NCBI GenBank assembly: GCA_947330515.1
Contig: CAMZOE010000046.1
Coordinates: forward strand, 1 to 53,579
Length of the DNA: 53,579 bases
Source: an uncultured Mycoplasmataceae bacterium
Lineage (GTDB): Bacteria; Bacillota_I; Bacilli_A; Mycoplasmatales; Hepatoplasmataceae
Direction of reading: 5' to 3'
Part shown: in pieces, positions 1 through 53,579 of the stretch
How the letters are laid out: every line of letters begins with the position of its first letter
Position numbering within the stretch: the first letter of the stretch is position 1
Notes under the pieces: model-generated
What the model was told of the DNA's origin: nothing
What the model saw: only the letters and a program-made list of their open reading frames with translations
Database searches by the model: none
Translations under genes and position numbers: made by a program

Positions 1-1
1 A

Positions 2-187
2 TTAGATAATCGCCCGATTGAATATTTCTTTTCCATTTTAAAACAAGAATATTTAAAGTCAAAAGAAATTTTAAATTATAAAGAATTAAGTTCTATGATA
101 GATTTTGCTATTTATGACTATAATAATATAAGATTTCAAGGGTGCTTAGATAATAAAACTCCTCTTGAAGCAAGAGGAGAAAATTAG
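2..187 (+). mobile_element. IS3-family transposase (OrfB/DDE integrase core), C-terminal end; 5' part lies outside the window
   Basis: Translation LDNRPIEYFFSILKQEYLKSKEILNYKELSSMIDFAIYDYNNIRFQGCLDNKTPLEARGEN* matches the typical IS3 OrfB C-terminal pattern (N-x-P-x-E-x-F-F-x-x-L-K-x-E ... Y-N-x-x-R). Confidence 0.85.
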
Positions 188-252
188 CTTTATAAAGTTG
201 AAAAAATCTCTATCCCAGTTTATTATAATTAAAGAATAATAAGAAAATTTAT

Positions 253-281
253 GCTTGGAGAAATAACCTCCAAGCTTTTTT
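253..281 (+). terminator. Rho-independent terminator downstream of transposase
   Basis: GCTTGGAG-AAATAAC-CTCCAAGC followed by TTTTTT. Confidence 0.85.
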
Positions 282-314
282 ATTATTTATTATAAAACTT
301 CTTTTAATTAATAT

Positions 315-347
315 TAAAAAATAAAGCGCCGCATATTTAATGCGACG
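315..347 (-). terminator. Terminator for minus-strand transcription
   Basis: Minus strand CGTCGCAT-loop-ATGCGGCG then CTTTATTTTTT. Confidence 0.7.
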
Positions 348-541
348 TAAAATAATTTTTAAACTAAAATTTTACTATTTTAGTTTATTAAAATGATTGT
401 ATTTTGTTTTTGATTCTCGGAAAAGAAATTTGATAGAGATAAAATATTTTTACCCCTATCAAATAATAAAATATATACATTTTAAAGAAATTAATCTTTT
501 TTATTAGAAATTAAATTTAATTATTAATTGTTTTATATGAT

Positions 542-1144
542 TTAACGATTTTCATTTTTTAAACTAAATTTTAATTTAGGCAATAAGATATACATCGGTA
601 AAATTATAAACGGAGTAATTTGAAAGTTACTAAGTCATCAATTTGGTTGATATCCTTAAAATATTGAACTATGTAAAAGATCCATTCAATAATGTTTTTG
701 AGACAATAATTTATCACCACCAGATGAAAGAGACTTACCAATAACCCCAAAACTTGTTCAAGGTAATAAAATACTATTAATTGTCGTTTTTACAATAGGA
801 AATGTTGTTTTACCTTCTGTTTCATTAAAACCTCAAGAAGGATATAATTCTCTAGGAATGAATTCATCAGAATGTGTTTTTCATGATAAATCCATATAAT
901 GAATTCGAACAATAAATAAATTTCCAAAGAAAAGTTCTCAAATAAAAAATACAATAACAATAGCATAAATAAAATTAACATTTTTTATAAAATGTAAAAG
1001 AAAATAATTAAATCAAATAATAAGAATTGTTTCCATAAACATGAAATAAAAATAAAGAGTAAAATTAAAATATCTTCAAGGAATTGCATTTCCTTATACT
1101 TTATGAAAAATATTTTTATAATAAGGTAAATTTCCCAAAATCAT
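542..1144 (-). pseudogene. Degraded multi-span membrane protein gene with two in-frame TAA codons
   Basis: Frame from ATG at 1144 to TAA at 542 with many TGA(Trp) codons; protein-like text (…YFNFTLYFYFMFMETILIIWFNYFLLHFIKNVNFIYAIVIVFFIWELFFGNLFIVRIHYMDLSWKTHSDEFIPRELYPSWGFNETEGKTTFPIVKTTINSILLPWTSFGVIGKSLSSGGDKLL…GYQPNWWLSNFQITPFIILPMYILLPKLKF) interrupted by TAA at 1094-1096 and 656-658. Confidence 0.6.
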
Positions 1145-1160
1145 ACTTCATATTAAAAAT

Positions 1161-1187
1161 AAAAATTCCACTTGATATTTCAAGCGG
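1161..1187 (-). terminator. Rho-independent terminator
   Basis: Minus strand CCGCTTGA-AATA-TCAAGTGG followed by AATTTTTATTTTT. Confidence 0.75.
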
Positions 1188-1196
1188 AAAAAATGT

Positions 1197-1508
1197 TTAT
1201 CTCAGTTTAAATAAATAAACTTTTATTTTATTTTTAGTAAAATTAAAAATTTCCATTCTTTTAAGAAAAAAATCATTATTATATTTCTTATAAAAATTGA
1301 TAGTAATAATTGATATTGTAATGAATAATAATAATTCTCCAACTGCAAACATGATTGCAGACCATGAAGAAAAAGATGCGAAAAGAAAAGACATAAAAAT
1401 TATAAAAATGTTTAATATTAAAAAAGTTCTAAAAAACTTTTTTCCAATAAATTCGCTTTTAAACATTTTATCTTTTAAAGAAACCATTAACATACAAACA
1501 TTATACAA
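1197..1508 (-). CDS. Small hypothetical membrane protein
   Basis: 103-aa ORF ending in TAA with two hydrophobic segments; followed by terminator at 1161-1187. Confidence 0.5.
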   Translation of the reverse strand: MYNVCMLMVSLKDKMFKSEFIGKKFFRTFLILNIFIIFMSFLFASFSSWSAIMFAVGELLLFITISIITINFYKKYNNDFFLKRMEIFNFTKNKIKVYLFKLR

Positions 1509-1616
1509 AAAAAATTTAATATTTAAATTTTATTTACTTAAAATAAAAAAACTCAGAGAAAATTACTCTGAGTTTTTTATCTTAATTTATTTTAAAGTTT
1601 TATTTAAAAAAATTGA

Positions 1617-3428
1617 TTAGTCTTCTTCAATAAATGTTTCTTGAAAAAGATCTTCTTCATAGCTTGTATAAACATCATCATAATTATCATATTCATCAAC
1701 ATAACTATCATTAAAGTTATCTTTATGATTAGTTCCATTTTCTTCTAGTAATTGAATTTCAGTACTTAACATTTCATTGAAAGTTTCAAGGTAATTTGTA
1801 TCATCAGAACGTTTTTTATAAATAAACATTAATCATAGAAAGAGAATTAATCCAATAATTAAAATAATTATAATAATGGTAATTACAATCGCAAGTGGAT
1901 TAGAATGTCAAAAAATTATTTTTTGAATTTCTCCATTTGCTTCCTCATCAATAATTGCAATAGAATAAGTTTTTTCTTTTGAAATTTTAAAGCTTAAAGT
2001 TTTATTATCTTCAAGTGTTTCTTTTAAAATAGTTTTTCCAGATTTTGTTTGAATAACAACACTTTTTCCTTTTAAAGAATTATCAAAAAGATATTTACTA
2101 TTATAGGTTAATTGATAAGAATTAGTATAAAGATGATTTTCTTTAACATTACTTTCTGATAAAATAAATTTCACTGATTTATTAATAACTATTGGAAAAT
2201 TTTCATTTTGAAGATACATAAATTGAACATCATCAAATAGTTTTTTTTGTAAAGTAATATCTTGGAATTTTTTTGTTAATATTTTTTCTATCGAAAGATT
2301 AATATTAGTTCCATTTGGATCTGTAAAGTTAAGATTGCTATTTGGTTCTTCTTCAAAATAAATATTTTCCGCACTAACATTGTTACTATTTACTAATGCT
2401 GTTGATGAAGTAGCAAATCCAAAATTAGTATCTTTACCATCATAAAAATCGGAAATTAAAGTTTTTTCCATCATAATGTCTGCAATATTTATTTTTGATG
2501 CCCCAATATTATTAGCAACTAAAGCATAATGTTTTTCTGAAAATAAAAATGGAGATAAGGCATTAAAAGTTATTCCATGATAATAACCATTACTTATATC
2601 TAAAGAAGTTGTTCCTTTAGCATCAGCAATCAATGGAGAAAAAAATCATTTTGCACCATAAGAATTATTATTATTTGATAATAAAAAATAAGTAAAATTA
2701 ACATTTTCTAATCAAAATCCGTTAATAACAATTTCCCCTTTTGCTTTTCCGATTAATCCTAAATTTACAACATAACTAGAATCATTAATAGCATTTTTAA
2801 AAATTAAATTATTAATATTTAGATCTTTAACAACAATGTTTTCTAAAATATCGTTTTCTGATGTTGCTAATAATATTCCTAAATCCTCTTCTTTTGATGA
2901 AGAATCTAAATCAAAGAAAAGATGATTAAGTTTATAATTATTGATACTTATATTTTTATATGTTGAATTAGAAGAAGAATAAACAAAGAAAGGAATATTT
3001 TCTAAGTTAACATTTTCAATTTCAACATAATTTAATAAACTGAAAACACTGTCTTTCTTTTGTAAAGCGTCATTGTATCCATAAGCACTATAATCTGCAT
3101 AATATTTTGATCCTTTAGTGACAGCATCATTTCTAATAGTATGACCATTAAAATCAATTATTTTATGACTATCTATTGTCCCTTCAAGAGAAATTGCTTC
3201 TTCGCTACCAGAAAAATCAACATCGCTTTCAAGAGTATAAAGATTATCATTTTTTTCTCAATCATAATTATTAATTTGTTGAACAAATTCTTTACTAGTG
3301 ATAATTTCATTAGTTTCTGTAGTTGTTTTATTCATTTGAAGATGTTTAGGAGAAATTATTGTTGTTCCTAATGAAGATGTAATCATTGTTCCTAACAATA
3401 AACTACTCATTAATATTTTTTTCTTCAT
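1617..3428 (-). CDS. Surface protein: N-terminal signal/anchor, large ectodomain, C-terminal TM and acidic cytoplasmic tail
   Basis: Read through TGA: MKKKILMSSLLLGTMITSSLGTTIISP…DVDFSGSEEAISLEGTIDSHKIIDFNGHTI… to TM (HSNPLAIVITIIIIILIIGLILFLWLMFIYKKR) and TAA at 1617; RBS AGGAGAATAC. Confidence 0.8.
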
Positions 3429-5575
3429 TAGTATTCTCCTTCTTCATAAGCATATTGTTCAGAATCAATATAACTAGAAATAGCTAAATAAGATGTATGA
3501 ATATGATCAAATTCTTCTCTAGAAATATTTCCTTTTAAAAATTCTTTAAGTTTTTTATTGTAAACTTTTTGAAGTTTTGCATGTGTTGCTGTTTTAGGAA
3601 GTGATAAAGTTGCATAAAATTCATCGATTTCATCAAAATCGTAATGATATTGATTAAAACGTTCAGAAAGTTCACTATTTTCAGCAGTAGCAACTTTTCC
3701 TTTTTTAACCATAAAGGTAATGAATAAAATAATAATAATTAGAATAATTAAAATTATAAGAACAATAGCAGTAATAATTGTTGGATATAAATAAGAAGGA
3801 ACAGGTGTAACTTCTAAAGCAACAGGATTATTAAGCGGTATAACATTATTCCCTTGTTTTAAAGAAACTTTTAAATAAAATTGTTGTAATCTTGTTTTTT
3901 TAGGTTTTTTATATTTAAAATCTATTTTTTCATTAAATGAATATTCTTCTTGAGAGATAACTACTAAAGTATCAGCATTAGCAGTTTCACTACTTTCCAT
4001 TCTATCTAATTCAATAAGTACTTTTAAATTATCATTTATACGAACAAAACCAGGTTTTAATCTTCCTTCAAATTTTATCTTACTTCATTTATTAGTTAGT
4101 TTTGCACCTTCTGTAATTGGTAAAATAATTGGTTCTGGAAGCTCCCCACTATTTAAAAAATAAAATTCATTATTAAAATTTTTGTTAAAAAAGGATGATG
4201 AAGTTGCTTTTTCAAAAGAAATACTATTGTATCCTTCTTCACTAGATTCAACAAAATAATTAATCTTATTTTTACTACTTAAACCTGCATTAAATAATTC
4301 TTCTTTTTCTTTGTCTTCAGAATATTTAACAAATGTGATTTTACTTTTATCAACTTTTCCACTAACTTTTCCATAATTTAATCTTTTAGAAAAATCATGC
4401 ATATCAGAATAAATAAATGACATTGTCATTATTCAAGTGGAATTAACTAATTTTGTTTCCTCGCTCAAGAAAACCGTTGAAGTAAAAACTCTTCCTACAA
4501 AAATATTATTAACAGTTATGTTTATTGGTTCTTGATCAAAAGAAATTAAAGAGTTTTGTCTATTACCTTTAATATTTGTATCATTATTAGAAATAAATTT
4601 AATTTCATCAAAATAAATATTATTAAAACTAGAACTTCCGATTAAATTTTGAAAAATTCCAAAATTCATTGATACGTCTTGGTTAACTTGAATTCCTCGT
4701 TCATTTAAAGAAAATTCAATATTATAAAAAGCTAAATTATCAAAATTTAATTTAGAATTTTCATCATTACCAAGTCTTGAAAACAATGCTATTGTTGTTT
4801 GACCAACTTTTTTAATACTGTCGTAATTATAAATATTTTGACCAATATAATAATTAGAAAAAGCTAAATTACTAAAATCAACATTATTTATTTGATCCGC
4901 AACTACTCCAATAAATTTTTCTTGTTCATTTAAATCAGGTTGAGGTGAATAATTTAATACAGAACCTCAATATAAATTAGAAACATTAGTATTACTAAAA
5001 GAAGAATCAGTAATAGTTAAATGTTCGATATCATATGCTAAAAAAGGAACATTAATAAAATTAGCATTTTCTAATGTTAAATTATCAATATCATAAAATC
5101 AATATAAATAATAAAAAGATATACGAGGAGTGTTAGCTACTCCATTATCTTTATCATATTTTACTTGACTAATAATTTTTTGATTATTTTTTGTAAATTC
5201 ACCAGATTTTTTACTAAATAAAGGTTGATAAGTTTTATTAAAGACATTATGTCCATTAAAATTAATAGTAACATCTTTATAACCATGAATAGCATAGTCA
5301 TTTGAAAAAGTACTTTGATTTAAAGAACTATCTTTAAAATCGCTTAAATCTATATCTTTTTCAATAGTAACGTTTACATTTCCCTCTGTTTCGTTTGCTT
5401 TAATGTATTCACTAAATGTTTTAGAGTTATATATCTCTTCGTTTGAATTTTCAATCGTTTTTTGACTTTGACTAAATTCTTTATTTTCTAAAAAGAAAGA
5501 ATTACTAAAAGTAAACAACGAAGAAAGTAAAATTACATTAAAAAAAAGAAGTTTTTTTTTCATTTTTTTTCTCAT
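3428..5575 (-). CDS. Surface protein paralog-like to the downstream gene; C-terminal TM followed by degenerate J-domain-like cytoplasmic tail
   Basis: MRKKMKKKLLFFNVILLSSLFTFSNS… DIDLSDFK…AIHGYKDVTINFNGHNVFNKTYQ…; TM PTIITAIVLIILIILIIIILFITFMVKK; tail DEIDEFYATLSLPKTATHAKLQKVYNKKLKEFLKGNISREEFDHIHTSYLAISSYID. Confidence 0.8.
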
Positions 5576-5829
5576 TTCTCAAATCTAAAAATTTTTTAAT
5601 ATTAGTATTTTGTTTTAAATATTAAAAACATAAAAAACAACAAAAACACTTATTAAATATAATAATTACAACAAATCATTAATGTTTTTTTTAAATCAAA
5701 AAATCATTTATTATAACTATTATTTTTCTATTTAAATCACTATAATTATATAACTTTTTTACACTTTATTTTGTTATTTTTAAAGAAATTTTTGGGAAAA
5801 CTGATAAAAAAAATAAAGTATAAAATACT

Positions 5830-6987
5830 TTATTTAAATTCGCTATATTTCTTTCATATTAATTTTTTTTCTCTACTTAAATCTGTAAAATAAACAGAAT
5901 CAAGAATTAAAAGATTAATTAGCTTTTCTTGTTTTTCTTCTTCATTATGATACAAAATAATAAATTCTGGAGAAGACTTAAAGAATTTTAATAATAAAAT
6001 TAATTCTTTATAAAATCATCAATCAGTATCACAAATAGAATTTCCTAAAATAATAACTTCCGTTATCTCTTCAGAAATTTCATTTAAAAAGATATTTTTC
6101 ATATCAATTAAATTATCTTTTAATACACCTTGAAACTCTTTTCTAAGAGTTGCAATTTTAGGATTATTAACTTTTCTAGAAATTAAATTTGTTCCAAAAA
6201 CAATATTTCTTTTATTAATTTCTCCATATATATGAAAATTTTTATATAAATTTTTTGTTTCCATTAATGTTTCTGGAAAGGATTGAAAATAAATATCTGA
6301 TGTCTTATTAGAATAATTAAAATTAAAAGATAATAATTTTGTAATACGATGTTGATTATCATAATTACTTTCTTCATTAAGATATTCATCATATTCTTGA
6401 GTTTTTTTATTAGATTTAAAAAGTAATTTATAAATCTTTTCATTCATTAAAATATCTTTTTTATCTTGAATATGAAAGTAAACTATAAGCAATTCTTTAA
6501 AAGAGTTTAATGCTTTTATCAAATAATCAATATTTCTTTGATAAACTTCTTCTACATCGTTTCTTTGATAAAAAGAATCAATTAAATAGCCCTGATCATC
6601 AGCAAGTAAATTTGTTGAATGAAAATTATTTTCTAGGATGAACGTTTTTCTATTAGGGGTACTTTTTAACATTGGAATTGAATTTAAAAAGAATTGGTTT
6701 CACAAAATTATGAAAGCATTTAAATCATTAGTATAATTTTTTTTTCAATATTTTAAAGAAAATTTTTGAAAACGTAAATGATTTTGTTGATTAATATCAA
6801 TAAAATTAAAAACTAAGGCAATTTCTTTTTCAAAATCCGCTCATTTTTTTATTGGTTTTATTCTTTTTAAATAAAGAAATCAAATATTTTTTGATTTTTT
6901 AAATTCTAAAAACTCTAAAAAATCAGATAATTCCGTTTTCATATTATGAAACAAATCAAAACCGTTACCAAAAATAGCTATTTTCAT
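5830..6987 (-). CDS. AbiH-like abortive infection protein
   Basis: N-terminal MKIAIFGNGFDLFHNMKTELSDFLEFL and C-terminal ITEVIILGNSICDTDWWFYKELILLL resemble the two signature motifs of the AbiH family (GNGFDL..G..T.Y.DF / GHS...D..YF). Confidence 0.75.
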
Positions 6988-7088
6988 TTTACCACCTTAT
7001 TAATTTTCACCTCATTAAACTTAACTTAATTTAACTTAATTATAACAAAAATTAATTAATCGTTTTCAATATAAGAAAGAATTTTTTT

Positions 7089-8707
7089 TTAAGAAATTAA
7101 ATTTTTTTTATATTAAAAAATTTTTTAATTTTATTGCTTGTAATTATTGTGTTTTTTTCTGGTAATACAAGAAATAAATTTTTCTTTGTACGTGTAAATG
7201 CTACATAAAGAAGCATTTCCATTTTAATCTTTGTTACTTCGTTAATTAATTCATTATCATTAAAATATTTATTAAAATTAAAAATATGTCAATTGTTATG
7301 TTCAAGATAAATTATGACATTATCAAATTCTTTTCCTTTAACAGAATGGAAAGTATAATTTTCATCTAAATTTTTATATAACTTATAAGCATCTTCATAA
7401 ACTTTTCATTCTATTTTCTTAAAAATAGGATTTTTTAATTCACTTATAGAATATTCGTTAAGAAAAAAACCTAGTTCACCTTTATATAATGGATGATTCA
7501 AAATAGAAGTAACTATCACTTCAACATCATTTATTGAGTTCATTGTTTTTATTTTTGGTTTAAGTTCATCTAAAATTTTTTCAATAGTAGCTTTAGTTTT
7601 TTTCTTGATAAAAATTTTTTCTCCAGTTTTTTCATCTTTTTCAATAATTCAAAAATCTTCTGAAAAAACTTGATCAACATATTCAAAAAACTTAAAGATT
7701 ATTTTAACATGTAAGGCACTTCCTTTAACAAATGAAGTTTTGCTTACTCCAGTTTCTTTTTGAATAAAAGCTTTTTCCACAATAAAAGCTTCTGGATTTA
7801 AATTCAACATTCTTTGTTCGTTTTTTAAATGTAAAATTGCATCAAATTTTATTCCTTCTTGGTCTTCAATTTTATTAATAAATTCTTTAGTATTTATATC
7901 GCTTTCAATGACTACTAACTTTGATGGAAACTCTTGCAATTCTTCATTCAAAGAAGTTTGAACAAAATCATGACGAAATTGATTGAAAAAAGTAACTAGT
8001 TTTTGTGAAGAACGAAAGTTTCCCTCTTTATAAAAAACAGTAGCATTATCATTTATTTCTACAGTAAGTGGGTTTTCATAAATTCTTTGATTTGGATCAC
8101 CAAAAAAACCAACAGATAATGATGTAAAGTTTGTAGAAGAAAATGCTTTTAAAACTTCTTCATCAGTATCTTGAAACTCATCAATTAAAACAGCATCATA
8201 GTTTTCCTCAATAAGTTTAACAAATGTTTCTGGTCTTCAAGCAAAAATTTTTCCAAAAACTTTTGGAATTTGATAGTTGCTTAGATACATTATTCCAGTA
8301 TCTAATTGATGTTCATAATCAACTCCCTCGCCAGAAAATCCAAAACCTTTATAAAAAAATTCTTTTCCTTCTAAAATTTTAGTTTGAAATTCTTTTCCAA
8401 AAAAATCAAAATATTCAGTTTTTAAAAACTCATTTACTAAGGTTCTATTTTTTCTCATAAAAGAACGAATAAAAGCATGGATAGTTTTAACTTCCATTAA
8501 TTCATTTTTACCATATCTCTCTATAATTTCATCTTTAGCAACATTAGTAAATGAAATTACTAAAAGCTTTTTTTTAACTTTAAGTAATTCATCAATTAGT
8601 AATAATAATGTCGTTGTTTTTCCAGAACCAGCTCCTCCAATTAATTTAAAATTTTTATGATTATCAATTTGTTCTAATAATTGATTAATATCTTTATATT
8701 CAATCAT
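7089..8707 (-). CDS. UvrD/Rep-like superfamily I DNA helicase
   Basis: GGAGSGKTTTLLLLIDELL (Walker A), ISFTNVAKDEI, VKTIHAFI, VLIDEFQDTDEEV (Walker B), FGDPNQRIYE, TFHSVKGKEFDNVIIY, LLYVAFTRTKKNLFLV. Confidence 0.9.
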
Positions 8708-8778
8708 TTTTCCCTCTTTAATTTACTTTCAAAATTAATCATATAGTTTTTAATAAGATTAATAATTATCTAATTATT

Positions 8779-9156
8779 TTAAATGGTAGCTAAAAAATCA
8801 ATAATAGCAGGAATGAAAACTAATCCACCAATAATTATAGCTATTATAGTTACAAATAACGTTGCCATCGCTGAAACATCTTTTACTTTTTTAACCTTAA
8901 CATTATATTCAAAAGAAACAATATCCACCAAATATTCAATTGCAGTATTAATTATTTCAAAACCAATTACTAAACCAATAGCAAAAACAATTAATCCTCA
9001 TTCTACATAAGATAATTTTAAAATAAATCCAAAAACTATAACTAAAAATGCAACAAAAAAATGTGCTCACAAGGAACGTTCTTCCTTAATCATAATAAAA
9101 AGACCATTGAAAGCATTTTTAAATTTTTTATAAACATGTTTAAATCATCTTTTCAT
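8779..9156 (-). CDS. dgkA: Diacylglycerol/undecaprenol kinase
   Basis: MKRWFKHVYKKFKNAFNGLFIMIKEERSLWAHFFVAFLVIVFGF…WGLIVFAIGLVIGFEIINTAIEYLVDIVSFEYNVKVKKVKDVSAMATLFVTI; E-x-x-N-T-A-I-E motif; overlaps ybeY stop (TAATG). Confidence 0.9.
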
Positions 9157-9695
9157 TAAATATTTTCCTTTCTAATTTTTGTTTTTGCTAAAATTTCTCT
9201 TTGTCTACTATACATCTCTTCTGCTTCTATTTCAGTTAAATGATCATATCCAATTAAATGTAAGGAACCATGCATAAATAAAAAAACTATTTCCATTTCT
9301 TTATTTGATTCAATTGTTTTTGCTTGCGAATCCAAAATATCTAAATTAATAAAAATATCTCCTAAATCAAGAATTTTTATTTTAGAAATAAAATTATCAT
9401 CAAGATTACCACTAGGAAATGAAAGAACATCAGTGCTTTTATCTTTATTTCTATAAATTTTATTTAAATTTTTAATTTCATTTGAATCAATTAAATTTAT
9501 TGATATCTCTAGTTTTTGAAAACTGATTTTTTTACTAAGTTCTCTTTCAATCTCCTTTGCAATCAAATAAAAATTTTTCTCTATCTTATCAATATCAAAG
9601 TTATTTTTTTTTAGTTTTTCTTCATCCCAATTTTTTGTTAATATCAAAGAAGAATTATTATTTTTTTTAGTTCATTTTTTTATTTTACCAATCAT
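9156..9695 (-). CDS. ybeY: Endoribonuclease YbeY (rRNA maturation)
   Basis: STDVLSFPSG … EMEIVFLFMHGSLHLIGYDHLT (H-G-x-L-H-L-x-G-Y-D-H). ATG at 9695 chosen over the internal start reported in the ORF track. Confidence 0.92.
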
Positions 9696-9774
9696 AATTA
9701 GAATTATATCTTTAAAATAAAAAATTAAAATATTAGAATTAAAATTTTTAATGTATAAATAGTAAAATAAAATT

Positions 9775-10137
9775 ATGAAATTAATTAGTGAATCAACATA
9801 TGAAATAAAAAAATCAACTTTTATTTCATATTTATATGAAGATTTTGAATTAGAAAAATTTAAAGAAATAATGAAGGAATTAAAGAAAAAACATAAAAAA
9901 GCAAGACATATTTGTTTTGCATATAGTTATGAAAAAAATAATATCGTTTTTAAAAAATATAATGACGATGGTGAACCAAGAGGAACGGCAGGGATTCCCA
10001 TCTTAAATATAATTGAACAACACAAACAAAGAAATACTGCTATTATTGTTGTACGATATTTCGGAGGTAAAAAACTTGGTGCTTCTTTACTTTTAAGAAG
10101 TTACTCAAAAAGTGCTAACCTTAACTTTAAAAAATAA
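9775..10137 (+). CDS. YigZ/IMPACT family protein
   Basis: STYEIKKSTFISYLY…KARHICFAYSY…NDDGEPRGTAGIPILNIIEQHKQRNTAIIVVRYFGGKKLGASLLLRSYSKSA. Confidence 0.88.
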   Translation: MKLISESTYEIKKSTFISYLYEDFELEKFKEIMKELKKKHKKARHICFAYSYEKNNIVFKKYNDDGEPRGTAGIPILNIIEQHKQRNTAIIVVRYFGGKKLGASLLLRSYSKSANLNFKK

Positions 10138-10139
10138 AA

Positions 10140-11927
10140 TTATTCTAAAAGACTATTAAAAGTTTTTTTATATTCATTACTGAATTCATAACCATAAAGT
10201 TTCCAATGAACATTTTCTTTTCATTCATTATCATTTTCAATAGCTTCAAGACTTTCACGTAAAGTTTCTGATTCTTCAATATTTAACAATTCATTCTTTT
10301 GGATAATTTCAACAATTTTATTAATGGTTTTTGTTTTTGTTTTTGAATTTTTATGTTGAATTCTTTGTGAAAAACTTTTCTTTTCGGACTTTAACTTCAA
10401 ATCACTTAATTCAAAAGGAAGATAATAATATTGATGAATTAAGTTTATTCATTCAAAATTTATTTTTTGTAATTCCAAAGAACTTTTTTTAAAAAAAACA
10501 AAATTCTTATTTGTCATTATTTCATAATCACTAATTTTTTTCTCATCTCCTTTGCTTTTAGAAGTGGAGTTTAATTCTCCATCACTTGAGTAAGTAAATG
10601 TTTTTTGTTCTACATTTTGAATATAAGGGTTAAAATAATCTAGTTCTTTTTTATTAGTGGTAGAACCGAATAAAAAAGAATAACCAAAATTATTTGCATA
10701 TTTTTCTATATCTCCATATTTTTCTTCAAATTTAAAAATTGATTGAACTCCAAGATGAAGAAAAATATTTTTTGATCTTAAAGTATCTAAATAATCACTT
10801 AATTCATTTATTTTTGCCAAACCATTAAATTCATCAAGAAATAAAATTAAAGATTTTTCATTAGAAACATTTTCTTTTTTAAATTCTATTAATTGACTAA
10901 TAATTAAACTAATTAACTTATTATTTCCTTCATTATATCCATTTGTTTGAAGAAATAAAACTGATGGTGAAGAAAAAAATTTTTCAAAATCAAAAGAAGA
11001 AAAAATAGTTAAAGTTTTAATAACAATATTATCAATTTTCTTAAGTTCCGAATCTAAAGATGCTTTGATTTCACTAAAAGATCTTGATTCCATTAAATTT
11101 TTAGTTTTAGAAATTAGATTTTTTCTAGCAACTGTTTCCTTTGAAGAAAATTCTTTCATAAATGAATCTTCAGAAAGTAAATCTTCGAAATTTTTTCACA
11201 AATCAATAAAAGTTGATAAATTAAAATTTTTTTTAGAAATATTAACTTCAATCATATACTCAATAATACTTTTCGAAATCAACCTTGAGGAATTAACTCA
11301 ATAGTCATCTTTTTCTTTATTTTTAGGAAATAATTTTTCAAGAAAATCTTCAATAATAAAATCAACCATAAATTTATTTTTTCGATTATCGAAAATATTT
11401 TTCATAATATTAAACTGGTGAGTACTATTTTTTTCACGTCCTTTAATAAAATTAAAGTTTAAACGATAAATAGAATAATTATGTTTTTTTAAAAAACCTG
11501 ATAAATCTTGATAAAGTGAACCATAAGAATTGTGTGAATTTAAATTGTTCTCATTACTTTTTAAATCATTTATTATCATAAAAGGTTTATCTTTTACTAA
11601 CGCATTAGTAATGATGTTAGTCTTAAAATATTTTTCAGTTTTACCTGTTCCACTCCCACCAACAATAAAGCTATGACTTAGTTTTATATAATCAAAAATA
11701 ATATAATTTTCTTTAGAAAAATACTTTGACCCAACTATTTGATGCGGAACTCCTTTTTTATAATTTTCTTTTTCTCATAATTTTGATACTGATACTTTTA
11801 AAGAATTTATCTTTAAGTTTTTTTTAAAATTTAAATCATTTTTTGTTTTTTTCTTTGTCTTTGTCTTTGTCATTAAAAAAATAAAATAAACTAAAAACAA
11901 AATTATAACTATTGATAAAATAAGCAT
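10140..11927 (-). CDS. VirD4/TraG-like type IV coupling ATPase
   Basis: N-terminal TM, Walker A SFIVGGSGTGKTEKYFKTN, Walker B SLILFLDEFNGLAKINELSDYLDTLRSKNIFLHLGVQSIFKFEEKYG, NFGYSFLFGSTTNKKELDYF; RBS GAGGAAAATAATT. Confidence 0.8.
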
Positions 11928-12192
11928 AATTATTTTCCTCCTTTTTTTTATTAATTTATTTAATAATTAATTGTCTTTAATTTAAAGTTATATTTTTAGA
12001 GTTAATATTATATTTTTAATAAAAAAAATTAGTTTTTCATTTTATTATGAAAGTTATACATTTAAAATATTTTAAAAAGTTATATAATACTATTAATATT
12101 AGTTTTATTTATCATGATTATTTATGCAATGCTAAAATAAAATAATATGATTTTATTAAATCTAATTTAAATCTGGATTTGGGGAAAAAACA

Positions 12193-12786
12193 ATGATTAA
12201 AATTTTAAAAAATTTTGTTTTAGAAAACACTAGTTATCTAAAAACAAATAAAGAAAATATAAATTTTAAAAACAATTATTTAAAATTTAATAATGAAGAA
12301 GGAAACAAAGAACAACAATTTGAAGATGATTATCTAAAAGAAAATAATGAAAATGTTTACAATGAAGAAAATAAACAATCTTTAGATCAAGAAAACATTT
12401 CAACAAAAAATGAAGATGTTTACTATGAAGAAGATCAAAATTCTTTAGAACAAGATAATATTTCAGTAAAAAACAAAGATGATTATAATAAAGGAAACCA
12501 ACAAAAAATAAATCAATCAAAAAAAGAAAATAATGGCGATTTCAAAAATACTCTAGAAGAACTTGAAGAAAAATTAGTTAGTTCAACAGGAATGAAAGTT
12601 CTTGCAACTATAATGTCACTTTTATGAATTATTAATATGTTACCTGTTTGATATGGAACAAAAACATTACCAGGGGTAAAAAGCGAAGATGACAACACAA
12701 CAAGAATTATTTGATGAGTTTTTGGATGATTATTATGAATTCCAGGAATTATTATTAGTATTAAATGAATATGAATTGATAACTAA
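12193..12786 (+). CDS. Hypothetical protein: acidic/Asn-rich repeat region plus Trp-rich C-terminal transmembrane hairpin
   Basis: Reads through TGA to …STGMKVLATIMSLLWIINMLPVWYGTKTLPGVKSEDDNTTRIIWWVFGWLLWIPGIIISIKWIWIDN*. Confidence 0.7.
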
Positions 12787-12805
12787 TTTATTATTATATC
12801 TTTAT

Positions 12806-12827
12806 AAAACGCTTATGCGTTTTTTTT
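12806..12827 (+). terminator. Rho-independent terminator
   Basis: AAAACGC-TTAT-GCGTTTTTTT. Confidence 0.6.
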
Positions 12828-12998
12828 AATTAAAATTAGATTTTTTTATTAACTTAGTAATTATTTTGTTTTAAAAAGAACAATAATTTTATATAATTTT
12901 AATAGTGATATTGTTTCATTAAAAAAAATATTAATGATGACAATACACAATTTGTCATAACTTATTAAGAGAGAAATGTTTTGACAAAAGAGGTGTAC

Positions 12999-13715
12999 AT
13001 GAGAAAAAAAATTAATTATTTCATGTTATTTTTTTCTTTTATTATTTTTTTTATTAGTTTGTTTTCAACAACACCAATTAATTCAAATAAAACTTTTCAA
13101 CAAATAAATGATAAAAAATTAATTCAAACAAAACAAGAAAATAAAATTTTATTAAAATCAAAAGCACAAAAGATAAAAAATGTTGGCTATGGTAAAACTC
13201 TTGATTCTTATATTTTTTTAAATGAAAATGATCTTTTTGATTTAGAAATGAATCTAAATTATTTAAAAAAAAATGAATTAGAAATTTCATGAAAATTTAT
13301 TAATCTAGTTTCTTTATCAAATATGAAAATAGATGTAACAGACATTACATTTACAGAAAAAAATAATAAATTTGAAGACATTATTGTTCCTGAAGAACAA
13401 TGTAATTTAGAAGGAAGTTTTATTATTCAAAACTTAAAACAAAATATAGATTATTCTATAATTGCACATTTTGTTTTAAAAGAAAATTTTGTAAAAACAA
13501 AAATTGATTATATTAATAACGTTTATTATCAGCTTCCAGTTTTTAATACAAATAATTATAAAAAAGATAACAAGTATGAAACAATAATTGCTTTATTGAT
13601 CATAGTATTTTTATTAATGATTTTACTTTTTTTAGCGATTTTATTATTATACTTAAAAAAAGATAAAAATAAAATAAAAAATATTGAAGAAGAATATTTT
13701 AATGTAAACCAATAA
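12999..13715 (+). CDS. Surface-exposed membrane protein (N-terminal signal/anchor, C-terminal TM)
   Basis: MRKKINYFMLFFSFIIFFISLFSTTPI … YETIIALLIIVFLLMILLFLAILLLYLKKDK; RBS GAGGTGTAC. Confidence 0.75.
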
Positions 13716-13750
13716 GAAACATTAATAAATTAAAAATTAAATATAAAAAA

Positions 13751-13780
13751 ACTCCATTGTATTAAAATGGAGTTTTTTTA
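13751..13780 (+). terminator. Rho-independent terminator
   Basis: ACTCCATT-GTATTAA-AATGGAGT followed by TTTTTT. Confidence 0.8.
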
Positions 13781-13852
13781 TATAAAATTCTTATTTTAAA
13801 TTTAAACAAATACTTATTCTAGTTTAATTCTAATAAGAAAGATTTTATAAAT

Positions 13853-13888
13853 AAAAAACAGATAATTGATTTTTTAATTATCTGTTTT
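13853..13888 (-). terminator. Bidirectional-type terminator at the end of the minus-strand membrane protein gene
   Basis: AAAACAGATAATT-loop-AATTATCTGTTTTT. Confidence 0.75.
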
Positions 13889-13921
13889 TCCCTATTATGA
13901 AAAGATGTAAACGTTATTGTT

Positions 13922-14776
13922 TTATTTAAAAAAGTTAAATGTTTGAGAGAAAATGTTAATTAATATCCCTGCAGTAGACATAATAAATATAGTTCCTAAA
14001 CCAATAGTTAATGTTGGAGTATCACCTTTAAAGAATGGTTTTCCATCTAAAAATATAGTTGCACAAATGGAAAAAAATAATGAAAAAATGATAAACCCTA
14101 TATCTCAATAAGTTCTAAGTTCTTTTTGTGACAGAGAAGTAATTCTTTCCCCCATTCTATATTGAACTGCTTCATAAGGTCTCAAAGCATATCCTACATT
14201 AACTCAAATACTTATTGAAAGAATTAAAAGAAAATATCCAACAAAGAATCAAAGAATTCCTCATCATATGCTTTTAGTAGTAGAATATTTATCAATTATC
14301 ATTAATCCTGGAAAATATTGAACCACATTATCTACTAAGAATGAAACAATGAAAGCTAAAGAAAATCCAGTAATAAAAGTCGTAAGTGTAATAAAAATTT
14401 TGTCTTTTTTAGAAAATAAAAGAGCAATAATAATTAATCCTAAAACTATAAAATAATTCATTTTTTGGTATGTAACAGAAAAAAGTATTCCTAATGATTT
14501 AGTGAAAGCGTCGATAGGTGCCATTCCTATTTTACTTGTAAAACTTAAAATTGCTTGAGAAAAACCCATTAAGACAATTGCAAGAATTAAAAATAAAAAT
14601 TTAACTAACAATTTTAAATATTTGTTGTTATTCAACAATATTGTTAATCTTATTCTATTATTTACTATAAATTTCATATTAAAATGATAATCTATTAAAG
14701 AGTAAAAAAAAAATATTTTTTGAAAGTAAAATTTTATTTTATTAAAGTGTATTATTTTAATGTGTATATAAGTCAT
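13922..14776 (-). CDS. YczE/YitT-like multi-span membrane protein
   Basis: …GFSQAILSFTSKIGMAPIDAFTKSLGILFSVTYQKMNYFIVLGLIIIALLF…ITLTTFITGFSLAFIVSFL; reads through TGA to TAA at 13922; exact start uncertain (ATG 14776 or 14677). Confidence 0.65.
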
Positions 14777-14804
14777 ATATGCATATTAAAAAAAGGAGAT
14801 TTAA

Positions 14805-15539
14805 ATGAACGAAAATTGAAGTATAGTTGATAAAAAGTTAATTATCAATAGAACATTATTATTAGCATTTTCTAGTATCGGAGTAATATTTTGGTTTTTT
14901 ATAAGCTTTTTTCATTATGAAAGTTCACATGATTTTTTAGTGGAAATAATGTACTTTACTATTTGATCAAATATATTTGTTTTTATCTGATCTATTTTTG
15001 GATTTGCAGCAATTATTAGTAAACAAAATTTTTTAGAAAATAAAATTAATCATTGATTTTGAAAAGGAATTCCATTTATTTGAATAACAATTACTTTTTT
15101 TGTTTTTAATTTTTTATTACTTCCTGGAAAAATTATTCACAATAATTTAAATTTTAAAGAAAGTATTCTTTATATTTTTGGAATTTCAATTGTTCATCAT
15201 TTTATTGTTCCGTTATTAATGATAAATGATTATCGCATAACAGGAATTAATGGAAACAATAAAGAAGAAAATGAATTATGAAGTAAAAAAGAAATTGTAA
15301 AAAATACTTTGTATTCAATAATCATTCCTTTAGTATGATTAATATTATCATTAATATTAATTTCTCAAAATATTATTGGTCCTCAATATCCTTTTATGGA
15401 CTTATTTGGAGTGAGTAGCAATGTTTTAGCAGTAAATATTATTATTTTAATTTTAATATCAATTGCTTATCTTTTTTTTACTATAAGTTTATTTTTATTT
15501 AGTAATAAAAAAACAAAAAAAAGCAATAATTATTATTAA
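14805..15539 (+). CDS. Multi-span membrane protein, possibly DUF1600 / FAR-17a-like
   Basis: MNENWSIVDKKLIINRTLLLAFSSIGVIFWFF…IMYFTIWSNIFVFIW…ISIVHHFIVPLLMI; RBS AAGGAGATTTAA. Confidence 0.7.
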
Positions 15540-16858
15540 TCATCTCAAACTTTAAATTTAATTGTGTCCCTTTTGCTTTTGATTTTATCGTTTTTCTTTT
15601 TAGTTAAACTATCTAAATCAATTAATAGAGATTGATCAAATTTAGAATTAACCTTAAAAACAATATCTTTAATATTGTTTTTTTTATTTTCTATTTTTGT
15701 TTCATTAAAAAGTTCATCTCTTAAATCATTAATTATTTTTTGTTGTAAATGATAATAATTATTTTTTAAATTAGAAACCCCAAAAGTCAAATGAATAATT
15801 TTTTTGATTGGAAATTTTTCCAATAAAATCAATGCATGATTATAAAAAATAGAAGCATCATTTATATATACTCCTAAGTTTTTTTGTTTAATAAAAGTTT
15901 TTTTATTATTGTGACCTTTATCATTAATCAATTTAACTTTTATAAAAATTGTCTTTGCTCTTAAATCACGATAAACAATTTTATTAGAAATTTTTTTAAC
16001 AAAATTCAATAATTTTTTTTCAAGTTCAATTTGTTGTAAAGGAAAAATAAAGGTTTCACCCGTTGAAAAGCTTTTAGATTTATATTCTTCAATAGAATTA
16101 ATTTTTTCATTACTATAACCATTTGCCAGTTTAATTAATTGAACAATTTTAATCCCAAAAATATTTTTATATTCTTCAAGTAAAAGAAAATCATTTTGAA
16201 TTAATGCTAATTCACCAATAGTATTAATCGAAAGCTCTCTAAGTTTTTCAACAGTTTTTTTTCCTGCACCATATAATTCAGAAATATCTCTTTTTCATAA
16301 TTTTTGTTCTATTTCATTATGATAAATAGAATAAATCCCCATTGGTTTATTCACCTTTGAAGCAATTTTTGATATTAAGATATCGTTTCCAATTCCTATA
16401 CTTACAGAAATATTAAATTTTTTAAAAATTTCTTGTTGCAATGTTTTTGCAAACTCTTCAGGTGATACATCTTTATCAATTAAAATATTACTAACTTCAA
16501 AATAACATTCATCAATTGAAGCAATTTTTATTTTCTTTACTATAGAGAAAACATAAGTGAAAATAGCTTCACTTATCTTTAAGTAAAATTCCATATCTGG
16601 TTCAACAACCAAAATTTTAATATTATGTTTTTTTTCTAGTTCAAAAACCTTATATAAAGGCATTGAAGAATAAATCCCTAATTCTCTTGCAAGATAATTT
16701 GCAGTAGAAACAACTCCACGATTAACATTATGTTTTAAAATATGTTTACCAATAACTAATGGCTTAAATTTAAAAGAAGGATTTCGAAACTCTTCGCATG
16801 AAGCAAAAAAAGCATCAAAATCCAACGTAAAAAAAGTTTTCAATTGTTTAAATATCAA
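15536..16858 (-). CDS. dinB: DNA polymerase IV-like Y-family polymerase (DinB/ImuB-type)
   Basis: FFTLDFDAFFASCEEFRNP, GVVSTANYLARELGIYSSMPLYKVFEL, KIASIDECYFEVS, VSIGIGNDILISKIASKVNKPMGIY, ELYGAGKKTVEKLRELSINTIGELA; likely TTG start. Confidence 0.9.
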
Positions 16859-17744
16859 ACCTTACAAGATTAATTATAACTGCAGTTGTAAAGATAATCG
16901 TTCCATATAGTCATGGCATAAATAATGATCAATTATGAAAAAATTCTCCTGGAATTCATTTTAACATAGAATGAATCGTTCCAACATCATGTGTTACAAA
17001 ATAAAGAGTGAAATAATTAATTCATCAATGAGGAATGAAAACTTGCATTCATCTAATTCAAGAATTATTTGCTAAATCACTAAATCAAGAAGAAGAGATA
17101 TTCATGAAACCACCACCAAAAATAGCAATAATTATATAAACTGAAGCAAACATAGTGTATGAAGTTGATGTTGATGTAATTGATTCAGTAAAATATGCAA
17201 CAGAGATTGAAAGTAAAATACTAATTAAAGTTAAATAAAATACTAAATCTCATTTATATCCAACAAATTTACCTGTTGGTGTAGATAACGTACTTTTTAA
17301 ACCACCTATATTTAAGAGGTAAAATCATACATAAATTAATCCTAAATAAACTAATGTTCCAATTATAGAAAGAATTATTGAAAATAAAATAAACGAAATT
17401 AAAACAATTCCAATATTATGCTCAGAAAAAGACATATTGCTTTTAATTGAATTATTTTGTTTTCACTCTCTATAGGTATATCCAAATTGAAAAAAAGCAG
17501 TCGTCATTATCCCAACTCCCATCAATAAATAAATTAAAGCGTCAGAAGGAAGTACAAATGCAGTTATCACCAATAATCCAAATGGTCCTAAAATAATAAA
17601 AGCACTAGTTCATGTGGTAAATAATCTCCGATATTGAAATCTCATCAATGCTACAAAATTATTTAACCATTTTTTAAAAAGTTCATTGTTTTTTTTATTT
17701 TTATGTAATTTTTTTTGTTTATTAATAGTTTTTTCTTGATTCAT
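16848..17744 (-). CDS. ABC-2-type transporter permease
   Basis: MNQEKTINKQKKLHKNKK…RRLFTTWTSAFIILGPFGLLVITAFVLPS…FTESITSTSYTMFASVYIIIAIFGGGFMNISSSWFSDLANNSWIRWMQVFIPHWWINY; six-span ABC-2-like pattern. Confidence 0.65.
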
Positions 17745-18003
17745 TTTTTTTACTTTCTAATAAAAACTTTATTTAAAAACTAAGTGTTATTAGAATCCCT
17801 ATTTTTTTTAATTAATATTCATTTAAATTATATAAAAAAATATTTTTTTCTTATTATTTTTTTTTAAAAAAAAATAATATTTTAGAATAAATATAAGAAA
17901 TTAAAAACAACAAAAAATAAAAAATTAATTTATAATAAAATGGTAAGTAAATTTTAAAAAAAGATTATAATTTACTAAATATTTTAAAGAAAGATTTTTT
18001 ATA

Positions 18004-19530
18004 ATGAAATATTTTAATAATATTAATCTTAATATTTTTAATAATCCAGATTTTTATTGACAAACACTTATTTTTATGATAATTGCTTATTTAATAGGTT
18101 CTATTAATTTTGGTCATATTTTTTCCAAAATAAATAAAACAGATGTTGGAAAAATTGGATCAAAAAATTATGGAGCAACAAATGTAGGAAGAAATTTTGG
18201 AATTAAAGGTTTTATTTTTGTGTTTGTAGGTGATTTTTTAAAATCATTTGTTGCCTTAGGAATTATTCTCGGAATTAGTTCATTAGCTGGATGAAAAAGT
18301 GGAAGTATAGGGTTTGCTCTATTTTTTGTCTTAGTTGGACACATTAAGCCAATATACTTTAAATTTAAAGGTGGTAAAGGTGTTTCATCATTTGTAGCAA
18401 TTGCTTTGATTCTTAATTGAGTAGCGGCACTTTTTGGGTTATTAATTTTTGTATTAATTCTTTTAATCTCAAGAAGAGTTTCAATTGCATCTGTATCATT
18501 TGCAATCTCCGCTTCTATATTTATTTCTTTTATTCCTTTTTTAAATATTGATGGTTCTATACTTCCAGAATGATCAACAGGAATAGATACAATAATCGCT
18601 TCATGATTAAGTACTATTTTAATAGTATGAAAACATAAAGTAAACCTTAAAAAGGTTTATACAATGGAGGAATCATATGTTTCAAAACTCGATGATGTAA
18701 ATGTTAATTTTAAACAAAAAGTAATGAGACTATACAAAAAAGCTATTCGTAATTTAAATATTTATTTTTATAACACAAAAACTATTATCAATGAAATTGA
18801 TAATAATAACAATTTTCTAAATAATGATAAAATTAAAAATTCAAAAATAAATATTTTAGATAATGAAGAAATGATTAAACCTTATAAAATTGATGAAAAA
18901 CAAGAAATTATTGTAACTGGAACTAATTTTTCTCCTTCATCAAAAATGAATTATATTTTTGAAGTAAATAACTTAAAAAATATTAAAAAATATGAAGAAA
19001 CAATTATTATGTACAAAATTAAAGATAATGATGATTTAAATGATTTAAAAAAACAAATTAATAAATATAATATTTTAGTAGATGTAAGTAAAGGAAGATT
19101 TTTTGCAGAAAAAGCCATTGCTTTTGGAGCAAAAATGTTAAAAATAGATCATAATTGTAAAGATAAAATTTCAATTATTAAACTATGTCAAAAAAAGAAA
19201 ATACCTTTAACATTACATTTTTCTTATGAAAAAATTGATTCTACTTTTTTAATAAAAAAAGAATCAAAAGAAATAATCTTTTTTCACTCAATTTCAGAAG
19301 AAATTTTAAAAATTGAAGATAAATACAAAACTTCTGATTTAATTACAATTTCGATAGAAAATAATGATGATATAAACATTTTAGAAGTTCTAGAAGTATT
19401 TTCAATTATCTATAAAAATCCGATTATAGTAGGAGTAAAAAGAGAAGAATATAGAGAATATATTAATCTTATTTATAACCTAAAATTAATCTCCTTAAAT
19501 AACTATATTCTTTTCCAAGAAAAAGATTAA
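18004..19530 (+). CDS. plsY: PlsY acyl-phosphate glycerol-3-phosphate acyltransferase with in-frame C-terminal extension resembling a degenerate IspG/TIM-barrel domain
   Basis: AYLIGSINFGHIFSKINKTDVGKIGSKNYGATNVGRNFG…GHIKPIYFKFKGGKGVSSF… continues without TAA/TAG into the 288-aa ORF at 18664 (frame checked codon by codon 18241-18666). Confidence 0.9.
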
Positions 19531-20237
19531 GAAATTTTTTTTAAAAGTGATAAATTTATTCCTAAAATATCTTCCATATAATTAATAAATTCTTCATTTA
19601 AAAAGTTAATTTCTTCTTGATTAAAATTTAACCATAAATCAACCTCTAAAGAAGAGGAAGAAAATAAAAAGATAATTTTTTCTAAAATACTTGTTGAAAG
19701 AAACGGTTCATTATTATGTAAACATTTTTTACATAATAAACCGTTTCTTTTCATTGAAAAAGAAGTAATATCCTTTTTTGTCCCACATGAAGAACATTTA
19801 CTTACTTCAAAGAAAACATTATTTTCCAATAAAATAATTCTAAAAAATGAATAAATTACTTCTCAAGTAAAATCAAAGTCGTTTCATCTTACTAAATTTA
19901 AAAGAAAATAAAAAGCTATTTGATCTCATTGATCTTTTTGTAGCAAAATATTACTTGCCATTGTTCAAAAAATAAAATTTTTACGCGAAAGAGAAGTATT
20001 TTTATATTTTAAATGAACTTTTTTTAATTTTCCACCTGTTTGTAAGCGATTTTGAAAATATTCAATTTCTACAAGAGAATAAGCACTTAAATTATTTGCA
20101 TTTTTTGAACCTTGTTTTTCTAAACCTAAAGCAATTAATTTTAAAATTTTTCCATTTTCTGCAAGAAAAAAAAGATAAGATGTATTATCTTCTAATTCTT
20201 TTTTTTCCAAAAAAATAGCATTAGTAATCGTTTCCAT
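19527..20237 (-). CDS. recO: DNA repair protein RecO
   Basis: METITNAIFLEKKELEDNTSYLFFLAENGKILKLIALGLEKQGSKNANNLSAYSLVEIEYF…LQTGGKLKK; CSSCGTKKDI…LLCKKC zinc motif; adjacent to era. Confidence 0.82.
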
Positions 20238-20262
20238 TTAACATTCCTTTATGCTTAATAAC

Positions 20263-21180
20263 TTAATAAAATTTTTTAATTATTGATTCTTTATTTTTTC
20301 AATTCTTTCTTGTCTTTACAAATGTTTGTAAAGAAATTTTTTTATTAAAATGTCTTTCTAGTTCTATTCTTGATTTGATACCGATTTCTTTAATCATTGC
20401 TCCATCTTTACCAATAATTATTTTTTTTAAAGAATCTCTAGAAATAATTATCTCTGCTCTAATAAAAATTTTTTCTTCTTCTTCTTTGAATTCATCAATT
20501 GAAACAAAAATCTCATGAGGTACTTCTTGTTCAAGTAAAAATAATATTTTCTCTCTAATTATTTCTGAAGTATAAAATTCTTTAGAATAAACAGTTATTT
20601 GGTCTTCTGGATAATATTGAAAATCTTTTTTAAGATTCTTTTTAATAACACTAATAAGAGTATCAATGTTTTTATTTTTTAATGCAGAAATGGGAATTAT
20701 TTCATCAAAAATTTTCATTTGATCTATTTCCATAATTTTATGAAATAATTCCTCTTTACTAATTAAATCAATTTTGTTGATTAATAAAAATGTTTTAATA
20801 TCTTTGTTTACTAATTCAATGTTTTTTAAATATTCTTTGTCGATTTTATCAATCGAACTTAATAAAAATAAAATAATATCAACATCTTTTAATGAACTTC
20901 TGATTACTTCTACCATTTGTTCATCTAATTTTGTTTTTACTTTTAAAAAACCAGGGGTATCAATAAAAGAAATTTGTGATTCTTGATCATTATAGATAGC
21001 ATTAATTACATTTCTAGTAGTATTTGATTTTGGGGTTGCGATTGCAATTTTACTCTTAAAAATTTGATTTATTAAAGTTGATTTCCCTGCATTTGTTTTA
21101 CCAACTATAGTTACAAATCCTACCTTTTTTTGATTTTCATCGTTTTTATTAATTTCAATTAAAGTTTCTTCTTTACTCAT
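20263..21180 (-). CDS. era: GTPase Era
   Basis: GKTNAGKSTLINQIFKSKIAIATPKSNTTRN, SFIDTPGF, NKIDLIS, C-terminal KH domain IIIGKDGAMIKEIGIKSRIELE. Confidence 0.96.
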
Positions 21181-21187
21181 TATTCTC

Positions 21188-21622
21188 CTAAATTTGTTTT
21201 CCTAAATACTTCGATTTAAACGCCATAGGAAAAATATCAGAAAATAATATTTCTTTTTTCTCTCCATCATCGTTCCACATAACAATAATTGTTTTTTCAG
21301 TTGCAAACTCTGAAATAAATTGTCTACATAAACCACATGGTGGGGTAAATGAACCTTGAATTTTATCACTTTCATCATTAGAAGAAGAATTTAAATTTTT
21401 TGCATAAATATGAACTTCTTTAATGTTTATATTCTTTTTTCCTTGAGAAATTGCATTAGAAATTGCATTTCTTTCTGCACAAATTGTTCCCCCAAAAGAA
21501 ATGTTTTCTACATTAACACCTTTAAAAATTGTACCATCTTCATAAACGATTATAGAAGCGACTATAAAATTAGAATATGGTGCATAGGAATTTTCGCTTA
21601 AATCTTTAAGTTTTTCAAACAT
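21188..21622 (-). CDS. cdd: Cytidine deaminase
   Basis: SYAPYSNF, GVNVENISFGGTICAERNAI, TPPCGLCRQFISEF; RBS TTGGAGAG. Confidence 0.95.
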   Translation of the reverse strand: MFEKLKDLSENSYAPYSNFIVASIIVYEDGTIFKGVNVENISFGGTICAERNAISNAISQGKKNINIKEVHIYAKNLNSSSNDESDKIQGSFTPPCGLCRQFISEFATEKTIIVMWNDDGEKKEILFSDIFPMAFKSKYLGKQI

Positions 21623-21693
21623 TTTACTCTCCAATTAATTATTAAGTTAATTATATAATTATACATATAATAAACAATAAAAATAAATATGAG

Positions 21694-24204
21694 TTAATAT
21701 TCTTTGTTATCTTGAATTTGTTCTTTTCTTAGAATTAAATGTTTAGTAAAATCATCAAAATCAACTTTAAATAAAATATTGTTTTTTTCATTTAAATAAA
21801 GAAAATTTCCTCTTGCTTTTTGAAAATGTTCTATTTCATATTGATTAAGCTTTTGCATTTTAGTTTCTAATAAAGAATTTAATAATTTAATTTCTTCTGC
21901 TTCAATTTTTCCTATAAATAAATTAGAAGTATTTGAAAAAATAGATTGTAGTAAATTATTATCTTCAGTACTAAAATCAGAAATATTTTGTGTTCCTAAC
22001 ATAATCATAGTATTAAATTTTCTTGCTTCTCTTACCATTTTAGAAATAACTGTTAAAGTTTTAAAATCATTAAAAAAGAGATGAGATTCATCAATTATTA
22101 TTGATAAAAACTTATTATTCTTAAAATCGTTTTCATACATTGTACCATTTATATAATCCATAATTAAAAAATAATTTGCTTTCTTTAAATTTTTATCACT
22201 TGTTTTTAAAATTTCAAAAGTATTAAAAATTATTAAAGGTTCATCGATTTCAATATTTTGTTCTTTATTAAAAATATTATATATTCCACCAATAAAAGGT
22301 GATAATATTTGTCTTTTAATATTTTCATCATGAATTCATGCATTAAAAATTGCAAAAGTTGCTTGTTTTTCTAATAATTTAGCTTTATTTACAAATTCTT
22401 CTTTTTTATAAAATTCATAAAAGTCTACAAAAAATAATTTCAAATGTTTTCTGAAATTAGAAAATGTTTCGATATCATAATAAATATTATCCTGAAATAA
22501 AATTTCAATAAAATTAGAGATTAAGGAAATTTTTTCATTAAGATGATCATTTAAAGTTTTTTGTGGATCAACATAATTAAAAGCAAAAGGATTAATTATA
22601 TTTTGAGAATTAAAATTAATTTTTTTACCAACAAAAAAATCAAGAAAATAATCATACTCATTATGAGGATCAATAATAATAACTCTTGATTTTGATAAAG
22701 TCAATAATGTTAAAATAACTAATTTCATCAATGTCGTTTTTCCTGAACCAGTTTTTCCAATTACTAAATTAATAAAATTCGATCTATTAGTTAAATTAAG
22801 AGGATTATAAACAAAAGGTTTATATTCATTAAGAAATCCCAATAATAGTCCTTTTTCATCTATGTAATTAAAATTAACAAAAGGGAAAAATCATGCAATA
22901 GTCCTTTGTGGCATTAAGAAATATTCCTTTTCTTGTCTAAACTTTAGAAGTGATTCTATTTTTTCGTGTTGTTCAAACCATACAGAATTAAGTTTAATTG
23001 AGTTCATTTTAAGAATATTCTTAATATCGCGATAAACTTTTTTGTATTCTTCTTCAGGACTTGAAATAATAACATCAATCTCACATTTAATTAAAGTATC
23101 AAAACCTAGAATTACATCAGATAAAACTTTACGATTAGAATAATAATCTGATTCACTTTTTATTTCTTCTTGAACTTTTTTAGTATCTTCAAAATTATTT
23201 TTTCTATTAGTTAAATATTTCTCATAAATTTTAACCGCTTTTGTTTGATCGGCTTTTTCAATAGTAAAAACAAAATTAGCATAAGGATTTAAAATAATGT
23301 CATTAAATCAAAACTCTCCTAAATCAACACCATTAAAATTAACCTTACTAATAGAAGATCTTTTTCTCTCACCAGGAATTTCTTCAAAATCAAAATAATT
23401 TTTATGTTCATTAATACCTGTTGTAGAACCTAATATTCTACTTAATAATTGTCTTTTAGAAATTTTTGATTCTTTAATATTTATTCCAATATCTCTTAAA
23501 ATATTTAAATTGTAATCAATTTCATTTTTATCTTTTATAGAATAAAATTCAAAATATAAATAAAAAGTAAAATCTTCTTTCTCTTGTAATAAAACTTTAT
23601 TTAATTCGATAAAATTTTCTATTACTAATGATTTATTTTTATCTTCTTCCAATTTCATTTGTTTTTGTAAATATAAATTATTTTTTATCAATGGAAAAAT
23701 ATTGTGAGTTTTAATAATTTTTAAAGGAAATTCATTTACTCCTAAAAATTCATTAAAACGTTGAACAATCTCTTCTTTTTTTGGACCTAAAAAAGAAGAA
23801 ATATCAATTCCATTGACCACTTGATAAACAATGTGTTTAGAATTAGTTTCTTCTTTATAACTTTTGTCTTCATTATTATTTATTTCATTATTTTCTTCAT
23901 CATTATATTCATTAATCAAATAATCTAATGAATATTTTTTTGGTTTACCAAGAAAAGAAAGTCATAAAGAAATAATTTCATAACCTTTATAATTATTAGT
24001 TTCTCAAATTAATCAAAAAAAAGAAGTTCAAGTGAAAAATACTGTTAATACTTTCCATAAAATTGATGGAAGAAAAACAATTACTAAAATAGTAATGGTA
24101 ATTGTTGCTAACAATAAAATAGTATCAATAATTGTAATATCTCCAAAAATAGAAGAACGATATAAAATAAATTTTCTTTTTTTTCTAATACCACTTTTAA
24201 ACAT
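21694..24204 (-). CDS. VirB4/TraE-like conjugation ATPase (HerA/FtsK superfamily)
   Basis: Two N-terminal TMs; Walker A NLVIGKTGSGKTTLMKLVILTLL; Walker B KFLSIIIDESHLFFNDF; TMIMLGTQNISDF; MINxF-type finger region NPFAFNYVDP. Confidence 0.82.
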
Positions 24205-24237
24205 ATTTTTCTCTTTTCTTACTTTCTTTAGTTAATT

Positions 24238-25569
24238 TTATTTTTTTGTTCCTGGTTTTTCAAATCTATTCAAGTTTCTTAAATTTCTTTGTTCATGAAT
24301 CCTTGTTTTAGAAGATAATTTTTTAATTGATTTTGCACCATAAACATAAGGTGTAGCTAATAATTTTCCTTCTTTTCATAAGTTTTTTTGATAATGTTGA
24401 GTTCTTGCTGATAAATTTGAAATTGTAGTAGCAAATCCAACATTAGTGCCTGCCCCGAATATAAAGGCAATTAATGCTTTAGAACTTTCTAACATATATG
24501 CCCCAGAAATAATCATAACAATAATGAAACCTTCTTGAATCATACTTGAAAAATTAGTTAATTTGTTATATGCAAATGATGTAATATAAGGCAGTGAAGC
24601 AATGTATAATGTATAACCTCCAAAAAGGAAAACAACATTGAAAATTTTATAATTAATAACTTGAAATCAAAATTTAAATCTAGTCGAATCATCTGAAACA
24701 CTTATAGAAATAACAATTGGGGAAACAAACATTAAAATGAAAATTTCATAAATTCTTATCCCTAAATCAAAAACAATTCATGCAATTAAATAAGTTAATA
24801 TTGAAGTTGTAATCATAAAAACAATAAAAGAAAAGTTTTGTAAATCAGCATCAAAAGGATTTAATGGAATTGTAGAAAAATCATGCGGATAATCATAAAA
24901 AGAATTATTAAAAATAATTAAAGCTAAATTACTATCAGATTGACTTGATAAATGAAAGATAATAGAAATTAAAAAAATTACTAAAACATTTAAAAAGAAA
25001 ATTACATAAGGAACTAAAATTATTAAAAGTAATAGTTGAAAAATATTAAAAAATAAGTTACTCCCTTCTTTTTGAGCATTACCCCTTGATCAAAATATTT
25101 TAAATAATTTAATTAAAATAAATACAGTACCTACTGCTATTAAAATAACAATACTTCATATTAAAAATGTTTTTGCAGAAATTGAAAGAGCGTTTAAAAT
25201 AATTGGATAAAAACTCATAATATAAATTAAACTTTGTAAAAGGTTTAAAATTCAAACAATTGCAGGAACAAAAATAATATATAAAGCCATTAAAATTCCA
25301 GTAATAATTTCTATAATTATATCTTCAAAACTTCTAGTATTTTTGATAACGGTTCCACCATGGAAAACAGTTCCACTAACACCATAAATTAATCCTAAAA
25401 TTATAGCAACAAAAAAGAAGAATATCAAAGTAAATTTAAAGATTTTTTTAAAATAAAAAATAAAAAGTTTAAAATATTTTTCTAAATTATTTAAAAAAAT
25501 TGGGTATCCTTGATTATTTTTTTCTTGATAATTAATTTGGATTTTATTTTTTGTTAATTTTTGTTTCAT
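24238..25569 (-). CDS. VirB6/TrbL-like polytopic membrane protein of a conjugation/T4SS-like apparatus
   Basis: Six or more hydrophobic segments, basic soluble C-terminus (LWKEGKLLATPYVYGAKSIKKLSSKTRIHEQRNLRNLNRFEKPGTKK*); located directly between the VirB4-like and pilin-like genes. Confidence 0.65.
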
Positions 25570-25839
25570 TTATGTTCATACCGATCCAAAAACTATTAAT
25601 AAAGCAATATCAATAGTTAGCATTCCAATCCAAGAAAATACCATCCATTTAACTGAAGAATTAATTCTTTTTCTTTGTGCTTCATCATCTCTTGAATTTC
25701 ATATTTTTCTAAAATACCACATTAATCCAACAAAAAGCATTAATATCACCAATAATGTTAATCCAATTAAAAATCATTTTGATAAAAAATATAAATATTC
25801 TTCTGCAGTTCCGTCTAAAATTAGTATAAAATTGTTCAT
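25570..25839 (-). CDS. Small two-TM protein, VirB2/TrbC pilin-like candidate
   Basis: MNNFILILDGTAEEYLYFLSKWFLIGLTLLVILMLFVGLMWYFRKIWNSRDDEAQRKRINSSVKWMVFSWIGMLTIDIALLIVFGSVWT*; missed by the standard-code ORF track. Confidence 0.7.
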
Positions 25840-25864
25840 TTGTTTTCTCTTTTCTCTTTCTTAA

Positions 25865-28708
25865 TTAATACTTGTTTTTTTTATTTTCCAAGTTTTTATT
25901 TTTATATCAATATATCACTCAAGGTCTAACAATAAAAATAATTAACAATATAAATAATGCAATAATAATAATAAGTAAAAGGATAAAAAAACCTTTAAAA
26001 TTATAAAAAACATTGTGTCTGATGTAATTATTATTTTTTACTTTAATGTTAGTTGTCTTTCCTATTTCTTGATAAGCAATTGATTCTTTAGAATGTTTAA
26101 CACTAAGATTTATTCTAAAATAATCAACCTCTCCCAAAGTAGTACTATCCGAAATATTTTTTTCCTTATTTTTAATAACAATATTTACATCAGATAATTG
26201 TAATAAAATTTTATCATCATTTAAATCTTTTGAAGGTGAAGATGATCAACTATTATCATATTCATTAATGGTATCAATAATTAAATTATAAAAATTTAAT
26301 TTTAATTCTCCATAATGTGTTTCAGAAGTAAAACTTTTCTCTGAATAAAATTGATTTAAATTCTCAAAAACCATATCTGTAAAATCTTGATTATCATTTA
26401 ATTTATCAAGATTATAATAATTAAAAATTAAATCAATAGGAATATTTTCTATTTTAATACTACCAAGAAAATGTGATTTTTCTACTCTTGAAATTGTTAA
26501 CTTAGTGTTTTGATTAAGATAATTTTTATTATCATTAAAAGAATAGTTAAATGATAATTCTTTATCAATATCTTCAATTTCACAATGAAAAAAATCTTCA
26601 ACGCTACTTATAAAAGTTGTTTTTAAAACTTTATCAAAAGAAATATTATTTTTAATATCATCAACTTTAATTCTATTTAATGGAATTTTATCACCATACC
26701 AATCAATTAACTTTGTTTGAAAATTTTTAAGAAAATTTGCAAAAGAACCAGCATCTTCAACAAAATCATTTAATTTAAATAATGTTCCCAAGTGATCAAT
26801 CAACATATTAACTTGAAGAGAGTTTAGTTTATAATAAAAATCAAGATTTTTGGAATAACCATTTTCAATGGCAACTTCTCTTACTTCTTTTCCTTCTTCT
26901 GTATCAAAATAATTTACTGGTTTAGCAATTGAAGAACCAACAATTACAAATTGATAAATTCATTCTTTTCCAAAGTTATCTTTAATATCTAGTTTATGAT
27001 AACCAATATCAGAAATAACAATTTTTTCTTTATCAACTATCTTTCCATCTAAATTAACTTCTTTGATTAATGCTTTAGAATTACCTTCAATAGAAGCATT
27101 CATTTCATAAGAAGAAGAAAAATCATCAATTAAAAAATTACTTGTATCTTTTTGATCAACTTCTATATCATTAGTAACGTATGGAGTTATATTATTACCA
27201 TTATCTACATTATTAACAACTATATTAGGATTATAATCACTTAAAATAATTATTTTTGGAAGAACAATTTTATCCATCTTTCCATTGTTAAATTTTATTT
27301 TAATTCTATATTCTTTTTCTATAAATTCTTTCTTATCTAAAAAAATTTCATAAACATTATGTTTCTTTTCAATCATTTTGTCGTTTACAAAAAGACTTGC
27401 AATTTGAGAGTTATTAATTTGAAAAGAAATATCTTGATCTAAATAAATATTTTCATTAAAAAAATAATCACCTTTATAATTAACATTATTAATCCATGGA
27501 AATGTTTTAGTATAAATAGTATCGTTATATTCATAAACAAAGAAATAATCTAGTGCATAAAACAATTTTGTCGGTTTACTTGAAAAAGAAAATATTTGAC
27601 TATATATAGGCTCTTTCTTAAATCAACTACTTGTAGTATCTAGAAAATAAACTTTTTGATTAGAACCATTATCTATTATGAAATAATAATTTCCTTTATT
27701 TGTTTGTTTATAATTTGTAATTGTTTTTCCTTCTAAAAAAGGAAGTTCTATTTTTACTGTTAATTCACCTCAAGAAAGTCCTTCATCTAATTTGAATAAA
27801 TAAAATTTGTTATCTTTTTTTAAAATTTCAAAATCACTAAGATATCTTCCATACAATTCATCATAAAAATATAATTCTGGTTCAAAAGTATTAGTACTAA
27901 CATCATATTTAATAAAAGATTTGTTTTTAATATTATTAATCCACATACTATTTATCGTTGAAAAACTATTTGGATCAAAACTACTAATATCCTTATTTTT
28001 ATAAGTAATATCTTCAATTGAATTTTTTGTTGAATAATTAATATATCCAAATTTAGTTTTATCTCCTGAACCAATATCGTTATTCTTAACAACTAAATGA
28101 TCTTGATCTGCATAAATAACTTCCTGTGAAGGAGCTTTATCTCATGGTGCGGTTTTTTTATCTGTTTTATCATATGTTGGGTTTTCATTGTCATTAATAA
28201 AGACTTGTAAATCATATATATCTCCCATTACAGGTCTATCAGTCTCTAAAACATTTAATCTATAATTGTCTAATGAGTTAATATTTCCGCCCACATTTAA
28301 GTCATCGCTTAATAAATCAAAATAAAAATCACTTTCATTTAGTCCACTTGAAAATCTAACTTTATTATCCCTTATTTCTCTAAGGTCTTCAAAAGAAAAA
28401 TTATCCAAATTTGTTTCTTCAGTTAATGTTAAAGTTTTATTGTTAAATTTATACCATTCATTTTCTTTATCATTTTTTATATTAATTAAAGCATATTCAT
28501 CATTAGAACTATATTGATATTCACCTTGAGGAATATCGGAAATACTTATTTCTTTATCTTCTTTTAAAGAAAAAGTTTTTTGAGGAAACCAAGAAAGCTC
28601 ATAAAGATTATTTTCCAAATCATTAAAACTTGTTTTTACTCCTAAAATAATAGAGAGAAAAATTACCAATACCACAAACACAAACGACAAAACTTTTAGT
28701 TTTTTCAT
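25865..28708 (-). CDS. Large ectodomain membrane protein (N-terminal signal/anchor, about 880-aa ectodomain, C-terminal TM)
   Basis: MKKLKVLSFVFVVLVIFLSIILGVKTS … FFILLLIIIIALFILLIIFIVRPWVIYWYKNKNLENKKNKY*, continuous after TGA read-through. Confidence 0.78.
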
Positions 28709-28772
28709 TAAATTATCCCATTTCTTTTTTTACTTTTCTCTAATAAAAATATTTTAATATAAATTTATCTTT

Positions 28773-29066
28773 TTATAAATAATTCTTTCTGAAATCTTCT
28801 TTTAAAAAATCTAAAAAATTAACTCCAAGAAGAATATAAAGTTCAAAAATCTTTTCATTAGACATTTCTTCTAAAGAAGCAAAAATTTCTCTATTTTCTT
28901 CAATATCAGCTAAATGATCCTTTATTAATCCTTTAATTTCTTCTTTATTTTTAATTTGAAAATATTTATCAATCCGATTTGAAAATGTTCTTACAATAAA
29001 ATTTATATTCAATTCAAGCAATTTTATTTCGTTTAATTCTTTTAATCAATTCTTTTTTTCTTCCAT
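28773..29066 (-). CDS. Small soluble hypothetical protein
   Basis: MEEKKNWLKELNEIKLLELNINFIVRTFSNRIDKYFQIKNKEEIKGLIKDHLADIEENREIFASLEEMSNEKIFELYILLGVNFLDFLKEDFRKNYL*. Confidence 0.6.
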
Positions 29067-29100
29067 ACATAAATATATATATAAAAGTAAAATAATCAAC

Positions 29101-29130
29101 AAAAAAATCAACAATTGGAGTTGTTGATTT
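29101..29130 (-). terminator. Rho-independent terminator of permease gene
   Basis: Minus strand AATCAACAA-loop-TTGTTGATTTTTTT. Confidence 0.8.
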
Positions 29131-29143
29131 TAAATTTTAAAAA

Positions 29144-30799
29144 TTATTTTAAAGATTCAATATATTCTTTCATTGTCATATGTTTAGAATATGCATCTTG
29201 ATATGGTTTTTTTGCTTCTCAAACTGAAGCAGGTTGTTTTTTAATGTTTCTTGATTGATAGAAGAAAGAAAACAAAATAACAAAAACAATAGCAAGAATT
29301 ACCGATAGTTGAATAATCGCTAAATTCATTTTAGCTTTGTCTCCCGAAGTTATTCCATTAGATAAATCACTAAAAATTCCATAACCCATTATTAGAACAA
29401 CAAATGACATTCCAACAATTGATATTATTGCTCCCGGAATGAAAGTTTTGGATTTATCAACTTCTACTTTTTTAGTAAATCTATTTACTAATCCACCAGT
29501 GATTACAAAAGTATAAATAACAAAGTTAATTACAGTATATAAATTAGAAATGTAATCACTCATACCAATATATGCTTTTGTACCTCCATCCACTTCAACT
29601 AAACCTGCTGAAGTAAATCAAGCAACAGCATCAAGCCCTCGCATAAGAACAACCGCAATAAGTGATAAATAAAGAATTCTTAATCCAGATTTATATGGAT
29701 TACGATTATCAATTCTTTGTAATAAAGAACTATCTTTATCAACAATAATGTTAGTGTTTGAAGCATCAGACATTGATCACATATATGAAGTAGCATATCC
29801 GAAAACAGCAGTAATAATTGAGATTGAAACAACGATTGACATTGCTACCAATATTCAATTATCCTTTTCATTTCTAACAAATAAATGTGATAAAACTGCA
29901 CTAATTGAAAAAGCATCTGCAGAAGTAGTTCCTTCTTGAACATCCGCAAGTGCAAATGTGGAAATTGAAAATAAAATATAAATTAAAGTAATTGCTAAAA
30001 TAGAAATAATAGCTGCAATTTTATAAGTATTTTCGCTTTTTGCTTCTGTTGAAAGAGAAGCAGAATAAATAAATCCATCAAAGGCAAATAATATTGGTGG
30101 TAAAACCATTAATACTTGAGAGAAATTATTAAATAAACTACCATCTAAACCATCTGCAAAAGCATCTAGATTTCCTGCTCCTTTATTAATAATATTATTT
30201 GGATCAAAAATATTATTAACCGAAATATCCGAAATATTAGTTCCAACACCAATTAAAATAGCAAATAATACTATTAGTGATAAAGGAATAATTTTAATTA
30301 TTGTTCCTGATAAGGTAATTCCTTTTGTTGTTTTTGTAAAAAAGATTGTAATCATGAACGAAATCAAAATAATCAAAATCGCAAATAAAGTAATCATCCA
30401 AAATGCATGCATTTGATGTTTGAATGTTACCGATTCAAATAATTGATTAACTGCAAATATTGCTTCTGAAGAAACAACTAATGGAAAATAAACAAATAAA
30501 AAGTATCCCCCAACAAACATTGAAGCCTTAGGACCTCAAAAATATCTTGTTCAAGAGTTAATTGTTCCTTGTTCATTTCGATTCTTGGTAATTGAAGAAA
30601 TTTCTACAATTGATACAAGAATTGCAAGAACCAATAATCCACCAATAATCCAAGCAATTGTTGCAAGAATTGAAGATCCAGTTCCTTCCATTACTTGATT
30701 ATTTTTTACATAAATTCCAGAACCAACTACCGTACCAATGATAATAGCAATCATTGATATTAGACCATACTGATTCTTTTCTTGTTTTTGGTTTTTCAT
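29144..30799 (-). CDS. APC-family amino acid permease
   Basis: NQYGLISMIAIIIGTVVGSGIYVKNNQV…ATIAWIIGGLLVLAILVSIVEISS…LPPILFAFDGFIYSASLSTEAK…TYKIAAIISILAITLIYILFSI; typical APC TM1 GSGI motif. Confidence 0.9.
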
Positions 30800-30903
30800 T
30801 TTTCAACTTTCTTAAAATTACTTTGTAAATTATTTTTTTAATAAATAATAAAGAAACAACAATTGTTTCTTTATAAAATTTAAACTATGCTATAGATATA
30901 ACA

Positions 30904-32364
30904 TTAATGATAAACATTATCAATTACTTTTTTTTCAAAATCATGTTGTTTTTGTTTTTCAATTTCATTTCTTATATATTTATCCATGTACATGTAATCA
31001 TCTTCAAATTTGTCTTTGTTATCTAACAAGATTTCTTCTTCAGAAGAAGTTTTATTGTTTTCATGATAAATTTGATTAATTAATTTATCTTCTTCAAGGA
31101 AAAATTCTGAATCATCAAAATCGTCTTCTAAAATTGTTGGAACTATTTCTTCTTCTTTAATTTTATTAAAGAAATCAAATAATTCTTCTTTAGTAAATTC
31201 ACTAGTTTCTTCATCAAAGAAATCATCATTTCTTAATTGATTAGTTTTTGAAGTATTATTTGTGTCATTTATGTTGTCATTTGAAGTTAAAACTTTTTGT
31301 GATTCATTTTGTTTTTCTTCATCCACAAGATCTACAAGACCTTCATTTTCTATAATGTCTCTACTATTTTCAACAGTTATAGCATCAAGATAATTATCCT
31401 CTTCTAATTCATCATTAGAGATAATTTTTTCTATTGTTGAAGAATTTTCTTCAAAAAGATATTTATTTTCGTTAGAAATTTTATTTTCATCCTCGATAAT
31501 ATTGTTATCATATTCTTCATCGATGAATTCTTCGTCATCATATTCATCTTCTTCGTCAATAAAATCTGATTCGTCATCATATTCATCTTCTTCATCATCA
31601 AAATAATTAACTTCATAATTATTTCCATCAAATGAATCTTCATCTTCAAAAATATTTTCTTCTTCTAAAGCATTATCACCAACCATTGATGAATTTTCTT
31701 TTAAAAGAGAAGCATCATTTGTAACATCAAATGAAACAGATAAAAATTTCTTATCAAACTCTAATGTTTCTTCGATTAAATAACTCGCTTCCACAATGTT
31801 ATTTGTTGCTGAAGTTTTTAGCACTTCAACAACTCCATTATTTACTTTTTTATCTTTATCATTAGTAACAATAAATGAAATAGATAAAAACTCTTCTAAG
31901 TTTATCGGTTGATGTTCTCTTTCTAAAACTAATTGTGTATCTAAAAGATTTGATGTTAACTCTTCTTCTTGCTTATCAGCAGCTAGAATATCAATAGGAG
32001 AAGTTTTTTTATTGCTATTAACAATATTATTTTTAGTTAAAAATTCTCCTTTAGAAAAGAAGGTTTCAATGTCTTTGTTCTCTCTTAATAAAAAGGAAAT
32101 AAAAAAATAATTTGTTTTTTCTATAACTCTTCCAAAAAGTATTTTTTTACCATTAACAACATACTCACCATAAACTTTAACTGCTTGGGAATTTAAACTA
32201 TCTTTGTTTTTAGGTATGGAAAGATACAATAACGATTCTTTTTTATTAAAATTAACTTTTATCGGTGATAATTTATTTTTAGTAGCATTGTTTATTTGTT
32301 TTTTACTATAAAAATTAAACTTAATTAAACCAAATTTCCTTTTATTTGTTTTTTTTTCTTTCAT
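30904..32364 (-). CDS. Acidic low-complexity repeat protein (cytoplasmic, cytoskeleton-like candidate)
   Basis: 486-aa uninterrupted ORF with D/E/Y/N-rich centre EDEDSFDGNNYEVNYFDDEEDEYDDESDFIDEEDEYDDEEFIDEEYDNN and duplicated FLSxSFxVTND motif. Confidence 0.75.
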   Translation of the reverse strand: MKEKKTNKRKFGLIKFNFYSKKQINNATKNKLSPIKVNFNKKESLLYLSIPKNKDSLNSQAVKVYGEYVVNGKKILFGRVIEKTNYFFISFLLRENKDIETFFSKGEFLTKNNIVNSNKKTSPIDILAADKQEEELTSNLLDTQLVLEREHQPINLEEFLSISFIVTNDKDKKVNNGVVEVLKTSATNNIVEASYLIEETLEFDKKFLSVSFDVTNDASLLKENSSMVGDNALEEENIFEDEDSFDGNNYEVNYFDDEEDEYDDESDFIDEEDEYDDEEFIDEEYDNNIIEDENKISNENKYLFEENSSTIEKIISNDELEEDNYLDAITVENSRDIIENEGLVDLVDEEKQNESQKVLTSNDNINDTNNTSKTNQLRNDDFFDEETSEFTKEELFDFFNKIKEEEIVPTILEDDFDDSEFFLEEDKLINQIYHENNKTSSEEEILLDNKDKFEDDYMYMDKYIRNEIEKQKQHDFEKKVIDNVYH

Positions 32365-32465
32365 AAATTGTCTCCAAAAATAATAGTTTTTTTAACATAA
32401 AAAAAACATTTATATACACATATTATACATTTATTAAAGATGTTTTAGTGTTTTTAGTTTTTTGA

Positions 32466-33296
32466 TTAAAAATTTTTATTAATAAAATTAGCAACACCAT
32501 TATTTTTTACTGAGTCTGTTACATAGGTAGCGATGCTTTTTATTTCATCAATAGCATTACCGACAGCTACTTTAGTACCTACTTCTTTAAATAAAGATAA
32601 ATCATTTAAAGAATCTCCAAAAGCAATTGCTTCACTTAAATTAAAGTTTAATTGTTCTGCTAAGATTTTAGCTGCAAAAGCTTTTGATATTTCTTTTTCA
32701 GTAATTTCTAAATATCTTCCTTTACCAACAATAATCGCTTCAACTTGATCAGAAAAATGATTATGAATATTATCATATGCTTCTCTTGCTTTTTTCTTGT
32801 TTAAAAATAAAAAACCTAGTTTTGCAAGATGTTCTTCTTTAAAATCTAAATTATAAATTTCTTCTAATTCATCAAATTGATATTTTTTATAAAAAGTATT
32901 TGCAATTCTTTTTAAAGAAGAATTATTAGTATAAATTTTAGGATTATTAGAGACTTTAATAGTATAGTTATTTTTAATCCCAAATTTTATTAAAGAATCA
33001 TATAGTTCTTTAGTAAGATAATTTTTTTCTATAACTTTTAAATCCTTACCAATAATTTTTGAACCATTAGAAACAATAGTAAAATCTCCATAAGAATTTT
33101 TTCTGATTATTTTCCTTAGTTTTAAAGCATCTTCTTCACTTCTGCCTGTAGCAAGAATAGTATAAATTTTTAAATCTTGAAGATGTTTCAATGCATCGAT
33201 ATGTTCTTGAGAAATATCATTAATATCATTTCCGTAAACTAGAGTATTATCAATATCAATAAATGCCGCTTTTATATGTTTTAAATTTGTTTCCAT
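32466..33296 (-). CDS. HAD-superfamily Cof-type hydrolase
   Basis: AAFIDIDNTLVYG…ILATGRSEEDALKL…ISKAFAAKILAEQLNFNLSEAIAFGDSLNDLSLFKEVGTKVAVGNA. Confidence 0.92.
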   Translation of the reverse strand: METNLKHIKAAFIDIDNTLVYGNDINDISQEHIDALKHLQDLKIYTILATGRSEEDALKLRKIIRKNSYGDFTIVSNGSKIIGKDLKVIEKNYLTKELYDSLIKFGIKNNYTIKVSNNPKIYTNNSSLKRIANTFYKKYQFDELEEIYNLDFKEEHLAKLGFLFLNKKKAREAYDNIHNHFSDQVEAIIVGKGRYLEITEKEISKAFAAKILAEQLNFNLSEAIAFGDSLNDLSLFKEVGTKVAVGNAIDEIKSIATYVTDSVKNNGVANFINKNF

Positions 33297-33327
33297 TTTT
33301 TGTTTCTTTCTTTTCTATCCAATACTT

Positions 33328-34572
33328 TTATTTAAATAGAGTTACATTTCCTTCAGAAGAAAAAGTAGCACTATCTGCAAAGTTAGAATATTTTAATAAG
33401 GTTTTATATAATGTTGTCTTTTGAAGATAATTAATTACTTCATTTATATTAATTTTATCAAAAATTTCTAAAGAATATTTTTTTCCAAAAGCTTTTAAGT
33501 AATTATCAAAGCTTTTTGAATCATTATGATTGAAAGTAATTTCTGAAGAAAAAACTTCATTTTCTTTTAATTTTTTAGAAATTTCATCATTACTTGAAGA
33601 TGTATAAAAGGCATTAATGTCCTCAATTAAAGGTTTTTTAAAATCTTTAGTAGTTGAAAAAAGTATTTCTTTTTCATTTTCCGGAAATTTAATTGAAGCA
33701 TCGGAATCAACTCCAATTACCTTAGCATCAAGATTATTTTCACTAATATAGTTTAGTGCTTCCTTAGTTTGAAAACCAGCAATCGGATAGATTACTTTTG
33801 CCCCTTGATTAAGCAAATTAATTGTTGCTGTTGTTCCACTACCATCAAGATTAAAACTGTTGGTATATCATTTCTGTTCAGGAGTAGTTTTATTAGGAAA
33901 AGGTGACAACAATTCTAGTTGATCAACATTAGGAATAATCTCTTGAAATTCATATTTAAAAAATTCCATTCCATATTGATAGCCACTCATAAATAAAACA
34001 ATAGAAAAAAAAGGAAAGCCTCCTCATAACCCTGCTTTTCAATCTTTTGGATTATCATAAACAGTAGTTAAATATATTGATCCAAGAATTCCTGCTAAAA
34101 ATCCAGAAGTAATTTCAGGAATTGAAATTGAAGTAATATATTTATTTGGATTATTGACAAATGTTTTAGCACCATCATCAACATAAATAATAAAATTATT
34201 AAGATTACTTAGATTTTCTTTAATTGCTTGTTCAAATAAAAATCCACTAGCAAAAATTGCTTTTGTACCATTATCAAAAAAAGGAGTAAAAGAAGTTGCC
34301 AATGAAGAACTATCTTTTGGAACGAAAACAGAATTATATTTTTTGTTTTGAAGATAAAGTTGATTATCAGTTTTAACTGTCTCTTCTATCGTAGTATGAG
34401 TTTCTTCATTGATTGATTTATCATATAGTAAATTATAATATTCCATTATAAATGTTGAACTTTTATAATCCATAAAAATTGAAGAAGCAATAATTGTAAT
34501 AAAAACCAATAATAATAAAAAAGAAAATAAAAGATTATGATATCTTTTTAAATTTCTTTGTTTTTCTTTCAT
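33328..34572 (-). CDS. BMP-family (PnrA-like) ABC transporter substrate-binding protein, TM-anchored
   Basis: FFDNGTKAIFASGFLFEQAI…ITSGFLAGILGS…WGGFPFFSIVLFMSGYQYGMEFFKY…GAKVIYPIAGFQTKEALNYI…KVIGVDSDASIKFP; adjacent to nucleoside ABC genes; no lipobox Cys. Confidence 0.8.
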
Positions 34573-35711
34573 TAATCAAAAATACTTTTTCTTACTTTTT
34601 TAATAGTATTATTTTTAACAGGTAAAAGTGTTTCTAATTTATTAACGGCTTTTAAAAAATCTTTTTTATTGGTAATAATAAAGTTTTCATTAGACCCTTC
34701 ATAAGTTTTGTTTTCATCTTCAAAAATTAAAACATTAATAATTGGTAATTCTTCAATTTCATTCTTTGTTAAATTAGTTTTAATTTTAGTTGCTTCTAAT
34801 ATTTCCAAAAGATGATTTCTTCTATAAAGAATATTTTTAATGTAATCACTATTATCTTGTTTTTTTACAACTTTAATTTTTTCTTTTGAAGAAGGAGCAT
34901 AATTAATTTCTGGAAAAGAAATAATCGCTTTATTTAAAGAATCGAAAATATCAATTATATTATCATTTGATTGATTTTGTTCAATACTTTTAGTGGCAAA
35001 AGCAAAATTATCATTAATCATTAATGAAGGAAAACTTATTTCCTTTTCTTTGGTAGTGATAGTTTCATATTCAAAATTTACTTTTATTCCTTTATCAATT
35101 TCTAAAAAATCTAAAATATAAATTCCTTTTTTTGTAAATAAAAAAGAATAATTTTCATAATAATTATTACTTATATTTAAATAAACATCAAGATCAAATT
35201 TTCACATTTTAAAAATAGAAGTCGGTACTAAATCATATGCAATTCTATGAATTGAATAAGATAGTGGCCCTTTAAAAGAAAGTGCAGAAGCAATTAATTT
35301 AAAATAAAAATTATATATTGTTATCCCAATAATAAGAAGAAATAGAAGAGAAAAAATAATTCCTAAAATACTTGGATTATCAGGGTTTTGAAGATAAAAA
35401 AATGGAAGTACATAATACATTAAAAAGGTTACAAATGCTTCTCCAATAGCAAAAATAGCAACCATTAAGATAGCGTTTCATTTTAATTTTTTATAACCAT
35501 TAATTTCAAGATAATATCAAAGCATTGAAATTAAAAAAACAGGAATAAAAAATAAAAAAATCCATGGAGTAAAAGTAACAGTAGGTGGAAGAATACTAGT
35601 TCCATCACCCAAAGTACTTTGGATTATAAAATAAATAAACATTGGTGTTAAAGTCACCAATGGAAAAATTAATAAATTAAATAGTCATTTGTTTTTATAG
35701 TTCATAAACAT
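34572..35711 (-). CDS. Hypothetical membrane protein (several N-terminal TMs, soluble C-terminal domain)
   Basis: MFMNYKNKWLFNLLIFPLVTLTPMFIYFIIQS…WIFLFFIPVFLISMLWYYLEINGYKKLKWNAILMVAIFAIGEAFVTF…; stop overlaps next start (TAATG). Confidence 0.7.
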
Positions 35712-35770
35712 ATTTTAACAAAATATCTTTTTTAAGAAAATAAAAAGATTTTAAATAGAGTTTTCTTTAA

Positions 35771-35808
35771 AAAAAATAGATACAATCTTTTAAAAAGATT
35801 GTATCTAT
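35771..35808 (-). terminator. Long-stem terminator downstream of BMP gene
   Basis: ATAGATACAATCTTT-TTAA-AAGATTGTATCTAT with T-run on minus strand. Confidence 0.85.
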
Positions 35809-35867
35809 TATAAAAAACTTAAAAGATATTTTTTTACTAGTCTTATAATAACAAGAAATAATTATCT

Positions 35868-37415
35868 TTAATATATATTTCAATCAGGAATTCATAAAAC
35901 TCCTGGTTTTGTATTTTTACTTAATTCTTTTATTGGTTTATCATCTGAACCAATAAGGAAAGTATCTGAAAAATTTTCAATTTTATTATCAACATCATTT
36001 GAAACAAAGTTTTGTTCATTAATAGCTTCATCCATGAATTCTTTAATAGTAATAGTTGTTAACTCTTCATGACCAGATTTGATTATGAAATCTTCCCACA
36101 ACTGATTGATTGTTGTATCGCTACCATCAATCCCAGTAGCAGCAACACCACCGTTATTATATGAACCCACAAACTTATCACCGAACTCTAATTGCCCAAA
36201 TTGCCCAACTTCAGTTTTTATTGTTGAAGGATGTTTATATCTTCACCCTTTAGAATCTTCCTCTTGAGAAAAAGGATCAATAAAATCGAATGGATTATAT
36301 TCTTTACCAAAATAATCAGATTTATGCTCATCTTTATATTTTCCCAAAGAGTATCATAAAGCATAATAATTAGCTAAAGCAGTTTCTTTAGTTGATGAAG
36401 ATAATACAAGATCTTTATAATCCGGATATGCTATTTTAGAATCAGTATCAACTCCAATATATTTAATTGGATTATCTTTTGTTTCATTTTTTCTAATTAA
36501 GTTAAGCGCATCAATAGATTGACCACCAGCTATCGGGAATAAGATTTTTGCATTATGATTAAGTAAACCTATTGCAAGAGAAGAACCTTCACCAATAATA
36601 AAAGAATTTGAAAAATATGTATCATTTGAATTAGGAGCTTTTTCAAAATAGTTTGCAGTTTTACCTTGATAATTAATTAAATTAACTTTTTCTTTTGGCG
36701 CTATTTTCAATGATTTATGTAAATCAGAAAATTCACCAGTAGGATCTTTAACTTCACTACCATCTAGTTCCGTTCCAAGAACTTGATAATTAAATCAATT
36801 AATTCCTTGTTCAAATCCAGAAAGTAATTGGATTACAGTTAGTAATTGCATCCCTCCTCAAGTACCAAGAGTTCAATCGGCAACATCATCAAAATATGTA
36901 TAAACATACATTGATGAAAGAATCCCTTCAATGAATGAAGCTTGGTTTGCTAAAAATTTAACAGAGATAATATTTTCGATATCATCAGCGGCTCAAGAAG
37001 TATCATCGATAAAAAGTGAAATTTTATTTTCATCTGAATCATCTTTATATGGATATTTTTCTAAAGTGCTTTTAATTGCAGCTAACTCTGTTGGATCACC
37101 ACTTGTTGAAATTACTTTAGTACCATTAGCATATAAAGTATCAAACAATTGTTGATATCCAATTTCATCATGAGAAAGCGGTGAAACATAATTATATTCT
37201 TCTTCTTGATAATCTTTAACAAATTGCTTACTAGATTCATGCATATTTTGATTAATAGATTTATCTAAAATAATTGGTTGAGATGGAACAAAGACAATTG
37301 ATGGAGTTTTTTTATTATAAAATACTCCAATTGAAACACCAATAGTAACAATTAAAATTGAAGCGATAATAATAAAGGTAACTAAATTATTAATTTTTGT
37401 TTTGACTGCTTTCAC
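35868..37415 (-). CDS. BMP-family (PnrA-like) ABC transporter substrate-binding protein, TM-anchored
   Basis: QLFDTLYANGTKVISTSG…ASFIEGILSSMYVYT…WTLGTWGGMQLLTVIQLLSGFEQGINWFNY…AKILFPIAGGQSIDALNLI…IKYIGVDTDSKIAYP. Confidence 0.85.
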
Positions 37416-37418
37416 TAT

Positions 37419-38339
37419 TTAAACCCTTTCATCTTTTCTAAATGGAATTCCAATCATTTTTGGTGAATTAGAACTTTTCACAAAAATCATAATCACTATC
37501 GGCATAATGAAAGGTAACATTCTAATTAATTCAACAGGAATAATATTCGCAACTGTTCCAAGTGCTTCTCAATAACTTCCTAATGCCATTAAAATAGCAA
37601 TAATAAATGAACCAATAGTAATCCCAATAATTTTTCATTGTCCAAAAATTAAAATAGCAAGAGCAATATAGCCCATTCCATTAATTGTCCCATTAAAGGT
37701 TTTTGAAAATCCTGGCATTGCTATCGCACCGGCTGCACCAGCAAGAAGACCAGAAATTAAAACTGCAATGTATCTAACTCTTGTTACTGAAACTCCTGAA
37801 GTTTCTAAAGCATATGGATTTTCTCCACTAGCTTTTAAATGTAATCCAAATTTAGTTTTATTGATAACGAACATACTAATTAAAATAACAATAATTGCTA
37901 ATACTAAAAAACTTAGGTAAACAATATTTATTGGAAAATTATTAATAGGATTATCAAAACTTCAACTTAAAAAATCTTGACCAAAAACTAATTGAATAAA
38001 TAAGACAGAAATGGCAGCAGTAATAATATTAATCGCTGTTCCTGCAATAACTTGATCTGCATAAAATGTAATAGTTACTACTCCAAACAATCAAGAGAAA
38101 AACATTCCAACGATTGCTCCAAGAATAATTCCAAGAAATGGAGTAAATGCTCCTAAAGCATTACGAATTGATGGTGAAGTCATCACTACAGCATATGTCA
38201 TTGCACCCATTACCATAATTCCATTTAATCCAATGTTAGTAATTCCTGATTTTTCATTATATAACCCAGCTAAAGAAACCATTAAATATGAAGCTCATAA
38301 AATAATAAATGTTTCTAATATTGAATAAAATATTGACAT
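37419..38339 (-). CDS. Nucleoside ABC transporter permease
   Basis: LAGLYNEKSGITNIGLNGIMVMGAM…FADQVIAGTAINI-like FYADQVIAGTAINIITAAISVLF…TKFGLHLKASGENPYALETSGVSVTRVRYIAVLISGLLAGAAGA (YufQ/BmpD-type). Confidence 0.9.
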
Positions 38340-39943
38340 TATAAATCCTCTCTTAATGATTTTCTTATTTTTTCATGAGATTTTTCTTGTTCTTCTTTTA
38401 AACTTTTAATTAAAATATCAAAAGATTTTTCTAAAGAAATTTCAACGTTTTTTTCATGAAGTTTTTCACTATGATAATTATTAGAATTTTTATTTTCCAA
38501 TAAAACATTATTATCTTTAATCGGTAATTTTTTCATTTCTTCTTTGATTAATTCTTTTTTAATTTTATAAACATCATTTTCATTTAAATTATCTTCGTAG
38601 TTTTCTGAAAAAATTTCTTTGTTTTCATTATGAATAGATTCTTTAAAAATCTCAATTTCTGTAGTTGTTTCTGCTTCTAAATTATTTTCTTTAACTATAG
38701 TTTGATCAATAGTTTTTGGAATAGATTTTTTAAAAACTTCAATTTCTGTAGTTGTTTCTGCTTCTAAATTATTTTTCTTAATTATAGTTTGATCAATAGT
38801 TTTTGGACTTTCAATAACTTTTTTTCTAGTAAATTTATCTACAATTTTATCAATTGGTTTATAAATAATTAAGAATTGTGAAAAGGAAATAATTAAAATA
38901 ATAATTCCCAAAATTAAAGTAGAAATTTTTGGATTCAATACAGATGAAACCATTAAGTTAGAATTGTATAACATAGAAACAAAGATTGAAGAAAAAAGAA
39001 TTCCTGCAGGATTATTAAAAGCAATTAATGAAATTGTAATTCCATTAAATCCTTCTCCTGGGATATCACTTCCTATTGCCGGAAGTGCTTCTTTAATTCC
39101 TAAATAATACACTGAACCAGCAAGTCCTGCAAGCGCTCCTGAAAGTGCCATTGTTTTCATAATTTCACGATCAGATTTCATTCCAATACTTTTTGCCACT
39201 TTAGGATTAGTTCCTAAGATATTTTGTTTTCTCCCTCAATTAGTAAAGACATAAAAGAAAACAATTAATCCTAAAACAAACAATGCAATTATAATTCCAA
39301 TATTAATAAACGAATGTGGTCCAAAAATATTTGTTAATCAATCAAATTGTAAAGAGTTATTTGGATTAATTGGTACTGTTGATCCAGTTGAAGTATCGAC
39401 GAATTTAAAGTATGATGGATTTGTAAAGAAACGATACACTCAATAAATAATTCAATTTATCATAATTGATGATAAGACTTCATTAACACCAAGTTTTACT
39501 TTTAACATTCCTATAAATCAAGCGATGAACATCCCTGTAAGTAATGGAACTAAAATTGAAAAAATAACTCCAACTCTACCAATATGAGCATAATATGCAA
39601 AAAGAAATCCACTAATTCCCCCTGCCATCATTTGCCCTGCAACTCCAATATTAAATAAACCTGCTTTAAAAGAAACAGAAACTGATAACCCAATTAAAAT
39701 CATTCATGATAGAGTTGCTAAAAAATTTCCAAATGATTCTAATGAATAAAAGTTACCTTTAAAAATATTAGAAATATAAAGTAATGGGTTACCTCCAATA
39801 ATTAAAATTATAATAAATGCAAAAAAGAAACCAATTGCAATAGATAATAATGAATATAATGGTTTCTCTATTTTTTGATTTAAATTAGTAAAAAATTTAC
39901 TTGTGTTCCCTTTCTTCCCTGGGACACTTTTGACACTAGTCAT
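38339..39943 (-). CDS. Nucleoside ABC transporter permease with charged C-terminal cytoplasmic extension
   Basis: SVSFKAGLFNIGVAGQMMAGG…KLGVNEVLSSIMINWIIYW…NILGTNPKVAKSIGMKSDREIMKTMALSGALAGLAGSVYYLG (YufP/BmpC-type) followed by about 160-aa charged tail. Confidence 0.88.
38634..38807 (-). repeat. Two tandem 87-bp (29-aa) coding repeats in permease tail
   Basis: KTIDQTI[IV]K[KE]NNLEAETTTEIE[VI]FK[KE]SIP x2; aatttctgtagttgtttctgcttctaaattattt recurs at an 87-nt spacing. Confidence 0.85.
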
Positions 39944-41585
39944 TTCTTTCTCCTATCATCAATCTAGAAATACTTTGAATTGATTCATTTTCAGGATTTA
40001 TAATATCAACAATTTTTCCTTTATATAAAACTGCAATCCGATCACAAACATTCATTAATTCATTAATTTCTAATGAATATAATAAAATTGTTGAATGTTT
40101 AGTAACATCAATCATTTTTTGATAAATATTATTAATTGCTTTAATATCAAGTCCTCTTGTTGGATGACCAGCAACAATTAAATTACGTTTTTTAGATAAT
40201 TCCCTTCCAATTACAAATTTTTGTTGATTCCCACCAGAAAGATTTCTAATTGGATATTCAATATCATCTGCACCATCTACCTGCATTAATTTAATAATTT
40301 CTTTGGTATGTTCTTTAATCTTACTTTTGTTCATAATAATATTTTTATTATTATTTCTAACTTTAAATTTTAGTCTACCAAAATAAGGATTATCTAAATC
40401 AGAAATAATGGAATTAAATTCTATTGATTTTTCAGAAACCATCCCGTACTTTGCACGATCAATAGGAATATAAGAAATAGTTTTATTTCTTTTGGCAATT
40501 GAATGCTTATTAATTACCTCTCCATTTAAAATAATTTCTCCACCACTCATTTTTTTAATTCCAACGATACATTTAACTATCTCTTCTTGTCCATTACCTT
40601 CAATTCCTGCAAGACCAAAAATTTCCCCTTCTTTAACATCAAAAGAAACTTCATTTAAAGCTTTAAATCCTGAAGAAGTAATATAACTAAGATTTTTAAC
40701 TTCTAAAACTTTGTTATTTTCATTAACTTTTCTTTTACTATTATCTAATTGAACAGAATCAATATTAGAAAACATTAAATTTGCAATATCTTTTTTTGAT
40801 AAATCTTTAGTATTTTCAAAAGTTCCTTGTAATTTACCTTTATTTAAAATACTAATTTCATCAGATATTTCTTTTACTTCTTGTAATTTATGGGAAATAA
40901 AAATAATTGTTTTTTCTTGTTTTTTAAGAAGTTTGATAATATTTAATAGTTCTTCAATTTCTTTTACTGAAAGTGTTGCTGTTGGTTCATCAAAAATAAT
41001 AATGTTTTTTTCTTTTCACAAAACTTTCATAATTTCAACTTTTTGTTTTTGTCCAACATTAAGTTTAGAAACTTTTTTATCTGGATCCAAACCAAAATCA
41101 TACAATGAAGAAATTTTTTCAAAATGAGTTTTTGCTAAACTTCAATCAATTACTACGCCTTTCATAAAATCTTCTTCTTGTCCTAATAAAATATTTTCTA
41201 AAACTGTAAAAGTATCAATTAAATGAAAGTGTTGGTGTACCATTCCAATTTTATATTTTTTTGCTGCACCCGATGAATACATATTTTTTGGTTTTCCTTC
41301 AAGAAAGATAGTTCCTTTTTCTTGTTTATATAATCCAAAAAGAATACTCATTAAAGTTGATTTTCCACTACCATTTTCACCAATAATTGCGTGAATTTTA
41401 CCTTTTTTAAATCCAATTGTAATGTCATCATTAGCAATAATTTTTCCATTTAAAAAAACTTTAGTAATATTTTCCATCAACAAAATATATTCATTGTCTA
41501 AATTTGTTGCCGTGGGTATGACTGAATCTGACTGATCAATGTTATGTTTTAATCCTTCAAAACTTGATGTTTGTTCTTTCCTCAT
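39936..41585 (-). CDS. Nucleoside ABC transporter duplicated ATP-binding protein
   Basis: Walker A IIGENGSGKSTLMSILFG, GQKQKVEIMKVL, IIIFDEPTATLSVKEI; second domain GLAGIEGNGQEEIVKCI, LSGGNQQKFVIGREL, IVAGHPTRGLDIKAI. Confidence 0.93.
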
Positions 41586-41716
41586 CTTTTCCTCATTTAA
41601 ATATTTTTTATTTAACTATTTATAAAACTATGATAACAAATAAAAAAATTCTATAAATGATTAATTATTAAAAAAATTTGCTATACTTTAAACATAAACG
41701 CTATTTATTTTATAAG

Positions 41717-41780
41717 TTTTTTCATTTAAATTTTTTTATTTAAATGAAAAAAGAATTCTTGTTTACAAGAATTCTTTTTT
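41717..41780. terminator. Two overlapping strong hairpins between divergent genes
   Basis: TTTTTTCATTTAAAT-TTTTTT-ATTTAAATGAAAAAA (41717-41752) and AAAAAAGAATTCTTG-TTTA-CAAGAATTCTTTTTT (41747-41780), each with a 15-bp perfect stem, sharing the AAAAAA arm 41747-41752. Confidence 0.75.
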
Positions 41781-41878
41781 TAAAAATAAATCTCAATTAT
41801 TTTAATAAAATTATTAAGAAAGTAATTATTATGTTATTATAATAAAATAAAATATTATTAATAATGTAGGAAAAACAA

Positions 41879-43015
41879 ATGTTATCGAATGAAAAAGCAA
41901 TTAGTGATCTTTTAAAATTAAAAGAAAAAAACGAACATAAAAAAAGAATAAACAAATGAATTACCTTTACAATGATTGGAATATTATTAGCTTTTATAAC
42001 TAATTACCTAATTATTTATATTGAAATTTTTTCTCCTGGACTTGCTGGAATTTCACAAGGAATATCTTATCTTTTTAATGGTTTTATTTTTAGTACTCCA
42101 TCAGAAAGTAAAAAAATTACAGTTTATTGAACTTTTTATATTTTATTGAATATCCCTATTTTTATTTTTGCTTATAAATTACTAGGGAAAAAATTTTTTC
42201 TCTATTCATTTTATGTCTTAATGGTGAACATAACTGTATCATTATTTTTTACCTTTGTTCCGGGTTTTAATAGCATTCAATTTTTTGATGCAGAAGAATT
42301 AAAGAATTCTTCTGACTTAATTAAATTTGTTTCATATAGTTTAATTGCTTTAATTGGAGGAATTGGATATGGTTATGGAGTTGGTCTTGCACTTAAAAAA
42401 GGTGGTAGTACTTTCGGTCTTGATCCAATAGTTAAATGATTAGGGAGAACTAAACAAATATCTATAGGAAAAATTACCTTTATCATTAGTATAATTAATT
42501 CTTTTATTTGAACTTTATTGTTTTCAATATTAAATAAAGAAATAAATTCTTTTACTAATTTTTTAGAAATATTTTTAAATCCTAAAATTTTTGCTTCAAT
42601 TGTTTACTTTACTATTATTTCTTTTGTTTCTTCTAAAATGTATTCAGTTAAAAATAAAAGAATGATTGAAGTTAATTCAACAAAAATAGATGAAATTTCA
42701 TATTACTTAAATAATTTAAAATATCATAGAAATCATACAATTCTAAGAGTAGAAGGTGGATACACTCACAAAGAAAGAAAAATTTTACAAACAATTATTA
42801 ACGAAGAAGAAATGAATGATGTATTAAAGATTATTAACATCATTGATCCTAAAGCATTTATTTTTACTTTTAAAATAAATAATATTTATGGTAACTTTAA
42901 TAATAGACCATTTACTCTAATTGATTTAGAACTAATTGAAAAACAAAATCGTAGAAAAGAAAAACGAAAAATTGAAAAACTTCAAAAAGAAAACTCAATT
43001 AATGATAAATGATAA
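41879..43015 (+). CDS. YitT family membrane protein (YitT TM region plus C-terminal DUF2179-like domain)
   Basis: YIEIFSPGLAGISQGISYLF…GGIGYGYGVGLALKKGGSTFGLDPIVKWLGRTKQISIGKITFIISIINSF…YHRNHTILRVEGGYTHKERKILQTIIN. Confidence 0.85.
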
Positions 43016-43089
43016 AAGTTTCATAAAGCAAACATTATAAAATAATTTATAATTATTTTATAAAAAGAAAAAAACAAGGAAGTGTAAAA

Positions 43090-43875
43090 ATGATTAAAAA
43101 TAAATTTAACGTCTTATTCGGAGGAAGTTTATTCTTAGGAAGTTCAGTTTTATTCGCTAATCCAGGAAAAGATTTTTGATTATTAATAGCTTCTTCTGTG
43201 ATTTTAATTATTATTATAATTTTTTTATTAATTTATTTATTTCGATCAAGAAAAAATATCTCTGAAGAAGAATTAAAGCAAATTAATAAAATTTCTTTAG
43301 AAAATAATTCTTCTAAAAAAGAATCAATTAACAAAAAAGATAAAATTATTGAAGAAATAACAATTGAAGAAACATATGATGATATTAAAACTACAACAGT
43401 AAGTAAGATATTTAATGAGCAAAAAGAAGAAGAAATAATTTATGAAAAACAACAAGTAAATGAACAATTAACAAAAGAAAATAATAAAACTTACAATGAA
43501 GAAAATCAACAAGTAAATGAACAATTAACAAAAGAAAATAATAAAACTTACAATGAAGAAAATCAACAAGTAAATGAACAATTAACGAAAGAAAATAATA
43601 AAACTTACAATGAAGAAAATCAACAAGTAAATGAACAATTAACGAAAGAAAATAATAAAACTTACAATGAAGAAAATCAACAAGTAAATGAAGAAATAAT
43701 TCTTTCTAAAAATAAACTTAATAATAGTAAAAAAGAAAATATTGAAAAATTAATAAAAGAAGAAGAAAAATTTGATTTAAGTATGAACATTGATTTATTT
43801 TCAGATTTATCATGAGAATTAGATAATGATGAACAAAAAATAATTGATAAAATTAAAAAAGATTTAAATACTTAA
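43090..43875 (+). CDS. Membrane-anchored protein with tandem 19-aa repeats
   Basis: MIKNKFNVLFGGSLFLGSSVLFANPGKDFWLLIASSVILIIIIIFLLIYLFRSRKN… then QQVNEQLTKENNKTYNEEN x4. Confidence 0.8.
43450..43692 (+). repeat. Tandem 57-bp coding repeat, 4 full copies plus partial
   Basis: caacaagtaaatgaacaattaac(a/g)aaagaaaataataaaacttacaatgaagaaaat at 43450, 43507, 43564, 43621; partial at 43678. Confidence 0.97.
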
Positions 43876-43887
43876 ATAATTTAAAAT

Positions 43888-43921
43888 AAAAAAATGTAAC
43901 TATTAAAGTTACATTTTTTTT
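43888..43921. terminator. Bidirectional terminator between convergent genes
   Basis: AAAAAAATGTAAC-TATTAAA-GTTACATTTTTTT. Confidence 0.8.
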
Positions 43922-43933
43922 ATCGAAATAATA

Positions 43934-45391
43934 TTATTTGTTCCACGTTCTATTTTTTTTCTTATGTTTTGGTTTTTTTTCTTTTACCACAGATTTTTTA
44001 TTATTTTTATTACTAGTAATATTTATTAAGATATGTAAAATTTCATTACTCATTTGTTTTTTTGTAATAGTTTTATCTTTGTTATCACTTAAAAACTTAT
44101 TTATTCTAGTTGTTAAAATTCCATCTAAAAGTTTTAACTCAATTAATCTTTGTAATTCAATAGTTTGAACTGTAGAAAGTTTGTTGATTTGATTATTAAT
44201 TATTTCTTCAATATCAAAAATTTTCGGATTATTAGTTGCAATACTATGATCAACTAAATCTTCTTGAAGAATTTCAATAGTTGTTTCTTCTAGAGGATTA
44301 TTAATTTCAATAGTTTCAATACTAGGTGTTTCGATAATCTCTTCAACTACTTTTATATTTTGTTTTTCGAAATTATCAACAGAATCAACAATATCTTTTA
44401 CATTAAATTTAATTTCAATTGTAGCTTCATTTTGATCAATTGTTAAAAAATTAATTTCATATAAATTTAGATTTTTATCTTCTAAAAAATTAATTTTTGC
44501 ATTTTCTTTAACTTCAATTGGTTTAATTTTATTTTTAAATTTAATTGATTCTGTAATAATTTTTTCCATCACTTCACGAAGTTTTTTAATTGTTTCTTCT
44601 TTAGAATAATTAAATGTTTTAGAAGCTTTTTCTTTAACTGTTGTTTTAGTGTGATCATATGTTTTAGAAACTTTTTCTTTAACTATTGTTTTAGTATGAT
44701 CATATGTTTTAGAAACTTTTTCTTTAACAGCAGTTTTAGTGTGATCATATGTTTTGGAAATCTTAGATTTTATATTTTCTTTTGCATCATCATATTTTTT
44801 TGCTATTTTATTTTTTGATTTTTTTTCATCACTGGAAATACTTTTATTTACTTCTTGAATAATTGCTTCTTCAGTAAGATCAAAAGAATCTTGTTCTTTG
44901 ATTCCACTAGCAATATCAATAATTGTTTCTTCAATAGCTTCATCAAAATCTAATTTCTCTAAAGAAGCAAAAAATTCTTCCTTCTTATCTTTTTTTGTTT
45001 TATCTTTTTTATTTAAGAAAAAGTTTGGAACTGTGGATTCTATGAATGAATATAATGTTTTTACTTTTTCAATCTCTAAAGATTCTAAAGAAAATTTAGA
45101 TTCTAAAGCAAAAAGTTGACTAAGTTTAATAGAAGGAGTGAATTTTGTATATTCTATATTATTTTTATTTAATAATGAAACAAACTCTTCATATTTATCT
45201 TTTTTAAGATCCTTTTTAGAAAAAACTACTCTCATTTTATAATTGAAATTTAATTTAATAAAATACTTAAATAGTTCATTAAGTTCATTTATTTCATCAA
45301 TATAATATGTTGAAATATTATGATTAAATTTTGTATCAATTAAATACTTTGTACGTTTATCAGTAACAAAAATAATTTTTTTAGGACTCAT
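43934..45391 (-). CDS. Hypothetical charged protein with LEA/coiled-coil-like 15-aa repeats
   Basis: Uninterrupted 485-aa ORF; KISKTYDHTKTAVKE KVSKTYDHTKTIVKE KVSKTYDHTKTTVKE KASKTFNYSKEE. Confidence 0.75.
   Translation of the reverse strand: MSPKKIIFVTDKRTKYLIDTKFNHNISTYYIDEINELNELFKYFIKLNFNYKMRVVFSKKDLKKDKYEEFVSLLNKNNIEYTKFTPSIKLSQLFALESKFSLESLEIEKVKTLYSFIESTVPNFFLNKKDKTKKDKKEEFFASLEKLDFDEAIEETIIDIASGIKEQDSFDLTEEAIIQEVNKSISSDEKKSKNKIAKKYDDAKENIKSKISKTYDHTKTAVKEKVSKTYDHTKTIVKEKVSKTYDHTKTTVKEKASKTFNYSKEETIKKLREVMEKIITESIKFKNKIKPIEVKENAKINFLEDKNLNLYEINFLTIDQNEATIEIKFNVKDIVDSVDNFEKQNIKVVEEIIETPSIETIEINNPLEETTIEILQEDLVDHSIATNNPKIFDIEEIINNQINKLSTVQTIELQRLIELKLLDGILTTRINKFLSDNKDKTITKKQMSNEILHILINITSNKNNKKSVVKEKKPKHKKKNRTWNK
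44615..44765 (-). repeat. Tandem 45-bp coding repeats
   Basis: ttttagtgtgatcatatgttttagaaactttttctttaac-type units at 44644, 44689, 44734 (period 45). Confidence 0.9.
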
Positions 45392-45401
45392 AAAATTAAT
45401 A

Positions 45402-46162
45402 TTATAAAATGATAAAAGAAAAAAAATTGCCTTTCGATAATTAATTTTACTTTTATTAATTTTTTCTAAATCTTTTTTAAAGCTATGAATTACAACTTCA
45501 TTATGTTTATTTCTATATGACTTATAAAAATTTCAATAATCTTTTTCACTAATTAATAAAGTTGATGATGATTTTACATTAATTAAAATTGTTAAAAAAG
45601 AATATTTTTTTAAAAGTAATAATTCTTTTTTTATTTCATCAGACAAAGAGTGATTTTGAAATAACTCAAAATCATTAATAAATAAAAGAATTGGTGCTTC
45701 AAGTTCTTTTTTATTATCTTCTAATAATCTATTAAGTAATTTAAAAAAAAGTAAAATTCTATATTCGTGAGAAAGATTATTTTCCTTATTTTGAAATCTT
45801 ATTGAAAAATCAAAATCATATTCAATTGCCTCTTCAGTGGTAGGTAATAAATTATTTAAAAAAATCTTAGCATACTCACTAATTTTTTTATTTTCTTGAA
45901 CATCTTGAACTTCAAAACCTTCTAAAATTGACTTTGTTAATCCTAAATCTCTAAAAATTCTACTTGAAAAAGGGAAGTTTTTTTTTGAAATAAAATCGCC
46001 CAATGATAAAGAATAAACTTTATATTTAGAATTCATTCTCATATGATTAATAATTAATTTAAAATCATGTTTTTCACTTGTATAAATAAAATTTAGCCTA
46101 TCCATGTGATCTATGATTTTTATATTTTCTTTCTTAATTAGTTTATTTTTATATGCAAACAT
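45402..46162 (-). CDS. Hypothetical soluble protein
   Basis: MFAYKNKLIKKENIKIIDHMDRLNFIYTSEKHDFKLIINHMRMNSKYKVYSLSLGDF… continues through one TGA to TAA at 45402. Confidence 0.65.
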
Positions 46163-46250
46163 TCTTTCCTTCTTTTTTCTGTTTTAACTTATTTTTTGTT
46201 TTAAATAAAAAAAAATTATCTCCATAAATATTATAGGGATAATTTAAAAA

Positions 46251-46535
46251 CTATTCAGTAATAATACTTACTTGTTTTTTTCCTCTTTTAGATGAGTATT
46301 TAACAATACCTGCTTCTAAAGCATATAAAGTATCATCATTTCCACGACCAACATTTTTACCTGGGTGAATTTTAGTTCCACGTTGTCTAAAGATAATCAT
46401 TCCCGCTTTAGCAACTTGTCCATCTGATAATTTTTGCCCTAATCTTTTTGATGCAGAATCTCTTCCATTTTTTGAAGAACCTACTCCTTTTTTATGAGCA
46501 AAAAATTGAATATCAAGTTTAAAATTAAACATCAT
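46251..46535 (-). CDS. rpmA: 50S ribosomal protein L27 (with N-terminal cleavable extension)
   Basis: [91 protein letters not shown]. Confidence 0.97.
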
Positions 46536-46539
46536 TTTT

Positions 46540-46857
46540 CTATTTTTCCTTTATGTATATTTTAATATGGTTTGGATACGCTTCTTGCATTGTTCTTAAT
46601 TGAACAAATAAGGTATCTAAAATTATATTAATAGTGTTATTGCTTGAATTAGTTTCGATAATAATTAAATTATCTTCAACAATTAATTCTCCATCAATAT
46701 TTTCTTGATCTAATTTATTTAAAATACCAAAAGTAATACTACTTACACCAGCACATACAACATCATATTCTTCATTATTTGAACGATGATTTGCATGACC
46801 AGTAATATTGATAGTTTTATAAAAATCATTCTCTTTTAGAAAATTAATTTTAATCAT
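46540..46857 (-). CDS. prp: Ribosomal-processing cysteine protease Prp
   Basis: [32 protein letters not shown] (G-H-A … D-x-V-C-A-x-V-S) between rplU and rpmA. Confidence 0.93.
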
Positions 46858-47171
46858 TAGGCAACGATTTTATTGATCATTAATCTTGTATAAGGTTGTC
46901 TATGACCTTGTTTTCTTTTTCAATTAGATTTTTGTTTAGTTCTTAAGATAACGATTTTTTTAGCTCTTCCTTGCTTTTCAACTGTTGCTTCTACTTTAAC
47001 ATTATCAAGATAAGGTTTTCCAATGTGTAATTTTTTACCATCGTAAAATGCAAGTACTTTATCCAAAACAATTGCTTCAGATACTTCATTATTTAATTTT
47101 TCTGTTCAAATCGGTTCACCTTCAAATACTTTAATTTGTTTTCCACCGATTTCGATAATTGCGTATGTCAT
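46857..47171 (-). CDS. rplU: 50S ribosomal protein L21
   Basis: MTYAIIEIGGKQIKVFEGEPIWTEKL…[53 protein letters not shown]. Confidence 0.96.
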
Positions 47172-47177
47172 TATTCC

Positions 47178-47290
47178 TCCGTTTATTTAAATTTGCACGA
47201 CACACTAGAAAAAGGTACAAAATTGTTTACAACCTTTTCTAAGTGGTTCAATGACTAATTTTTCTTAAAATTATCTTTCAAAAAATTATA
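47178..47290 (-). promoter_or_regulatory. Putative L21 leader (structured 5'UTR of rplU)
   Basis: Minus strand AGAAAAGGTTGTAAACAATTTTGTACCTTTTTCTAGTGTGTCGTGCAAATT upstream of rplU; potential AGAAAAGGT/ACCTTTTTCT pairing. Confidence 0.45.
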
Positions 47291-47307
47291 ACAAATCTAC
47301 CTTATAT

Positions 47308-47356
47308 AAAAAAACTATTTCTTTGTTATCATGAGAATTGAAATAAAGAAATAGTT
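47308..47356 (-). terminator. Terminator downstream of greA
   Basis: AACTATTTCTTT / AAAGAAATAGTT 12-bp stem with T-run on minus strand. Confidence 0.7.
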
Positions 47357-47368
47357 AATTAATAAAGA

Positions 47369-47863
47369 TTATTGAATTTTTAAAATTTTAATTTTTGAGA
47401 TATTATTGTTAGTTTCAATTTCAATAACATCACCAACTTTTTTACCAAGCATAGCTTTTCCAATTGGAGAATTAACTGCAATATTAATTACCTCACTAAA
47501 AGGATCAATTTCAATTGGAGATGAAACTAATTTAATAATTTTAGTTTCTTTTAAATTATCATCTTCAAATGAAACAACATTAGAAATCTCAATAATATCA
47601 TTATTGACACTTTTAATTTCCTCTACATTAATTAAAATAGTTTCAATTTTAGCAATTTCTGATTCTATTTCTGCTTGTTTTTCTCTTGCAGAATCATAAT
47701 CAGCATTTTCACTTAAATCACCTTGTTTTCTTGCTTCAGATAATTCTTTTAAAACTTCAGGTCTTACAATATTAATTAACTTATCAAGTTTTAATTTCAA
47801 ACCATCAATTGCTTCTTTTGTCATGAAGATTTTTTCTTCATTATGATTATTATTACTTACCAT
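47369..47863 (-). CDS. greA: Transcription elongation factor GreA
   Basis: MTKEAIDGLKLKLDKLINIVRPEVLKELSEARKQGDLSENADYDSAREKQAEIESEIAKIE … ISVNSPIGKAMLGKKVGDVIEIE-type C-terminus. Confidence 0.96.
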   Translation of the reverse strand: MVSNNNHNEEKIFMTKEAIDGLKLKLDKLINIVRPEVLKELSEARKQGDLSENADYDSAREKQAEIESEIAKIETILINVEEIKSVNNDIIEISNVVSFEDDNLKETKIIKLVSSPIEIDPFSEVINIAVNSPIGKAMLGKKVGDVIEIETNNNISKIKILKIQ

Positions 47864-47911
47864 AGTTAAATTTCCTCGTTTTCAACATTAATTATACCCT
47901 AAAAAAAAGGG

Positions 47912-48568
47912 TTATTTTTCACAAAGACTCTTATCGTTGATAATACTATCTTTAATTAGTTCAATTATTTTTTGATTAAAATTTGGTTTAATTTGATTAT
48001 TAGTAGAGATGATTAAATCAGAAATATGTTTTTTTGGTTCAATAAAAATATTATGCATATCTCTAATTTGCTTTTCTCAAATATCTAAAAATTTTTCCGA
48101 ATCAAATTCTCCATAAATTGCACTATCACGTTTTATTCTTCTAATTAAACGAATATCCGCATCTGCATGAACATAAATTTTTAAATCAGCTTTTTCATTA
48201 AGTTCTTCATCATATAAAGCATGAATTCCTTCAATGATAGTTATTTCATCAGAATTATAAATAGTAAATTCTGTTTTAGAGTATTCATTAGTATTATAAA
48301 TAAATTTACTTTTTTTAATAACTTCTCCATTTTCAAGTTGTTTTAGATGTTTTTTTAACAATTGAAAATTAATAGTACTTGGATGATCTCAATTTATCTC
48401 TTCTTCATTTTTTACATTAAATTTTTCTTTTAAAACAGAAAAAGGAAAATAATAATCATCTAATTGAATCAAATTAATTTTTTTTTCTTTATTAATTGAT
48501 TCCCAAATATTTTTTGCTATTGTAGTTTTTCCAGATGCCGTCCCTCCAGCAATTAAATAAAGGTTCAT
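47912..48568 (-). CDS. udk: Uridine kinase
   Basis: MNLYLIAGGTASGKTTIAKNIWESI…LIQLDDYYFP…NWDHPSTINFQLL…ITIIEGIHALYDEEL…DADIRLIRRIKRDSA. Confidence 0.92.
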
Positions 48569-48951
48569 TATTTTAATTGAACCTTTTTTATTGAAATTTT
48601 ATCATTTTTTGTTTCAAAAATATAAATAACATTGTCTTCATTGTCTTCTAAAGTTATATCTTCTTCTGTTATTTCTTCTTTTGAATAAGTACCAAGATAG
48701 TCATCTTCTTCTTCAACGATTTCTTTTGATGCAACATCAATAATCTTTTTCTCTAATGTCGATATATTTGCATCTTCTTCACCAACAACATTAGATGAAG
48801 TACCTTTAGCAATTTCCTCTTCATCAATTTGCTTACGTAATTTTCTTACATATATATTGATTCCAATTAAAATAATAAAAACAATGATTGAAACTCCAAT
48901 TACTGATCACACTAAAGCATCAGTTAATGTGGAACCTAAAATATTGAACAT
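48568..48951 (-). CDS. Small membrane protein with acidic cytoplasmic tail
   Basis: MFNILGSTLTDALVWSVIGVSIIVFIILIGINIYVRKLRKQIDEEEIAKGTSSNVVGEEDANISTLEKKIIDVASKEIVEEEDDYLGTYSKEEITEEDITLEDNEDNVIYIFETKNDKISIKKVQLK*. Confidence 0.7.
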
Positions 48952-48978
48952 TCTTTTTTTCTCCTTATAATATTATAT

Positions 48979-49377
48979 TTAAAAACTAAGATAATCTGTT
49001 AACAAAACTCAAGCAGCAACTAAATCTTTGTTTTCTTTTAATTTTTTTTTATCTTTTGTGTTAATTAATTCTTTTGCACGTTGAGTGCTAAAACGTTCAT
49101 CAACTCTTTCTACTTTTACTTTTTCTTTTAAACTTTTTTCAAACTTTTTAATGAAAGTTGTAATTGTAGCTTCTTCTCCAGAGGTTTTCAATGGAAAACC
49201 TAACAAAATCTTTTCTACTTGATATTCTTGAAGAAGATAATCCATTTTGATTAATGGTGCATTTAAATCACCTTCTTCAAACAAAAAATTTTCTAATGGA
49301 ATAGCAATAATTTGATTTTCATCACTAATAGCAATTCCTAAGGATTTAATTCCTAAATCTAATGCTATAATTCTCAT
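48979..49377 (-). CDS. ruvX: Holliday junction resolvase RuvX / YqgF
   Basis: [31 protein letters not shown]…EKILLGFPLKTSGEEA…VERVDERFSTQRAKELI…DLVAAWVLLTDYLSF*. Confidence 0.93.
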
Positions 49378-52088
49378 TTTTCTTCAATGAATTTTAAAAT
49401 CATTGCTTTTTCTCCTCTAAATTGGAAGTATTTTCTTGATCCACCACCAACAATATTATTTTCTTTTAAATATTCTTTATGTTCCTTAACATTAAAAACA
49501 AAATCATTATTAATAATAAAGGTAACTACTGAAATATCTTCGTTAGTTAAATTGTTAATTAATGCAAAAGTTTTACTTTTCGGATTAGTTTCAAAAGAAA
49601 TAAACGCTTTAGAAAAAATAGAAAAGAAAGATTTGGATAAATCATTAAAACTATAAAGTTTTTTTTCATCAGAAAGTAAATATTTAGAAACCTCAATTAA
49701 ACTTTGATTAAATTGTTGTTTTAATGAATTCAATAAAGTTTTAAAGAAATCTGTTAATTTTAAATTTAAGGAAGCAATTTGTTTTGAACTTTTTAATTCA
49801 AGACTATCTAACTTTTCTTTTTCTTCTTCCAAGAAAGTTTTGTAATTTAAACTATATTCAAAATTTGGTTGTATTTTAGAAAAATCTTGATGATAACGTA
49901 ATCATTCATTAATGATATCTTCACTTTTAGTTGTAAATTCATCTTGAAATTCTTTTTTCTTATCAAGAAAAAAGTTTTCAATATTTCTTTTTCCTGTTTT
50001 TCCAGTTAATCGATAAATTCCTGAACCTTTATATTCAAGATTAGTAATTGATAATTGTTCTAATGATGACGTTTTTGATACATGAGTTCCACCACATAAA
50101 GAAATATCAATTCCAGGAAAATCAACCACTCTTACTTGATCAGAATATTTAATGTTATCTAAAAATTTTGCTCCATTAGTTTTCGCTTCTTCTTGAGAAG
50201 TAATATAAATTTTTGAATTAATATCTTCTTGAATTCATTGATTAATGAGTACTTCTGCTTCTCATATTAATGGTAAGCTAATTTTTTGAGAATAAAAAAA
50301 ATCAAATCTAAAATACTCACTAGTTATTTTAGAACCCCGTTGAGGAAGTTCTGTTTTTGTTAGTTTTTCTAAAGCAGCAAAAGTTAAATGTACCGCAGAA
50401 TGATTATTGGTAATATTCAAACGTTTATCTTTTGTAACTAATAATCTATATTTTTCACCAATAATAAATGTTTCATTAAATTGTTTATCTAAAACATGAA
50501 TGATTACATTATTAATATTTTTTTGAACATCTAAAACTTTTTTATTATTAATTGTTCCTTGATCTGCCACTTGGCCACCAGATTCATAATAAAAAGGAGT
50601 TGCTTCAAAAACAAGGAGAAGATAATTATTTTTAATAGTTTTATCAATCAATACTGATGAAAGTTCTAATTTATCATATGCATGAAAAATAGTTGGTTGT
50701 AAATTATCAAATAAAATCTCTTGTTTATTCATAGCTTTAGTTCCTTTTTTAGAACCTCTTGATAATTCTTGAAACTCTTTAAATAATTTTTGAAAACCTT
50801 CTTCATCAAAAGGAAGATTTAATTTTTTTAGTTGTTCTTGGATAACTTCTTTAGGAAGTCCATAAGTTTCAAAAAGTTTAAATACAAAACCAATATCAAT
50901 TTGATCACCGTTTATAAGTTTATTAATATTTTTTGTTAAATATTCAATTCCTTTTCCTAAAGAATTTTTAAATTGATTTTCTTCAGAAACAAGTGTTCTT
51001 AAAATCATATCTTGATTTTTTTCTAAATTAGGATAAACTGATTTCAATGAAAGAATAACTTCTTTAGCAAGTGAACTTAAAATATTTTCTTCGATTCCTA
51101 ATGAAGAAAGATTTTGAATTGCTTTTCGTAATAGTTTTCTAAGAACATATCCTCTACCAGCATTTGAAGGTAAAGCACCATCGCTCATAGCAATAGTAAT
51201 AGTTCTAGTAAAATCTGCAACTGATTTAAAATAATAATTAATTTCTTGTTGCTCTTGAGACAATTCTTTATTAGTAAAATAATTTGATTCATATTTATAT
51301 TTATTAGTATATGTTTGAATTTTATTAATTATTGGTAAGAATAAATCGGTTTCAAAGTTTGATGGAGTATTTTGAAGAATTGAAAGAATACGTTCAAATC
51401 CAGCTCCAGTATCAATATTTTTTTGTGGTAAATCATTATAATTATTTTTACCATCATTATTAAATTTACTTAAAACTATATTTCATATTTCAATAAAACG
51501 ATCATTTTCTAAATCTTCTTTAATTAACTCTTTACCTCTTTGATCATATTCTTCACCACGATCAAAAAAGATTTCTGTATTTGGACCACAAGGACCTAAA
51601 CCAACATCTCAAAAATTTGTTTTTTTACTTAATTTAAAAAGATGACTTTCCTTTATTCCTAAATTTAACCAATTATTGTATGTTTCATTGTCTTCTTCAT
51701 GAACAGTAATGTAAAGTTTATCTGGATTCATATCAAGTCATTTTTTACTTGTTAAAAACTCTCAAGCAAAAATAGTAGCTTCTTTGGAAAAATAATCTCC
51801 AATAGAAAAATTTCCTAACATTTCAAAAAATGAATGATGTCTTGAAGTTCTTCCAACATTATCAATATCATTTGTTCTAATAGATTTTTGACAACTAACT
51901 AATCTTTTTGAAGGTGGAACTTCTTTACCCTCAAAATATTTTTTTAAAGTTGCAACTCCTGAATTAATTCACAATAAAGATTCATCATTTAATGGAACTA
52001 AAGAAGAAGAAGGTAAGAGATAATGATTTTTTGATTTAAAATAATCCAATCACATCTCCCTTAATTGTTTCGAATTTAATTTTTTCAT
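49365..52088 (-). CDS. alaS: Alanyl-tRNA synthetase
   Basis: [104 protein letters not shown]…GFERILSI…[13 protein letters not shown]…[13 protein letters not shown]; the ORF track stops at a TGA, the true stop is TAG at 49365. Confidence 0.97.
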
Positions 52089-52205
52089 ATTTAAATTATA
52101 TAAAATACTTTCCTTTTATATTAAATAATAATATTAATACAATAAAAAAAGAAACATTTAAGTTTCTTTTTTTATTGATCACCAAAAATAATACAAATTA
52201 TTTTT

Positions 52206-52940
52206 TTATGAAATCGCTTCATAAGCTTTTTTAATTCTTATAAAACTTTCCATTGCGTCGGGTGCTTTATTAAGATCTGGATGATATCTTTTTGCCATAT
52301 TTCTATATGCATCTTTAATCTCTTTTGAATAATAATCAATTTGATTATCATTAATATGCGATAAACCAAGTAAATCTAATGATTCTCTTGCAATAGAAGT
52401 TGTTCTTGGATTTAAATGATAATAATCAGAATCTTCATCAGTTGTTGAAGAACTATATGCTTCTTTATATCCATCATACATTGAATCGTAATCATGATAA
52501 TCAGAATCATTTGAATAACTTGATTCATATTCTACTTCTTGATGAGTTTCTTCATAATTACTATAATCATAATCACTATAATCACTATTACTATAATCAT
52601 AATCACTATAACTTTGGTCATCATATTCATAACTTTGGTCATTATAACTTTGGTCATCATATTCATAACTTTGATCACTATAACTTCAATCACTATAACT
52701 TTGACTTACATTATCATTAAATCCCTGATTGTTATAACTTTGATCGTAACTACTAGCATAATTATTACTACTATAATTATTACTATATTTTGGTGAAGTT
52801 TGATTATTTTTTTGTCCTGCTGTTTGTGAAGAAACTTTTGTTGGTGATTTTGTTCTTTTTTTGTTCATAGTTCTTTTTCTAAGTTTTTCTTCTTTTTTTA
52901 ATTGTTTTTGTAATTTTTTCGTACTTTTTGTTTTAGTCAT
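52206..52940 (-). CDS. C-terminal J-domain (DnaJ-like) protein with Tyr/Ser/Asp/Gln-rich low-complexity region
   Basis: SLDLLGLSHINDNQIDYYSKEIKDAYRNMAKRYHPDLNKAPDAMESFIRIKKAYEAIS* (intact HPD); low-complexity SYSDWSYSDQSYEYDDQSYNDQSYEYDDQSYSDYDYSNSDYSDYDYSNY. Confidence 0.85.
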
Positions 52941-53246
52941 TTATAACCTCAATCTGTTTTTACCAAATATAAAAAAAATCTATGTTTTGTATTCGTAATT
53001 AATATTATTATAAGTAATAAAAAATGATAAAATTTTTTTTACTTATAATTTTTCACTTGATAAATTGGAATATATTTATAATATAAAATATCAATAAATA
53101 TATTTACCAAAATAAAGTGTATATTGTTATTATTATAACAAAATATTATTTTATCAATAATTAAATATGTTAAAAAAATAAAAATAAATATGTACAATAA
53201 GTATATAAATTAATTATATTAAATAATGTTAAAAGAAAGTAAAAAA

Positions 53247-53567
53247 ATGAATAAAAATAAAATAATTATTAAAATAATGGTATTTATTACTTTAATGTTT
53301 GCAATATTTCCAACCTATAACTTAATAAATTATTTATGAAAATTTTTTAATGGGGATTTATTTTTTAATGATAAAAAAGATTATTTTTATCTAGCGATAG
53401 CTTTTATAGAAATTTTATTATTTAGTTTATTTTGAATAAATATTGGATTAATCCTTGTAGGAAGAAAAGATTTAAAATGAAATTTTGTAGTTATAACTCT
53501 TTTTTGTACTATCTTTATAGGAAGTATTTTTTTATTTATTGGAAAACTATTTAATAAAGAAGAATAA
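53247..53567 (+). CDS. Small multi-span membrane protein
   Basis: MNKNKIIIKIMVFITLMFAIFPTYNLINYLWKFFNGDLFFNDKKDYFYLAIAFIEILLFSLFWINIGLILVGRKDLKWNFVVITLFCTIFIGSIFLFIGKLFNKEE* reading TGA as Trp. Confidence 0.6.
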
Positions 53568-53579
53568 AGATTACAATTT

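Follow-up and report, generated by a model that had tools for sequence, protein, structure and literature searches.

Gene Organization of the Locus

The window analysed here is a 53,579-nucleotide stretch, contig CAMZOE010000046.1 of a draft MAG assigned to genus g1 of the Hepatoplasmataceae (832,759 bases in 85 contigs, 83.9% complete). The family occurs in isopods, woodlice among them, and membership in it suggests an isopod host for this tiny-genome bacterium as well. Near one third of the way along the window lies an open reading frame whose first part encodes the acyl-phosphate:glycerol-3-phosphate (G3P) acyltransferase PlsY and whose second part resembles the N-terminal barrel of the isoprenoid enzyme IspG (Table 1). 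With TGA read as tryptophan, as in the mycoplasma code, it forms a single frame with no TAA or TAG. A translation of the frame with table 11 placed false stops at six TGA codons, every one of them within the PlsY half, and was dropped in favor of table 4.

Table 1. Features of the plsY fusion gene in the window
Feature	Position	Strand	Basis
Fusion ORF, 508 aa, PlsY plus IspG-like domain	18004..19530	+	Translation with table 4
PlsY domain, residues 27-217	18082..18654	+	PF02660, E=9.4e-38; residue alignments to aaPlsY
Asn/Lys-rich linker, residues ~218-282	18655..18849	+	Sequence; low-confidence region of the predicted fold
In-frame internal ATG, Met221, possible second start	18664..18666	+	AAAAAGG at 18649-18655, duplex energy -3.8
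IspG-like TIM-barrel domain, degenerate and lacking the Fe-S domain, residues ~283-502 (core match 290-479)	18850..19509	+	Sequence profiles, hhalign, predicted fold

An earlier note, made from the letters of the DNA, had described the PlsY core as joined in frame, without TAA or TAG, to a 288-aa ORF; this description holds, and the peptides it quoted for the extension are found in the 508-codon frame. The extension has the codon signal of the neighboring genes. Given the base composition, a stop-free run of 288 codons has a chance probability of ~4.5e-10, so its openness is not an accident. The junction itself is continuous coding sequence of uniform codon signal with no frameshift.

Other parts of the window were annotated by their appearance. 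A DNA polymerase IV-like gene (15536-16858, minus strand) lies near plsY, and a similar gene adjoins plsY in three other genomes, G009, G001 and G002 (loci L007, L032 and L033; by eye in all cases). Large ATPase-like and multi-pass membrane ORFs on the minus strand (10140-11927, 21694-24204 and 24238-25569) resemble, judged by eye, the coupling-protein, VirB4-like and VirB6-like parts of a conjugation system, possibly of an integrative element. Two neighboring, similar-looking minus-strand ORFs (1617-3428 and 3428-5575) each have a signal-like N-terminus and, at the other end, a transmembrane segment; the latter ORF ends in a J-domain-like stretch. Finally, an ORF at 43090-43875 (plus strand) carries a tandem repeat of ~19 residues, NEENQQVNEQLTKENNKTY, and one at 43934-46162 (minus strand) has repeated SKTYDHTKT-KEK segments.

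The PlsY Half

The fusion ORF is the sole PlsY match in its genome. It scores 130.3 bits against the G3P_acyltransf model, for which the cut-off is 24.1, and narrowly misses the cut-off of the NCBIfam equivalog TIGR00023 (125.5 versus 137.2 bits), a shortfall that concerns a curated naming threshold and no mechanistic feature. In PlsY of Aquifex (aaPlsY), the residues S35, R45, H92, K104, S142, H177 and N180 have roles in the G3P clamp and the phosphate hole (PMC5700162). By alignment, Ser35, Arg45, His92, Lys104 and Ser142 correspond to S53, R63, H113, K125 and S163 of the fusion, while the family alignment and the H-x2-N spacing equate His177 and Asn180 with H211 and N214. The residues through which the Aquifex enzyme binds G3P and acyl-phosphate are retained, and the PlsY half is probably an intact, working enzyme. 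Since PlsX is present in all ten Hepatoplasmataceae genomes and a pair of DegV/FakB-like genes in nine of them, the usual PlsX-PlsY route appears to be intact in the family. In the window genome, PlsX and two DegV/FakB-like genes were found.

An IspG-Like Barrel in the Extension

When residues 285-508 were used as the query against 242 genomes of the order, 17 weak matches were obtained elsewhere (E 4e-5 to 8e-3), 11 of which are true IspG proteins. The rest, which include Obg, TatD, RuvA and SecA, mark the noise level of this search. A match in G038 (E=1.4e-4) from a different search was an Obg GTPase and not IspG. With a profile of the 11 Mollicutes IspG sequences, the tail scored 26.0 bits (single-sequence E=2.6e-10), compared with a top score of 10.2 bits among 10,000 shuffles, at most 0.8 bits for other ORFs of the window and at most 5.2 bits for other ORFs of the retrieved loci. 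Because these 11 sequences had been found with the tail itself, a profile of 18 IspG sequences, which adds those found through Pfam, is the fairer test. Aligned to it with hhalign, the tail reached E=9.4e-7 and a score of 52.4, with no more than 23.5 in 200 shuffles, and among 273 ORFs scored with this profile it was the only one outside IspG to rise above noise. The earlier note had aligned the extension with the IspG pattern by eye and proposed profile and structure comparisons. HMMER and hhalign each reproduced the register of that alignment.

Standard database searches returned little. The Pfam GcpE model (PF04551) reported no match to the tail, which falls below its cut-off, and Pfam and NCBIfam scans produced weak, unrelated matches only (EF1_GNE, 0.007; MinE, 0.04), which were treated as noise. 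A sequence search of the PDB with the tail found only designed TIM barrels, over a single helix, and noise with the A2 profile. PHROGs gave no match to the tail, and a scan of genome_contigs with P0001 gave no relatives.

Structure prediction points the same way. The AF2 model made from the tail only is of low quality, with a mean pLDDT of 44.6; in one part it matches IspG (3noy, the fourth-ranked structure; 2.0 Å over 75 residues at a probability of 1.00). When the alignment included three IspG rows from viral_contigs, the model improved to a pLDDT of 61.2 and a pTM of 0.65, and its 13 best PDB matches were all IspG, a result that is partly circular because those three sequences were in its input. 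The beta/alpha pattern of the tail still predicts a barrel.

Probable Loss of IspG Catalysis and of the MEP Pathway

The domain had been called catalytically degenerate, with the Fe-S C-terminal part of IspG missing, and both points were borne out. Over the aligned region, 48 columns are invariant in the 18 Mollicutes IspG sequences; the tail keeps nine of them, and the other 39 are changed or missing. The lost residues include H83 (S362 in the tail), R101 (K380), K175 (E452) and E203 (R480). The ORF stops at 19530 without the C-terminal Fe-S domain and its CPTCGR and GC-VNGPGE motifs. Having lost the cluster domain and most of the invariant residues, the tail is very unlikely to carry out the IspG reaction, and we do not regard it as a working IspG.

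The genomic setting was surveyed as well. IspG was found in 14 of 58 genomes, and Dxr in exactly those 14. Neither was found in any of the ten Hepatoplasmataceae genomes, including that of the window, and IspH was likewise not found in the window genome or in the family. The MEP pathway, judged by gene content, appears to be gone from Hepatoplasmataceae.

A Separate Counterpart in Tyloplasma

The fusion was looked for in relatives, as the earlier note had suggested, and has been seen in this one draft MAG. No other complete Hepatoplasmataceae PlsY frame examined bears the tail; these frames are 238-281 codons long, a range to which PlsY of G002 does not contribute as it runs off the end of its contig. 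The IspG-like tail was also absent from every other Mollicutes PlsY frame examined. Since PlsY of Hepatoplasma lacks it, the domain is dispensable in sister genera. A scan of genome_contigs with the PlsY alignment returned distant PlsY proteins from many phyla and none from Hepatoplasmataceae. PlsY of G009 (L007:1348-2190) has a tail of a different sort, a Lys/Glu-rich repeated C-terminus that by eye is unrelated to the IspG-like one.

What the relatives do have is a separate gene. In all three genomes of genus g5 (Tyloplasma), an ORF of 137-138 aa directly follows plsY; in G008 the end of the contig cuts it short. The two frames overlap by ~17 bases in G004 and lie a few bases apart in G006; in G008 they seem to overlap, the start being uncertain with no ATG near the beginning of the frame. 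Pairwise dN/dS for this ORF is ~0.15-0.2, below that of plsY itself, with dS near saturation, and from these sequence comparisons the ORF is judged to be under purifying selection. With hhalign it matches the tail at E=6e-4 and a score of 29.8, as opposed to at most 19.1 in 200 shuffles, and matches IspG weakly (E=0.06) in the same register. The similarity to the tail is modest at the sequence level: in whole-genome searches, a profile built from the Tyloplasma ORFs alone failed to recover the tail at E<=0.05. Pfam gave nothing useful for these ORFs, and PHROGs gave weak matches only (E 0.014 and 0.028). When 324 genomes of the order were searched with a joint profile of the tail and the Tyloplasma ORFs, the matches included several true IspG proteins, five of them at L097, L100, L106, L109 and L112; the remaining matches were weak and scattered. 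Taking score, register and position together, the Tyloplasma ORF is a probable homolog of part of the tail. The module is therefore probably not unique to the window genome: an IspG-derived, PlsY-linked module is probably a neighboring gene in Tyloplasma, in a shorter and unfused version, and a fusion in the window genome.

Possible Roles of the Extension

On balance, we favor reading the protein as a probably working PlsY with a catalytically dead C-terminal domain, a descendant of the IspG N-terminal TIM barrel, which would serve as a scaffold or regulator outside isoprenoid synthesis. A binding, scaffolding or regulatory role would be the most economical reading of the tail, and it gains indirect support from the selection acting on the Tyloplasma counterpart. 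The IspG-derived module would have become linked to plsY and been fused to it in the lineage of the window genome. The general topology of PlsY, considered along with two published facts about the enzyme, would place the tail in the cytosol, beside the side of PlsY where G3P enters. These facts are its seven transmembrane helices and the access to its active site from the cytoplasm (PMC5700162). From such a position, the tail could scaffold or regulate acyl transfer, for example by docking PlsX, FakB or PlsC, or by sensing a ligand. More tentatively, a dead IspG-derived part or whole barrel may be a dedicated partner of PlsY in part of Hepatoplasmataceae, encoded beside plsY in Tyloplasma and fused to it in the window genome, that controls or scaffolds the first phospholipid step.

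Other explanations were weighed against this reading. One frame could yield two proteins, a PlsY that reads through and a soluble IspG-like protein starting at Met221, so that the tail also exists in free form. The AAAAAGG before this ATG, at a distance of 8 bases, has a stronger duplex energy than is seen at most internal ATGs (10 of 84 reach -4.0), and the related Tyloplasma ORF is a separate gene. However, there is no stop between the halves, and PlsY would keep its tail in any case; moreover, Met221 is seven residues past N214, the last ligand residue, and inside the usual PlsY C-terminus. A free form of the tail is a real if minority possibility.

It could also be argued that the tail is a functionless relic, tolerated after the stop that had kept plsY apart from an ispG-like gene in decay was lost. 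Consistent with such decay, few of the residues invariant in IspG survive, the MEP pathway appears to be gone, and sister genera lack the domain. The relic would nevertheless have to have kept 288 open codons with a normal codon signal and a pattern that still predicts a barrel, and its Tyloplasma counterpart is under purifying selection. We consider a relic unlikely.

That the tail belongs to a different TIM-barrel family, such as a dihydropteroate-synthase-like or aldolase-like one, with a likeness to IspG of general fold only, is improbable: non-IspG TIM barrels do turn up in the fold searches, and the sequence search with the tail returned one TatD, yet all TIM-barrel families compete in whole genomes and IspG still makes up most of the matches, the profile match is long and colinear, and IspG tops the second, partly circular, fold search. 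An assembly error, which the occurrence of the fusion in one draft genome might suggest, is most improbable in view of the unbroken, frameshift-free coding of uniform signal across the junction and the adjoining counterpart after plsY in Tyloplasma.

Comparison With Known Systems

We know of no accessory domain on PlsY, which is a small enzyme. In the literature searched, which covered few subscription papers, neither a PlsY fusion of this kind nor an IspG pseudoenzyme was reported, and the fusion is apparently undescribed there. A pseudoenzyme on PlsY, with a probable separate counterpart beside plsY in a sister genus, would offer a clue to how this step is organized or regulated in minimal cells. 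If the partner reading is true, the domain would be a regulatory subunit built from what is left of a lost pathway, and would illustrate how a gene of such a pathway can be kept for a new, non-catalytic use.

Measured against IspG/GcpE (PF04551; structures 3noy and 4mwa), the tail is colinear with IspG residues ~4-230, the TIM barrel, and is alike in predicted fold. It differs in the few invariant residues that it keeps, in having no Fe-S domain, in being fused to PlsY and in residing in an organism in which Dxr and IspH were not found. The 137-138-aa ORF, present in Ca. Tyloplasma litorale and one related genome and cut by the contig end in a third (G008), likewise sits directly after plsY and is in register with tail residues ~335-407 by hhalign, possibly to ~470 by MAFFT, whereas it is a separate and shorter gene in which the first and last barrel strands are missing by alignment. 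Compared with PlsY (PF02660; structure 5xj5), the fusion shares the family match and the ligand residues and differs in adding a soluble C-terminal domain of ~290 residues. We regard the fusion as a PlsY variant, not as a system of a new kind.
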